Position numbers and translations under genes: made by a program
Assembly: GCA_026390695.1 (NCBI GenBank)
Contig: JAPLFL010000105.1
Span: forward strand, 1 to 58,887
Source: Candidatus Kapaibacterium sp.
GTDB taxonomy: Bacteria > Bacteroidota > Ignavibacteria > Kapaibacteriales > UBA2268
Length of the DNA stretch: 58,887 nucleotides
Direction of reading: 5' to 3'
The notes under the pieces: model-generated
Told to the model about the DNA's origin: nothing
Seen by the model: the letters and a program-made list of their open reading frames with translations, nothing else
The model's database searches: none
Shown here: positions 1-58,887 of the stretch, piece by piece
How the letters are laid out: each line of letters starts with the position of its first letter
Numbering within the stretch: position 1 is the stretch's first letter

Positions 1-376
1 TAAAAAGATCAGTTGAGAAGCTAAAAAAATGGAGCTTTTAAAAATTCCGAACCCTGAATTTTTAAAAGCTAAAAAAAAACTGTCTCAGGTGAAAAAAAGC
101 TTGGAATTCAACATAAAAGACAACCTCAATTGATGATTTTCGGAAGAATGACATTCCATTGGAATTTCATCGTTTTCACACAGTCTCATGCATATGAATG
201 ACAATTTTAGCAAATATTATACTTTTGAGTTAGCCCCCAAGGTACGTTTATCTTACTCTCCTGTGAGATTGGCAGGGGATATTATTGTAAAATTCTAATG
301 AATAATCCAGGCTTAATTATATATGGCTATGAAATTGAGATAAAAAATGTTAATTTTGTAATTAGGAGGTTATTTT
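1..376. other. Intergenic region / left window edge
   Basis: No gene starts and finishes convincingly here. It holds a 15-bp perfect inverted repeat (33-70, listed separately). A short plus-strand reading frame at 188-298 ends in the residues AGDIIVKF and could be the decayed 3' end of an outer-membrane protein gene, but it has no ribosome binding site and an in-frame stop lies at 149-151. The bases TAATTTTG at 351-358 match a Bacteroidota -7 box, but they sit so close to the ribosome binding site of the next gene that they would give a leader of only about 12 bases. Confidence 0.5.
33..70. repeat. 15-bp perfect inverted repeat (hairpin)
   Basis: The arms at 33-47 (AGCTTTTAAAAATTC) and 56-70 are exact reverse complements around the 8-base loop CGAACCCT. 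On the minus strand a T-run follows within a few bases, so it could terminate a minus-strand transcript. On the plus strand it is followed by a run of A. The stem is AT-rich, so terminator strength is uncertain. Confidence 0.5.
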
Positions 377-3300
377 ATGAGCAAATTTGAATTTGGATTG
401 AACATTAAAAATAAATATAGATTATTAATTTTAATTATATTGATTATTCTGATAATCACAAGTGCAAATGCTGCATGGGAGAGAATTAATTCTCCGGTTG
501 GCGGGAACATCATTCAACTTTTACGAAAATCAGATACAACTTATGCTGTTGTTTATCCGGGTGGTATTTTTTTTAATACTCTCGCAGATACTGTCTGGAA
601 GCCCTGTACGAATGCTAATAATCCTTTGAAAACGACAATTGCAATAACTTCTAATAATAGTTATCTTTTTGCTATAACGAATAATGGTAATGTTTACCGC
701 TCCACCAATAATGGATCCAACTGGGAATTGAAATTTATTAATAATGGAAAATTCAATAGTTTAAATAAATTTATTTCATTAAATAATAATCTATATTTAT
801 GTACGGATAATGGATTATTTATTGGATCGGATAACGCTAATCAATGGACTGAATCAGCATTTTCAGGGCAGCCCGTCAATGATCTTATCGAATTTAATAA
901 TGGGATTTATATTGCAAATAATAATGGAATATTTTTTAATGATAAAATAAATTCCAATTGGACAGGCAAAGGTTTTGATAAAAGACCTGTTTACAAATTA
1001 TTTACATTTAATAATAAAATTTATGCTACCACTGCTGATACTTTGAGGATTTACGAATCGAGTGCAGGAGATTTCGATTGGAATATATATAAAGATGCAG
1101 AGTTCTTTGGCAAACAAGTTTTTGAATTCGATCAGTTGAATAAGGAATTACTGATCTCGTTAATCTCCCAAAACCACATTTTAATACTTTCTTCTCCTGA
1201 CGATGGTAAAAACTGGAAATCGGTGCTTGACACAACTACATCGAGTCAGTTTCTATCCAGCGGACTGACGATTTCACTGAATGATTTCATACTTGGGACA
1301 CGTTTTAATGGAATTTTGAAATTAAATAAAGTAAATTCGTTAAGTAGATATTATTCGAATGTTAGACTTTACGGCATTCAGACGCTTTCCATGATAGCAA
1401 ATGCTAATAATCTGATTGCAGGTACTCTTGAAAACGGACTTTTTAAATCAGATAACGGTGGAACTTCATGGAGGCAGATTGCAAATTATATTAAAAACAA
1501 CAACGGGATTTTTCTAACCATTAATAACCTGATAGAAGTTAAAGATTCAATTTTTGCAAGTACAAGCGATGGGATTTTCAAGACTTCAGACTTGGGGGAA
1601 ACTTGGAACCAATACTATAAACCTAATCTCTCAAACGAAGATAATTTTATTAATCTAACGTTTGACCAGAATCGTTACTTTGCAATAGAAAATGTCTATA
1701 ATTCGAGTAAAAAATATATAAATAAATCATATACCTCAATCATCAATAACAAAAGGGATTCTGTTCTTACAATTGACTTTGATAATAATCAACTTTACTC
1801 AATTTTAAAGGATAGTATTGACATTTTTATAGGTTCTGCATTTGGAATTTATAAATCCTCTAATGGTGGAAACGCGTGGAACAATATCAATCCAAATATT
1901 GATTCAGTCAGAACTTTGATAAATTACAAAAAGAATATTATTGCAGGATCATGGACAGGAGTTTATTCATCAAGTGACAAAGGGCAAAACTGGGTGAGTT
2001 TCGATCAAGGTTTGATCCGCAAACAATCAAATAGTTTATATAAAATGTATTCGAGTTTACTGAATGCAAGTTCAGACGGTGCTTATATTAAAGTCTCACC
2101 GGACTCATTATGGCAACAAATTAATGATGGCTTATATAATTTCTATTTGTTTGGTTTCACACATTCCGGAAATGCTCTTTATACATATATACTTGGTGAT
2201 GGAATTTATAAAACCGGATTCAGAGGTCTTTTCCCAATCTATATCAGTGATTTCCCATATGATATTTTATGCGGAAATCTTACTTTTATCATAAAATTTA
2301 TTAGTGATCCTAAAATCAATTTTAAACCAAATAATAATTTCATTGCCGAGATTTCATCCCCCGATGGTGAGTTTGACTCAAAAACGGTTCAAATTGGCTC
2401 TACAACTGATAATTCGGGAACTGTCAGAGTAAATATACCTGCAAATTTAAGTCCGTCTGCCAATTACAGAATAAGGATCAGAAGTACTGCTCCGGCTGTT
2501 CAAGGATTAGACAATCTTCAGAACATCAGTTTCATAGGAAAAGCAAATACTGCCATAACTGGCACTGATTCGGTTTGCTCCGGAAGTAGCGCTTCATATA
2601 CAGTTCAAGCTACAACAGGTTACTCGATTAAGTGGATAGCTATAAACGGAAACATTGTCGGCGCTGACAACCAAACAACTGCAACAGTAAATTGGCTTTC
2701 ACCGGGATCAGGGACATTGGCTGTTTTATTTCAATCAATTGCAGAATGTTCCGATTCCAATTTTAAAATTGTAAACATTATATCATCTCCTTCAATTCCA
2801 CAAATTACAAATTCAGGAGATTCATTGATTTCATCTTCCTTACAAGGTAATCAGTGGTTTCTTGATGGGGCATTGATAACAGGTGCTAATTCTCAGGTTT
2901 TTATTCCTCTTACAGGTGGGAATTATACTGTTCAGGTTACAAATAATACCGGATGCAAATCCCAGAAGTCAGATATTAAATTTTTTGATAAAGAAAATAA
3001 ATACACATACTTTAAAATTGATACAATTTCCGCAGCATCTGGAGATTATACGGATATAATTATTCGAATGTTCAAAAGTAAAAACTTTGATTCATTGAAT
3101 ATCGATAGAATCAGAGCGGTTTTGGTATTTAATGCAAATCTGCTTTATCCTGAAGGCTTGCCTTCAGGGCAATATGTTGATGGATATAGGTACATGAATC
3201 TGGATTTTCCACCTACCTTCATCCAAAATAATGTTGTACAAAGTATTCATGTTCAAGCAATGTTAGGCAATACTGATTCCACAAAAATATTTCTTAAAAA

Positions 3301-3676
3301 TATTCAAACTATTCAGGCAAATGCAAAATTTTTATTCCTTCAAGATAGCGGACTCTTCCGATTAAAGGAAGTTTGCTTAGATGGTGGAAAAAGGTTGATC
3401 GGTAAACAAAGAAAAACTCTCTCAATTCGAAGTATAAATCCGAATCCGGCTTTTGATAATATTCAAGTTCTTTATTCTGTGAATCAAAATGTTTTGATTA
3501 ATTTGAAAATTATTAATAGCAACGGAGAATTGGTCAGAAACTGTTTCACAAAACAAATCAAACCCGGTGACTACTCTACACAAATTTCAGTTGAATCAAT
3601 TGCCAATGGTACTTACTATTTATACCTTGAATCCGGTGATAACAGAGTTATTTCAACTTTAACAATATCAAGGTAA
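377..3676 (+). CDS. Secreted BNR/YCF48-like beta-propeller protein with T9SS sorting domain
   Basis: A 1099-residue secreted protein. Residues 1 to about 32 form a signal peptide (KYRLLILIILIILIITSANA). The body carries repeated Asp-box (BNR) motifs such as STNNGSNW, SDNGGTSW, SSNGGNAW and SSDKGQNW, as in sialidase/YCF48-type propellers. A PKD-like Ig domain (about 690-870) with SVCSGSSASYTV follows. The last 80 residues (SINPNPAF...NGTYYLYL) are a type A T9SS sorting domain, so the protein should cross the outer membrane and be anchored or released. The start is set by AGGAGG at 364-369, seven bases before ATG. It is the first gene of a tight operon (1 base to the next gene). No catalytic sialidase residues were identified, so an adhesive or structural role is more likely than an enzymatic one. 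Confidence 0.85.
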   Translation: MSKFEFGLNIKNKYRLLILIILIILIITSANAAWERINSPVGGNIIQLLRKSDTTYAVVYPGGIFFNTLADTVWKPCTNANNPLKTTIAITSNNSYLFAITNNGNVYRSTNNGSNWELKFINNGKFNSLNKFISLNNNLYLCTDNGLFIGSDNANQWTESAFSGQPVNDLIEFNNGIYIANNNGIFFNDKINSNWTGKGFDKRPVYKLFTFNNKIYATTADTLRIYESSAGDFDWNIYKDAEFFGKQVFEFDQLNKELLISLISQNHILILSSPDDGKNWKSVLDTTTSSQFLSSGLTISLNDFILGTRFNGILKLNKVNSLSRYYSNVRLYGIQTLSMIANANNLIAGTLENGLFKSDNGGTSWRQIANYIKNNNGIFLTINNLIEVKDSIFASTSDGIFKTSDLGETWNQYYKPNLSNEDNFINLTFDQNRYFAIENVYNSSKKYINKSYTSIINNKRDSVLTIDFDNNQLYSILKDSIDIFIGSAFGIYKSSNGGNAWNNINPNIDSVRTLINYKKNIIAGSWTGVYSSSDKGQNWVSFDQGLIRKQSNSLYKMYSSLLNASSDGAYIKVSPDSLWQQINDGLYNFYLFGFTHSGNALYTYILGDGIYKTGFRGLFPIYISDFPYDILCGNLTFIIKFISDPKINFKPNNNFIAEISSPDGEFDSKTVQIGSTTDNSGTVRVNIPANLSPSANYRIRIRSTAPAVQGLDNLQNISFIGKANTAITGTDSVCSGSSASYTVQATTGYSIKWIAINGNIVGADNQTTATVNWLSPGSGTLAVLFQSIAECSDSNFKIVNIISSPSIPQITNSGDSLISSSLQGNQWFLDGALITGANSQVFIPLTGGNYTVQVTNNTGCKSQKSDIKFFDKENKYTYFKIDTISAASGDYTDIIIRMFKSKNFDSLNIDRIRAVLVFNANLLYPEGLPSGQYVDGYRYMNLDFPPTFIQNNVVQSIHVQAMLGNTDSTKIFLKNIQTIQANAKFLFLQDSGLFRLKEVCLDGGKRLIGKQRKTLSIRSINPNPAFDNIQVLYSVNQNVLINLKIINSNGELVRNCFTKQIKPGDYSTQISVESIANGTYYLYLESGDNRVISTLTISR

Positions 3677-3677
3677 T

Positions 3678-4994
3678 ATGAATATTAAAATTAGCATTTT
3701 ATTAATTATTATCAGCTTTTCGATAGTTAAAGCACAATATATTCGTTCAAACGAGCCATATTCTAATTTTGGTTTAAACTCGACTTACGAATTTATTAAT
3801 CAAAAAGCTAATTTTAATAAGTTACCGGGCATTCCTAATTGTTGTGTCGGTTTTGTAAATGGGACTGGCCGCGGATATTCGCTTAATATGCTTTATGGAT
3901 ATTATTTACAAAATTATGGAATAGATTTTGAATTCGGATACCAAAACAATATCGGTACCTTTAAGTCTATACAGGATATGCTATTCGGGATTGAAGGGCA
4001 AAAAGTAAATGGTGAGTTTGAACACCGATTGGATTATCAAATTAAGTTATTAAATTTCAAAATCGCAGCATCGTATATGATTTTAGAGAATTTAGGGATA
4101 AATCTCGGAATTGTGAGTACAATTAATATCGGTTCAAATTTTAATCAATATGAGGCAATAGTAATTCCGGCTGATGCAGTCTTTTTAGATGATTCCGGAA
4201 AAAGTCTTGGTGCTATAAGAAATGTAAAAAACGGCAAAATCCCTCAAATAAGTAATTTACAACTTGGTCTTTTCACCGGAGTATTTTACGACTATCCTCT
4301 AAATACTAATAAATCTTTATTATTAAGGCCATCAATCAGCTATGAGTATAGTTTAACTAATATTGTAACCGGAATAAATTGGAAAAATAATTCATTTGCT
4401 TTAGGAATTGCCTTAGTTTATTCCAATTCTAAATATTATTTTGATCCAAGATTAAGAATCTCAGAAGCGGAACTTCAGATAAAACTTGAAAATCAGAAGA
4501 GGTTAATTGATTCCACTGAATCTCTAAGAAATAAACAAAAAGCAGAAACTGATTCTCTAATTGCATTGATTGAAAAGCAGAAAGAAATAGAGATAAAAAA
4601 ACAATTAGAGATTGATGAACAGAATAAAATAATTAGACAAAATGAAGAAAAGCAGCGGATTGCAATAGGAAAATATGAAGCTGATCGTTTGCAGGCTGAA
4701 AAAGCAGTTGAAGAAGAAAATAGAAAAAGTGGAGTTATATGCAAATGCTATGTTATCCTCTACATTTCCTCTACTGATAAAAAAGAAGCAGAAAGAGTGT
4801 ATGATTTTCTTAAATCAAATGGAAACATGAATTTAGTTCAGTCATCGTTTATCGAACCTTACCTGAAACAAAGATATTATGTTGTAAAATCACATTGTTT
4901 TGATTCATTTAAAGAAGTTTATGATGAAAGAATCAGAAATATAAAAATTACTGAAAAGCTCGATATTGTAACTATTATTAAATGTGAAAATTAA
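3678..4994 (+). CDS. Putative outer-membrane barrel protein with coiled coil and C-terminal SPOR-like region
   Basis: 438 residues. There is a signal peptide at 1-19 (cleavage after VKA). Residues 20 to about 255 alternate in the way outer-membrane beta strands do, with many Gly/Tyr/Asn turns and an 'ISNLQLGLFTGVFYDYPL'-like strand pattern. A long charged coiled coil follows (about 262-350, rich in E, K, Q). The last 85 residues begin at a Cys pair (CKCYVI) and look like a small alpha/beta module reminiscent of SPOR repeats; that resemblance is my inference. It starts one base after the upstream gene and ends five bases before the SpoIIE phosphatase gene, so the three are probably cotranscribed. 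No named family was recognised. Confidence 0.6.
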   Translation: MNIKISILLIIISFSIVKAQYIRSNEPYSNFGLNSTYEFINQKANFNKLPGIPNCCVGFVNGTGRGYSLNMLYGYYLQNYGIDFEFGYQNNIGTFKSIQDMLFGIEGQKVNGEFEHRLDYQIKLLNFKIAASYMILENLGINLGIVSTINIGSNFNQYEAIVIPADAVFLDDSGKSLGAIRNVKNGKIPQISNLQLGLFTGVFYDYPLNTNKSLLLRPSISYEYSLTNIVTGINWKNNSFALGIALVYSNSKYYFDPRLRISEAELQIKLENQKRLIDSTESLRNKQKAETDSLIALIEKQKEIEIKKQLEIDEQNKIIRQNEEKQRIAIGKYEADRLQAEKAVEEENRKSGVICKCYVILYISSTDKKEAERVYDFLKSNGNMNLVQSSFIEPYLKQRYYVVKSHCFDSFKEVYDERIRNIKITEKLDIVTIIKCEN

Positions 4995-4999
4995 AAAAA

Positions 5000-6772
5000 A
5001 TGATCATGTTTAAAATCAAGATATTACAACATCATTCTAATCAATATATCTTTACTATTTTTCAGATTTTAACTATTCTATTTTTTATATTTAATTCTTA
5101 TTCTTTACTATCTCAAGATATTTCCAAAAAGACACCTATTGCTATCGTTTTTAACCGCGTGGGGCAAAAAGCCACTATAAGAAATGGTGAAAATATTTCT
5201 ATTGTTTATGGTACAAAGATCAAACCGGAGTACTGTTATCTTGCATATTCTCCGGGGAAATCTGAGAATGAATACATAATTGAATTAAAGTCCTACGAAA
5301 ATGTTTTTGAGGAAATTGGTCGATTGCATTCTGTTATTGATAGTTTGAATTTGTATAATAAGCATCAGTATATCCAAGATAAAAAAAAGTCTCCCGATCA
5401 AACTATAAAAGGCGATAATATAATAAATAATGATTCAATTCATAAAATTAATTCAAATGCCTTAGACTTTATTAATAAAGTATTCAATACCGATCACTCA
5501 ATTTTTGATGCAACTCAGCCTGCAGCCGATTTAAAGACACTTAACAAATACCTGCAACAGCAGAATAAATCTATTGATAACAATTACAAGGTTATTAACG
5601 CAAATAAAGATAAAATTGAAGCCATTAAACAAAAAATTAAGAATATTAATTGGAATTCCGGAAGTTTTGACAGACTAAATAGCTTTTTTTCAGAAATTGA
5701 TTCTTTGGTGGCTTATAATAATTTACTTTTTTTGCAAAATAATAATCTGACTGAAACAAAAGCATACCTTGAGAAAGCAATTCAAGTTAGTGAAATAAAG
5801 AATGAGAATCTTAATAAACAAATTAAATATCTAATTGGTATTTCACTGCTTGCTCTGATAATTGCCTTTGCTGTTTATTTTATTTACAGAACAAATAAAA
5901 AATTTAATAATAAACTGAGAATAATTAATGAAGAATTGAATAACTCAAATCTTCAGCTCTCCGAACAGAATAATTTAATCCAAAATCAGATTTCACAACT
6001 CTCAGTCCTTCATTTTGAAAAAGACAAACTCCTAAATATCATTAACAAAGAACTTAAAACAGCATCTTTATATATTCATAATTTAATTCCAAAACCAATA
6101 TTTAATCAAAATGATAAAATTTCAACAGATTGGATTTTTATTCCATCAACTGATTTAGGTGGCGATTCTCTCGGATACAGATGGATTAGCAAACATTCTT
6201 TCGCATTCTATCTTCTTGACGTAAGTGGACACGGTATTGGGCCGGCTTTACATTCCGTTCAGGTACTAAATACACTTCAGCACAAGACACTCCCTAATGT
6301 TGATTTTACAAAACCAGACGAAGTTCTGACGGCTTTGAATAAAATTTTCCAGATGAAAGATCATAATGAAATTTATTTTACTCTGTTTTATGGAGTTTAT
6401 GACACAGAAACGGGATTATTAAATTACGCAGGAGCCGGACATCCTGCAGCATTACTAATCAACCGGAACGGAACCATGGAACACCTGGAATCAACCAATA
6501 TATTTATAGGTGCTCTTCCCAATTATAATTTTAAATTCCAGACGATTAAAATAGAAAAACCAGCCAGTATTTATATTTATTCGGATGGTGTTTATGAAAT
6601 TATTAATCCACAAGGAATTATGTTCACAAGCGAAAAGTTCGAGGATAGTTTGATAGAAAACATCGAAAAAAATAAATTGTCGCTCGATTGTCTTTTTCAG
6701 GAAGCAATTCAATATCACAAGTCACCTACCCTTGACGATGATTATAGTTTGTTAAAAGTTGAGTTTCTATGA
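5000..6772 (+). CDS. Membrane-anchored SpoIIE/RsbU-type PP2C serine phosphatase
   Basis: 590 residues. One hydrophobic segment near the N-terminus (about 17-38) and a second at about 278-298 enclose a periplasmic, partly helical region. A cytoplasmic coiled coil of about 50 residues and a C-terminal PP2C domain (about 375-590) follow. All PP2C metal-binding motifs are visible: DLGGDSLGY, LDVSGHGIGPA, YSDGVYE and the late DDDYSLL, so the enzyme should be active. In other bacteria such proteins dephosphorylate anti-sigma-factor antagonists. No partner STAS or kinase gene is in this operon. Its place behind a T9SS cargo gene and a barrel gene suggests it reads an envelope signal. No Shine-Dalgarno is evident; the ATG is 5 bases past the upstream stop. 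Confidence 0.85.
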   Translation: MIMFKIKILQHHSNQYIFTIFQILTILFFIFNSYSLLSQDISKKTPIAIVFNRVGQKATIRNGENISIVYGTKIKPEYCYLAYSPGKSENEYIIELKSYENVFEEIGRLHSVIDSLNLYNKHQYIQDKKKSPDQTIKGDNIINNDSIHKINSNALDFINKVFNTDHSIFDATQPAADLKTLNKYLQQQNKSIDNNYKVINANKDKIEAIKQKIKNINWNSGSFDRLNSFFSEIDSLVAYNNLLFLQNNNLTETKAYLEKAIQVSEIKNENLNKQIKYLIGISLLALIIAFAVYFIYRTNKKFNNKLRIINEELNNSNLQLSEQNNLIQNQISQLSVLHFEKDKLLNIINKELKTASLYIHNLIPKPIFNQNDKISTDWIFIPSTDLGGDSLGYRWISKHSFAFYLLDVSGHGIGPALHSVQVLNTLQHKTLPNVDFTKPDEVLTALNKIFQMKDHNEIYFTLFYGVYDTETGLLNYAGAGHPAALLINRNGTMEHLESTNIFIGALPNYNFKFQTIKIEKPASIYIYSDGVYEIINPQGIMFTSEKFEDSLIENIEKNKLSLDCLFQEAIQYHKSPTLDDDYSLLKVEFL

Positions 6773-6808
6773 AAATAATAAACCAATTATTACGAATAAT
6801 CAATTTCC

Positions 6809-6839
6809 TTTGTAATCTCATTAAAATTGATTAATTTTG
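6809..6839 (+). promoter_or_regulatory. Bacteroidota-type promoter of the pqqD-pepD operon
   Basis: TTTG at 6809-6812, 19 bases, then TAATTTTG at 6832-6839. This is an exact match in sequence and spacing to the Bacteroidota -33/-7 consensus (TTTG, TAnnTTTG). Transcription would begin near 6846, shortly before the PqqD-like gene. Confidence 0.6.
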
Positions 6840-6867
6840 TAAAATGTGTTATTTATCGTTTTGATAA

Positions 6868-7233
6868 TTGAAAAAGAAAAAGCAAGAATATAATTTAATG
6901 GAACTCACACCGCTGAGATTGCACGAATTTGTACAAAAAGAAGATGGATTGGTTGATGTTTTGGTTCCAAAATTTAAAAACACATGGCTTACCAAACTTT
7001 TAATTCCAAAAATGAAAAATCCATATATGAGAGCCAATCTTGATAGCTTCGGTAGTGAAACTTGGCTTTTAATCGATGGTAATACAAAAGTTGAAACTAT
7101 CACAAACAAACTGACTGAAAAATTTGGTGATGAACTAAACCAAGCACCAGAGCGCATCGGAAAGTTTTTTAATAATTTATTTGTTCACAAATTTATTACT
7201 TTTATTGAATTAAGAAAGGATCACAATGGGTAA
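6868..7233 (+). CDS. PqqD-fold (RRE-like) protein
   Basis: 121 residues, a stand-alone PqqD-family protein. The conserved core is visible: LVPKFKN, then LDSFGSETWLLIDG and a helical C-terminus. PqqD-fold proteins bind leader peptides for radical SAM or other maturases, but many Bacteroidota members have no known partner, and no radical SAM maturase lies next to this one. I keep the TTG start because the residues it adds (MKKKKQEYNLMELTP) resemble the usual N-terminus of the family; an ATG at 6898 is the alternative. Neither has a clear ribosome binding site. The 3' end overlaps the pepD start by 8 bases, implying translational coupling. Confidence 0.7.
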   Translation: MKKKKQEYNLMELTPLRLHEFVQKEDGLVDVLVPKFKNTWLTKLLIPKMKNPYMRANLDSFGSETWLLIDGNTKVETITNKLTEKFGDELNQAPERIGKFFNNLFVHKFITFIELRKDHNG

Positions 7234-8683
7234 CGTTCTTGGCGGTTTGAAACCGCAGAAAGTATGGGAATTTTTTGAAGCGATCTGCAGCTATCCTCGC
7301 CCATCCAAAAAGGAAGAGAAAATTGCAGCATATATCATGGATTTTGCGAAAGAATATAAACTCAAAGCCGTTCGCGATAGTGCCGGAAACATAATAATCA
7401 AGAAACCAGCTACCAAAGGGATGGAAAACCGCAAAACAGTCTGTGTTCAAGGACATATTGACATGGTTTGCGAGAAAAATAATGATGTCGAATTTGATTT
7501 CGATGTCGATGGAATTCAGCCTTGGATCGACGGTGAATGGGTTAAAGCCAAAGGTACAACCCTCGGTGCGGATAATGGTATAGGAGTTGCAATGGCTATG
7601 GCAGTACTTGCATCCAACGATATTGAACATCCAGATTTTGAAGCCTTGTTTACCATAGATGAAGAGACTGGTTTAACAGGTGCTCAGGCTCTTGCTCCGA
7701 ATATTTTAAAAGCTGATATTTTAATAAATCTTGATTCCGAAGAAGATGGTGCTTTTACTATCGGTTGTGCGGGTGGAATCAATACAGCAGCCATTTTTGA
7801 TTATCATGCCGATACTTTAAATGGTGAACATTTTGCATTTGAAATTGCTTTAAAAGGCCTTCGTGGCGGTCATTCTGGAATTGAAATTCATGACGAACGT
7901 GGTAATGCAATTAAAATCCTCAATCGATTAATCTGGAATCTTACTCATAAATATAATGTCCGTTTAGCTACATTTAATAGTGGCAATAAACATAACGCAA
8001 TTCCAAGAGAAGGTTTTGCCGTTATTGCTTGTGCCAGACCTGCTAAACATGACGTTGCAAATTATATTACAGAATTCAACAGCATGGTGCATTTTGAGTA
8101 TGAAACTAAAGAACCAAACTTGCATTTCGTCACCACAGCAGTTGATATTCCTGATAAAGTGATGACTGTTGAATCACAACGTGCATTCTTGAATGCCCTT
8201 TATGCTTGCCCTCACGGCGTGATCCGTAATAGTCCCGATATTGAGAACCTTGTTCAAACTTCAACAAATCTTGCTGTTGTCGAAACTTTCGAGAAAGAAA
8301 TAAAAGTTGTTACCAGCCAGCGCAGTTCTGCCGAATCTGAGAAAATGGATCTTGCGACAATGGTGCGCACCGTATTTGAATTAGCAGGAGCCCGCCTTGA
8401 AGCCGGCGATGGTTATCCCGGATGGCAACCGAACATCAACTCACCAATTTTAAAACTCTGCAAAGATATTTCAAAAGAAGTTTATGGCAAAGAACCAAAA
8501 GTTGAAGCCATCCATGCAGGTTTGGAATGCGGATTAATCGGTGAGAAATATCCCGGAATGGATATGATCTCATTCGGGCCGACTTTAAAAGATGTTCATT
8601 CTCCTGACGAAAAGATTTTAATTCATACCGTTGAAAATTGTTGGAATTTATTCTTGGGTATTCTTAAAAACATACCAGCTTAA
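7226..8683 (+). CDS. pepD: Cytosol non-specific dipeptidase (aminoacyl-histidine dipeptidase, M20C)
   Basis: 485 residues, the full length of PepD. It hydrolyses dipeptides (Xaa-His and others) in the cytoplasm with two zinc ions. Expected ligands and catalytic residues are present: H77 and D79 in GHIDMVCE, D116 in GADNG, E146-E147 in DEETGLTGA, D170 in NLDSEE, and H458 in VHSPDEK. The start ATG at 7226 is preceded by AAAGGA (7215-7220) and lies inside the end of the PqqD-like gene. A strong terminator follows the stop. Codon use is somewhat more GC-rich than in the neighbouring surface-protein genes, as expected for a well-expressed housekeeping gene. Confidence 0.95.
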   Translation: MGNVLGGLKPQKVWEFFEAICSYPRPSKKEEKIAAYIMDFAKEYKLKAVRDSAGNIIIKKPATKGMENRKTVCVQGHIDMVCEKNNDVEFDFDVDGIQPWIDGEWVKAKGTTLGADNGIGVAMAMAVLASNDIEHPDFEALFTIDEETGLTGAQALAPNILKADILINLDSEEDGAFTIGCAGGINTAAIFDYHADTLNGEHFAFEIALKGLRGGHSGIEIHDERGNAIKILNRLIWNLTHKYNVRLATFNSGNKHNAIPREGFAVIACARPAKHDVANYITEFNSMVHFEYETKEPNLHFVTTAVDIPDKVMTVESQRAFLNALYACPHGVIRNSPDIENLVQTSTNLAVVETFEKEIKVVTSQRSSAESEKMDLATMVRTVFELAGARLEAGDGYPGWQPNINSPILKLCKDISKEVYGKEPKVEAIHAGLECGLIGEKYPGMDMISFGPTLKDVHSPDEKILIHTVENCWNLFLGILKNIPA

Positions 8684-8711
8684 TAATTGTAAATGTCAAT
8701 TATTAATTGTT

Positions 8712-8745
8712 AAAGAGCCGGAAAAATCCGGCTCTTTTGTTTTTA
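8712..8745. terminator. Rho-independent terminator after pepD
   Basis: An 11-bp perfect stem (8712-8722 with 8727-8737, core GAGCCGG/CCGGCTC) around an AAAA loop, followed by TTTTGTTTTT. The A-run on the other side means it can also stop minus-strand transcription coming from the GloVer gene, which ends at 8767. Confidence 0.9.
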
Positions 8746-8766
8746 AAGCTTATTCTTTCTCATTTT

Positions 8767-10101
8767 TCAGCTTATGTTTCTCAAAAAATAAAGTGAAGGA
8801 ATGATTAGTGTTAAGACTAAAATCCACATAAGCCACGGCTGATAAAATGGAAATTTATTCCCACTAACGGGAATTTGATATTCATAAATTGTTCCGGCAT
8901 TCGATGTTCCACCAGTATAAGTTATTCCGTATAAGACTGAACCATTCAAGATCAGACTGCCGGAAGGATTGGCTCCGTTGCTCGCACCGGCAAAATCAAG
9001 CAATTTAGTAAACCCTGTGCCATCCGTATTTATTTTAAATAAAACCCCAAGATTATTTATCCCTCCATCCCAGGTTACTCCATAAAAATTGTTGTTATAA
9101 TATAATAATTCACCAAATCCGGGAGAACTTCCATTTGCTGCGGTAAAGTCATAAAGCTTGGCAAAGCCCGATCCATTCGTGTTTATCTTAAATAATACAC
9201 CTAATGAAGAACTTCCTCCCGTACTTGTCGTGCCGTAAAGAGTAGCGCCCTGCTGCCAAAGATTTCCATAAGGATAACTTCCATTTGTAATATCATCAAA
9301 ATCAAGTAAAACCGCAAAACCGCTTGCATCTGTATTTATTTTAAAAACCGCGCCAAAGCCGCTTAATCCACCTGCATAAGTCATACCATATAAAGTCGTC
9401 CCACTCAATGTTAAATTTCCAAGCGGAGTCAATCCGTTTGTTCCGTTAAAGTCAAATAGCTTTGTAAACCCTGTGCCATCTGTATTTATTTTGAAAATTA
9501 TCCCTGCCGAAGATATTCCTCCCCATGCTGTCATCCCATATAATGTGCTTCCGTTTATTATTAATCCTCCGTTAGGATATGCCCCATTTGCTACTATATC
9601 AAAATCAAATAATTTTGCATAACCTGAACCATCTGTATTTATTTTGAAAATAACTCCATTATCATTTAAACCTCCGGCAGAAGCCATGCCATAAAGTGTT
9701 GAGCCAATTAACAATAAATTTCCATAAGGAAATCTCCCATTACTTGCTCCCGCAAAATCGATTAGTTTTGAATAACCGCTTCCATTCATATTTATCTTGT
9801 AAACTACTCCAAAATTACTCAATCCTCCTGTACTCGTGGTTCCATACAGATAAGTTCCGTCACAAACAACTGCATTTAATGGCCATGAACCATTTGCCGG
9901 AGAACAATCACTGAGTTTTAAATACTGCGAATAGCAAGAAGATAAGTTTATGTTTATCTGAAAAATGATTAATATTGTTACCAGCATTACAATGTTAATG
10001 GACTTATACTTTTCATTATTAAATAATAAGCATTTAAAGCTAACACAGACAAAATTTGCGTCAGCTAATGTATCTTTTCTTCTATTCGTTAAATTAGTCA
10101 A
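8767..10101 (-). CDS. GloVer-repeat beta-propeller protein with probable exosortase sorting signal
   Basis: 444 residues. Seven tandem repeats of about 50 residues carry the GloVer pattern (LYGMT..GG..., then VFKINTDGSGF and LFDF), probably a seven-bladed propeller. GloVer proteins are known to use different surface anchors in different genomes. Here the C-terminus is not a T9SS domain. It has FPFYQPW, a hydrophobic stretch and then a basic end (LRN), the three-part layout of an exosortase signal; P and W have the same spacing as in the known IPTLxxWG-CTERM motif. An exosortase gene lies just upstream. The start is uncertain: TTG at 10101 has AAGGA 8 bases before it, but gives about 38 residues before the hydrophobic signal; ATG at 9987 leaves a signal without positive charge. 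Confidence 0.75.
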   Translation of the reverse strand: MTNLTNRRKDTLADANFVCVSFKCLLFNNEKYKSINIVMLVTILIIFQININLSSCYSQYLKLSDCSPANGSWPLNAVVCDGTYLYGTTSTGGLSNFGVVYKINMNGSGYSKLIDFAGASNGRFPYGNLLLIGSTLYGMASAGGLNDNGVIFKINTDGSGYAKLFDFDIVANGAYPNGGLIINGSTLYGMTAWGGISSAGIIFKINTDGTGFTKLFDFNGTNGLTPLGNLTLSGTTLYGMTYAGGLSGFGAVFKINTDASGFAVLLDFDDITNGSYPYGNLWQQGATLYGTTSTGGSSSLGVLFKINTNGSGFAKLYDFTAANGSSPGFGELLYYNNNFYGVTWDGGINNLGVLFKINTDGTGFTKLLDFAGASNGANPSGSLILNGSVLYGITYTGGTSNAGTIYEYQIPVSGNKFPFYQPWLMWILVLTLIIPSLYFLRNIS

Positions 10102-10164
10102 TAATAAAATCCTTCATGTTTCAATAAATTAAAACTAAAACATGTTTACGTTTTTTATACAATT

Positions 10165-10872
10165 TCAAATCTCCCCTACTTTCTTCTTAAAAACTATCCT
10201 AACAATAAACACCGACACAAAAAAAATCGCTATCGCTATCAATCCCTTCGTACTGATGTTCGAATGAGTATTAATCACTTGATTTATAAACGCTATGAAC
10301 TTAAATACCAAAGATTCCGGGTTTATTGTTGCGAATTTTTTTGTCGAATTATCATAAATGATCTGCTGTTTTGCGGTCTCGTACAAAATTATTGAAAATT
10401 TCAACAAAAATAATCCAAAATATATGACCGAACTCGCAAAAATCGCCACCAGTTTTTGCAAAAACGACAGCCTATATGAAATTAGCAACGCTATTGTCAG
10501 AATAAACGGAACATAAAAATGCGTCTTTATGTTAAATAAAATGTTCGGCAAGGCAATTTCATAATTACCGTTAGTGTGGTAAACCATCTTCGAGGCGGTG
10601 ATCGTTATATTTTCATAATTATAATCAATCGTCAGGCGCTTCAATTCGCTCTCCGAATAGATTGGCAAGGCCGTCGCAGCTTTAATCACCTTCAGCAAAC
10701 CAATCTGAAACGTCTGATTAACAAGCGAATATGAAAAAAATAACAAAATAAAAATCAAACATGATAAAATTACCGATTTCAAAACCGGAAAACTGTTCAT
10801 CCAACCGTTAATTAACTTAATTAAACTGGTTTTTGCTGACTTAACGAAGATATTTTTAATAACTTTATCCAT
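10165..10872 (-). CDS. Exosortase-associated integral membrane protein (putative)
   Basis: 235 residues. One transmembrane helix lies at about 28-50, then an extracytoplasmic stretch (about 51-118), two helices (about 119-140 and 146-170) and a last one at about 212-230 with a basic tail. It sits between the exosortase and its likely substrate, and its first 52 bases overlap the exosortase gene; an internal ATG at 10800 would remove the overlap. Some exosortase subfamilies, such as XrtH, have a companion membrane protein at this position. I infer that role from context and topology, since I see no diagnostic motif. Confidence 0.5.
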   Translation of the reverse strand: MDKVIKNIFVKSAKTSLIKLINGWMNSFPVLKSVILSCLIFILLFFSYSLVNQTFQIGLLKVIKAATALPIYSESELKRLTIDYNYENITITASKMVYHTNGNYEIALPNILFNIKTHFYVPFILTIALLISYRLSFLQKLVAIFASSVIYFGLFLLKFSIILYETAKQQIIYDNSTKKFATINPESLVFKFIAFINQVINTHSNISTKGLIAIAIFFVSVFIVRIVFKKKVGEI

Positions 10873-11456
10873 AATCCAAACTCAATAATTGCGATTAATA
10901 CCGGAAAAATTTCTATATGAAATAAATCAAGGTAGGAACTCTGACCAGCAAACATAATAAATAAGATAATCAATCTTAATATATTTAATCCAAAGATTAA
11001 TGATGCTCCTACAGCCATGATAATTAGTTTTTTAACAAATCTATTCGGGAATGAAATTGCAATAATTATGAATTGTGCAATCGGCTCGAAGCCATCGCAG
11101 CCCAATCCGATCTGGAATTGTGAATTGTTATAAATAAGACCTAAACCTGATAAATTGACATGATAACCAATAAAAGATACTACTGGCGCAATGATTGCAA
11201 CATCCATGAGAATTAAATTTGCAACAATCGTGTTAAAATAGCCGTTTTCTAAAAAATAATAAAATACAGGAAAAAGAACAATTAAACTAAAAATAAACTT
11301 GATTACAGGCTTATGCTTAATAATCAATAATTTAAGATTCTTCAAACCAAGTAAAATAATATTATTAGCCACTTTGGCTTTTATTCTTTTATCATATTTT
11401 TTTTTCTGTCTAATTATCACCATAAGCCCTTCATTTCTATCAAATTTCATCCACAA
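10821..11456 (-). CDS. Exosortase/archaeosortase-family transpeptidase
   Basis: 211 residues, mostly membrane helices, the size of the short exosortases (XrtH and archaeosortase-like). The catalytic Cys, Arg and His of the family are all present in the right order: C120 in GLGCDGFEP, R161 in FGLNILRL and H180 in LFHIEIFP. These enzymes cut C-terminal sorting signals at the periplasmic face of the inner membrane and transfer the protein to an anchor. The downstream GloVer protein carries a matching tail and is the only candidate substrate in the window. The N-terminal 20 residues are basic and hydrophilic, so a downstream start is possible. It is the first gene of a three-gene minus-strand operon. 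Confidence 0.85.
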   Translation of the reverse strand: MWMKFDRNEGLMVIIRQKKKYDKRIKAKVANNIILLGLKNLKLLIIKHKPVIKFIFSLIVLFPVFYYFLENGYFNTIVANLILMDVAIIAPVVSFIGYHVNLSGLGLIYNNSQFQIGLGCDGFEPIAQFIIIAISFPNRFVKKLIIMAVGASLIFGLNILRLIILFIMFAGQSSYLDLFHIEIFPVLIAIIEFGLWIKLLKISSLSQQKPV

Positions 11457-11663
11457 TTAAAATAATTCAAATTACATACCAATTATTAACTAAATCTATA
11501 TATTATATAATTATACGAATAAAAAAATCCCATTTCCAATAAAAATTGAAATGTTAATAAAAACCGATATGAATAAATTATTAAGTTTGAATCCACCTTT
11601 AACAGTAATTTATCTTTTTACAAATATAATTTGACAATAAATCAAAGATATTTTACATCATAG

Positions 11664-11810
11664 AACAGTATTTTATTATTCACGAACTGTATTTTATTAT
11701 TTACGAATATAATTTATTTATCATTGAATACAATATTATTAATCACGAATTTTATTTTAACTGCTTTGAACTGATTTTTTCTTTTAATGAATTATGCTTT
11801 AGCATTTTTG
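11664..11810. repeat. Degenerate part of a 21-bp periodic array (7 units)
   Basis: Seven consecutive 21-base units, each beginning AA and ending in G at 11684, 11705, 11726, 11747, 11768, 11789 and 11810. The first two are 19/21 identical (AACAGTATTTTATTATTCACG and its variant); later units diverge. The same period continues in the homogeneous block to the right after a phase shift of 13 bases. Confidence 0.7.
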
Positions 11811-11816
11811 ATTAAC

Positions 11817-12026
11817 TTCATTGATGATTTATTTCGTTTCGTTGATGATATATTTCATTTCGTTGATGATTTATTTCATTTCGTTGATGATTTTTTTCGT
11901 TTCGTTGATGATATATTTCATTTCGTTGATGATTTATTTCATTTCGTTGATGATTTTTTTCGTTTCGTTGATGATATATTTCATTTCGTTGATGATTTAT
12001 TTCGTTTCGTTGATGATTTATTTCTT
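11817..12026. repeat. 21-bp tandem repeat, 10 units, with 63-bp higher-order period
   Basis: Ten near-identical 21-base units of the form TTCGTTGATGATnTATTTCnT. Variants follow a three-unit order, repeated twice and then started a third time, so the array probably grew by duplication of 63-bp blocks. Four of six reading frames are open because the unit lacks stops in them; the plus-strand reading gives FVDDxFx heptads, but there is no ribosome binding site. I treat it as non-coding. 21 bases is two helical turns, so A/T tracts are phased and the DNA may be curved. Confidence 0.9.
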
Positions 12027-12235
12027 ATGTTTAAGGCTATATTTTAATTATATCGAATAAATTTATTATACTAAATAGGAACTTTATTATTAATAAAGGA
12101 AATTTGTTCTTTTATAAAAAACACACCCCCTAAGAAGCTGCCTCAAAAGCCTCAATTAATCAATAAATAAGTAAATCTTAACTCCCCGCCTCTAATCAAT
12201 GGGTTGAAAGATGTGTTTATTGATCTAAAAACTTC

Positions 12236-13324
12236 TTAGAAAGATATACAACTTGAATTAAATTCTAATTTCAAATAATTGGCATATCTTTTGAAGGCTA
12301 TGCCTATCATTTCTATTAGGTTGATTGAGAAGGAATCGAAGGGGAATAACTGTACCTGTAATTTGTTTTTCTTGATTGTTCGCTTCCAAGTTCCTGCAAC
12401 TGCTCCGTTTATGACAATAGTTGCGATGAATACGCCATTATTTCCGGGGCATACTTTTTGGGCATGGGCGGAAGCAAGCACATCAGCTCGGTCTTTGTAT
12501 CCCAATATATATTCATCAAATCCTGGTAAGACGAAACATGATTTTTGATTGACGGATTGAGTTTCGGCTGAAAAGTAATAGGTTTTATCGGCGATTTTTT
12601 CGCTTAAAAGGAAGTTATTTGCTGATTGATGTCCGATTTTTGCTTCTCCGGCAGATAAGCCTGACCACCAAATGAAATCCTGTAAAGTTGCAGGGCCATG
12701 GCTTATGAAATATCGTTTGGCGAGCAGGCCGAGAGCTTCATCGCGAGCTAATATTTTTGGGTTGGGAACCCATTCTTCGGTCAGGGAGAACATTTGTTCG
12801 TTGTTCTTTATCCCGCTTTGGCAGATGATTCCTTTCAGAGCAGAGTTCCACAGGATATGATAGCCTCTCTGCCCTGCTGTTGAAATGCCGGCTGATTCAA
12901 GAGTGGCATACATTTCATCTCTAACTAATTGTTTTCCTCCTTGCAGAGCCTTGGTGAACTCATCATAGCAGCGGAATAAGGTAATATCGTCGAGTTCTAA
13001 GGCTTTACGTCTGTTCAATGCTCCTTTGATATTCTTGGGTGAACAAAGTTGAAGCATCCAACGGACATCTTCGGCGGGGATAACGAACAGAGTTCCTCTC
13101 ATTGGCCATGTGCGAATAATGGAACGATCATTGAAGGCATTTTCTATATCGGGCAGGGAATTGTTTTGGTTTAACCGGAGTGCGATTGACCATTTAACTC
13201 CGTGAAAATCCTGACCTTGCAGCCCGCCCATCCATTTGACTAATTCGAGAGGGGAATTATTTTTATTGTGAGAAATATTTTGATTGATCAGACGTGAGTT
13301 TGGAAGATTATTTGAGATTTTCAT
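12236..13324 (-). CDS. Winged-helix DNA-binding protein of the AlkZ/YcaQ (HTH_42) family
   Basis: 362 residues, the full length for the family. The conserved N-terminal signature GGLQGQDF (residues 33-40) contains Q36-x-Q38, the spacing of the catalytic QxQ motif of the DNA glycosylase AlkZ. The RTWPMRGTLFVIP segment follows at about 70-82, and three winged-helix-like modules plus a C-terminal barrel-like region complete the protein. Members unhook interstrand crosslinks or remove alkylated bases, though most are uncharacterised. It starts with ATG three bases after the stop of the SBBP-repeat gene, so the two are probably cotranscribed although unrelated in function. I am confident of the family and less so of glycosylase activity. 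Confidence 0.85.
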   Translation of the reverse strand: MKISNNLPNSRLINQNISHNKNNSPLELVKWMGGLQGQDFHGVKWSIALRLNQNNSLPDIENAFNDRSIIRTWPMRGTLFVIPAEDVRWMLQLCSPKNIKGALNRRKALELDDITLFRCYDEFTKALQGGKQLVRDEMYATLESAGISTAGQRGYHILWNSALKGIICQSGIKNNEQMFSLTEEWVPNPKILARDEALGLLAKRYFISHGPATLQDFIWWSGLSAGEAKIGHQSANNFLLSEKIADKTYYFSAETQSVNQKSCFVLPGFDEYILGYKDRADVLASAHAQKVCPGNNGVFIATIVINGAVAGTWKRTIKKNKLQVQLFPFDSFSINLIEMIGIAFKRYANYLKLEFNSSCISF

Positions 13325-13327
13325 TAA

Positions 13328-16030
13328 TTATTTACTTAGAATAATTTTGTAGCTTTTGATTTCAATTCCTATGTTTATTCGCAAATAATAAACGCCATTA
13401 GCTAATTTGTTCATATTAATAGAATAATTATCATCATTTAATGAAATATTTACATTGCTAACTAATTCTCCAAACAAGTTATAGAGTCCAATATAGTTAA
13501 ATATTTCTCGAGTACCATTATGTATGTAAATAATTTCGTCGGTTGGAACCGGAAATACTGAGATTGCACCTTTGTTTTCTTTAATTCCTAAAAATGCAAA
13601 ATCGTATAAATCCGAGATTGCATTGCAAGCAAAAGAGTTAGCCATATTTGTTGTTTGAACCTGATATTTTCCATCAACTAATGGTGAGTACTTGATCATG
13701 TCTGAGTTTTTTATAATTACACCGTTCAAGAGCCAGCGATAAGTTTTTGCGACTGTTGAGCAATAGAGTTCTGTTCCTGATCTTAATACCTTAGGTTTTG
13801 CGGGTTTAGGGTACAAAATGACAGTAAGTGTGTCGGAAAACCATTTGTAGCCAGCGGCATCGACTCCAATAACGAAATATTTACCGGCAAGGTGGACGGA
13901 ATCTCGCCGACTGGTAATTTTATCACTCCAATAATAGCGGGCAAATCCTGGGCCGGCGTCTAAAATTACAGTATCGCCGTTGCAAATTATTAAGGGATTC
14001 TCGCCGTTTGGTGAAAGGCTGATCTTTTGGGCTTTCATAACGGTAACTGCGAATCCTTTTAACTTGGTTTTGCAGCCATTGGAGTTAGTGACGGTTAATC
14101 CGATGGCGCAATTGAGTGTATCTGTCCAGACTACCCTAACGTGTGCCAGATTGCTATCTCCATAGAAGTAGCCCCCCTTTACGGACCATTTGTATGATAA
14201 GGAGTCGTCGGAGATTCCATAATAATCACTGATGGATAATTGTTTTGTTAAAGTATCTCCGGAAATAGTGGCTGAGGGGAGGTCTAAAACGCTGATGAAA
14301 ACGGAATCTTTGTCAATATCTCCGCTTGCATCTTGGATGGTTAGATAGTAAGAACGGGTAGAATCTGGTACAAGGAGTGGATTTGGAACGGAATCATTCA
14401 GGATGCCATTTTTGGGAGTCCAGGTGCAAGAAAGTTTACCGTTGATAAAATCGGGAACAGAACCGAACCTAACGGTGTCCCCTAAGCACACTTGCCGATC
14501 ATCTCCGGCGAAAGCAGCAAGATATTTGGGGAGAAATTTTATTACAAAGGGTTTGGAGCGACAAGTGTCGTAACAAATAGAATCAAATGCGTTTTTTGAA
14601 ATTGGGAAATCGGTAGAAAGGGTATTTCCGGTAATAATAACAAATCCATTATCAGTGAACCAACAATTTTTACCGACATCGGATTTAGAACCACCGATGT
14701 ATGTAGAATATTTCATTTTTCGGAGGTCGTTATCAAAGATAGTAAGAAAAGCATCGGAGGAAGAAATGGTATCGAGCTGTTTTGGGAAAATTGCACCTTT
14801 GGTGGTAGGGAAATCTCGTGAGCTGGTCATACCACTTAGAATAACTTCTTTATAATTTCGATTAAAATATAGTCCGAAAGCTCGTTCTACACCAATACCA
14901 CCAAGGAATGTGGCAGCAGTAATGGAATTACTTGAAGGAGAGAATTTCAAAACGAAGGCATCACCGGTTCCCTGCATAACTTTTTGCCCGTATAAGCGGC
15001 ACCAAGAGGAATCTGTAATTGTGAAATCAAAGGATTCGGTATAACCGGCAATGAAGCAGTTATTAGCAGTATCTAATTTAAGGCAGTAACCAATATCACG
15101 ACTATTGCCACCGATGAAAGTGGAATACTTGAGAGCGGATCCATCGGGATTGAGTTTGGTTAGGGCTAAATCGCTTAAATTTCCTAATGAATCTTTATCA
15201 TGATAGACTGGTTCGACAGCGTCAGCGCTTATGGGATAATTTTTTGAAGAAGTTGTAGCGAGTATATAAATATTATTTGAGTTATCAAGATCAACCGATT
15301 GTCCGAAATCATCATTAGCACCACCGAAGACACTTGAAAAAGATAATGTGGAACCATTTGAGCTAAGTTTACTAATAAAAACATCATTTTTAGCGGTATC
15401 ATAATTCATATAAGCACCGGGAGTATAGGGGTAACTGCCCTCATGGACTGTGTAACCGGTAAAATATACATTCTGAGCTTTGTCAAGTACGATTGATTGG
15501 GCATAATCATCTTTTGCACCACCGATGAGTGTTGACCAAATCAGAGAAGCGCCATCATATTTAAGTTTTAAAACAAAGCAATCGAATCCACCATTATTCG
15601 ATGTATCAAAAGCCGAGTATGTGACAGGGAAAAACTTTGTTTGATTAACATACCCGGTAATAACCAGATTCTTTGACGAATCAAAAGCAAATGATTCGGC
15701 GTAGTCATCAACAAAACTCCCGATAAATGTTGACCAAATCAACTTTGTACCGGATGAATCCAATTTACTTGCAAAAATATCAGGGTCTAAAAATTGATTT
15801 TTATGAAATTGAGTTCCGTAGGCACCGGAACTTGTGGGAAAATCTGCAGAAGAACTATATCCGCATAGATAAACAAAACCATTAGAATCGACTTTCATAC
15901 AGCGCACGGCGTCATTTACACTACCTCCCAAGTAAGTAGAAAATACAATGTCCTTCCGAGGTTCAAATCTCTTGGCTTGTATCTCTCCAAACAGGAGAAC
16001 TATATTTAATATCAGTATAATTACTTTCAA
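13328..16030 (-). CDS. Secreted SBBP-repeat beta-propeller protein with T9SS sorting domain
   Basis: 900 residues. The signal peptide is LKVIILILNIVLLFGEIQA. Residues about 28 to 510 hold seven SBBP-type repeats (STYLGGS.ND...D..G..Y..GY), likely one seven-bladed propeller. PKD/Ig-like regions follow (about 520-790), and a T9SS type A domain ends the protein (about 815-900; VFPVPTDEIIYI, GVYYLRI). The reading frame opens with TTG at 16030. An ATG at 16043 lies one frame away, and removing a single T from the TTT just after it would give MKDLLKVIILILN, a more typical signal peptide; this is either chance or a small frameshift. No enzymatic motif was found, and the ligand is unknown. Confidence 0.85.
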   Translation of the reverse strand: MKVIILILNIVLLFGEIQAKRFEPRKDIVFSTYLGGSVNDAVRCMKVDSNGFVYLCGYSSSADFPTSSGAYGTQFHKNQFLDPDIFASKLDSSGTKLIWSTFIGSFVDDYAESFAFDSSKNLVITGYVNQTKFFPVTYSAFDTSNNGGFDCFVLKLKYDGASLIWSTLIGGAKDDYAQSIVLDKAQNVYFTGYTVHEGSYPYTPGAYMNYDTAKNDVFISKLSSNGSTLSFSSVFGGANDDFGQSVDLDNSNNIYILATTSSKNYPISADAVEPVYHDKDSLGNLSDLALTKLNPDGSALKYSTFIGGNSRDIGYCLKLDTANNCFIAGYTESFDFTITDSSWCRLYGQKVMQGTGDAFVLKFSPSSNSITAATFLGGIGVERAFGLYFNRNYKEVILSGMTSSRDFPTTKGAIFPKQLDTISSSDAFLTIFDNDLRKMKYSTYIGGSKSDVGKNCWFTDNGFVIITGNTLSTDFPISKNAFDSICYDTCRSKPFVIKFLPKYLAAFAGDDRQVCLGDTVRFGSVPDFINGKLSCTWTPKNGILNDSVPNPLLVPDSTRSYYLTIQDASGDIDKDSVFISVLDLPSATISGDTLTKQLSISDYYGISDDSLSYKWSVKGGYFYGDSNLAHVRVVWTDTLNCAIGLTVTNSNGCKTKLKGFAVTVMKAQKISLSPNGENPLIICNGDTVILDAGPGFARYYWSDKITSRRDSVHLAGKYFVIGVDAAGYKWFSDTLTVILYPKPAKPKVLRSGTELYCSTVAKTYRWLLNGVIIKNSDMIKYSPLVDGKYQVQTTNMANSFACNAISDLYDFAFLGIKENKGAISVFPVPTDEIIYIHNGTREIFNYIGLYNLFGELVSNVNISLNDDNYSINMNKLANGVYYLRINIGIEIKSYKIILSK

Positions 16031-16123
16031 ACAAATCTTTCATCACTCTATCAAATAACTTAACCACATTATCGACAATTTTCTCAAGAAATTTATAACG
16101 AATCAATAAGAATATAATTTTAA

Positions 16124-17746
16124 TTAGTATTTGGTTTCGATACCCAAAGATTGGAGCGCAAACCTTGTTTTATTAAATACAAATCCATGATTCTCAAGAT
16201 AAATAAATTCTTTAGACTGCCTTCTTAAACTATTTTTCAATTGATCCGATGCACTTGAAATATAAACACTTTTTCCCTTTGATTTTAGAATTTCAATCAT
16301 TGCATCAAAGGCTTCAATTCCATCCATATCCATTTGAAACACTTCTCGTAATCTGATAATAACAATATTGAATTTATCAAAAATATCTGTCTCAAAACGA
16401 GACAAATGAGCCGCGCAATTCACATACAAAAGATTGCCTCTTATGGAATAAAGCAGAATTGTACCGTCTTCTTTCAAAGGTTTTAGTTTATCACCTGAAA
16501 TCGAATTAACCAAACCTTGCTCATCATTAACAAAAATTTCGAAATGACCATGTGAAGTTTTTTCAACAAAAAGAAAGAATGCAATTGCTACTCCTAATGC
16601 TATTCCAACTATCGGATCTTCAATAACAGTAACAAGCGCCACTACCAAAGCTACTACATAGCTGGGTAAGTCATATTTGCGAAGTTTACCAAAATGCTTT
16701 GATTCAACCATCCTTATTGCAGTATCAACAAGAATAGCAGCAATTGCAGTCATTGGTAAATATTTAAATTGATTAAGTAGAAAGAAAGATATAACGGCTA
16801 TAAAGATTCCACTGAATATCCCTGAAAATTTATTATTAGCACCGGAACGTATATTCAATGATGTTCTGGCTAATGCTGCAGTTGCTGGCATCCCTCCTGC
16901 AATTCCAGAAGCAATATTTGCTAAACCAAGCGCTAATAATTCCTTGCGCGGGTTATGTTTTAAATGAGTCATTGAATCGGCAATTTTTGCAGATAGCATT
17001 GTTTCAATAATCCCAACAAAAGCGATTGTTCCAGCCGATATGATTATTTGATTATGAAAAGAGAACTCTTTTGCTAATGAAAAAGAAAATTTTATATCTT
17101 GAAATTTATCACCTAAAGTAAATAAATTATACTGTATCAATTGAGATTTTGAAAGGTATCCTAATAAAATTACTATTGGAGCCAATATGATAGCACCGGG
17201 TATTTTTAATTTATATTTTCTCGTAAAATAAAGGAATAATAGAAATAAGCAAAAGGATAATAAAGATTTATAATCAAAATGACTAAGGTTCTGATAAGCG
17301 ACGATAAGAGTTTCTAATGAATTAGATTTTGAAGGAATTGTATATAATCCGAGAATAAAGTTAGTTTGGTTTAAAATTAGAATGACAGCTATTCCGAGAG
17401 TGAATCCATGTATCACACTTGAAGGAACATAAATCAAATATTTTTCAATTCTAAGAAAATACCCGATAATAATTATTAAACCTGTAATGAAAGTTAGTTC
17501 AGGTAACAAGCCAATGCCATAAGATAGAGTAAAAGTAGCCGTTAAACCAGTCAAAGCACCTGTTGGACCTATTATATTAAATTGACTACCTGCAAAAATT
17601 GCGCCGATAGTACCGGCAACAAAAGCCGTTATTATTCCGACTGTTGGAGTAGCTCCGGATGCCATAGCAAGAGAAACAGAAAGTGGAATTGAAACTAAAG
17701 CAACCGTCAAACCGGAACGCCAATTATTTTTTATTTTATTTTTCAT
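16124..17746 (-). CDS. SulP-family anion transporter with STAS domain
   Basis: 540 residues. Residues 1 to about 400 are transmembrane, beginning with the SulP signature (LTVALVSIPLSVSLAMASGA) and continuing with the conserved IIGPTGALTGLTATF stretch. A cytoplasmic STAS domain follows (about 430-530, with the LREVFQMDMDGIEAF segment). Bacterial SulP proteins carry sulfate, bicarbonate, dicarboxylates or other anions; the substrate cannot be read here, and no carbonic anhydrase is fused or adjacent. The start overlaps the stop of the methyltransferase gene by four bases (ATGA), so translation is coupled. Confidence 0.9.
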   Translation of the reverse strand: MKNKIKNNWRSGLTVALVSIPLSVSLAMASGATPTVGIITAFVAGTIGAIFAGSQFNIIGPTGALTGLTATFTLSYGIGLLPELTFITGLIIIIGYFLRIEKYLIYVPSSVIHGFTLGIAVILILNQTNFILGLYTIPSKSNSLETLIVAYQNLSHFDYKSLLSFCLFLLFLYFTRKYKLKIPGAIILAPIVILLGYLSKSQLIQYNLFTLGDKFQDIKFSFSLAKEFSFHNQIIISAGTIAFVGIIETMLSAKIADSMTHLKHNPRKELLALGLANIASGIAGGMPATAALARTSLNIRSGANNKFSGIFSGIFIAVISFFLLNQFKYLPMTAIAAILVDTAIRMVESKHFGKLRKYDLPSYVVALVVALVTVIEDPIVGIALGVAIAFFLFVEKTSHGHFEIFVNDEQGLVNSISGDKLKPLKEDGTILLYSIRGNLLYVNCAAHLSRFETDIFDKFNIVIIRLREVFQMDMDGIEAFDAMIEILKSKGKSVYISSASDQLKNSLRRQSKEFIYLENHGFVFNKTRFALQSLGIETKY

Positions 17747-18486
17747 AATCTATTTGCCCTCCCCAGCCGTGTAAAAATTGGAAAAATCACTTTACGTGCT
17801 TGCTCCTTACCCCATAAATTTTTTAATTGATTGTAAATAATATCTAAAGGATTACGATCATGGATTTCAAAATAAGTTTTTACACAAGACCATGTATTTA
17901 AATAACCGATTACTTGATCAAAAGTCCAATAAAATTTACTTTCGAATTCAGGTACATGAATTTCATTAAATGGGAATGGAATTGTCTTATAACTTTCGTC
18001 AATATAATGTCGTACTTTATCCCAATAATTTCCAATTATTTCATCATTAAAATATCTTAACAATCTATCTATTTCAGTATCGGTTCTAAATAAACCATAT
18101 CCGGTAGCAACAAAGATTCCGTCAGGTTTGATTATTCTATACACCTCCGAATAGAATCTATCAAAATCGAACCAGTGAATAGCTTGTGCCACTGCAATTA
18201 AATCGAAAAAATTATCTTGGAATTGCGTTGATTCGGAATTACATAAACTATAGAAAATATTGTCCCTTTTTATTGCTTCTGTTATCTGATTCTGACTAAT
18301 ATCAATTGCATAGACATTAGTAAAGTAATTTGATATTTCAAAAGCTAATTGCCCGTTACCTGTACCGCAGTCCAAAGCGTTCGATCTATCCTTAACATTT
18401 AGATTAATATAATCAAAAAGTTCAGAAGGATAATCTGGTCTGAACTTTAGATAGTCATGTGAAATTGAAGAAAAAAAATCTTTCAT
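17743..18486 (-). CDS. Class I SAM-dependent methyltransferase
   Basis: 247 residues. The SAM-binding motif I is DCGTGNGQLAFE (about 39-50), the motif II acidic residue is in YAIDISQNQI, and the post-motif region FDLIAVAQAIHWFD fits the Methyltransf_11 group. Proteins of this shape act on small molecules such as quinone or fatty-acid derivatives; the substrate is unknown. The first gene of a two-gene minus-strand operon with the SulP transporter (ATGA overlap). Confidence 0.85.
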   Translation of the reverse strand: MKDFFSSISHDYLKFRPDYPSELFDYINLNVKDRSNALDCGTGNGQLAFEISNYFTNVYAIDISQNQITEAIKRDNIFYSLCNSESTQFQDNFFDLIAVAQAIHWFDFDRFYSEVYRIIKPDGIFVATGYGLFRTDTEIDRLLRYFNDEIIGNYWDKVRHYIDESYKTIPFPFNEIHVPEFESKFYWTFDQVIGYLNTWSCVKTYFEIHDRNPLDIIYNQLKNLWGKEQARKVIFPIFTRLGRANRL

Positions 18487-18864
18487 TGTTTTGGTAATTG
18501 TTAGAATGTGCTTCCTTTAAATTACATCGAATTTTGGAATATTCTGAAAATTATGATATTGATGATTCAATTTAATTTTTATTAGAAAAAGTGAACTTAC
18601 AATTTTGTGATAATTTAATGTCCATTTTTTAATTTGTCTATAAATATTCCAAAAAAATCTAATTTAACTTTTATACTTAAATAAATTACTAAATTTGTAT
18701 AAAATGATAACCATAATGCTCCTAAAATATTAATTATTCTTAATCATAATAATAGCTGACAAGCTCTGAAATTAATAAATATATGTTATATTTGAAAAAG
18801 TATAAATTTATTGATTGCTATTTTCTAATTAATTTTTCATCAAACATTAATCTACCCTTAAACT
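18487..18864. other. Divergent intergenic region between methyltransferase and queE
   Basis: 378 bases, very AT-rich, with no open frame of note. Two TAnnTTTG boxes for plus-strand transcription are visible (TAAATTTG at 18690-18697 and TATATTTG at 18787-18794), but neither has a correctly spaced TTTG upstream; the second is best placed for queE. No hairpin was seen. Confidence 0.4.
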
Positions 18865-19566
18865 ATGATATTTATTCCTGATTTGACTCTAAATATATCG
18901 GAAATTTTTTATTCAATTCAAGGAGAAGGCAGCAGGGCTGGTATGCCATGTATATTTATCCGTTTGCAAGGTTGCAAGCTGCGTTGTTCTTGGTGCGACA
19001 CCGCTTATGCACTGAAGTTCGATTCAGGTGGGAAGAAAATGACACTCCAAGAGATAAAGAATGAAATTTTAGAAATCAATTGTAATTTCGTTGAATTTAC
19101 AGGCGGAGAGCCTCTTGAGCAGCTAAATGTACTAAATCTTATGGAACATCTGTTGGATTTGAATTATCTTGTTGCAGTTGAAACTGCCGGATATCTTGAT
19201 ATTTGCGACCTTGATAAAAGAATAGTTAAAATTTTGGATTTTAAATGTCCTGATTCTAAAATGAGCCAATTCAATCTATATTCTAACATTCAATGCTTAA
19301 CAAAACTTGATGAGATAAAGTTTGTAATTGCCAGTCATTCGGATTATATCTGGGCTAAAGAAATTCTTTCTGAGTATAATTTGAATTTATTAACCAAAGC
19401 AGTATTTTTTTCCTTTGCAGCAAATCCTTCACCTGAAAAAGAAATAATAACAAATAAGTTTTCTTTGTCAAAATTAGCCGAATTGATTTTAGAAGATAAT
19501 TTACCAGTCAGATTGCAATTGCAAATGCATAAGTACGTATGGGAGCCGAATAGAAGAGGAGTTTAA
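18865..19566 (+). CDS. queE: 7-carboxy-7-deazaguanine synthase (radical SAM)
   Basis: 233 residues. It makes 7-carboxy-7-deazaguanine from 6-carboxytetrahydropterin in queuosine/7-deazaguanine synthesis. The radical SAM cysteines C37, C41 and C44 lie in GCKLRCSWCDT. The substrate-binding SIQGEGSRAGMPCIFIRLQG precedes them, FTGGEPL is the SAM-binding GGE motif, and the C-terminal LQMHKYVWEPNRRGV matches the family end. It stands alone, with no queC, queD or queF in the window. It converges with the glycosyltransferase gene 65 bases downstream. Confidence 0.93.
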   Translation: MIFIPDLTLNISEIFYSIQGEGSRAGMPCIFIRLQGCKLRCSWCDTAYALKFDSGGKKMTLQEIKNEILEINCNFVEFTGGEPLEQLNVLNLMEHLLDLNYLVAVETAGYLDICDLDKRIVKILDFKCPDSKMSQFNLYSNIQCLTKLDEIKFVIASHSDYIWAKEILSEYNLNLLTKAVFFSFAANPSPEKEIITNKFSLSKLAELILEDNLPVRLQLQMHKYVWEPNRRGV

Positions 19567-19631
19567 TGAATTACGAATTTGGAACTAAGAATTAAAAATT
19601 ATTGAAATGGACTGGAATTAAATTTGGAATA

Positions 19632-20408
19632 TTAATTTTTTTTGTTTTGTTCATCTTGCTCTAATTCGAATAGAAATGCGTATTTCAGAAAAGTACCTAC
19701 CAAACTACTTAGCGCTGCTATAAAGCCACGATAGCCATCAAAGATTGCTTTATTAATAAAATAAAGTCTTATGAAAGCAATTATCGGGTTGATTAGTAAA
19801 TTAAAGAATTTTGCACTTCTACCCTGCTTTTTATAACTTAATGCAGAAAGACTGGCATAGTCGATAGTTTTGGTGAAGTGATGCTCTAAATTATTATAAG
19901 AATAATGAAACAAATCTCCATTAATATTTTTAATCAAACCTTCGCATTTAAGTTCTTCATGTACATCGTACCCGACCCAGTGCGGATTTCCTGATTTTCT
20001 CACTAAACGTAAATGCCAATCCGGTCGCCAAGCATATTTCATGAATTTACCTAAATAGAAAGTCCTGCGATTAATTTTATATGAAAAATCATTGTTATCA
20101 ACCTTAACTGCTTCTGAAATCGATTGTTTCAGTTCGTCTGAGAGCACTTCATCAGCATCTATACTAAGAATCCAGTTGCCAGAACATTTTTTTAGAGCTG
20201 AATTCTTTTGATTAACAAATCCATCCCAGACTTTAATAAAGATTTTATCAGTAAATTCGGCAGCTATTGCGCGTGTTGAGTCCGAAGAATTAGAATCGAC
20301 AATAATAATTTCATCGGCAATATCTCGAACACTTTCAAGAGTTCTACGGATATTTTCCTCCTCATTAAAAGTAATAATGCAAACCGATAATTTTATTTTC
20401 TCAATCAT
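19632..20408 (-). CDS. Glycosyltransferase family 2 (WaaE/KdtX-like)
   Basis: 258 residues. The GT-A nucleotide-binding start is LSVCIITFNEEENIRRTLES, with IIVDSNSSDST next and the metal-binding DxD as SIDADE (about 95). The FYLGKFMKYAWRPDWHLRL and VHEEL segments are typical of the WaaE/KdtX group that adds glucose to the lipopolysaccharide inner core. The C-terminus has a hydrophobic helix that may lie on the inner membrane. The exact acceptor is inferred only. It lies downstream of rplS and beyond a terminator, so it probably has its own transcript. Confidence 0.8.
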   Translation of the reverse strand: MIEKIKLSVCIITFNEEENIRRTLESVRDIADEIIIVDSNSSDSTRAIAAEFTDKIFIKVWDGFVNQKNSALKKCSGNWILSIDADEVLSDELKQSISEAVKVDNNDFSYKINRRTFYLGKFMKYAWRPDWHLRLVRKSGNPHWVGYDVHEELKCEGLIKNINGDLFHYSYNNLEHHFTKTIDYASLSALSYKKQGRSAKFFNLLINPIIAFIRLYFINKAIFDGYRGFIAALSSLVGTFLKYAFLFELEQDEQNKKN

Positions 20409-20443
20409 AATCTTAAAAATTCATTTTGTAATAATAAAAATAA

Positions 20444-20480
20444 AAAACGACTGCAAGATATAATAATTTGCAGTCGTTTT
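20444..20480 (-). terminator. Rho-independent terminator after rplS
   Basis: A 13-bp perfect stem (20444-20456 with 20468-20480; GACTGCAA/TTGCAGTC core) and an 11-base loop. In the minus-strand transcript it is followed by a U-rich run. It lies 17 bases past the rplS stop. Confidence 0.85.
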
Positions 20481-20496
20481 AATATATTTTTCTTTA

Positions 20497-20877
20497 TTAT
20501 TTTGTCTTCTGACGAATTTTTCTCTCGGACATTCCGCGTAGATAGTAAAGTTTAGCGCGGCGGACGTTACCTTTGCGCATAACAGCTATACTTTGGATCA
20601 TAGGAGAAAATAATGGGAATATTCTTTCAACACCGACGCCGTTTGAAATTTTGCGTACGAGAAATGTTTGTCCAACTCCAGCTCCACGGCGGGAAATGAC
20701 AATTCCTTTATAATTCTGGATACGTTCTTTTTCTCCTTCAACCACTCTTACAGCCACATTGACAGTATCACCGGGACGGAAATCAGGAATTTCGGCGAAA
20801 TTATCACCATCTTTTTTCTTGCGGCTTTCTATTGCCTGCTCAATAACTTTTGCGCCTATTAAATCAATTGTATTCAT
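20497..20877 (-). CDS. rplS: 50S ribosomal protein L19
   Basis: 126 residues from the ATG at 20877, normal for L19. The family core is visible: [45 protein letters not shown] and [10 protein letters not shown] chose the ATG at 20877 over the in-frame TTG at 20889 because GAGGT (20882-20886), four bases or more upstream of the ATG, would be the ribosome binding site and would lie inside the longer reading. L19 sits at the 30S-50S interface. A terminator follows. The usual partners trmD and rimM are not adjacent. Confidence 0.95.
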
Positions 20878-21035
20878 TTCAAACCTCAAAAATATAAGAC
20901 TTCAAAATTACGCTTTTTTCTGAAAATAACCAAAGAAAATTTAAAAAAATATTTATCAATAACCTTATCTCTCAAAGATGCTGATTGGCTGTATCTTTAG
21001 AAATTTTCTAAATGAAAATAAGTATTGTTCACGTT

Positions 21036-21623
21036 TTATTTTTTCTTTTTTGTTTTATCAGGTGTCATAACAACAGAAAGACTTTTTCCTTCAAATTTCA
21101 GCCCTGAGTCAACTTTTGCAATATCTTCCAAAGCAGCAACAAATCTTTCAATCATTGCTTTTCCGATATCTTGATGGGTAATTTCCCTGCCTCTGAAGAT
21201 TAAAGAAATTTTGACTTTATTTCCTTCTTCAATAAAAGTCCGGGCATGGCGAAGTTTGAAGTTAAAATCATGCTCCTGAATACGCCATTTCAAACGTATT
21301 TCCTTCATCTGTTGCTGCTGCTGGTGCAAGCGTTGGAGTTTATCTTTCTTTTGTAATTCGTAAATAAATTTACCATAGTCAATTAATCTACAAACTGGAG
21401 GATTAGCCTGTGGGGCTATTTCAACAATATCAATATCTCTGTCTTCCGATATTCGTAATGCTTCTCTTGATGAAACAATTCCGATTAATGCTCCATTTTC
21501 GTCGATTAATCTAACTTCTTTAGCCTGGATTTCAGAATTTACTTTATAACGGCTTGCGATGCTGTCTTTCTGATGTGAAGAAGAGCTGTGGTGGTTCGAA
21601 TCAGTTCCTGGGGTTAGCTTCAA
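21036..21623 (-). CDS. infC: Translation initiation factor IF-3
   Basis: 195 residues. The N-terminal domain is marked by RYKVNSEIQAKEVRLIDENG and the C-terminal domain by KEIRLKWRIQEHDFNFKLRH and VKISLIFRGREITH. The N-terminal 25 residues before the domain are low in complexity (His/Ser). Initiation is most likely at TTG (21623), with AAAGGG about five bases before it; an in-frame ATT lies 18 bases further up. infC genes commonly use rare start codons because IF-3 represses its own translation through them. The usual followers rpmI and rplT are missing; rplS is next instead. Confidence 0.95.
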   Translation of the reverse strand: MKLTPGTDSNHHSSSSHQKDSIASRYKVNSEIQAKEVRLIDENGALIGIVSSREALRISEDRDIDIVEIAPQANPPVCRLIDYGKFIYELQKKDKLQRLHQQQQQMKEIRLKWRIQEHDFNFKLRHARTFIEEGNKVKISLIFRGREITHQDIGKAMIERFVAALEDIAKVDSGLKFEGKSLSVVMTPDKTKKKK

Positions 21624-21741
21624 ACATTCCCTTTCTGTAATTAATAATATATAAAAACTTTACCATAGTACAAATATAATATCTTTTGTTGTAATATAAA
21701 ATATATTTTTTCTCGCTCCTGTTCATTTCCGATAAAAATTG

Positions 21742-21749
21742 TAATTTTG
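21742..21749 (+). promoter_or_regulatory. Possible -7 box upstream of lysS
   Basis: TAATTTTG matches the TAnnTTTG box of Bacteroidota promoters. The -33 element at 20 bases (CCTG) is poor. It would place transcription near 21756, about 75 bases before lysS. Confidence 0.3.
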
Positions 21750-21829
21750 TGTCTTTTATAAATTTAACATCATCCAATTAACTGAAAAATTCTGTAATAA
21801 TTTAAATTTCAAATAAATCAACTTATACT

Positions 21830-23341
21830 ATGTTAGAGAACACAAAAAATGATCAGGAAATGCGTCGGATCGAGGAACTCGAACTCCTCGAGAAGGCAGG
21901 AGTACAGCCATTTCCATATAACTTTGATAAAATTCACACTTGTAAATTTATAATCGATAATTTTAGTGATGATAATCCTGAAATTTTATCCGAAGTCGCT
22001 ATTGCCGGACGTATTTCAAGTATTCGCAGAATGGGGAAAGCAAGTTTTTGTCATATTAATGATGAAACTGGAAAACTACAAATTTATATCAAAAGAGATG
22101 ATCTGCCCGATTTCTACGAGCATTTTAAAATGCTTGATATTGGCGATATAATCGGTGTTAAGGGTTATGCTTTCCGTACCAAAACAGGGGAAGTATCTGT
22201 TCATACTCGCCAAATGCAGCTCCTGTGCAAGTCTCTTGCTATTCTGCCTATCCCAAAAGAAGAAATAGATGAGAATGGCAATAAAATAATTCACGATGCA
22301 TTTGAAGATAAAGAATTGCGTTATCGTCGCCGCTATCTTGATTTAATCGTCAATTCACAGATTAAGGAAGTATTCATTAAACGAGCAAAAATTATTTCAA
22401 ATATGAGAAAATATTTTGATGATAAAGGCTGGCTCGAAGTTGAAACCCCAATCTTACAGCCACTCTATGGAGGAGCTTCAGCACGTCCCTTCATAACTCA
22501 TCATAATGCTTTGGATGTTGATCAATACCTAAGAATTGCATTAGAACTATATTTGAAGAGATTAATTGTAGGCGGATTCGAAGGTGTATATGAAATCGGA
22601 AAGGTTTTTCGTAATGAAGGTATGGATAAAAAACATAATCCAGAGTTTTCACTTATGGAAATTTATGTTGCATATAAAGATTATTTTTGGATGATGGAAA
22701 TGGTAGAAGATTTATATTCTCATTTGGCGCTTTCAGTCTGCAATACAACAGATATTGAATTTGATGGCAAAGTGATAAATCTCCAAAAACCTTTTCGTCG
22801 GGCTAAGATGTTCGATCTTTATAAAGAATATACAGGATATGACTTAAAAGGTAGAACTAATGCTGAGTTAATAGATATAGCTCATAAATTAAAAGTTGAA
22901 ATTGAACCCGGTACAACTAATATGAAAATTTTAGATGAAATTTTCGGATCTTTCGTTGAACCTAATCTCATTCAGCCTACTTTTGTTATGGATTATCCTA
23001 TCGAAATGTCACCCCTTGCAAAAATTCATCGCTCGGATGAAGGATTAGTCGAGCGGTTTGAGCTTTTCATCAATGGCGCTGAAATGGCAAATGCCTTTTC
23101 AGAATTAAATGATAGCAGAGACCAACGTGCCCGCCTCGAGGAGCAAGCTCGAAACAGAGCCGCTGGTGACGAAGAAGCAATGGTTGTTGACGAAGATTTC
23201 TTATATGCTCTTGAAGTTGGTATGCCTCCGACTTCTGGGCTTGGAATAGGCATTGACAGGCTCGTAATGCTACTCACAGGTCAGACATCAATTCGCGATG
23301 TTTTGTTTTTCCCTCAAATGAAACCTGAGATAAGCAGATAA
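21830..23341 (+). CDS. lysS: Lysyl-tRNA synthetase, class II
   Basis: 503 residues, the length of bacterial LysRS. The N-terminal OB-fold anticodon-binding domain has [18 protein letters not shown]. The catalytic domain shows motif 1 ([20 protein letters not shown]), motif 2 ([20 protein letters not shown]) and motif 3 ([15 protein letters not shown]), with the conserved C-terminal [13 protein letters not shown]. It charges tRNA-Lys. It is divergent from infC and is followed 37 bases later by an M20 dipeptidase gene, possibly on the same transcript. Confidence 0.97.
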
Positions 23342-23378
23342 TTCACACTATTTTTTTTTAAAAATTCTACTAAATAAA

Positions 23379-24752
23379 ATGGATAAAATATTAGCTTTAA
23401 TAGACCAGAACAGGGATAATTCCTTATCAGGATTAATTGAATTATTGAAAATTCAATCTATCAGCAGCGAGATTGAGCATAAAAATGATATGATTTATTG
23501 CGCTGATTGGCTCGTAGAGCATTTTTCAAGTATTGGGCTGAATAATTGCAGAACAATAGAAAACGGTGAAGGCCATCCTTTGGTTTATGCTCAATGGCTT
23601 GGGGCTGGCTCTGATGCTAAAACAGTTTTAATTTACGGGCATTATGACGTCCAACCTGTCGATCCACTGAATGAATGGATCAGTTCACCTTTCGAGCCAA
23701 GAATAGAGAATAATAAAATCTTTTGTCGAGGTACTGCTGATGATAAAGGACAATTCTTCATACATGTAAAAGCAGTCGAGTACTTTCTGAAGGCTCAGGG
23801 CTCTTGTCCGGTGAATATTAAATTTATTATCGAGGGTGAAGAAGAAGCCGGATCAAGTAGTATTAATGATTTTATCGCTCAAAATACAGATCTACTCTCA
23901 TGTGATGCCGTATTAATATCCGATACAGAATGGTTTGCAGATAATTTGCCATCAATTTGCTATGGTTTGCGTGGATTGAGTTACATGGAAATAAATGTTC
24001 AGGGACCAAACAGGGATTTACATTCAGGTTCATTTGGTGGTGCTGTCGATAATCCTGCAATAGTTTTATCTAAAATAATAGCACAGCTTCATGATGAAAA
24101 TGGTAGAATCACAGTCCCCGGATTTTATGATGATTTAATCGAAGCCAGTATCGAAGAACGCAACGATTTCTTGCGGCTGAACTTTGATGAAGCGCATTAC
24201 AAGGCTGATCTCAATATTAAAGCCCTTGGTGGGGAAAAAGAATTTACTACTTTAGAAAGAGTCTGGGTTCGTCCATCGTTGGATGTAAATGGCATCTGGA
24301 GCGGTTATATCGGTGACGGCGTCAAAACCGTTTTACCAGCTAAAGCCGGAGCGAAGATTTCTTGCCGATTAGTAGCAAATCAAAATCCGGAAAAAATCTT
24401 TCAACTCGTCTCCGATTATATTTTATCATTAGCGCCGCCATCAGTCCATGTTACCGTCAAATATATGCACGGTGGAAATCCAGTATTGGTTCCTAAACAA
24501 AATTCTGCAATAAGTGCTGCAGCTCAGGCATTTCGTCATGTATTCAACATTGAACCGGTATTTATCCGCGAAGGTGGCTCTATTCCGGTTGTTGAGACAC
24601 TTTCAGTTTTTCTGAAAGCTCCTGTTGTTCTTATGGGATTCGGCCTTCCGGGCGATAATATCCATTCCCCTAACGAAAATTTCGATTTGAATAATTTCTT
24701 CAATGGGATTAAAGTTTCTGCATTATTTTTTGAATATTTTGCTTCAAAGTAA
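23379..24752 (+). CDS. M20-family metallodipeptidase
   Basis: 457 residues. The metal-binding motifs of the M20 dipeptidase/carnosinase-like group are clear: YGHYDVQP, FCRGTADDKGQ, the catalytic EGEEEAGS, and DLHSGSFGGAVDNP in the dimerisation lid domain. It hydrolyses dipeptides or acylated amino acids in the cytoplasm. No signal peptide is seen. It is the second, distantly related M20 dipeptidase in the window, beside pepD. No terminator hairpin of note follows. Confidence 0.88.
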   Translation: MDKILALIDQNRDNSLSGLIELLKIQSISSEIEHKNDMIYCADWLVEHFSSIGLNNCRTIENGEGHPLVYAQWLGAGSDAKTVLIYGHYDVQPVDPLNEWISSPFEPRIENNKIFCRGTADDKGQFFIHVKAVEYFLKAQGSCPVNIKFIIEGEEEAGSSSINDFIAQNTDLLSCDAVLISDTEWFADNLPSICYGLRGLSYMEINVQGPNRDLHSGSFGGAVDNPAIVLSKIIAQLHDENGRITVPGFYDDLIEASIEERNDFLRLNFDEAHYKADLNIKALGGEKEFTTLERVWVRPSLDVNGIWSGYIGDGVKTVLPAKAGAKISCRLVANQNPEKIFQLVSDYILSLAPPSVHVTVKYMHGGNPVLVPKQNSAISAAAQAFRHVFNIEPVFIREGGSIPVVETLSVFLKAPVVLMGFGLPGDNIHSPNENFDLNNFFNGIKVSALFFEYFASK

Positions 24753-24915
24753 CTTTTTGATTTTTGACTTGTTATTAGTTCGGCTAACAAATAACGAGTT
24801 GTTCTGCAAGTCGAATTATGTGTTAATGTGATTTGAATAAAAGAATGACTCTTTGAGATTATTATTATATATTTGTAGCAAGCAAACAAATTGATTTACA
24901 TAAATATTCAGGTGC

Positions 24916-27798
24916 ATGATGAGAAAATTTATTCTCCGAGTTTTTATTTTAATGATAATTGCATTAAATTGCAGTCTGGCAGCGACGATCGAGTATGTTA
25001 ACCCAATTAATGGATCAACTTTTAATTCTCTTCGCTCTCCTCTGATTTTGCGTTCTTCAGAATTGCTGTTAAAAAGCACAATAGATCAAAACAGTTTAAT
25101 TGTTAATGGTGATAAAAGTGGCATTCACAGCGGCAAACTTAAACTTGCCGATGATGGTCGTACTTTATGTTTTGCCGTGAATGATCCTTTTCTTCCGAAT
25201 GAGAATGTTTCAGTTATGCTTTCAAATCAAATCAAAACAATTGACGGCAGTCTTTTAAATTCTTATACTTATAGTTTTTCAACAACGTCGCTTTCAGAGC
25301 CATTGCACGTCAATTTTTCTCCTGATGAACAAACTTTTTCTCTTACTTCAATTTCAGCAGCAGACGTTTCAACAACAAGTGCAACAATACCCAAACCATC
25401 TGATTGGCCTGCTTTAACTGTTGATACAACTGTAAATAATCCATCACCTGGTTATGTTTTTATTTCAAGCAATACTGGTAAACAATATGTTTACATGATG
25501 ATAATCGATAGCTATGCTAATCCGGTTGCTTATGTCGAAAATTTAATTTTTCCTAATTGGAATTTTACTATGCAGCCAAATGGTTTGGTAAGTGATGCTC
25601 ATATATTACAAGGTGTAACTCCTCCAGGTTTCGGTTGGGCAGAGAGCATTATTGAAATACGAGATAGTAATTTAAAAGTAATTGACTCAGCCCAGTTCAA
25701 AAACGGCTACATTGCTGATTTTCACGATTTTCATATCCTGCCGAACGGTCATATTTTATTTGTAGCTTATGATTATCAATTAATTGATATGAGTAAATAC
25801 GTAACTGGCGGCAGAGCTGATGCACAGGTTCTTGGAGGAATAATTCAGGAGCAGGATATGAGCGGTAATGTAGTATTCCAATGGCGTACATGGGATTGGA
25901 GAAAATTTGATGAATGTTATGAACCGCTAACGGGACCAAAAGTTGATTTAGTCCACATTAATGCTGTGGAACTCGATTATGATGGCAATATTCTTGTATC
26001 CAGTCGTCATACTTCTGATATAACAAAAATAAATCGTAAAACCGGCGAGATTATGTGGTATCTCGGAGGCAAAAAGAATCAATTTACTTTTCTAAATGAA
26101 ACAGTTAAATCCGAACCTTATTTTTCTTACCAACATGACATCCGGAGGCTACCAAACCGTAATATTACACTTTATGATAATGGTGTAAAACATAGTCCTC
26201 AATATTCAAGAGCAGTTGAATATCAACTTGATGAGGTAAATAAAACCTGCCAGTTAGTTTGGCAGTACAGGCACTCCGTTGGTGATATCTATGCAATGAC
26301 TCAGGGCAATGTCCAACGTTTAAAAAATGGGAACACTGTAATAGGTTGGGGCGGATTTACAAGCTCAAGTTCAACTTTTAGAAATAAAACTTATACTGAA
26401 GTTCATCCCGATGGTTCTATTGCACTTGAAATTTCTCTTCCAGTACTGATGTCTGGTGCAGGCACTTCATATCGTGCTTTCAAATTTCCCTGGCCACCAA
26501 TGCAGAAATACTCCCGTGGCGTTGTTACCGGTTTATCAAAAGGAACTGATTACTCATTTAAGGATACCCTTGCAACAGGAATTAGTCTGAATTTTGATAG
26601 CATCACAAAGAGTGGCACTGACAGCGTTATTGTTTCTCGATACGATTATGCACCGATGAAGCCTGTATTTATAGGATTAGCCCCACTGGTAGCGCCTTTC
26701 CGGTTTGAATTAGCAACAAAAAATATTAATCCGTATAGCACTAAATTTACTGTTGATCTGAATGAAATTTTAAATTTCTTCGATTCTGGCAAACTTAACG
26801 TATTTTACAGAGCTACACCAGGTGCAGGTACTTTTTCCAAACTCCCGACAACTTATAATGCTGCTAAAAATTCGATTACAGCAACAGTGACAGCCGATGG
26901 CGAATTTATTATCGGAGTGGATGACTCTATTCCGGCACCATCGAAGCCACATTTGATCTATCCTGATTCTGCATCTTTCCCCAATGCTAAAAATCCAATT
27001 CCCTTCAATTGGTCTCCTGAAGGCTATGTTCAGCGATCTACCATTCAGATTTCTGACAAATCCGATTTCAGTACATTTGCAGATAATCAAAGTAATCTTA
27101 AAGAAGCACTTATTACATTTTCAAATCTTGTAGCCGGAACAAAATACTACTGGAGAGTCCAGACTGAGAATGATAATGGAAAGAGCCCCTGGTCTGATGT
27201 TTGGACATTTATTCCAAAGAATCCTTATATTACTGTTTTAACACCAAACGGCGGTGAAGCCTTCTTGCAGAGCGATACTTCATTAATTAAATGGAAAACT
27301 AATTCAACTGATTCTGTAAAAATCTTACTCTACAGAAATAATGTTTACTATAATAATATCGCAGATAAATATTATTGCCCGTATCAGGCATATTATTGGG
27401 GACTACAGCCAATACTTGAGCTTGGGAACCGATATAAAATCAGAATAGTTTCACGCAAAGATTCTACTTTTTATGCTGAATCAAATAATTTCTTTGCAAT
27501 AGTTTTATCTGTAGAGTTTCAACAGATGCCGACACCTCTATTATCAATCAGCGAAATTTTCCCAAACCCTGCAAATGCACTTGTAAACATAGAATTCGAT
27601 ATTCCTAATTCTGATTACAGCACATTAAATATTTACGATATTAATGGGCTTGAAGTTGCAAAAGTATGCGAAGGGATTTTAAATCCCGGTAAATATAAAT
27701 TAGATTGTAATACTGCGAAATTGGCTCCTGGCATGTATTTTTGTAAATTAATAAATCGCGGAAATGTTTTTACATCTAAATTATTGATTATTAAATAA
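24916..27798 (+). CDS. Secreted arylsulfotransferase-fold protein with Ig/Fn3 domains and T9SS sorting domain
   Basis: 960 residues. A signal peptide (1 to about 22), a bacterial Ig-like domain (about 25-125), then an arylsulfotransferase (ASST) propeller at about 165-540. The ASST region shows NPSPGYVFIS, VHINAVELDYDGNILVSSRH, TGEIMWYLGG and YQHDIRRLPN...YDNG, the family signatures with two histidines in the usual places. One Fn3-like domain (YYWRVQTEN...SPWSDVWTF), a further module starting VLTPNGGEAF, and a T9SS domain (IFPNPANALVNI) follow. Arylsulfotransferases move sulfate between phenols in the periplasm; activity here on the cell surface is inferred. A TATATTTG box lies upstream at 24868. 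It is the first of three related genes. Confidence 0.8.
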   Translation: MMRKFILRVFILMIIALNCSLAATIEYVNPINGSTFNSLRSPLILRSSELLLKSTIDQNSLIVNGDKSGIHSGKLKLADDGRTLCFAVNDPFLPNENVSVMLSNQIKTIDGSLLNSYTYSFSTTSLSEPLHVNFSPDEQTFSLTSISAADVSTTSATIPKPSDWPALTVDTTVNNPSPGYVFISSNTGKQYVYMMIIDSYANPVAYVENLIFPNWNFTMQPNGLVSDAHILQGVTPPGFGWAESIIEIRDSNLKVIDSAQFKNGYIADFHDFHILPNGHILFVAYDYQLIDMSKYVTGGRADAQVLGGIIQEQDMSGNVVFQWRTWDWRKFDECYEPLTGPKVDLVHINAVELDYDGNILVSSRHTSDITKINRKTGEIMWYLGGKKNQFTFLNETVKSEPYFSYQHDIRRLPNRNITLYDNGVKHSPQYSRAVEYQLDEVNKTCQLVWQYRHSVGDIYAMTQGNVQRLKNGNTVIGWGGFTSSSSTFRNKTYTEVHPDGSIALEISLPVLMSGAGTSYRAFKFPWPPMQKYSRGVVTGLSKGTDYSFKDTLATGISLNFDSITKSGTDSVIVSRYDYAPMKPVFIGLAPLVAPFRFELATKNINPYSTKFTVDLNEILNFFDSGKLNVFYRATPGAGTFSKLPTTYNAAKNSITATVTADGEFIIGVDDSIPAPSKPHLIYPDSASFPNAKNPIPFNWSPEGYVQRSTIQISDKSDFSTFADNQSNLKEALITFSNLVAGTKYYWRVQTENDNGKSPWSDVWTFIPKNPYITVLTPNGGEAFLQSDTSLIKWKTNSTDSVKILLYRNNVYYNNIADKYYCPYQAYYWGLQPILELGNRYKIRIVSRKDSTFYAESNNFFAIVLSVEFQQMPTPLLSISEIFPNPANALVNIEFDIPNSDYSTLNIYDINGLEVAKVCEGILNPGKYKLDCNTAKLAPGMYFCKLINRGNVFTSKLLIIK

Positions 27799-27807
27799 GA
27801 AAATAAT

Positions 27808-27879
27808 TGACTGTCTCAAAAATTCGGAATTAATAGTTTAGGTAACACTAATTATTGATAAAAAAATTTGAGACAGTCA
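27808..27879. repeat. 13-bp perfect inverted repeat (terminator or MITE-like)
   Basis: TGACTGTCTCAAA at 27808-27820 is exactly repeated in inverse at 27867-27879, with 46 bases between. It starts 9 bases after the stop of the first ASST gene, so it may be a long-loop terminator; the T-rich bases after it fit. The ACTGTCTCA core also occurs alone at 80-88. The ends would also suit a tiny inverted-repeat element, but no target duplication is visible. Confidence 0.5.
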
Positions 27880-28024
27880 CATTTTGTTTTGTAACAAATT
27901 GTTTTTATTTTTGTTATTATATTGTGATTCTAATTTGACTTTCAATATGAATTGAAAATAATTAAAATTAAAAAGGAGACTGTTTATCGAATAATTAATA
28001 CTACATTTAAAGAGGATAATAAAT

Positions 28025-31000
28025 ATGAAACACTTTTCTTTGATTTTTATTAGTTTGATATTAATAAACGGTTATTTATTTGCCGATGACGTATTTCCTG
28101 CAGTATATCTGCATGTTCAAGAGGATCCGTCTCCCGGCTATTTTTTTGTTAGCCCATTTGGAAATAGTACAGCTTCATTAATAGATAACGGCGCTCATCA
28201 TATTTATGACAAAGCGACGTCCTTTAATGATGCCGGAACCAATAATGTATTATGGGATTTCAAAATTCATCCAAACAATAGGATTACTTTCTTTAGCAGA
28301 GCTGCAGTATTTGAGATTAATAAGAACTATGATGTGATCGATAGTTTTGTAACTCAAAATTACCCATTAGATTTTCATGAATTTATTTTTCTAAGTAATG
28401 GCAACGCTCTACTTTTAGGTCAGGATAATAGAATTGTCGATATGAGTCAGCTCGTGGATGGTGGCAGAGTTGGAACAAAAGTTTATGAATTTGTACTACA
28501 AGAGATAGATGCTAATAAGAATGTTGTCTGGCAATGGTTTTCGTATGATCATATTCCAATAACAGATGCTACCACCGACAATGATTTAACTAATTCTGAA
28601 ATTTTGCCTATTCATATAAACGCATTTTGTGAAGATTATGACGGAAACATTATTATCTCCTGCCGCCATCTTGATGAGCTTATTAAGATTAATAAAGGTA
28701 ATGGTAATGTAATTTGGAGAATGGGTGGTTCTGCATCAAAGAATAATCAATTTACATTTGTAAATGATACTAACAATGGGTTTGTCGGTTTCTCTCACCA
28801 GCATGATATAAGACGCCTGCCTAACGGGCATTATTTGTTGTTTGACAATGGTAATCTCAAACCAAATCCATATTCAAGAGCAGTTGAATATACTTTCGAC
28901 CAAGTAAATAAAATTGTAACTAAAGTATGGGAATATCGTTTACATGACTCTGACCATGCCGGTGCAATGGGTTCTGCCCAGCGTTTAGAAAATGGGAGCA
29001 CGGTAATCTGTGCCGGAAAAAAGGTTTTTGAGGTAACACAAAATGGGACAGTTAGCTCCAATTTTGAGCTTTCAAGTCCTGCCAATTTACCATATCGGGT
29101 ATATAAATTTGTTATTTTTTCTGATGCAGTTGCAAAAGATATTACTGGTAATGGAAGTTATCTGTTCAATCAGGATACATCAGTTACAAATCTTAGGTTG
29201 AATCTGACCTCAGTAACCGGTAACGGGAAATTAACCGTCGAAAAACACTTCTATCCTGCATTTGATACTCAGTATAGTGGTCCCGGCCCATGTTTGATTC
29301 TCCCCTATCGTTGGGTTATAACCAAAAATGGAATTTCATCCATTAGTGGAAAAATTAGGATCAAAATTTCAGATCTTCCTGAAGTAACAAATCCGTATGT
29401 TCTTGATTTATATAAGCGAGAAAAAGATGGTTACGGTTATTTTACAAAACTTCAAAATTTTCAATACTATAGCGCAACTCAGGAGATTGAAGCTGATTTC
29501 AGTGGTTTTGGTGAAATCATCATTGGTACGGATACTGTATTGAAAGCAATACTAACTAATCCTGCAAATAACTCAGGTTCCCATTTACTCAGCGGATATG
29601 TTTATTGGCGACCAATGTATGGTACTGATAACTTCAATGTTCAAATTGCCGCTGATCAATCATTCTCAAATCTTCTTTATGATAGAGTTATCAGAGATTC
29701 TTCATGTTTTTATTATACTGGTTTTGATTATAATAAAAAATATTACTGGAGGGTTCGCTATTCAAGTCCCTGTGGTAACAGCGATTGGTCAACTCCAAAT
29801 AATTTCACTACAAAATTATTTTATGCACTTCCCAATACGCCTGCCAATGGCGCAAGAGCCCAATCAACGGCAGGAACAATTTCTTGGGGTGCAGTTGATG
29901 GAGCTACTAAATACAGATTTCAATTGTCATCGGATTTGCAATTCAAGTCATTAATTACTGATAAAAGTAATATAAGTACTTCTTCAATGACTTATACGGA
30001 TTTAGTTTTCAATCAGACTTATTTCTGGCGTGTCATTGCTTCAAGTTCAACTAACACTGGAGATTGGTCCCCTGCATATTCATTTACTGTTATTTTGGGT
30101 ACACCAATTCAGAACTATCCTGCCAATAATACACCAGCTCTTAAACCCAATGATACTTTAAGCTGGGATGTAGTTCCCGGTGCAGAAAGATACAGACTTC
30201 AGATTTCTGAAGATTTTGATTTCGATACGATAAAAGTCGATGAAAGCGGAATCACTAAAAATTCTTTTACACTTACAACCCTTGAATTTAATAAAATGTA
30301 TTATTGGAGACTTAAAGCCTCTAATTCAAGCGGTAAGAGCGATTGGTCGCCGGTGTGGAATTTCACAACAATTATTGACCATCCTACATTAAAATCACCA
30401 ATTGATAATTCTTCCGATTTACCGATAAATTGCTCCTTCTCATGGATTGAAAGCCTGGGAGCCATAACTCACAGGTTGCAAATATCAACCAAACCTGATT
30501 TTTCAACTTTATTCTTTCAAGATACAGTTTTGACAACAAATTTTAAAACTGTTAATAATTTTCAATTTAATACAGTCTATTATTGGCGTGTTGCTTCCAA
30601 GAATAAAGTTTGCATCAGTAACTGGTCTGATACTTGGACATTTACTACTGTTCCAAAAAATATTCTTTTAAAACCTGTTTTAACAGATCCTGCTAATAAT
30701 AATTCAGGTATTAAGACAGACCCTGAGCTTACTTGGAAAGCCGTCACTGATGCGAATAAATACAGATTACAGTATTCCGACAATAATTCTTTCCAAAAGG
30801 TTATTCTTGATACAATTATTAACAATTCGACAAGTTTTAAAATTGGTGGATTAAAAAATAATACTTGGTATTTTTGGCATATTATGGCAGAAAATGATCT
30901 GTCTTCAAGCCCATGGTCAGAAACAGGTTCATTTTTGACTGCATTAACAACCCCAAAGCTGATTAATCCATCCAAAGATACCGTTTATTCAGTAAACGGT

Positions 31001-31510
31001 AATTTGTTTAGTTGGAGCAGGTCTGATTCTGCAAAGGATTATCACATTCAGGTCGGAGAAGATCCGTTATTTGATGTTCTTGCAATAGATGACAGATCCC
31101 CTAATGTCTATTATAAATTCTCTGATTTATCTAATGACCGTACTTATTATTGGCATGTTCAGGCATTAAATTTCATCAATAACAGCCTTTGGACAGCAAC
31201 TCAAAAATTTAAAACTGAAAAAATCATCAGCGTTGAAGATGAAATAAACTCATTTAAATTGAATATTTTCCCAAATCCTTTCTCAAGTCAACTTAATTTT
31301 GAACTGAATTTATCATATAATTCCTTAGTTGAATTAAAAATTTATGATATGTTAGGTAATGAGCAAGCTGAGGTGTTTAAAAGCTCATATCTCAATCATG
31401 GCACTTACTCTTATAAAATCAAACCAGATTTCCCTTTAACCGGACTTTATATTTGGAAATTGAAGATAAATAGTTTGGTTTATTCAGGAATTATTATTAA
31501 TTTGAATTGA
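28025..31510 (+). CDS. Secreted arylsulfotransferase-fold protein with six Fn3-like repeats and T9SS sorting domain
   Basis: 1161 residues. Signal peptide 1-21 and ASST propeller about 25-360 (PSPGYFFVSPFG, LPIHINAFCEDYDGNIIISC, SHQHDIRRLPNGHYLLFDNG). A middle beta domain (about 365-505) is followed by six Fn3-like repeats (about 510-1080), each with a Y-[YF]-W-[RH]-x core and a [DSP]-W-[ST] turn. A T9SS domain ends the protein (FPNPFSSQLNFEL). AGAGGA at 28011-28016 sets the start. It is longer than its upstream relative and lacks that protein's N-terminal Ig domain. The substrate is unknown; the Fn3 stalk should hold the propeller away from the cell. Confidence 0.8.
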   Translation: MKHFSLIFISLILINGYLFADDVFPAVYLHVQEDPSPGYFFVSPFGNSTASLIDNGAHHIYDKATSFNDAGTNNVLWDFKIHPNNRITFFSRAAVFEINKNYDVIDSFVTQNYPLDFHEFIFLSNGNALLLGQDNRIVDMSQLVDGGRVGTKVYEFVLQEIDANKNVVWQWFSYDHIPITDATTDNDLTNSEILPIHINAFCEDYDGNIIISCRHLDELIKINKGNGNVIWRMGGSASKNNQFTFVNDTNNGFVGFSHQHDIRRLPNGHYLLFDNGNLKPNPYSRAVEYTFDQVNKIVTKVWEYRLHDSDHAGAMGSAQRLENGSTVICAGKKVFEVTQNGTVSSNFELSSPANLPYRVYKFVIFSDAVAKDITGNGSYLFNQDTSVTNLRLNLTSVTGNGKLTVEKHFYPAFDTQYSGPGPCLILPYRWVITKNGISSISGKIRIKISDLPEVTNPYVLDLYKREKDGYGYFTKLQNFQYYSATQEIEADFSGFGEIIIGTDTVLKAILTNPANNSGSHLLSGYVYWRPMYGTDNFNVQIAADQSFSNLLYDRVIRDSSCFYYTGFDYNKKYYWRVRYSSPCGNSDWSTPNNFTTKLFYALPNTPANGARAQSTAGTISWGAVDGATKYRFQLSSDLQFKSLITDKSNISTSSMTYTDLVFNQTYFWRVIASSSTNTGDWSPAYSFTVILGTPIQNYPANNTPALKPNDTLSWDVVPGAERYRLQISEDFDFDTIKVDESGITKNSFTLTTLEFNKMYYWRLKASNSSGKSDWSPVWNFTTIIDHPTLKSPIDNSSDLPINCSFSWIESLGAITHRLQISTKPDFSTLFFQDTVLTTNFKTVNNFQFNTVYYWRVASKNKVCISNWSDTWTFTTVPKNILLKPVLTDPANNNSGIKTDPELTWKAVTDANKYRLQYSDNNSFQKVILDTIINNSTSFKIGGLKNNTWYFWHIMAENDLSSSPWSETGSFLTALTTPKLINPSKDTVYSVNGNLFSWSRSDSAKDYHIQVGEDPLFDVLAIDDRSPNVYYKFSDLSNDRTYYWHVQALNFINNSLWTATQKFKTEKIISVEDEINSFKLNIFPNPFSSQLNFELNLSYNSLVELKIYDMLGNEQAEVFKSSYLNHGTYSYKIKPDFPLTGLYIWKLKINSLVYSGIIINLN

Positions 31511-31578
31511 GGTATAAAACAATGTAGTTCTCATTATTTAAAGGTGTTTTATAGAGCGTTTCTACAAATAAAAATTGA

Positions 31579-34500
31579 ATGGAAAATATGAACTCTATAG
31601 TTTTGCTCATTATGGCATCGCTTTTAAATGTTTGGGAATTTCCTACATTAACAACTAATGTTCAAGAAGATCCTTCACCGGGTTATTATTTTGTCGGCCC
31701 ATATTCATCATTGTATTTAACAATCATTGATAATGGCGGACATCATGTATTTGATAAATTATTAGAACAGTCCTCACCATTAGAGAGTGAAGGTATTTCT
31801 GATTTTAAAGTCCATCAAAATCAAAAAATAACCTATTTCAACAATTATGAACATAAAGTCTATCAGATAGATAAATCTTTTAATCTGATTGATAGTTTTT
31901 TTATAACAAGAGCAAATACATTAACTGATTTTCATGATTTTCAGTTCCTTTCCAATGGCCATGCGTTATTATTAGGCTGTGAAACCAGAATAATGGATTT
32001 AAGTAAAGTTGTTACCAATGGTAATCCCAATGCTCAGGTTTTCGGATTTATTCTTCAGGAACAAGATGAAAATAAAAATGTTGTATGGAATTGGAATACT
32101 TTTGATCATATAGATTTAACCGACGCTACCCAAGATATAGATTTCACAAGATCAACAGTCATGCCCTTTCATGTAAATTCCATGTTTGAAGATGTGGACG
32201 GAAATTTGATAATTTCATGCCGAAATTTAGATGAAATCATTAAGATCAATAAATCTAACGGCAATATCATCTGGATAATGGGTGGGTCACTATCCAAAAG
32301 AAATCAATTTTTATTCGCAAATGATTCAGTTGATAATTTCTGTGGTTTTTCACACCAGCACGCTGTCAAAAGGCTTGCAAACGGGAATCTGCTTCTAATT
32401 GATAACGGTAATCTCAAACCAACACCCTTTACTCGAATTGTAGAATATTCAATAGATGAAGTAAATAAAATTGCCACAAAAGTATGGGAATATTTTGATA
32501 GTCCTGCAACTTACGCCGAGAGCATGGGCAACGTACAACGGCTTAGTAACGGGAATACTATTTTTAATTGGGGAAATAAATTCGGTGAAGTTAATAGCGA
32601 AGGTGTATTAATTAGCAGAATTGATGTTTCAGATGTAACACCTTATAGAGCATATAAATTTCAAATATTCTCCGATTTTGTAAAAAAAACTGTCTCTGGA
32701 ACCGGAAATTTTACATTTTCACAAGGATCGACAAACACCGGACTGAGTCTGAATATAAATTCAATTAGTGGTGCAGGATCAATTGGCACAGAGAAACATT
32801 TTTACACAGCGTTCGGCTCTACATATAATGGCACTGCACCTTGTCTGGTACTCCCCTATCGCTGGGTTACAACCAAACAAGGAATTTCATCGGCATCAGG
32901 CAAGATACGAATAAAAATTTCCGATTTGCAAGAGATATCCGATCCAACTGTTTTAAGAATTTATAAAAGAGATAAAGACGGATACGGCACTTTCAGTTTA
33001 TTGCAAAATTTCGCTTATTATAGCGCTACTCAGGAAATAGAATCAGATTTCAGTGGTTTCGGCGAATTTATTATCGGAATGAGTTCAGCTCAGAAGGCTG
33101 TACTTTCAAGTCCTGCTGACAATTCTTCAGCCAATCTTTTGAACGGATATCTGATATGGCACCAGACTTCAGGAGCAAGCTCTTATAATGTTCAGATTGC
33201 GACAGAAGATACCTTTTCAAATATTATTTTTAATACAACTATCAGAGATTCAAGTTCATTTTATTATACCTTATTAAAAAGCAATACAAAATATTTTTGG
33301 AGAGTTAAATATTCCAGCCAATGCGGAGAAAGCGATTGGTCAACCGTAAGATCATTTAATACGAAATTAGGAACTATCAAACCAAGCTCTCCTGCTGATA
33401 ATTCAAAATCTCAACAGCCAAACGGCATTATTTCATGGACGGCTGTTGAAGGTGCGGGCTACTACCGTTTTCAATTATCAACTGACAATAACTTCAAATC
33501 TATCATTTTGGATCAAGCAAATTTAAGTCAAACGTCTATTAGCTATACAAATTTAAATTTTAATCAAACTTATTTCTGGCGTGTAATCGCTATGAGCCCG
33601 ACCAACGGTGGTGATTGGTCTGCCGGATTTTCTTTTTCCGTGATATTGGCAGCTCCTATTCAGAATTATCCTCCAAATAAAACTTTGGCTTTAAATCAAA
33701 ACGATGTGTTAAGATGGAATGCAGTAGTGGGAGCAGATAGATACAGACTGCAAATATCTTCAAATACAAATTTTGATACACTCAAAGTCGATGAAACCGG
33801 ATTGACACAAAATTCTTACACTCTTAGTCCATTAAACTACAATAGAACATATTACTGGCGACTAAAAGCTTCGAATGCTGGCGAAAAAAGCGATTGGTCG
33901 CCAGTTTGGAGTTTTACAACGGTTATAAACCATCCGGATTTGAAATCTCCATCAAATAATGCTTCTGATCAATCCATAAACTGCTCATTCTCTTGGTTAG
34001 AAGCTCTGGGTGCGATAACTTACAGACTTCAAATTTCAAGGCTACCTGATTTTAGTGATCTTGCTTTTCAAGACACTTTACTTACAACAAATTACAAAAC
34101 TGTCCAAAATTTGCAAAATAATACAATTTATTATTGGAGAGTTGCTGCAAAAAATAGTGTATGTATAAGCGACTGGTCTAATATTTGGACATTTTCAACT
34201 ATATCAAAAAATATTCTTGCCAAACCAAGTTTAAGTTCACCGGTGGATAGTTCATCAGGTATTCCCACTGATCCTTCCTTAATATGGAAAGCCGTACCTA
34301 ATGCCACGAAATACAGATTACAATATTCGGAAAATGTTGATTTTAATCCGCCTATTGCTGATACTGTTATTAGCAACAGCACATCAATTCAAATTTCAGG
34401 ATTAAAGAATAATAAATGGTATTACTGGCATACAAGGGCAACTAATGATTTAGCTTCGAGTTCTTGGTCTGACTCATATTCTTTTTTAACGGCGCTGACA

Positions 34501-35061
34501 TCACCCGACCAATTAAATCCATCAAAAGATAGTTGTTATTCACTTACAGATAATATATTCAGTTGGATGAAATCTGAGAGCGCCATCAGTTATCATATAC
34601 AAGTCGGAGAAGATCCCCTATTTGATGTTTTAAGGATTGATGATTTTACTCAGAATTTATTTTACAAATTTTCTGATTTATATGACGGGAGAATATATTA
34701 TTGGCATATAAAATCACTGAATAGTGCCAACAGTAGCCTCTGGTCCCCAATTCAAAGATTCAGCACGGAAAAAATCATTTCAGTTGAAGATTTCGATAAA
34801 AATAATTTAGTTTATATATATCCAAATCCTTTTTCAGATAAAATTAACTTTGACTTAAATCTTACTACTGATTTAAAAGTCAATCTAAAAATCTTTGATA
34901 TATTTGGAATTTTGCGGATTAATCTTCTTAACAACGAAATGATCAATGCTGGTATTCATACAATCAGTTTCCCAACTCAATTGTCAAAATCCGGAATTTA
35001 TATTTGGAAATTGGAGATTAATAATTTAACTTTGTTTGGGAAATTAATTAAACTTGATTAA
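31579..35061 (+). CDS. Secreted arylsulfotransferase-fold protein, tandem duplicate of the upstream gene
   Basis: 1160 residues, with the same domain order as its upstream neighbour (ASST propeller, middle domain, six Fn3-like repeats, T9SS tail) and strong residue-by-residue similarity throughout, for example NVQEDPSPGYYFVGPY, SHQHAVKRLANGNLLLIDNG and EDPLFDVLRIDD. This is a tandem duplication. The HQHD motif of the other two copies is HQHA here, so a conserved acidic residue is lost. The signal sequence (MNSIVLLIMASLLNV) has no positive charge before its hydrophobic core, unlike its neighbours. Both points hint at altered function or export. Confidence 0.8.
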   Translation: MENMNSIVLLIMASLLNVWEFPTLTTNVQEDPSPGYYFVGPYSSLYLTIIDNGGHHVFDKLLEQSSPLESEGISDFKVHQNQKITYFNNYEHKVYQIDKSFNLIDSFFITRANTLTDFHDFQFLSNGHALLLGCETRIMDLSKVVTNGNPNAQVFGFILQEQDENKNVVWNWNTFDHIDLTDATQDIDFTRSTVMPFHVNSMFEDVDGNLIISCRNLDEIIKINKSNGNIIWIMGGSLSKRNQFLFANDSVDNFCGFSHQHAVKRLANGNLLLIDNGNLKPTPFTRIVEYSIDEVNKIATKVWEYFDSPATYAESMGNVQRLSNGNTIFNWGNKFGEVNSEGVLISRIDVSDVTPYRAYKFQIFSDFVKKTVSGTGNFTFSQGSTNTGLSLNINSISGAGSIGTEKHFYTAFGSTYNGTAPCLVLPYRWVTTKQGISSASGKIRIKISDLQEISDPTVLRIYKRDKDGYGTFSLLQNFAYYSATQEIESDFSGFGEFIIGMSSAQKAVLSSPADNSSANLLNGYLIWHQTSGASSYNVQIATEDTFSNIIFNTTIRDSSSFYYTLLKSNTKYFWRVKYSSQCGESDWSTVRSFNTKLGTIKPSSPADNSKSQQPNGIISWTAVEGAGYYRFQLSTDNNFKSIILDQANLSQTSISYTNLNFNQTYFWRVIAMSPTNGGDWSAGFSFSVILAAPIQNYPPNKTLALNQNDVLRWNAVVGADRYRLQISSNTNFDTLKVDETGLTQNSYTLSPLNYNRTYYWRLKASNAGEKSDWSPVWSFTTVINHPDLKSPSNNASDQSINCSFSWLEALGAITYRLQISRLPDFSDLAFQDTLLTTNYKTVQNLQNNTIYYWRVAAKNSVCISDWSNIWTFSTISKNILAKPSLSSPVDSSSGIPTDPSLIWKAVPNATKYRLQYSENVDFNPPIADTVISNSTSIQISGLKNNKWYYWHTRATNDLASSSWSDSYSFLTALTSPDQLNPSKDSCYSLTDNIFSWMKSESAISYHIQVGEDPLFDVLRIDDFTQNLFYKFSDLYDGRIYYWHIKSLNSANSSLWSPIQRFSTEKIISVEDFDKNNLVYIYPNPFSDKINFDLNLTTDLKVNLKIFDIFGILRINLLNNEMINAGIHTISFPTQLSKSGIYIWKLEINNLTLFGKLIKLD

Positions 35062-35088
35062 TATTTGAAAAATTATAGGATAAGATTT

Positions 35089-35526
35089 ATGAAAATACGT
35101 GAAATTCTGAAAAATAAAGGCCCTCAGGTTTTTTCGATCGGTGAAGAATTGACTGCCAGTGAGGCTATAAGATTATTAGCATTAAACAGTATTGGAGTTT
35201 TAATTGTTCTTTCAGCCGAAAGCAAAATAGTAGGAATTCTAAGTGAAAGAGACATTATTCGGCAGTGCTACTCAAATCCTGATATGTTTCAGAGGAAACA
35301 GATAAAGGATATAATGACCAAAAAAGTTATCTTTGCTGAACCAAATGATGAGATCGAATACTTAGAATCATTGATGACACAAAATAAAATTCGCCACGTT
35401 CCCATTTTAGATAACGGTGTACTGGTCGGATTAATTTCACTTGGTGATATTGTCAATGCTCTTCTGACCGGTTCCAGAGTTGAAAACAAATATTTGATGG
35501 ATTACATATCAGGTAATATCGCATAA
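35089..35526 (+). CDS. Tandem CBS-domain protein
   Basis: 145 residues from the ATG at 35089. Two CBS domains fill the protein (about 12-65 and 75-130), with the pair signatures IGVLIVLSAESKIVGILSER and IRHVPILDNGVLVGLISLGD. CBS pairs bind adenine nucleotides and regulate other proteins; no partner domain is attached. I chose the ATG because AGGA (35077-35080) is eight bases before it; a TTG at 35065 also opens the frame but has no site. It lies between a T9SS cargo gene and carA, and a promoter separates it from carA. Confidence 0.88.
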   Translation: MKIREILKNKGPQVFSIGEELTASEAIRLLALNSIGVLIVLSAESKIVGILSERDIIRQCYSNPDMFQRKQIKDIMTKKVIFAEPNDEIEYLESLMTQNKIRHVPILDNGVLVGLISLGDIVNALLTGSRVENKYLMDYISGNIA

Positions 35527-35557
35527 TCGTCGCAATTTCAATAATTATCTGTTTATC

Positions 35558-35588
35558 TTTGACAGCAAGAATTTTTAGCTTATTTTTG
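35558..35588 (+). promoter_or_regulatory. Bacteroidota-type promoter of carAB
   Basis: TTTG at 35558-35561, 19 bases, TATTTTTG at 35581-35588: an exact match to TTTG-N19-TAnnTTTG. Transcription would start near 35595, about 25 bases before carA. Confidence 0.6.
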
Positions 35589-35619
35589 GAGAATTTTGTT
35601 ATTCTAAACTTCAAAAATA

Positions 35620-36705
35620 ATGCAAAAAAATGATGAGGCTAAATTAATACTCGAAGATGGCAGTTCAATTAGCGGAAAGCTATTTGGCTATCATGGCTCA
35701 CAAGCCGGCGAGGTAGTTTTCAATACTGCAATGACAGGTTATCCCGAAAGCCTGACTGATCCTTCATACAGAGGACAAATTCTTGTTCTGACTTATCCAT
35801 TAATCGGTAATTATGGAGTCCCTGATTTAACATTGACGGACGGGCTGCCTGATTTTTTTGAATCCGAATCCATTCATATTAGAGGATTGATTATTTGTGA
35901 TTATTCATTCAAATATAATCACTGGAATGCCAAAAAAAGTCTTGACACATGGCTGATGGAAAATAAAGTAACCGGAATTTATGATATAGATACACGGGCG
36001 CTTACTAAAAAACTTAGAGAAAATGGTTCCATGCTTGGCAAGATTGTAGTTGCCGAAGATAACCCTCAGTTCTACGATCCGAATAAGGATAATTTAGTAG
36101 CTCAAGTCAGTCCGAAAGAAAAAAGAGATTTTGGAAACGGTCAGTTTAGAATTCTTTTGGTTGATTGCGGATGTAAGGCAAATATAATACGTTACTTGTT
36201 AAAATTAGATACAACTGTTATTGTTGTACCTTATGATTATGACTTTAGTAGCGAAGATTACGACGGTCTGTTCATCTCAAACGGCCCAGGTGACCCAGTT
36301 ATTTGTAATTCAACAATAAATCATCTGCAAAAAGCACTCACTCAGGACAAACCAATATTTGGGATATGCCTTGGAAATCAATTGTTAGCATTAGCAGCCG
36401 GAGCAAAAACATACAAATTGAAATACGGCCACAGGAGCCATAATCAACCAGTTTTAATGGCAGGAACCGACAGAGCGTTTATAACCTCTCAAAATCATGG
36501 CTTTGCAGTTGATTCCTCATCCATACCAGATGACTGGGAGCCATACTTCATAAATTTAAATGATAAATCCAACGAAGGTATAAGGCACAAATCCAAACCA
36601 TTCTTTTCTTCACAGTTTCATCCTGAAGCATCGGGAGGGCCAACTGATACAGAATTTCTTTTTGAGCAGTTCATTGAAATAGTTAAAAAATATAAATCAA
36701 AATAG
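35620..36705 (+). CDS. carA: Carbamoyl phosphate synthase, small (glutaminase) subunit
   Basis: 361 residues. The N-terminal domain has MTGYPESLTDPSYRGQ. The class I glutamine amidotransferase domain shows C250 in FGICLGNQLLALAAGAKTYK and the histidine and glutamate partners H334 and E336 in SQFHPEASGGP. It frees ammonia from glutamine for the large subunit, feeding arginine and pyrimidine synthesis. carB starts five bases after it. No clear ribosome binding site precedes the ATG. Confidence 0.97.
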   Translation: MQKNDEAKLILEDGSSISGKLFGYHGSQAGEVVFNTAMTGYPESLTDPSYRGQILVLTYPLIGNYGVPDLTLTDGLPDFFESESIHIRGLIICDYSFKYNHWNAKKSLDTWLMENKVTGIYDIDTRALTKKLRENGSMLGKIVVAEDNPQFYDPNKDNLVAQVSPKEKRDFGNGQFRILLVDCGCKANIIRYLLKLDTTVIVVPYDYDFSSEDYDGLFISNGPGDPVICNSTINHLQKALTQDKPIFGICLGNQLLALAAGAKTYKLKYGHRSHNQPVLMAGTDRAFITSQNHGFAVDSSSIPDDWEPYFINLNDKSNEGIRHKSKPFFSSQFHPEASGGPTDTEFLFEQFIEIVKKYKSK

Positions 36706-36710
36706 AGAAT

Positions 36711-39700
36711 ATGGAAAAACAATTAAAAAAAATTCTGATATTAGGTTCTGGGGCATTAAAAATCGGAGAAGCCGGTGAATTCGATTATTCCGGTTCGCAG
36801 GCACTCAAAGCATTAAGAGAAGAAAATATCGAGACTATACTGATAAATCCAAACATAGCTACAGTTCAAACATCCGAACATGTAGCAGATAAAATATACT
36901 TTCTCCCGGTAACTCCATTTTTTGTTGAGAAAATAATAAAAAAAGAAAAGCCTGATGGAGTTATGCTGTCATTCGGAGGCCAAACAGCCTTGAATTGCGG
37001 GCTTAAAATGCACTCAGCAGGCATTTTTGATAAATATAGTGTAAAAGTATTAGGGACACCTATCCAAGCTGTTCTTGATACTGAAGACAGAGAATTATTC
37101 GTAAAAAAATTAGATCAGATTGATGTCAGGACTCCAAAAAGTATAGCAGCATTAAATATTGAAGATGCCAGAAAAGCAGCAGCAGAATTAACTTATCCGA
37201 TAATTATCCGTGCTGGTTATGCACTTGGCGGCTTAGGCAGCGGGTTTTGCACAAATGAAGATGAACTTAATTCATTAGCTGCAAAAGCGTTTGCACATTC
37301 CCACCAGATTTTGGTCGAAGAATCTTTAAAAGGCTGGAAAGAAATTGAGTACGAAGTTGTTCGCGATAGATTTGATAATTGCATCACAGTCTGTAATATG
37401 GAGAATTTCGATCCATTGGGTATTCATACCGGAGAAAGCATTGTAGTCGCTCCATCTCAGACTTTATCCAACAGGGAATATCATCAGCTTAGAAAATTAG
37501 CAATTAAAATAATTAGGCATATTGGCATTGTGGGCGAATGTAATGTTCAGTATGCATTAGATCCAAACTCTGAAGATTATCGCGTAATTGAAGTAAACGC
37601 TCGCCTGTCGCGATCTTCAGCTCTCGCCTCAAAAGCTACCGGATACCCTCTGGCATTTGTGGCAGCTAAACTTGGGCTTGGGTATGGACTGCATCAGCTT
37701 ACAAATTCTATAACTAAGACTACATCTGCTTTTTTTGAACCTGCACTCGATTACATTGTATGCAAAATTCCTCGCTGGGACTTGAATAAATTCAAAGGAG
37801 TATCAAAATTAATCGGTAGCAGCATGAAGAGTGTTGGCGAAGTAATGGCTATAGGACGTAACTTTGAGGAAGCCATTCAAAAAGGATTAAGAATGATTGG
37901 TCAGGAAATGCACGGATTTGTTGGCAATAAAGATATAAATGTTCTTGACTATGAATCAGAGTTATCCAATCCCACCGATATGCGTGTTTTTGTCATAGCC
38001 ATGGCGTTTGCAAACAACTATTCAGTCGAAGATATATTCAAATGGACAAAAATTGACCGGTGGTTTCTTGAGAAATTAAAAAATATATATAACATCCGAT
38101 GTGAGCTTCTGGAGTATAATTCATTAGATTCTCTGTCAGATGAATTGCTTATCAAAGCTAAAAAAAATGGATTCTCAGATTTTCAAATTGCTCGTTTTGT
38201 ACTGAAAGATAATTCTCAAAAAATGGACGATAACGTGCTGAGAGTGCGCTCTGAAAGAAAACGCAGAAAAATAATACCTTCGATAAAGCAAATTGATACA
38301 TTGGCCGGTGAATATCCGGCTGTCACAAATTATTTATACTTGACCTATAATGGCGTTGAAAACGATATTATTGCCGAAAAAGATAAAAAATCGGTAATCG
38401 TTCTTGGCTCTGGTCCTTATAGAATAGGATCCAGTGTGGAATTTGATTGGTGTTCGGTTAATGCTGCAAATACGATCAAAGCGAGTAACTATCGCTCGAT
38501 TATGATAAATTTCAATCCCGAAACAGTTAGTACTGATTATGATATTTGCGACAAACTTTATTTCGATGAATTAACCTTCGAAAGAGTTATGGATATTATT
38601 GACTTTGAAGAGCCAATGGGTGTTGTAGTGTCAATGGGAGGGCAAATTCCGAATAATCTTGCAATGAAATTATATAGCCAGGGAGTTAATATTTTAGGGA
38701 CATCCCCTATTTCCATTGATATGGCAGAAAATCGTCATAAATTTTCCGAATTATTGGATAAAATCAAAGTAGATCAGCCACCGTGGAAGGAATTAACGGA
38801 TATAGCAGATATTATGAAATTTGCTGACGAAGTTGGGTATCCGCTACTGGTGCGTCCTTCTTATGTTTTATCTGGTTCATCTATGAATATTGTATCTAAT
38901 TCAAGTGAGCTTGAGAAATTTCTAACATTAGCCGCAGATGTGTCCAAGGAATACCCTGTAGTTGTAACTAAATTCATTGTCGATGCAAAGGAAATCGAAA
39001 TGGACGCTGTAGCTGCCAATGGAGAGATCATTGCTTATGCTATTTCCGAGCATATTGAGTTTGCAGGCGTACATTCTGGAGATGCTACCATGATGTTCCC
39101 ACCTCAAAAAGTTTATGTAGAAACTACAAGAAGAATAAAAAAAATAACCGGTAAAATAGCACAGGGACTAAAGATTAACGGTCCATTCAATATTCAGTTT
39201 TTAGCAAAAGATAACGATATAAAAGTTATAGAATGCAATCTCCGTGCCTCACGCAGCTTTCCGTTTGTTTCTAAGGTTTTGAAGACAAATCTTATAGAAC
39301 TGGCCATGAATGTCATGTTAGACAATAAATATGAGAAACCGAGTAAATCACTTTTCGATTTGGACTATATTGGTGTTAAGGCGCCACAGTTCTCTTTTTC
39401 GAGGCTTCACTCGGCTGATCCTGTGCTTGGCGTGGAAATGGCATCTACAGGGGAAGTCGGATGTCTCGGTGAAAATTACTACGAAGCTATACTCAGTGCG
39501 ATGTTATCAGTCGGCTATACAATTCCAAAGAAAAATATTTTGATTTCATCTGGGCCAATCAGATCAAAAGCCGGTCTGGTTGAAAGTGTAACGATGCTTT
39601 TAGAGCGGAATTACAATGTTTATACAACAGGTGGTTCTCATGAATTTCTTAAAAATGCCGGTATCGAAACTATTCGTATTTATCGCCCCAATGAGAATAA

Positions 39701-39932
39701 TAAACCTGACATTATTGATTATATTAAAGAGCAGAAGCTGGATTTGATTATCAACATACCTCGTGAACTTAACGAAAAAGAGCTTGAGAAAGACTATTTA
39801 ATCCGAAGAACTGCTATTGACAGAAATATACCAATTATTACAAATGATCGATTGGCTGATGCTTTCATCCATGCTTTTTGTACAATTGATCTCGAAGATA
39901 TTGCTATTAAAAGCTGGGATGAAATGGGTTGA
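36711..39932 (+). CDS. carB: Carbamoyl phosphate synthase, large subunit
   Basis: 1073 residues, as in Escherichia coli. Two homologous ATP-grasp halves are visible: LILGSGALKIGEAGEFDYSG and VLGSGPYRIGSSVEFDWCSV begin them, GGQTALNCG and GGQIPNNLA repeat, and FNIQFLAKDNDIKVIECNLR marks the second active site. The C-terminal MGS-like regulatory domain (about 940-1073, LISSGPIRSKAGLV) binds effectors. It uses ammonia, bicarbonate and two ATP to make carbamoyl phosphate. It is translated next to carA. Confidence 0.97.
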   Translation: MEKQLKKILILGSGALKIGEAGEFDYSGSQALKALREENIETILINPNIATVQTSEHVADKIYFLPVTPFFVEKIIKKEKPDGVMLSFGGQTALNCGLKMHSAGIFDKYSVKVLGTPIQAVLDTEDRELFVKKLDQIDVRTPKSIAALNIEDARKAAAELTYPIIIRAGYALGGLGSGFCTNEDELNSLAAKAFAHSHQILVEESLKGWKEIEYEVVRDRFDNCITVCNMENFDPLGIHTGESIVVAPSQTLSNREYHQLRKLAIKIIRHIGIVGECNVQYALDPNSEDYRVIEVNARLSRSSALASKATGYPLAFVAAKLGLGYGLHQLTNSITKTTSAFFEPALDYIVCKIPRWDLNKFKGVSKLIGSSMKSVGEVMAIGRNFEEAIQKGLRMIGQEMHGFVGNKDINVLDYESELSNPTDMRVFVIAMAFANNYSVEDIFKWTKIDRWFLEKLKNIYNIRCELLEYNSLDSLSDELLIKAKKNGFSDFQIARFVLKDNSQKMDDNVLRVRSERKRRKIIPSIKQIDTLAGEYPAVTNYLYLTYNGVENDIIAEKDKKSVIVLGSGPYRIGSSVEFDWCSVNAANTIKASNYRSIMINFNPETVSTDYDICDKLYFDELTFERVMDIIDFEEPMGVVVSMGGQIPNNLAMKLYSQGVNILGTSPISIDMAENRHKFSELLDKIKVDQPPWKELTDIADIMKFADEVGYPLLVRPSYVLSGSSMNIVSNSSELEKFLTLAADVSKEYPVVVTKFIVDAKEIEMDAVAANGEIIAYAISEHIEFAGVHSGDATMMFPPQKVYVETTRRIKKITGKIAQGLKINGPFNIQFLAKDNDIKVIECNLRASRSFPFVSKVLKTNLIELAMNVMLDNKYEKPSKSLFDLDYIGVKAPQFSFSRLHSADPVLGVEMASTGEVGCLGENYYEAILSAMLSVGYTIPKKNILISSGPIRSKAGLVESVTMLLERNYNVYTTGGSHEFLKNAGIETIRIYRPNENNKPDIIDYIKEQKLDLIINIPRELNEKELEKDYLIRRTAIDRNIPIITNDRLADAFIHAFCTIDLEDIAIKSWDEMG

Positions 39933-39962
39933 TTTTATTTTATTTTGATTTTTAAGGATAAC

Positions 39963-40856
39963 ATGAGAGTATCTGGTATAGACATAGGTACGAACACAAT
40001 ATTAATGGTCATTGCAGATAAAAATGGCTCTGAATATACCGTTATTGATGATTACAACTCAATTGCAAGATTAGGTGAAGGTGTTAATAAAACTTCCTTA
40101 ATTAATCATGATGCGATTTTACGTGCCAAAAATATTCTACTCGAATATAAATCAGAAATAGATTCTTATAAAGTTGATCAAGTAAGAGCAGTTGCCACTT
40201 CTGCAATGAGAGATGCTTTAAATAGGAATGAAGTCGCTGCTGAATTATCTGATTATTTAGGAACAAGAATTGAGATTATTTCTGGTGAAGAGGAAGCAAG
40301 GCTAAGTTTTGCAGGAGCAGTAGAAACTGAGGATGAATCAGCCTTGATTGATATTGGTGGTGGAAGTACTGAAATTATTTGTGGTAAAAAAAATAGAATA
40401 GAATACGTTAAAAGTATGAATATCGGTGTAGTAAGGCTTTCAGAGCGTTATTTGAATAATAGTCACCCATATTTGAAGACAGATTTTTCAGAAATAATCA
40501 CTGAAATACAAAATCATTTTAACCTATATGGTAGAAATATTTTACCTCCAAATGTATTTGCCTGTGCAGGAACTCCAACCACAATAGCCGCAGTGATTCT
40601 TGGATTACAAACTTTTGATTATAAAAAAATACATGGATTTGAACTTAATTATGATACAGTAAATTTAATTTTACAAAAATTTATATCTGTCCCTTTAGAT
40701 TATTTGGTTGATGTATGGAAGATACATCCAAAACGCGCTGATGTTATAGCTTGCGGCACTCTAATATTATTAGAATTTATGAAGAAATTCCACATAGATT
40801 CAGTCACAGTTTCAGCCAAAGGATTAAGATACGGTGTAATGAAATCAATTTTGTAA
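39963..40856 (+). CDS. Ppx/GppA-family phosphatase
   Basis: 297 residues from the ATG at 39963, which has AAGGA four bases before it; TTG at 39945 is the longer choice. The ASKHA-fold phosphate-binding motifs are present: GIDIGTNTILMVIAD, ATSAMRDALNR, ISGEEEARLSF and LIDIGGGSTEI. It lacks the C-terminal HD-like domain of long Ppx enzymes, so it is the short form. It should hydrolyse polyphosphate or (p)ppGpp; which one cannot be read from the sequence. It lies 30 bases after carB, possibly on the same transcript. Confidence 0.9.
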   Translation: MRVSGIDIGTNTILMVIADKNGSEYTVIDDYNSIARLGEGVNKTSLINHDAILRAKNILLEYKSEIDSYKVDQVRAVATSAMRDALNRNEVAAELSDYLGTRIEIISGEEEARLSFAGAVETEDESALIDIGGGSTEIICGKKNRIEYVKSMNIGVVRLSERYLNNSHPYLKTDFSEIITEIQNHFNLYGRNILPPNVFACAGTPTTIAAVILGLQTFDYKKIHGFELNYDTVNLILQKFISVPLDYLVDVWKIHPKRADVIACGTLILLEFMKKFHIDSVTVSAKGLRYGVMKSIL

Positions 40857-40941
40857 TAAAATTTAACTCTTTTGAATAATTAAATTTAAATCCTTATTTT
40901 TAAGGTTATATTTTTTTAGAATTCCAATAGAAAGTCAAAAC

Positions 40942-41616
40942 ATGAGAAATTTTAAATTCATTACAGTAAAGTTATCACTTAGTATTGTATTAATACTTGC
41001 TCTGGTAGCTTGTGGCAAGCAAAAGCCAATTGTTTTTTCAGAAAAAATAACCGAAGAAGGCTTATCAAATCTATTCGAAAAAGTTAAATCCGATAAGTCC
41101 ATTTCCAGGGAAGATATTGATAATTTCTCGAATGGATTATCAAGAATAGGACTCAAACGCGATTCATTGTTTAATAAAACAGTTGAACAAATAATCGAAT
41201 CTCAAAAAGAATACAATATTGAAGTTAGTCTTTCTGGGTTGGAGAGTTCGGTTAAACGCTCACAAGTTGCTGTCAGTCATAAATTTGAATACTTGAAGAT
41301 GGCTGCAATTGATACACTTGGAAAAGATGCCACTGTGATTTATTTCAAGATTACTAATACTTCAAAAAAGGCTCTGACTAATATTCTTGGTAGTATTAAC
41401 GTGTATTACGAAAATCAGATAATCAAGCAATTCCCAGTTAATATTGTTCAGACAATTAATGTTGATGAATTTGCTGAAATAAGAACTTCACCCTATGAAC
41501 ATGATGAATCAAATCCCTACGATAGGGCCGTTCGTCGCGGAGAAAAGGCAAGAGTAGTCTGGCAGCCCTATTCAATTCAATTCGCTGATGGTACTCAGAT
41601 ATCACTTTTGAAATAA
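40942..41616 (+). CDS. Putative lipoprotein
   Basis: 224 residues. The lipoprotein signal is clear: a basic start, a hydrophobic core and the lipobox LVAC with C24 as the lipidated residue. The mature part has a helical half (about 30-100) and a beta-rich half (about 110-224) with the segment AAIDTLGKDATVIYFKITNT, like small FxLYD-type beta sandwiches; that resemblance is weak. No known family was recognised. TTTG at 40871 and TATTTTTA at 40895 are 20 bases apart and may be its promoter. A terminator follows. Confidence 0.75.
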   Translation: MRNFKFITVKLSLSIVLILALVACGKQKPIVFSEKITEEGLSNLFEKVKSDKSISREDIDNFSNGLSRIGLKRDSLFNKTVEQIIESQKEYNIEVSLSGLESSVKRSQVAVSHKFEYLKMAAIDTLGKDATVIYFKITNTSKKALTNILGSINVYYENQIIKQFPVNIVQTINVDEFAEIRTSPYEHDESNPYDRAVRRGEKARVVWQPYSIQFADGTQISLLK

Positions 41617-41638
41617 TTATTTTAATTTTCTTGTAATT

Positions 41639-41671
41639 AGCTCTGCAAGCACATTGTAGAGCTTTTTTTTT
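41639..41671. terminator. Rho-independent terminator between the lipoprotein and helicase genes
   Basis: Arms AGCTCTGCAA (41639-41648) and TTGTAGAGCT (41654-41663) pair with one mismatch around GCACA, and nine T follow. It ends the lipoprotein transcript and touches the stop of the convergent helicase gene. Confidence 0.85.
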
Positions 41672-44600
41672 ATAAACTATCTTTTGAAGGAAAGAAATTA
41701 TTAATTTCGTGAACTGAAATAAATTTGCCTCTTTTGGATACAAAATTAAGAAATGCATGGTAATCTCTTGATTCACTCAGTATTTCAGGGCATCCGAACA
41801 TAATAAAATACTTCTTTGATCTTGTTATTGCTACATTTAATTTACGATCAATATTTAGATCAACATTTTTAGTTAAGCTCTGAATTGTTGATAGTAAAAA
41901 TGAACTGTTAGTTGCTGTGGAAAGAATAATTATATCTCGTTCAGAGCCTTGGAAGCGCTCAACAGTGTCAATGGTAATAACATCTCTTAATTCGTATGAT
42001 AGATTTTTATAAATTGCCGAACATTGTGCCCTAAATGGTGAAATAATACCTAAAGTACTATTATTAAAACTTTGCTTTTTCAGTTGAAATATTTTGTTAG
42101 ATAATTCCGCTACTAAAGCAGCTTCGCGTAAATTTACCTTTGATCGCTTTTCTTTTTCTGTCTCGATAAATATTACATTCCACTGCGATAGAAGCCATTC
42201 TATAGGTTCGTTAGTAATAATTGAAAAATCATCTGTTTTTTGCTGCTGCCAGCCTTTCTCTTCTAATGTTCTGAGTTGATTATTATAGTACATTTTATTA
42301 GGAAAAGTCTGGATCACACTATGCATCCTTGCTTGGAATTTTAACATGTCATAAGAATGATTCCAGTTATTGGATTTACAGGTCTTTAATAATCTTTCAA
42401 AAAGTGAGGATCTTAAATCTTGAATTCCAATTTGGTGAAGTTCTTCATTATTAATATTCAAAGTGGAGTCAGGTTGAATAACTATCGCTGGGAGCTGCTT
42501 TTCATCACCAATGAGAATAAATTTATCAACTCTGCTAATAATATCAATTATTTGAGGTTCAAGTATCTGCGCAGCCTCATCTGCAATTAAAAGATCAAAC
42601 CTTTTAGTCTCAAATAATTCCGGATTAGATAGAGCAGAAGCACTGGTCGATATCACAATCCGTGTTGTTAAGTAATTTTTGTAAACCTCTCTCAATGGCA
42701 TTTCATCGACTTGTTTTGAGAGTAAATTTTTCTCAAAAGAAGAAGATTCTTTAGAGCCGAGCCTAATAAATTTTGGCTGTTCGATAATTCTTGAAATTGA
42801 AGAACAAATCTCATCCACAGCGCGATTCGTAAATGCAATAAGTAAAATATTATAACTTGGAAACTTGAAATAATATTCAACTATTGATCGTAGCATAAAG
42901 GAAGTTTTTCCCGTTCCGGGTGGACCTTGTATCAGGAAATAATCCTTTGCAGTTATTACTTTTTGTAAGATTTCATATTGATTATCATTTAAATAATCAG
43001 GTCGTAGAACAGTAGTTTCAGTGACGGTTTCAGGAGTTTTCAAACCAAGGATCACATCTCTTTTTTCTTGATTCAGTTCAAGAAAGCGAAATAATCCCTG
43101 CATCATCTTTTTTGATGTTGAATCAATATAATCAGCTTCTATTGCAAACTTTGAATGATCAAAATAAGACTTATTAAAAAGTTTGTTCCTTAAACTTACA
43201 ACTAATTGTTCTGGATTAATTGATTTGATTGTACACTTGACATATTGCTTCTGATGCGATGATTCACTATTATCAATCGTTTTTGATAAAATGCAACTAT
43301 CACCTTTTCTAAAAATTGAAATGCAATTTTCGTCTGATCTTTTAAAAACTAAGTGTAGTTTTTCAAAATCTGTTAATTCAGATTCAAGTTCCAGTCCAGT
43401 AAGAATCTGCATTGAGTCGGACTTTTCAGAGTCAGAGTCTAACCATAATGCAGAGAATCCATTTGAGTTTTCCTTCCCTGTTCCGAATTTTTCAGAACAT
43501 TGCTCACGAATAATAAACGAAACAAAATTATGGAAATATGCCTTATCAATGCTTCTGGAGCTTTGATAGACAGATTGAAAACGCAGAATATCTTCATTTA
43601 AAAAAGGTGGGAATTCCCCAAATTTTTCAACATTTATTGCTTCAAATATAGTTTTTCCACCTTTCATTAAACTAAGTTCAAGAGCCACTATCCAGTTTCT
43701 TGCAATAATTGCATTTTGTTTGTTCCTATGAATATTCGGCGCATCTCGTAAAGGATTTAACTCGTCTTTTGAATATAGAATAGCTGAATTGCCGCTCCTA
43801 TTCTTGAATGTAGAGTCCAAGAGCAAGTTATAACAAGATATTTGAGCTAAATGACTATTCCTGATGCCAGTTTTTAAAAATATACCTGTATCAGAGCGGA
43901 TTGCTGATTCAATCGAAGGTGCTATTCCTGACTTTAGCTCAATGATATCTTTCCTATTTTCATCATCTTCATATTCTAATAATAGATCTAATCTTCCTTG
44001 CAAACCATATAGCGGAGAAATAAAGGATGGTTCTATATTTTTGATTGTATTATCAAAGTTTCTAACTATTTTTTTTAATAAAAGAAAATGATTAAAAGCA
44101 TCTTGTTTCAAAATTCGCGACTGCTCAGGCTTTCGATAAGCTAATGAAAATATTTGCAAAGGTCTGTTTTTATATGCTTTTTCAATAACAGTTTCAAAAT
44201 CAGCATCTGAATTTTCAATTAATGCGTCAAAAATAGAATTAACAATATTTCCCAGAATCAGGCTATAGCTGGTAGGTTTACTGACAAATTTATGTAAAAA
44301 ATAAATATATTCATTCGCCCCGTAATTGCCGAAACATTCGGAAATTTCCGTTACATCAACTAAAAAGTCCGGCTCGTAAACTATGAATGAGTCAGAATTA
44401 GTGTAGTACTTGTTATTCTCATTTTTTGAATTTTCAACATTTATCAGATGAATTGTTGAATTTTTAGTTACCAAATTCCAAAATGATTTCCAATTATCAT
44501 AAAGCACAAGAGTAATGAATTGCCCGTTTACTTTCTCTAACACTAACTCTGACGAAATTACACGACCATCTTTTATTTGACGATTAGCTTTTTTCTTAAC

Positions 44601-45017
44601 AATGCATCGAATATAATATTCTCTTTGAATTGGCTCCTGTTCTGCTTCTTCATCATCAAGGCTAATAACATAGTGCGGATTTTCTTTTGAAAAGACGTTT
44701 ATTAAATTCTCAATAAATGAAATAAAGTAGTCCAGATCGATGTTTTCAGAAAATGATGATCGACTTGCATTATTGAGTTTATAGTTAAATTTCCTGATAT
44801 TTTTTGCAAAATCAGTAGTTAGATGGTATTTATTCAAAACAAAAGAAATTCTTGCATAATGCGAAGAAAAGAGCTGCTGCTCGTTCTCAGTGAGAAATAC
44901 AAAAATTGATTTGAAAAGCTTTTTTAGTAATCGGATTTTAACAAACGAGGATTGATGGTTATTTTTTATTTCATCAATTGAAAGCAGCAAGAATGATACT
45001 GTCTTTTCGTTAAGCAT
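41670..45017 (-). CDS. Dna2-like nuclease-helicase (PD-(D/E)XK plus superfamily 1 helicase)
   Basis: 1115 residues. A PD-(D/E)XK nuclease lies at about 250-400: GLQGRLDLLLEYE gives D344, and IIELKSG gives E360 and K362, the arrangement of Dna2/Cas4 nucleases. The SF1 helicase (about 670-1100) has Walker A IQGPPGTGKTS (about 697-706), Walker B LLIADEAAQ (D813, E814), then GDEKQLPAI, the late VERFQGSERDIIILS and NVAITRSKK. I do not see the four cysteines that hold an iron-sulfur cluster in Dna2 and Cas4. It probably unwinds and trims DNA ends or flaps. It starts one base after recJ, so the two are coupled. Confidence 0.85.
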   Translation of the reverse strand: MLNEKTVSFLLLSIDEIKNNHQSSFVKIRLLKKLFKSIFVFLTENEQQLFSSHYARISFVLNKYHLTTDFAKNIRKFNYKLNNASRSSFSENIDLDYFISFIENLINVFSKENPHYVISLDDEEAEQEPIQREYYIRCIVKKKANRQIKDGRVISSELVLEKVNGQFITLVLYDNWKSFWNLVTKNSTIHLINVENSKNENNKYYTNSDSFIVYEPDFLVDVTEISECFGNYGANEYIYFLHKFVSKPTSYSLILGNIVNSIFDALIENSDADFETVIEKAYKNRPLQIFSLAYRKPEQSRILKQDAFNHFLLLKKIVRNFDNTIKNIEPSFISPLYGLQGRLDLLLEYEDDENRKDIIELKSGIAPSIESAIRSDTGIFLKTGIRNSHLAQISCYNLLLDSTFKNRSGNSAILYSKDELNPLRDAPNIHRNKQNAIIARNWIVALELSLMKGGKTIFEAINVEKFGEFPPFLNEDILRFQSVYQSSRSIDKAYFHNFVSFIIREQCSEKFGTGKENSNGFSALWLDSDSEKSDSMQILTGLELESELTDFEKLHLVFKRSDENCISIFRKGDSCILSKTIDNSESSHQKQYVKCTIKSINPEQLVVSLRNKLFNKSYFDHSKFAIEADYIDSTSKKMMQGLFRFLELNQEKRDVILGLKTPETVTETTVLRPDYLNDNQYEILQKVITAKDYFLIQGPPGTGKTSFMLRSIVEYYFKFPSYNILLIAFTNRAVDEICSSISRIIEQPKFIRLGSKESSSFEKNLLSKQVDEMPLREVYKNYLTTRIVISTSASALSNPELFETKRFDLLIADEAAQILEPQIIDIISRVDKFILIGDEKQLPAIVIQPDSTLNINNEELHQIGIQDLRSSLFERLLKTCKSNNWNHSYDMLKFQARMHSVIQTFPNKMYYNNQLRTLEEKGWQQQKTDDFSIITNEPIEWLLSQWNVIFIETEKEKRSKVNLREAALVAELSNKIFQLKKQSFNNSTLGIISPFRAQCSAIYKNLSYELRDVITIDTVERFQGSERDIIILSTATNSSFLLSTIQSLTKNVDLNIDRKLNVAITRSKKYFIMFGCPEILSESRDYHAFLNFVSKRGKFISVHEINNFFPSKDSL

Positions 45018-45018
45018 A

Positions 45019-46713
45019 TCATTCTTCTTTAATGTCCTTTATATAGAGCTGTGGGCTGTTTTGACCGTTGTAGGTGTTAAGTTCAAGGTTATAAACAATT
45101 GAAAAAGGTTTCCCTGATGATATTATTTTTATTTTATCGGCGAGATTGATTCCAATGGCATCTATTGCGAAATGAGAATGATAAGCGCGAAACTTGATAT
45201 TCCGTCCCATAAGCCTGACACCGTTGGCTGAGACTACATTTCTTGTCATAAAAATTGGTTTATTATTTTCAAAACCAAAGGGTGCAAAATCATTAAGCAT
45301 TTTTAAGAATGTAGGTGATAGTTCACTAAACTTTAGCTCTGAATCAATGGCTATTTCAGGTACTAACATTTCATCAGAAATTTGTTTTGCAGCTAAACTA
45401 TTAAATAATTCTCTGAAAACTTCAATATTTTCTTCCTTGAGAGATAGACCTGCAGCATGTTTATGTCCACCAAATTCAATTAAATATTCACTACAAATTT
45501 TTAAAGCACTATGAATATCGAAACTATTAATACTACGAGCGGAACCTTTGGCAAGATTTCCAAACGATGTTAGTAAAACTGTAGGTAAATGGAATCTGTC
45601 AACTAAACGTGAAGCTACTATACCTATGATTCCTGCGTGCCAGTGCGGTCCATAAAGAACTAAGGCTTTGCAATTAGAGTCTTCTATTAGTTTTTCTGCA
45701 ATTGGGACTGCCTCATCGAAAGTTGTTTCGTCAAAAACGCGTCTGCGTCTGTTCTCCTGCTCTAACTGCTGAGCAATTCGAAATGAGGCAATTTCATCTT
45801 TTTGTGTCATCATTTCGACTGAACGCAGAGCATCACCCATCCTACCAGCAGCATTTATTAAAGGGGCTAAAGAATAGACAATATTTGAGGTATTAATCTG
45901 ACCTGTTTTAAGGCCTGTACAATGGATTAACCCCCGTAAACCAGGCCTAGGGCTTTTATTGAGAAGCTCCATACCAAAATGAACGAGTGTTCGATTCTCA
46001 TCTACTAAAGGCACCATATCCGCTGCTGATGCAATTGCAACAAAATCAAGATACTGATGTGCAAATCCTGGTTTGTCAATTCTTCTTGACATTGCGTCAA
46101 TTAATTTAAAAGTCACACCACAAGCGGAAAGATATTTGAAGGGATAAGGACAGCCCGGACGAATCGGATCAACAATTGCATAAACATCGGGCAATTCTTC
46201 ACCCGGTTCATGATGATCGCAAATAATGCAGTCTAATCCTAATTCTTTAGCGTATCCGAGAGGTTCAATTGAGGTTATACCAACATCGACAGTAATAATC
46301 ATCTTTGCACCTTTTTTATTAGCGTTATTAACACTAACAAAAGAAAGCCCATAGCCTTCTTCAAAGCGATCAGGTATATAATAATCTATGTTTCCTCCGA
46401 TTTCCCTCAGGAATTGTAGAAGCATAGAAGTGCTTGAGGTACCATCCACATCATAGTCACCATGAATCCAGATTAGCTCTTGATCTTTGACTGCCTTTAA
46501 TATTCTGTCCACTGCTTTGTCCATATCCAGCATAAGAAATGGATCGTGCAGGTCACTAATTTCAGGTTTAAAGAACTTTTCAGCCTCTTCTACAGTGCGC
46601 ACTCCTCGTGCATCAAGTACATTGGCCAAGCTAGTCGGAATTTTTATTTTCTTTGCTAAGTTGTGGATTCTATCTTCATCAGCATTTTTTCTTAAAGTCC
46701 ATCGATATTGCAC
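45019..46713 (-). CDS. recJ: Single-stranded-DNA-specific 5'-3' exonuclease RecJ
   Basis: 564 residues. DHH-family motifs are present: IHGDYDVDGTSSTSMLLQFL (motif I), IITVDVG (II), CDHHEPGEELP (III) and the C-terminal DHHA1 signature GGHKHAAGLS. It degrades single-stranded DNA from 5' ends in RecF-type recombination and mismatch repair. I chose the GTG at 46713 because it gives MQYRWTLRKN, like other RecJ starts; a TTG at 46719 is possible, and an ATG at 46726 is in another frame. It is followed by the Dna2-like gene. Confidence 0.95.
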   Translation of the reverse strand: MQYRWTLRKNADEDRIHNLAKKIKIPTSLANVLDARGVRTVEEAEKFFKPEISDLHDPFLMLDMDKAVDRILKAVKDQELIWIHGDYDVDGTSSTSMLLQFLREIGGNIDYYIPDRFEEGYGLSFVSVNNANKKGAKMIITVDVGITSIEPLGYAKELGLDCIICDHHEPGEELPDVYAIVDPIRPGCPYPFKYLSACGVTFKLIDAMSRRIDKPGFAHQYLDFVAIASAADMVPLVDENRTLVHFGMELLNKSPRPGLRGLIHCTGLKTGQINTSNIVYSLAPLINAAGRMGDALRSVEMMTQKDEIASFRIAQQLEQENRRRRVFDETTFDEAVPIAEKLIEDSNCKALVLYGPHWHAGIIGIVASRLVDRFHLPTVLLTSFGNLAKGSARSINSFDIHSALKICSEYLIEFGGHKHAAGLSLKEENIEVFRELFNSLAAKQISDEMLVPEIAIDSELKFSELSPTFLKMLNDFAPFGFENNKPIFMTRNVVSANGVRLMGRNIKFRAYHSHFAIDAIGINLADKIKIISSGKPFSIVYNLELNTYNGQNSPQLYIKDIKEE

Positions 46714-47134
46714 AAACAAATCCCATTATACATTTGATCAAAAATAAGAAAAAAAATCACGATAGCCAAAAATATGTGTAAATAATTACACACTTTTTAA
46801 TGATTTTAATATTATTTTATATTAATTTTATTGTTTAATTTAATCCAATATCGAGCTTATTCTTTGATAATATTATATTTATAGGAATTGCTCGGTTTGG
46901 CTTAATAAAAATATATTATTTTTTGATTTGTAACTTTTCCAATTTTGAAGTGTTAGATTTTTTATTATATTTTTCTAAATTCATTATTATTTAAACTTGT
47001 TATAGTTGAATCTATGGATTTATTAATATATTGCTAAGATAATCAAAAAAAAATGATTCTTTTCTTTGGAGTAAGTGTAATTAGTAACAGGTCAACTTTA
47101 AATAAAATTGTAGTATTCTTTAGTAGTGGCTATC
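46714..47134. other. Divergent intergenic region between recJ and rsgA
   Basis: About 420 very AT-rich bases with no supported gene. CAATTTTG at 46940-46947 is one base from a TAnnTTTG box, but lacks a spaced -33 element. No hairpin or tRNA was seen. Confidence 0.4.
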
Positions 47135-48157
47135 ATGGCTAATTTTGGAGATATTTATGAGAATCGTAAAGATTCATTGAAAAAGAAAAAATTTGTTAAA
47201 AGAGTGCTAATCAAAGAAAACGGAAAAACCTCTGCTAATGCTATGGAAGGTAAAGTTATCGCTGCTGAGGGTAAGTATTTTTATATAAAAACCAAAGATG
47301 AAATCGTTTATGAAGGAGAACCGGGCGGAACTTTAATCTCACCTAATCCTAACGCCTCTTTGGTAGCAGTTGGAGACGATGTTTTTTTCAAACCAGTAAC
47401 ACATAAAACAGAGTTTCAAGCTAAAATTTTAAAAATCAAAAAACGGCGCAGCCAACTTGCACGTAGAGCTGTAGGACAGATTCCTTTTGAACATGTTATT
47501 GCGTCAAATATTGAAAATGTTATCATATTTATGTCTGCTGCCGAACCTTTTTATAACAAGAAGTTAATTGATAGACTTATTATTGCCGCAGACCTTGGCG
47601 ATATGAATCCTGTCATTTTTATCAATAAAATCGATTTAATGCCTCGTGATGCTGTTCTTGAAGATTTGAGCGTATATTTTAAGTTAGGCATTCCGTGTAT
47701 ATTGTTCAGTGTTAAAAGTGGAGAAAACTTAGATCAGATGAAAACTTTTCTTCAAGGTAAAAACTCCGTACTTGTCGGCTATTCAGGCGTTGGCAAATCT
47801 ACTCTGATTAATTCAATTATTGGTACCGATTTGCAAAGCACGAGCATTGTTAGTTATCAGACAGGAAAGGGTAAACATACCACCAGTGCTGTTAGGATGT
47901 TTAATATACCTGAAGGTGGAACTTTAATAGATACTCCGGGAATACGTGAATTTGCTCTATGGGGGCTATTACCTGACCAATTAACATTTTTTTTTAAAGA
48001 ATTTGATGAATTATTTCAAAATTGTAAATATAATCCCTGCACCCATACTCACGAACCGGATTGTGCAGTAAAAGCGGCTGTAGATGCAGAAATAATAGAC
48101 TTTGATCGTTATCAAAGCTACTTAAATATTTTAGATTCGTTAATAAATGATAAATAA
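47135..48157 (+). CDS. rsgA: Ribosome small-subunit-dependent GTPase RsgA
   Basis: 340 residues. It is a circularly permuted GTPase: the NKID motif (G4, about 164-167) comes before GYSGVGKS (G1, about 215-222) and DTPG (G3, about 266-269). An OB-fold precedes it. The zinc knuckle C-x4-C-x-H-x5-C is visible (NCKYNPCTHTHEPDC). It helps 30S maturation. The start is uncertain: ATG 47135 and GTG 47126 are in frame and neither has a clear ribosome binding site. The N-terminal basic stretch (about 10-30) is longer than usual. Its stop overlaps the tag start by one base. Confidence 0.95.
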   Translation: MANFGDIYENRKDSLKKKKFVKRVLIKENGKTSANAMEGKVIAAEGKYFYIKTKDEIVYEGEPGGTLISPNPNASLVAVGDDVFFKPVTHKTEFQAKILKIKKRRSQLARRAVGQIPFEHVIASNIENVIIFMSAAEPFYNKKLIDRLIIAADLGDMNPVIFINKIDLMPRDAVLEDLSVYFKLGIPCILFSVKSGENLDQMKTFLQGKNSVLVGYSGVGKSTLINSIIGTDLQSTSIVSYQTGKGKHTTSAVRMFNIPEGGTLIDTPGIREFALWGLLPDQLTFFFKEFDELFQNCKYNPCTHTHEPDCAVKAAVDAEIIDFDRYQSYLNILDSLINDK

Positions 48158-48729
48158 TGGAAATAAAAGGAAAATTAGTGACTCGTTGCTCCTGGTGCTT
48201 AAACTCGGAATTAATGATGGATTATCATGATAATGAATGGGGAGTTCCCGTACATGATGATAGAAAACTTTTCGAATTTATTGTACTCGATGCCTTCCAG
48301 GCTGGCCTTAGCTGGTCAACTATCTTAAATAAGCGGGAAAATTTCCGCTTGGCATTTGATAATTTTGAAGCAGATAAAATAGCGTTATATGATGATATTA
48401 AATTCGATGAATTAGTCAACAATGCCGGAATAATTAGGAACAGAGCCAAGATCAAAGCAACAATTCATAATGCTGGCTTATTTCTGAAAATTAAATCCGA
48501 GTATGATAGTTTTGATACATTCATCTGGAAATTTACCGGATGTAAAACTATTGTTAATCACTGGGCAGAACTGGCTGAAATACCTGCTCGTACTGAAATT
48601 TCCGATGCCATGAGCAAAGAATTAATAAAACATGGATTCAAATTCGTCGGATCAACTATTTGTTATGCATTTATGCAGGCTGCAGGTATGGTGAACGATC
48701 ATATTATATCATGTGATTTCAGGCGATAA
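48157..48729 (+). CDS. tag: DNA-3-methyladenine glycosylase I
   Basis: 190 residues. Tag motifs are clear: C11, H24 (DYHDNEWGVP), H182 and C186 (DHIISC) form the structural zinc site, and FEFIVLDAFQAGLSWSTIL and FRLAFDNFEADKIA are family stretches. It removes 3-methyladenine from DNA. It is translationally coupled to rsgA (TAATG). Its last 21 bases overlap the 3' end of the MqnA-like gene on the other strand. Confidence 0.95.
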   Translation: MEIKGKLVTRCSWCLNSELMMDYHDNEWGVPVHDDRKLFEFIVLDAFQAGLSWSTILNKRENFRLAFDNFEADKIALYDDIKFDELVNNAGIIRNRAKIKATIHNAGLFLKIKSEYDSFDTFIWKFTGCKTIVNHWAELAEIPARTEISDAMSKELIKHGFKFVGSTICYAFMQAAGMVNDHIISCDFRR

Positions 48730-49512
48730 TAAAGACTCATCATACTCTCCTAAAACCTTAACTGCAGCCAGTTCAGGGATTAATTGCTGCAAAAAAAGGA
48801 ACTCAAGAGTTGTTTCAAGAGCTTCTTTAAATTCATCATCAAAATACCACTTTAACTTCCCGACTCTTGGCTCTACATCATCTGCCACGAGCTCTTCTTC
48901 AATAATTTCAACTTCTTTGGGCTGATCTTTTCTAAATAATTGATGTACAATCTGCACTATTTCTTCGGGTGGTTCTTCGTTTCTTATAACCCAAAAAGCC
49001 AGTGGTAGCGGATATTCATAGCTCATATACCATTCTTCGGAAATATCAAGAGTCACATCATCAGGGGCGCCATTTTCATAACTAAAAGCACAATCGGCAA
49101 GCTTCACAAGCTCATCGGGACTGCCTTTAACTTTGATAATCGCAGGATACTGACCATAAGTTTCGGCTAATATCAGGGCAGCAATTTTAGATAAAAAATC
49201 ATCAGGATTTATTGTTGCAAGACTTTTTATATCTTTAAGATTTCTATTAAAAAAAAGTGTCCCAATTTGTGTGTATGAATAGGAAGAAAGCGCTGGTCCG
49301 GGTATAATCCTGTAATCAGCATTTATTACACCTTGTCCGTAAGACCAAGGTGTCATCAAAGCACAATCCAACCGATTTGCAAGCATCAGCTCTGATATTC
49401 GAGCTTCAGGTAGTATATATATTTCAATTGGAAATTCCAATTTTAATTCATCAAAGCGACTGTAGAATGGCTCATACAGCTTACTATTGGGTAAGGCTAT
49501 TTTTATTTTCAT
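48709..49512 (-). CDS. MqnA/MqnD-like periplasmic-binding-fold protein (possible futalosine-pathway enzyme)
   Basis: 267 residues. The order of segments follows MqnA (chorismate dehydratase): LDCALMTPWSYGQ, RIIPGPALSSYSYTQIGTLF, and LDISEEWYMSYEYPLPLAFW near the lid. The SSRTS substrate-binding stretch of true MqnA is replaced by NPDDFLSK, so the active site may differ. The last 70 residues are acidic and unlike MqnA. It may serve menaquinone synthesis or be a paralogue with another role; no other mqn gene is in the window. It overlaps the trmH-like gene by four bases (ATGA) and tag by 21 bases, convergently. Confidence 0.6.
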   Translation of the reverse strand: MKIKIALPNSKLYEPFYSRFDELKLEFPIEIYILPEARISELMLANRLDCALMTPWSYGQGVINADYRIIPGPALSSYSYTQIGTLFFNRNLKDIKSLATINPDDFLSKIAALILAETYGQYPAIIKVKGSPDELVKLADCAFSYENGAPDDVTLDISEEWYMSYEYPLPLAFWVIRNEEPPEEIVQIVHQLFRKDQPKEVEIIEEELVADDVEPRVGKLKWYFDDEFKEALETTLEFLFLQQLIPELAAVKVLGEYDESLLSPEIT

Positions 49513-50057
49513 TTTATATTCTTAAATTTATTAAATATTCTAATTGATTCGTAAGTTGCTATCCCGACTGCTACGGCTACATTCAATGAATGTTTCACAC
49601 CATACATAGGAATCTCTATTGAAAAATCACATAGTGAAAGAATCTCATCATCAATACCGGTTAGTTCATTTCCGAATATTAAAGCACAAGGATAATCTTC
49701 ACTTCTAAGCTGATTGTACTTTTTTAAATTATCAGTTATTTCTACAGCAATAATTTTATTTCCTTTATTTTTTAAATATGGTATTGCTTCTATTGTTGAT
49801 TGGAAATAAGTCCATGGAACAGTATCAACGGCTCCAAGTGCGGTTTTCTCAATTTCCTTACGTGGCGGAAAAGGAGTGAATCCACATAATAATAGTTCTG
49901 AAACTAAGGCTGAGTCACATGTACGGAAAATCGAACCTACATTATATAAGCTGCGAATATTATCGAGTACAACGGTTACAGGATGCCGCCAGACCTCTTT
50001 ACTCTCATCTATTGTAAGTCTTTTTTGAAGAATTTCGCCGTGTAATAATTTTCTCAT
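49509..50057 (-). CDS. TrmH/SpoU-family RNA 2'-O-methyltransferase
   Basis: 182 residues. The three SPOUT knot motifs are clear: VVLDNIRSLYNVGSIFRTCD (1), ALIFGNELTGI (2) and IPMYGVKHSLNVAVAVGI (3). It uses SAM to methylate a ribose in tRNA or rRNA; the target nucleotide cannot be told. It is the short form without an extra N-terminal domain. It is the first gene of a pair with the MqnA-like gene (ATGA overlap). Confidence 0.92.
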   Translation of the reverse strand: MRKLLHGEILQKRLTIDESKEVWRHPVTVVLDNIRSLYNVGSIFRTCDSALVSELLLCGFTPFPPRKEIEKTALGAVDTVPWTYFQSTIEAIPYLKNKGNKIIAVEITDNLKKYNQLRSEDYPCALIFGNELTGIDDEILSLCDFSIEIPMYGVKHSLNVAVAVGIATYESIRIFNKFKNIK

Positions 50058-50237
50058 GTAACTTTTATTGTTTATTTGTGTTTAATATGTATATGGTTTG
50101 ATAATTTTCAAATTGTAATATTTGTTTTTTATTCATTAATATTATCATAGGTTAAGCGTCAATATAATTAATAATAAATTTAATGTTTTGAATTTCTTAT
50201 TCAAAATTATTAGATTTAAAGAATATATGAGGCATTT

Positions 50238-53210
50238 ATGACGAAATCTTTTTATAAATATATTTTTCTTCTTTTATTTTCATTATGTTTTATTTTGAAT
50301 TTTGCATTTGCAAAAGTTCACAGAGATAATAAGGGAACTGACTTCTGGATGACGTTTCCGCCGAATTACCATAATTCATCAGGAAACGAAACCGATACTC
50401 TTTACCTGTATATTGCTTCTTCAAACTTCGCAAATGTCAAAATTACTTATGCAAATATTTTAGGAAAAAGAGATTCAATACAATTCCAAGTGACCGACAC
50501 AAATCAAGTTTATTTATTTGATTTCGATTATCGCAAGTATGAATTAACTTCCTTTATGAATAGTAACGGATTAATTTCTAATAATGATAATGAAAAGATA
50601 TCAAAGAAATCCTTCCATATAACTTCCGATCAAGAAATCGTTTTATTTGCCCACAGTCAAGCTAATTATACAAGTGACGGGTCTGTTATCTTACCAACCA
50701 AAGCCATTGCAAATGAATATTATATCCTTGCTTGGCCTTGTGATGGTGCCGGCTCCAACTTTGGACTGGACGAAAGATGGTCAACCCCATCACAATTCGC
50801 TATAGTAGCAACCGAAGATAGTACACTCGTTAGAATATTTCCAAGTTGTGCAACTAAGAATTTCGGGATAAATAGGCAAGATGTACTACTCAAAACCGGT
50901 GAAGTTTATCTTGTTCAGGCAAATATTGATGTCAATCATTTAAATAACGATTTAACCGGAACAAGAATTTCATCATCAAAGCCAATAGCGGTGTTTGCTG
51001 GACAACAAAGAACAGTTGTACCTATAATGGATGTTTTATCTTCAAGAGACTTTTTATTTGAACAGATTTTCCCGATTAATACATGGGGAAGGAATGCCTT
51101 TCTCCTCCCCTATCCTCACATTCAAGGCGAATCAAACATTTCTTATGATGTATTTAGAATTTTAGCTGCATACGATAGCACTTTAATTTATATCGATTCT
51201 GTTTTTGTTAAACGGCTGAATGAAGGTGAGTTTTATCAGGATTCTCTTGTTCGTACAGCTTTTGTACAATCAAATTACCCTGTTCTGGTCGGTCAATACA
51301 GAAAAACTTCGCAGGATACTGCAAACGATAATATGTATCCTTACCCTGACAGCGATCCTTTCTTTACACTAATACCACCTCGAGAGCAATTTTTAAATGC
51401 TTATACCGTGTTTAATATTCAGGCTTATGAAGGTGGAACGGCTATTTACAATTTTCAATATTTATCTATTGTTTGTCCCCAAAAGGGATGTTCTTATATC
51501 AAACTTGATGGTAATCTGATTGATTTAACAAAGTTTAAAAAAGTTGGCAAATCAGATTATATGTATTATAACCTCAGAGTCAATGACAGGGTACACCGAT
51601 TAGAAAGCGATACTACTTTCGGTCTGTATGTTTTTGGTTACGGCAATGCCAATTCTTATGGATATGTCGGTGGAATGAATTTCGATCCTTATGATTATGT
51701 CCCTCCCAGAGTAACTACAACCAGTTCATGTGATACGATGAAGGTAGTAGTTGCCGATTCGATTTTTGCAGATACTTTTTTAAGAAAAGTCTATGTTCCT
51801 GATACATCGAAAATTAATGTAGCTGTCCAATTCGGAGCATATTCACCAAGTCATAAATCAATTGGTTTCGAGGTATCGCTTATAGATAAATATCAGGATG
51901 GACATTATACTGTGTTAGCTATTGATTCATCTTCTAATCAAACTGAGAGAACTTATGATATTCCCGGTTTCACTGTCCGAACATTATCTCAAATAGGGCC
52001 GTCAATACCTGCTATTGATACTTCATGCCTTGCACTCAGACCTATTTGTTTCAATGTTATTCTAACAAACTATGGGAAATTTAATCAAGATATATCTAAT
52101 ATTTTTCATAAAGATACAACTTCTTATTTTACAGTTACAGGATCTGGCAAAACAGTACTGAAGCCAGGTGAAATCGAAATTTTACAAATCTGTTTTACAG
52201 GCAAGCATGTAGGATTATTTTTTGATACTTTACTTATTAATAGCAAATGTCTAAGCAGAACATTATTTTATTTCTCAATAAATGTAACAGGTGATATAAA
52301 TAAACCAAAAATCGAATCACAGGAAGATCAATGCTCAAATAGTTACAAATTAAAGATAACCGATATTCTTTCAACTGATTATGGAATCGCCAGTATTGAC
52401 ACAATCGTTTTAAAGAATATTTTTATCGATCGACGTGACAGTCTGCCTTTTTCATCCTATTTCCAGTTTAAAATCATTGATCTGAAGCAAGACGCAGAAA
52501 TGTATATTAAAGTAAGCGACTCTGTTGGCAACGTGAATGAATATCATAAAATAATTCCTGGATTTACTCTCGAAATTAACGGATCAAGAAATGATAATTT
52601 TAAATTTATTTATAAAGATGTTCCGATTGGTAGCTATTCTTTGGATACAATCAAATTAAAAAATTACGGTAATTTTGAAATTGAATATAAAGATATTCCT
52701 TTAATTCATAATTTATTTTTCTCTATACCTCAATCTCAATTTCCTATTGTACTTTCTCCTCAAAGTGAAAAATCTCTCGAAGTCCTGTTCCATCCTTTAT
52801 GGGCAGATACTATTCCGGTCAGAGATACGGTTATTCTAACAATGGCATGTCTCGAAAAAAATATTGTACTCGAAGGAACATCAATACCTGTCTCTCATGT
52901 TGGAGATGGTACATGTGAGATTCCAGCTAATTTCAATACCATAGCATTATCAAACCGGATATACATTGAACAAATTTCATGGCAAAGTGATTATGTTTAT
53001 AATTTTTCAATTATATCCAGTCAGATACAAGCTATATCAGTTTCTGTATTTGACATTTTCGCTAATAGAATATTGTCAGAAAAGTACGATATTACCAAGG
53101 GAAGAAGCATATTGAAAATTCCGATTAACGAAATGGAATCAGGAGTGTATGTCCTAAAATGTGAAACAATAAACCAATCAATATCAAAATCATTTATTAT
53201 AATTAAATAA
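50238..53210 (+). CDS. Secreted IgGFc-binding-like protein with choice-of-anchor modules and T9SS sorting domain
   Basis: 990 residues. Signal peptide 1 to about 25, then a large N-terminal domain (about 30-490) with the KGTDFWMTFPPNYH start and SQANYTSDGSVILPT, typical of the IgGFc-binding N-terminal family. The central part has two ASPM-SPD-2-Hydin-like beta domains (PGEIEILQICF and SPQSEKSLEVLF mark them). The C-terminal 85 residues are a T9SS domain, though the usual PNP motif is not obvious. GAGG at 50229-50232 precedes the ATG by five bases; TTTG 50187 and TAGATTTA 50211, 20 bases apart, may be the promoter. Binding partner unknown. Confidence 0.75.
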   Translation: MTKSFYKYIFLLLFSLCFILNFAFAKVHRDNKGTDFWMTFPPNYHNSSGNETDTLYLYIASSNFANVKITYANILGKRDSIQFQVTDTNQVYLFDFDYRKYELTSFMNSNGLISNNDNEKISKKSFHITSDQEIVLFAHSQANYTSDGSVILPTKAIANEYYILAWPCDGAGSNFGLDERWSTPSQFAIVATEDSTLVRIFPSCATKNFGINRQDVLLKTGEVYLVQANIDVNHLNNDLTGTRISSSKPIAVFAGQQRTVVPIMDVLSSRDFLFEQIFPINTWGRNAFLLPYPHIQGESNISYDVFRILAAYDSTLIYIDSVFVKRLNEGEFYQDSLVRTAFVQSNYPVLVGQYRKTSQDTANDNMYPYPDSDPFFTLIPPREQFLNAYTVFNIQAYEGGTAIYNFQYLSIVCPQKGCSYIKLDGNLIDLTKFKKVGKSDYMYYNLRVNDRVHRLESDTTFGLYVFGYGNANSYGYVGGMNFDPYDYVPPRVTTTSSCDTMKVVVADSIFADTFLRKVYVPDTSKINVAVQFGAYSPSHKSIGFEVSLIDKYQDGHYTVLAIDSSSNQTERTYDIPGFTVRTLSQIGPSIPAIDTSCLALRPICFNVILTNYGKFNQDISNIFHKDTTSYFTVTGSGKTVLKPGEIEILQICFTGKHVGLFFDTLLINSKCLSRTLFYFSINVTGDINKPKIESQEDQCSNSYKLKITDILSTDYGIASIDTIVLKNIFIDRRDSLPFSSYFQFKIIDLKQDAEMYIKVSDSVGNVNEYHKIIPGFTLEINGSRNDNFKFIYKDVPIGSYSLDTIKLKNYGNFEIEYKDIPLIHNLFFSIPQSQFPIVLSPQSEKSLEVLFHPLWADTIPVRDTVILTMACLEKNIVLEGTSIPVSHVGDGTCEIPANFNTIALSNRIYIEQISWQSDYVYNFSIISSQIQAISVSVFDIFANRILSEKYDITKGRSILKIPINEMESGVYVLKCETINQSISKSFIIIK

Positions 53211-53211
53211 A

Positions 53212-56190
53212 ATGAAAAATATATATAAAATTCGGCATGTCACTGTTATAGTGGCAATTTTCCTTTTTTTTACAATCCAAGGGAACAGTCAGCAATTTAT
53301 TTACGACAGCAAAGGCACAGATTTTTGGCTTGCTTATATGCCGAATTATCATATTGCATCCAGCCCAAGTGATTTTATATATATTTTCATAACTTGTGAT
53401 AAACCTACAAAAGGAACTATTGAATTATTTCGCGATAACGGAACAAGCATAAAAACAAATTTTACTATTTCTGATCCAAAAAAAATGTACGTTTTTGTTG
53501 ATAATTTTATTAATTACGAAATTATAGGATTTAATGATCCTTTAAATAGTAGATATTACATGACTACCAATAACGAATGTCAAACAGAAAAAGTTGTAAA
53601 AAAATCCGTTCATATTACAGCAGATGATGAAGTAATGGTCTATTCACAGAGTCAAGCAAGAACAACCAGCGACGCATTTCTGGTGCTTCCAACTGATGTT
53701 TTGAGTACAGATTATTATGTTTTATCTTACAATAGCGATGGCCATGGTACTCAAAATTCATCAAGTACTCCTTCACAATTTGTCATAGTTGCCACTGAAG
53801 ATAATACAAATGTGACCATTTATCCAAGTTGCAGTACTTTCCGTTATGGTCTATCACTCAAAAATATCAATATGAATAAAGGGGATGTCTATTTAGTTCA
53901 GGCTTTAATAGATAATATTGATAACAATCGTGATCTTACCGGATCCAGAGTCACTTCGTCTTCGCCCGTAGCAGTTTTCTCAGGTCATCAAAGAGCTACA
54001 ATTCCAGTTTTTAATAACGGGTCACAACCGTCACGTGATTGCCTGATTGAGCAGTTACCTCCTACAATAACATGGGGGAAAAACGCATTTCTAACTCCTT
54101 TTGCACAATCAAAAAATGAAGTTAAAAGTTACACAGACCTTTATAGAATCATAGCTTGTATAGATAATACGAAAATATATATTGATTCAGTGTTAGTACA
54201 AACACTAAATGCAGGAAAATTTATTGAAGGTAAGTTAGATGCACCTCACAGCGTTTATTCGAATAAAGCTATATTAGTTGGACAATACAAGAAAACCGCC
54301 GACTTCGGTGGTGGAGCAAGTAAATTTGGCGATCCGTTTTTCTCTATTTCTCCTCCGCGTGAGCAATTCATGAATTTTTACCGAATAATCAATACTCAGA
54401 CTCAAGAAAACGGAGGAAATATTTATCAGGAGCAATACATCCAGATTGTTATTCATCAGGACCATACTTCATCCTTAATGTTCGATGGCAGCGGAGTTGC
54501 AGCAAAATATCTTCCTATTCCCAAATCTCCTTATGTTTATGTAAACATTACTTCAAAAGATGGTGTCCATGAAATTACAGCAGACACCAGCTTCGGGATA
54601 TGTGTTTATGGTTTTGGCAATGCAAATTCTTATGGTTATATCGGTGGAATGAGTTTCACTCCAATCAATTTCCCAAAACCTGAAATTGCAAAGATAATAA
54701 ATTGTGATTCTGTTTCTGGAACAATAATCGATTCTTCAAGATTCTTGGGTCGTGTTTTTAATATCAGCATTCCTGATACATTTAAAACAAATATAAATGT
54801 TCAGATTGATAAATTCAATGCCAATTCAGAATATGTTCAGTTTCATGCTCAGTTAATTGATAAGTTGAAGGACGGAAAATTTGTGATTTTTAATAGTCTA
54901 ACTGTTAAATTGTCAACTGCTGATACTATTTCAATTCCGGGATTTACCGTTAATTCAACAATTGGAATTCAACAAAATGCTCTCCCGTTTATTGATACAA
55001 CTATCATTCCTCACAGGACTATATGCTTACCTATTATTCTTTATAATTATGGGAACTTTAATCAAACAATCAGTTCCTTACACCTAAAAGGAAATAATCC
55101 TGAGATAAGTTTATCAAAAAGTCCACCACTGACAATTGCTCCAGGACAATCCGATACTCTCCTTGTGTGTTACTACAGTCAAAATGCCGGTACTATTGAC
55201 GATAGTATAGTTATTGGCAACCAATGCCTTGAACGTGACATTTATACCTTGAAATTCAGTTCCAAACCTGATACAACACCACCATCAATCAGTTCGGTCG
55301 AAAAGAATTGTCCTGCTGAGATAAATTTAACAATGCAAGAATCTTCAAAAGGTGATCTCGGAATCATGAAAATTGATTCCTTGTTCAGACGTAATTTTGA
55401 CATGAAAGAAACATATTTTTATCCGAAACAAATACTGTTAAACCTGAAAGTAATTGATCCTTATCAAGATGCTTATTTCTATTTAAGTATCGAGGATTCT
55501 GCAGGAAACAGAAGCATTTACAAAAAATCTATTCCCGGTTTCACATTAGCAGCTCCTGAATCTGCACCCGAAGATTATACACGAGACTTTGGAAAAGTCG
55601 CGATTGGTTCTTTTGTCTTAGATACTATTTCACTTTCCAATTATGGTGATTTTAACTTAAAATTCGATGATATATATCTCAAAAAAAATACAATCTTTTC
55701 CATTCCACCGGCACAGTTCCCATTCATCGTAGAAAGCGGAAAAACAAATAATCTGATAATTGGTGCTCAGTCATTAATTGCTCAAAATGATGTATATCGG
55801 GATACTTTGATCATTGGGTTTAACTGCCTAACCAAAGAAATACCTCTAAAACTTCAGTCAGAGCCAATGCAGGTGCAGCATTACGGGCAATGTGATTTAC
55901 CTGTTGTTTTTTATATATCTGAATTTCCAAATGGAATGATTTTTCAAGATCAGAGCATCAGTCCGGCAATTGTTGCTTTAAACTTTATAATTTATTCAAA
56001 GGAAGCAACCAATACTGATTTTATTATTTATGATTTATTAGGCAATAAAATATTAAGTGATGAATTTAATATTGATGCAGGTACTAATCAGCGATCAATT
56101 AATATATCTTCAATTCCATCAGGAATTTATACTTATCAATTTAAATCTAACGGAAATATATTCTCTAAGAATTTTATAAAACAGAAGTAA
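53212..56190 (+). CDS. Secreted IgGFc-binding-like protein, tandem paralogue
   Basis: 992 residues with the same layout as the upstream gene: signal peptide (about 1-27), IgGFc-like domain beginning SKGTDFWLAYMPNYH, shared FGNANSYGYIGGMSF motif, two Hydin-like beta domains (GQSDTLLVCYYSQNAG) and a T9SS tail (GIYTYQFKSNG). It starts one base after the upstream stop, so they are cotranscribed. Sequence divergence is clear along the whole length, so this is an older duplication than that of the ASST pair. The two products may act together as a surface pair. Confidence 0.75.
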   Translation: MKNIYKIRHVTVIVAIFLFFTIQGNSQQFIYDSKGTDFWLAYMPNYHIASSPSDFIYIFITCDKPTKGTIELFRDNGTSIKTNFTISDPKKMYVFVDNFINYEIIGFNDPLNSRYYMTTNNECQTEKVVKKSVHITADDEVMVYSQSQARTTSDAFLVLPTDVLSTDYYVLSYNSDGHGTQNSSSTPSQFVIVATEDNTNVTIYPSCSTFRYGLSLKNINMNKGDVYLVQALIDNIDNNRDLTGSRVTSSSPVAVFSGHQRATIPVFNNGSQPSRDCLIEQLPPTITWGKNAFLTPFAQSKNEVKSYTDLYRIIACIDNTKIYIDSVLVQTLNAGKFIEGKLDAPHSVYSNKAILVGQYKKTADFGGGASKFGDPFFSISPPREQFMNFYRIINTQTQENGGNIYQEQYIQIVIHQDHTSSLMFDGSGVAAKYLPIPKSPYVYVNITSKDGVHEITADTSFGICVYGFGNANSYGYIGGMSFTPINFPKPEIAKIINCDSVSGTIIDSSRFLGRVFNISIPDTFKTNINVQIDKFNANSEYVQFHAQLIDKLKDGKFVIFNSLTVKLSTADTISIPGFTVNSTIGIQQNALPFIDTTIIPHRTICLPIILYNYGNFNQTISSLHLKGNNPEISLSKSPPLTIAPGQSDTLLVCYYSQNAGTIDDSIVIGNQCLERDIYTLKFSSKPDTTPPSISSVEKNCPAEINLTMQESSKGDLGIMKIDSLFRRNFDMKETYFYPKQILLNLKVIDPYQDAYFYLSIEDSAGNRSIYKKSIPGFTLAAPESAPEDYTRDFGKVAIGSFVLDTISLSNYGDFNLKFDDIYLKKNTIFSIPPAQFPFIVESGKTNNLIIGAQSLIAQNDVYRDTLIIGFNCLTKEIPLKLQSEPMQVQHYGQCDLPVVFYISEFPNGMIFQDQSISPAIVALNFIIYSKEATNTDFIIYDLLGNKILSDEFNIDAGTNQRSINISSIPSGIYTYQFKSNGNIFSKNFIKQK

Positions 56191-56297
56191 GAAGTAATTT
56201 TTTGCAATACTAATATTAATCTATCTTAATGAAGCCGTAGCTATGTAAAAAAGAATTTACTTGATGAAGTATCAAAAGCATTATCAGTCATGGTTTT

Positions 56298-56323
56298 GTC
56301 ATTCTGAGCGAAACGAAGAATCC
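56298..56323. repeat. REP-like intergenic motif
   Basis: GTCATTCTGAGCGAAACGAAGAATCC, read as two halves GTCATTCTGAGCG and AAACGAAGAATCC, is an imperfect palindrome (ATTCT...AGAAT). Very similar motifs recur between genes in many bacterial genomes. Only one copy is in this window. Confidence 0.5.
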
Positions 56324-56361
56324 TTCCAGCAGCCAAAGAGAGATTCTGTCCTGCCTTTGTA

Positions 56362-56485
56362 ATATCATTTCCTATTTGAAATTAATCGATAAAACAGTCG
56401 AGGACGTCTGTTCTACTATGATTTATAGTAGCTTAGACGTCCTTGTCTGAGCTTGATTTTATTTTTCTGAAATAGGAAATGATAT
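56362..56485. repeat. 124-bp nested palindrome (cruciform-capable, MITE-like)
   Basis: Outer arms are a 16-bp perfect inverted repeat (56362-56377 ATATCATTTCCTATTT with 56470-56485). Inside, AGGACGTCT (56401-56409) pairs with 56435-56443, with further pairing outward (13 of 15). At the centre CTACTAT (56413-56419) pairs with 56425-56431 around GATTT. The whole can fold into one long hairpin. It encodes no protein and could be a small non-autonomous element or a structured RNA. Confidence 0.75.
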
Positions 56486-56682
56486 AACACTGACAAGACG
56501 AGAAAATATACTTGTTTTTATCATTGATTTTTATTTACTATTTTGTAATTCGCAGTATCTGATTTTATGAATTAGGGAAAATGTGTGATGCAGAATAATG
56601 AAGAGGCAGAACTACTGCCAATAAAGAAGGGAATCGAATTATTTATTATATATTCTTTTTATTTATGTTTTGAAAGTGTCCT

Positions 56683-57949
56683 ATGAAAACCAAATTATGT
56701 TTTTATTCTTCTTCTCGCTTTATGCGTTACCGCTGCTACTGCCGGAGATACTCTCTGGAGCAAAGTATCGAATCCTATCTATTATACTTTTGTGAAATAT
56801 TCTACTGACGGTAGATATATTGCCACGGGAGGAAATACAAGTAACGACGGAAATGTATATATGTACGATTCACAAACCGGTGCACTGGTTCATACTTTTT
56901 TTAGGGATAGTATTGATTATTATCAGATTTGGGGACTTGATTTTGCCAAGAATTGGATTGCTTTCTCAAAAGATTCAATAAATGGAAGTTATCCATACAT
57001 ACACATAATTGATATCAATAACTTCAATCTCATTAAAAAAGTAAAAGGTTCAGATTTTAAATTTTCTAAAAATGGGAAATTTTTATTATGTGTTTCTAAA
57101 GGCCCACAAATAAATATATACAATACTGACACATGGGAATTGTTATATACAAATGGGATAGATGGCTGCTATTTTTCTCTTGCAATATCTCCCGACGGTT
57201 CTGCTTTTGCTGTTGGAATGGATTATGATGGATCATATTGCAATAATCCTGCAAGGATAGAAATTTATAAAGGAACAAATTGGCAGGACAGGAGTACTAT
57301 TGTAGCACAAAAGAAATTTTCAACATTCTATGATCTCCGTTTTTCCAATGATGGTAAATATTTAGCTGCGGCTTCTTATAATGATAGTATTAGAGTTTAT
57401 AATGTAGAGGATAATTCTTTGTATAAAAGTTATTTATTTTATCAATCTCCAGTGGTTGCCTTTTCAAATGATGATAAATATTTAGTGACTTATAATGATG
57501 TTGATATTAAAATTGGAATTTGGGATTTTCAATCATGTAGTTCTGTTTATATTTATCCGAAAGGTGGCACACAAAGGAGCATTGATATTTCACCTGATAA
57601 TAATAATATAGCGGTTGTTAGATGTCCATCAGGTATTATTGTATATAATGCACAATGGAATCCGTCTTCTGTACTTGAAAATTTAATCCAGATTTCCCAA
57701 TCAATAATTTATCCTAATCCAATCAATGGAAATGCAAATATTGAATTCTTATTATTAAAACCATTTCAGTTAAGTGTTCAAATATTTAATTCTGCATCTG
57801 ATCCTCTTATTACCATATTTTCAGGATTCATGGAATCAGGAAATAAATCATTTATCTGGAATACAGCCGGATTGCCATCAGGTATGTATTTTTGCCGGGT
57901 AAGTGCCTCCGGAGCTGCTTCTACAATTCAAGTACTTATTCAACATTAA
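56683..57949 (+). CDS. WD40-like secreted protein with T9SS domain; signal peptide frameshifted from the ATG
   Basis: The continuous frame from GTG 56792 gives 385 residues: WD40-like repeats (VKYSTDGRYIATGG, LAISPDGSAFAVGMD, LRFSNDGKYLAAASY, SIDISPDNNNIAVV) and a T9SS tail (IYPNPINGNANIEF). The same frame reads upstream without a stop to 56687 and encodes a clear signal peptide (KPNYVFILLLALCVTAATA) and GDTLWSKV, but its only ATG (56683) is one base out of frame. One A fewer in AAAA at 56686-56689 would join them. The next gene has the same signal and DTVWTNK start in frame. So the gene is frameshifted in this copy, phase-variable, or the sequence has an error. Confidence 0.75.
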
Positions 57950-57961
57950 AAAGGATAAAAT

Positions 57962-58108
57962 ATGAGAACTATTTTATTAATGATTGTAATAATCCCAACT
58001 TTATTATTTGGGTTTCTATTTCTTACTCTAATCACTGCTTCAGGAAATAAATATTATTTTTTGAATCAGGAATTAGAAATAATGTTAAATATTGTTAATT
58101 TTGTATAA
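57962..58108 (+). CDS. Small membrane ORF (48 residues)
   Basis: Begins MRTILLMIVIIPTLLFGFLF, one hydrophobic helix, followed by a short polar tail. AAGGA (57951-57955) lies six bases before the ATG and it starts 12 bases after the upstream stop, so it may be translated from the same transcript. It could instead be a leftover signal peptide from a lost gene. No family is recognisable. Confidence 0.4.
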   Translation: MRTILLMIVIIPTLLFGFLFLTLITASGNKYYFLNQELEIMLNIVNFV

Positions 58109-58155
58109 TTGAATTATTAAGCGAAAAGTTGTTTATTATATATTTTGAGGTTTTT

Positions 58156-58887
58156 ATGAAAAAGTGTTTTGTTTTTGCTCTCACAGCCACATTATGGCTT
58201 AGTGCTTCACTTGTATTTGCAGATAATTATTTTGCAGATACCGTCTGGACAAATAAAACTGACCAAGCTGACGGTTTTTACATGGTGAAATTTTCAAAAA
58301 ATGATTCTATAATAGCAGGGATGGGGTATCAAATGGATTTATTCTATGATGCCGCTACTGGTGCGGAAATACATAGAATCCCTTTCAATTCAGAAGTTCA
58401 CTTTATAAATAATGATCAAAACTTTGTCAGACTCGCAGCCAGTCGAAATAAACTTGAAATTTGGGATACAAAAACATTTATAGTAATTGATTCTTTAGAA
58501 TCAGATGGAACTACTATAGGAAGTATTGATATTAGTAGTGATGAAAAATTTATAGTGGGAGTTATTCCGAAAGGTATAAGATCATGGAACTTAATAACAA
58601 AGAAAATTTTAAAAACACAGCTCTTTCAATCACAACCAAATTTAACTGAAATAGGAATAAGAACGATTAACTTTGCTTGCGATAATTCTAAGTTTATAGG
58701 TAGTTTAGGAAGGATTTATACTGATCCTAATCCACCGAATAAACAATATGGCTACGGATGGGATGTAATCTATGATTTCAATACACTTGACAGTGTTGAT
58801 GTGCTTGGAAGTTATCAGAGTTTTAAATTATCTAATACCTGTAAATATTTTACCGATAAAATTGCTGATTCCTTCAAAGGAGTTGAA
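58156..58887 (+). CDS. WD40-like secreted protein, 3' end outside the window
   Basis: 244 codons, open to the window end, so incomplete. GAGG (58147-58150) is five bases before ATG. A signal peptide (MKKCFVFALTATLWLSASLVFA) is followed by DTVWTNK and WD40-like repeats (MVKFSKNDSIIAGMGYQ, DISSDEKFIVGVIPKGIRSW). It is related to the gene at 56683, with the same start of the mature protein. A TAATTTTG box (58096-58103) precedes it and could be its promoter, though the TTTG upstream is 22 bases away. A T9SS tail is expected beyond the window. Confidence 0.8.
   Translation, partial: MKKCFVFALTATLWLSASLVFADNYFADTVWTNKTDQADGFYMVKFSKNDSIIAGMGYQMDLFYDAATGAEIHRIPFNSEVHFINNDQNFVRLAASRNKLEIWDTKTFIVIDSLESDGTTIGSIDISSDEKFIVGVIPKGIRSWNLITKKILKTQLFQSQPNLTEIGIRTINFACDNSKFIGSLGRIYTDPNPPNKQYGYGWDVIYDFNTLDSVDVLGSYQSFKLSNTCKYFTDKIADSFKGVE

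Follow-up and report, generated by a model that had tools for sequence, protein, structure and literature searches.

The window, a stretch of 58,887 nucleotides, corresponds to contig C26 of a genome of 4.63 Mb in 129 contigs, with a completeness rating of 100%. On its minus strand, genes for an exosortase, a membrane partner and a GloVer repeat protein follow each other in this order (Table 1), the first two overlapping by 52 nt. The start of the GloVer gene is unsure: the TTG at 10101 yields the length listed, the ATG at 9987 a product of 406 aa. Four terminator-like stems were counted in the region against 1.5 expected, all of them matches to a consensus only. Upstream of the exosortase gene, positions 11817-12024 hold a tandem array of about ten 21-nt units (higher-order unit of 63 nt, 97% matches), in which an 86-aa ORF is open on the plus strand, yet the array looks non-coding; shorter arrays with a unit of 20 to 22 nt lie at 11663-11750. 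The third-position GC content of the partner gene is 0.43, compared to 0.21 to 0.41 in 17 long ORFs of the window.

Table 1. Features of the exosortase locus in the window.
Feature	Position	Strand	Remarks
Exosortase	10821..11456	-	211 aa, TTG start at 11456; ATG at 11450 possible
Exosortase-associated membrane partner	10165..10872	-	235 aa
GloVer (TIGR03803) surface protein, likely substrate	8767..10101	-	444 aa, seven repeats
Variant exosortase tail of the GloVer protein	8770..8865	-	SGNKFPFYQPWLMW-helix-LRNIS
Terminator-like stem	8712..8737	.	11 pairs; past the GloVer stop, between two convergent genes

A sequence-only reading of this DNA had taken the 211-residue protein for an exosortase with C120, R161 and H180 as its Cys/Arg/His set, and profile searches bore this out. 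The protein scored 36.5 bits against the exosortase/archaeosortase signature TIGR04178 (cut-off 23) and narrowly missed the Pfam exosortase model (23.2, cut-off 25.7). C120, R161 and H180 are the same in all 25 aligned sequences (the window enzyme and 24 relatives), as are G119, G150, N158 and L165. Among 345 ORFs, a model built without the window protein retrieved it at E 2.3e-32, and the best-scoring non-member of the family reached E 2.1e-4. The search against named sub-families that the same reading had proposed gave a divided answer: the superfamily signature was passed, and every sub-family cut-off was missed. The best-scoring one was XrtX (NF046081, 57.7 bits, cut-off 170), and XrtH (TIGR04177) reached 37 bits for a cut-off of 86. 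The enzyme can therefore be assigned neither to XrtH nor to XrtX, and both identifications were rejected. Its AlphaFold2 model (mean pLDDT 89.4) contains six helices, among them 123-135, 140-171 and 174-207; C120 immediately precedes the first of these, and the Cys, Arg and His are predicted to lie near the ends of consecutive helices. No solved structure related to the enzyme was found by profile search, and neither the exosortase nor the partner model had a fold match at E 0.001 or below. In the exosortase tree the window enzyme has an end branch of 3.12, the second longest of 26 (median 0.5); no supported group contains it, and it is placed apart from a paralogue encoded on contig C15 of the same genome. 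Judged by its sequence, the 211-residue protein is a very diverged enzyme of the exosortase superfamily.

The membrane protein overlapping the exosortase, also noticed in the sequence-only reading, proved to belong to a recurrent family. An ORF lies directly after or overlaps the exosortase gene on the same strand at 25 of the 26 exosortases that were placed (the window and 25 loci). We aligned 24 of these ORFs as a partner family, leaving out that of genome G147, at whose locus the best ORF reached just E 0.035 against the partner model. The sole locus devoid of an adjoining partner ORF is that of genome G015; its best ORF matched the model at E 8.8e-11 and is considered a fragment of a partner. 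A model of the 23 partners adjoining the relatives' exosortases recovered the window partner at E 4.2e-11, and the best ORF outside the family appeared at E 4.1e-5, so that the hydrophobic background is not negligible. The membrane partner thus recurs beside the exosortase across the order. Searched alone, the window partner gave no match up to E 0.1 in NCBIfam or Pfam, the XrtH-associated membrane protein NF041730 (XrtH_assoc) included. Weak matches to the latter in 4 of the 24 family members (best E 1.6e-4) suggest that the partner family is a diverged relative of this known sort of companion. The predicted structure of the window partner (mean pLDDT 83.5) consists of N-terminal helices, a beta stretch (77-114) and further helices; a profile search against solved structures returned one match at E 0.1, which we took as chance.

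The third gene encodes, as had been read from the sequence, a seven-repeat GloVer protein: seven stretches match TIGR03803, with 249 bits in total for a cut-off of 44. Its C-terminus carries a P-x4-W motif, a hydrophobic stretch and a basic end, the three parts of an exosortase-type tail. This pattern was found in 30 C-termini among the 551 distinct ones that the ORFs of the fetched loci provide, a collection rich in tail proteins, compared to a mean of 0.2 when all tails were shuffled; shuffles of the GloVer tail itself matched in 229 of 20000 cases. The tail had been described as a variant of the IPTLxxWG type, and the P-to-W spacing is indeed the same in both. The GloVer tail is the least like IPTLPEWG (2 of 24 positions), and a search of the whole genome with the IPTL-CTERM model TIGR04174 up to E 10 missed it, returning only proteins on contigs C24 and C22. 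The GloVer protein is a plausible substrate of the window exosortase. Its signal peptide holds the motif LSSC, which fits a lipobox, and the protein could thus be a lipoprotein as well as tail-bearing.

The variant tail is shared. The genome encodes at least five exosortase-tail proteins, two with the ordinary IPTLPEWG tail (C24 and C22) and three with the variant motif [FV]P[LF][FY]x[PT]W[LV]M, namely the GloVer protein and one protein each on contigs C105 and C80. A ten-row tail model recovered the C24, C22 and GloVer tails, all of them among its own rows, with the next best match at E 0.46. A two-row model, made of the GloVer tail and an IPIWDSPW tail from genome G027, pointed weakly (E 0.11) to the 596-residue C105 protein. 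Comparison of the two ends, SGKYFPLFPPWLMYLLV for C105 and SGNKFPFYQPWLMWILV for GloVer, revealed a common FPxxxPWLM core, and a model of these two tails retrieved the C80 protein at E 3.0e-4, with an end of the form VPLFPTWVM-helix. When each variant tail was left out in turn and searched for among the 551 C-termini, it came directly after the model's own two rows every time: GloVer at E 6e-5 (best ordinary tail 1.6e-3), C80 at E 3.2e-7 (0.33) and C105 at E 1.9e-9 (2e-5). These gaps indicate that the variant and ordinary classes are related but separable. The residue before the Trp is Pro or Thr in the three variant tails and Glu or Asp in 35 of 35 tail rows from other genomes, a set that leans towards Glu and Asp, having been collected by a model built mostly of such tails. 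Over 24 positions the C80 tail shares 10 residues with C105, 7 with GloVer, 7 with C24 and 9 with C22; it is thus intermediate, and either exosortase of the genome could serve the C80 protein. Among 391 genomes sampled from the class, the variant tail was found in this genome only. Five weak matches in other genomes (E 5.6e-4 to 8.2e-3) were dropped, as the loci read held no ORF of at least 60 aa ending in the motif; apart from the GloVer tail and two tails of G027, the two-row model gave no match better than E 0.0066; among its weaker matches, those in C105 and G097 were read, and the one in G097 was dropped.

These tails bear on two other explanations of the locus. The GloVer tail could be a mere C-terminal membrane anchor, next to an exosortase by chance, with the real substrates elsewhere; its lack of the acidic residue present before the Trp in all 35 rows and its absence from the TIGR04174 matches would fit. 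We find this very unlikely, given that the same core occurs on the C105 protein, which has no GloVer repeats, that the P-x4-W spacing is that of ordinary tails, and that tail proteins lie near exosortases at nine other fetched loci. The sequence-only reading had instead proposed an enzyme dedicated to the single adjoining GloVer protein, in keeping with the enzyme-partner-GloVer order on one strand. Against it, the C105 and C80 proteins, encoded on other contigs, bear the variant tail as well, the former with the same FPxxxPWLM core. The one-substrate reading was rejected once these two tails had been found, and we now regard it as extremely improbable; the genome moreover contains a second exosortase and the two IPTLPEWG proteins. 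Neither the second exosortase nor the two further variant-tail proteins had figured in that reading.

Two exosortases of the genome exceed the signature cut-off; one more match falls far short of it. The second enzyme, on C15, is the more ordinary of the two and has its own membrane partner; no tail protein was found beside it within the 14 kb read. It scored 77.7 bits against XrtH, and ten relatives tested singly scored 64 to 92 bits, one of the ten passing the cut-off of 86. These scores suggest that the exosortase family of the order is XrtH-like, the window enzyme having the lowest value of the twelve (ten relatives, C15 and window). In the tree, the C15 enzyme belongs to a group of 11 with support of 94/90, and the genomes of this group have ordinary tails. 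A dispersed intergenic repeat, approximately FLRMQESPSSA..LGDSCIR.ND, was seen near several of the exosortase and tail genes on C15, C24 and C105.

Some passenger domains are found with both tail classes. Between the C80 protein, with a variant tail, and the C24 protein, with IPTLPEWG, identity is 43% over 372 residues. The C105 and C22 proteins have a C-terminal domain in common (41% over 135 residues, an alignment that includes the tail) and differ in their tails. The tails of this genome behave as swappable suffixes, as PEP-CTERM tails are described in PMC3237569.

We then compared the exosortases and tails of other genomes. Across 123 genomes of the order, 22 contain both the enzyme and the tail, one the enzyme only (G015), one the tail only (G039, 76% complete, with six tails) and 99 neither, which gives 23 genomes with the enzyme, 23 with the tail and a Fisher p of 4.6e-22. 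Without the seven genomes from which rows of the tail model were taken, the enzyme was found in 16, the tail in 16 and both in 15 of 116 (p 9.2e-17); by genus, 12 have the enzyme, 11 the tail and 11 both of 51 (p 2.5e-10). Because the genomes are related and also served to build the enzyme model, these p-values overstate the association; the pattern itself is plain, and the co-occurrence of enzyme and tail class is near-perfect. The nearest relative of the window enzyme by BLAST is that of G015 (branch length 1.55), a genome in which no tail was recognised. Genome G003 has two exosortases as well; the seven tails detected there are without exception ordinary, and the two-row model of the GloVer and G027 tails returned nothing better than E 0.38. 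G027 offers a parallel to the window, combining an exosortase on a long branch (2.19) with two proteins that end in the altered tail IPIWDSPW (L160 1414-4128; L057 3949-6834); both have a choice-of-anchor U domain and one lies beside the exosortase. With IPIWDSPW, a further genus of the family has an altered exosortase tail of its own. The exosortase of G147 (L056), outside the order, is on a branch of 3.99, and an adjoining 116-aa ORF at 7287-7637 ends in VPLTEGLPFLAIAGTAYGVYALKKKRNMSDGN, which looks like yet another, different-looking exosortase tail. Scanning a named genome collection with the single protein yielded no relative. With six aligned sequences, the same scan gave six loci. MAGs titled Ignavibacteria, Ignavibacteriae or Kapaibacterium account for four of them, and the other two come from a Bacteroidetes MAG and a Phycisphaerales MAG; the window genome therefore probably belongs to the Kapaibacterium group of Bacteroidota. 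A mobile or viral origin was considered and set aside: a pattern search of viral contigs yielded no relative, and plasmids gave only two partial XrtM gene matches.

The locus lies in a genome dominated by T9SS tails, in line with the sequence-only reading, which had placed it beside T9SS. In the whole genome, at least 150 T9SS-tail matches exceeded the cut-off (150 scored of 286 candidates; these are matches, not checked genes), and of seven long proteins scanned in the window, five exceeded the cut-off of the Pfam Por_Secre_tail model and two were slightly under it. The known proteins of both exosortase lanes together number five; T9SS tails being far commoner, the exosortase lane is a minor one. 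Three proteins with arylsulfotransferase and fibronectin-like domains occupy 24916-35061 of the window, two with a T9SS tail over the Pfam cut-off and the third slightly under it. GloVer repeats were detected on two contigs of the genome only, the window and C94; the C94 protein (1803 aa) has a T9SS tail at its end.

On this basis, we consider it probable that XrtH-like sorting was duplicated in this genome and diverged into a second enzyme/tail pair, made up of a diverged additional exosortase and another tail class, borne by at least three proteins. The second exosortase would have arisen by duplication rather than by a separate gain. The signal peptide would export the substrate through the inner membrane, where the C-terminal helix would hold it and the window exosortase would recognise the variant motif. 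According to the model for the family, Cys120 would attack near the motif on the outer face with the help of Arg161 and His180, the helix would be released, and the protein would be passed to an acceptor. The partner probably assists in binding or positioning either the tail or the acceptor. We infer which enzyme takes which tail from one adjacency, that of the GloVer gene in the window: the two IPTLPEWG proteins would be processed by the XrtH-like C15 enzyme, GloVer and C105 by the window enzyme, and C80 could go to either.

Alternatively, both exosortases might act on all five tails, the window enzyme being fast-evolving and partly redundant and the tail differences mere drift. The intermediate C80 tail is consistent with such a relaxed code, as is G003, with its two exosortases and single tail class. 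We nevertheless regard it as unlikely: the window enzyme retains its catalytic residues and its partner, it adjoins the very tail least like IPTLPEWG, and G027, with another long-branch enzyme, has altered tails too. A stronger form of the duplication reading, which we advance tentatively and hold to be somewhat short of probable, is that two insulated exosortase lanes exist, in which enzymes and tails co-diverged and related passengers end up on different acceptors or sites, beside the T9SS that handles most surface proteins. If so, passengers of one repeat family, or with one C-terminal domain, would receive either tail within the same cell. To our knowledge, the tail features that exosortases read are little known, and bench studies are few. 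By combining two exosortases with two tail classes, and by placing either tail on matched passengers, this genome amounts to a natural specificity-swap experiment, which points to tail residues that may decide the choice of enzyme: acidic or not before the Trp, small or large after it.

The closest known counterpart is the XrtH system (TIGR04177, IPTL-CTERM TIGR04174 and NF041730), to which PMC8671808 is relevant. The window system resembles it in superfamily, in the P-x4-W geometry of the tail and in the adjoining membrane partner; it differs in the low XrtH score of the enzyme, in a partner without an XrtH_assoc match, and in a GloVer tail without TL and without an acidic residue before the Trp. 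XrtX is the top named sub-family for the window enzyme, which remains far under its cut-off; the exosortase literature searched does not mention XrtX. For the PEP-CTERM/EpsH system, PMC1569441 describes Cys, Asn-x-x-Arg and His motifs and a tail made of a motif, a helix and a basic end, and both the motifs and the three-part tail recur in the window system. However, the window enzyme has about 200 residues, whereas EpsH has at least eight predicted helices, and the separate partner belongs to a family without a match to any EpsI-named model. No polysaccharide genes were found among the six neighbours of the window exosortase that were scanned. Compared with the GloVer choice-of-anchor proteins, finally, the window passenger is a plain member, and the other GloVer protein of the genome, on C94, is T9SS-tailed instead.
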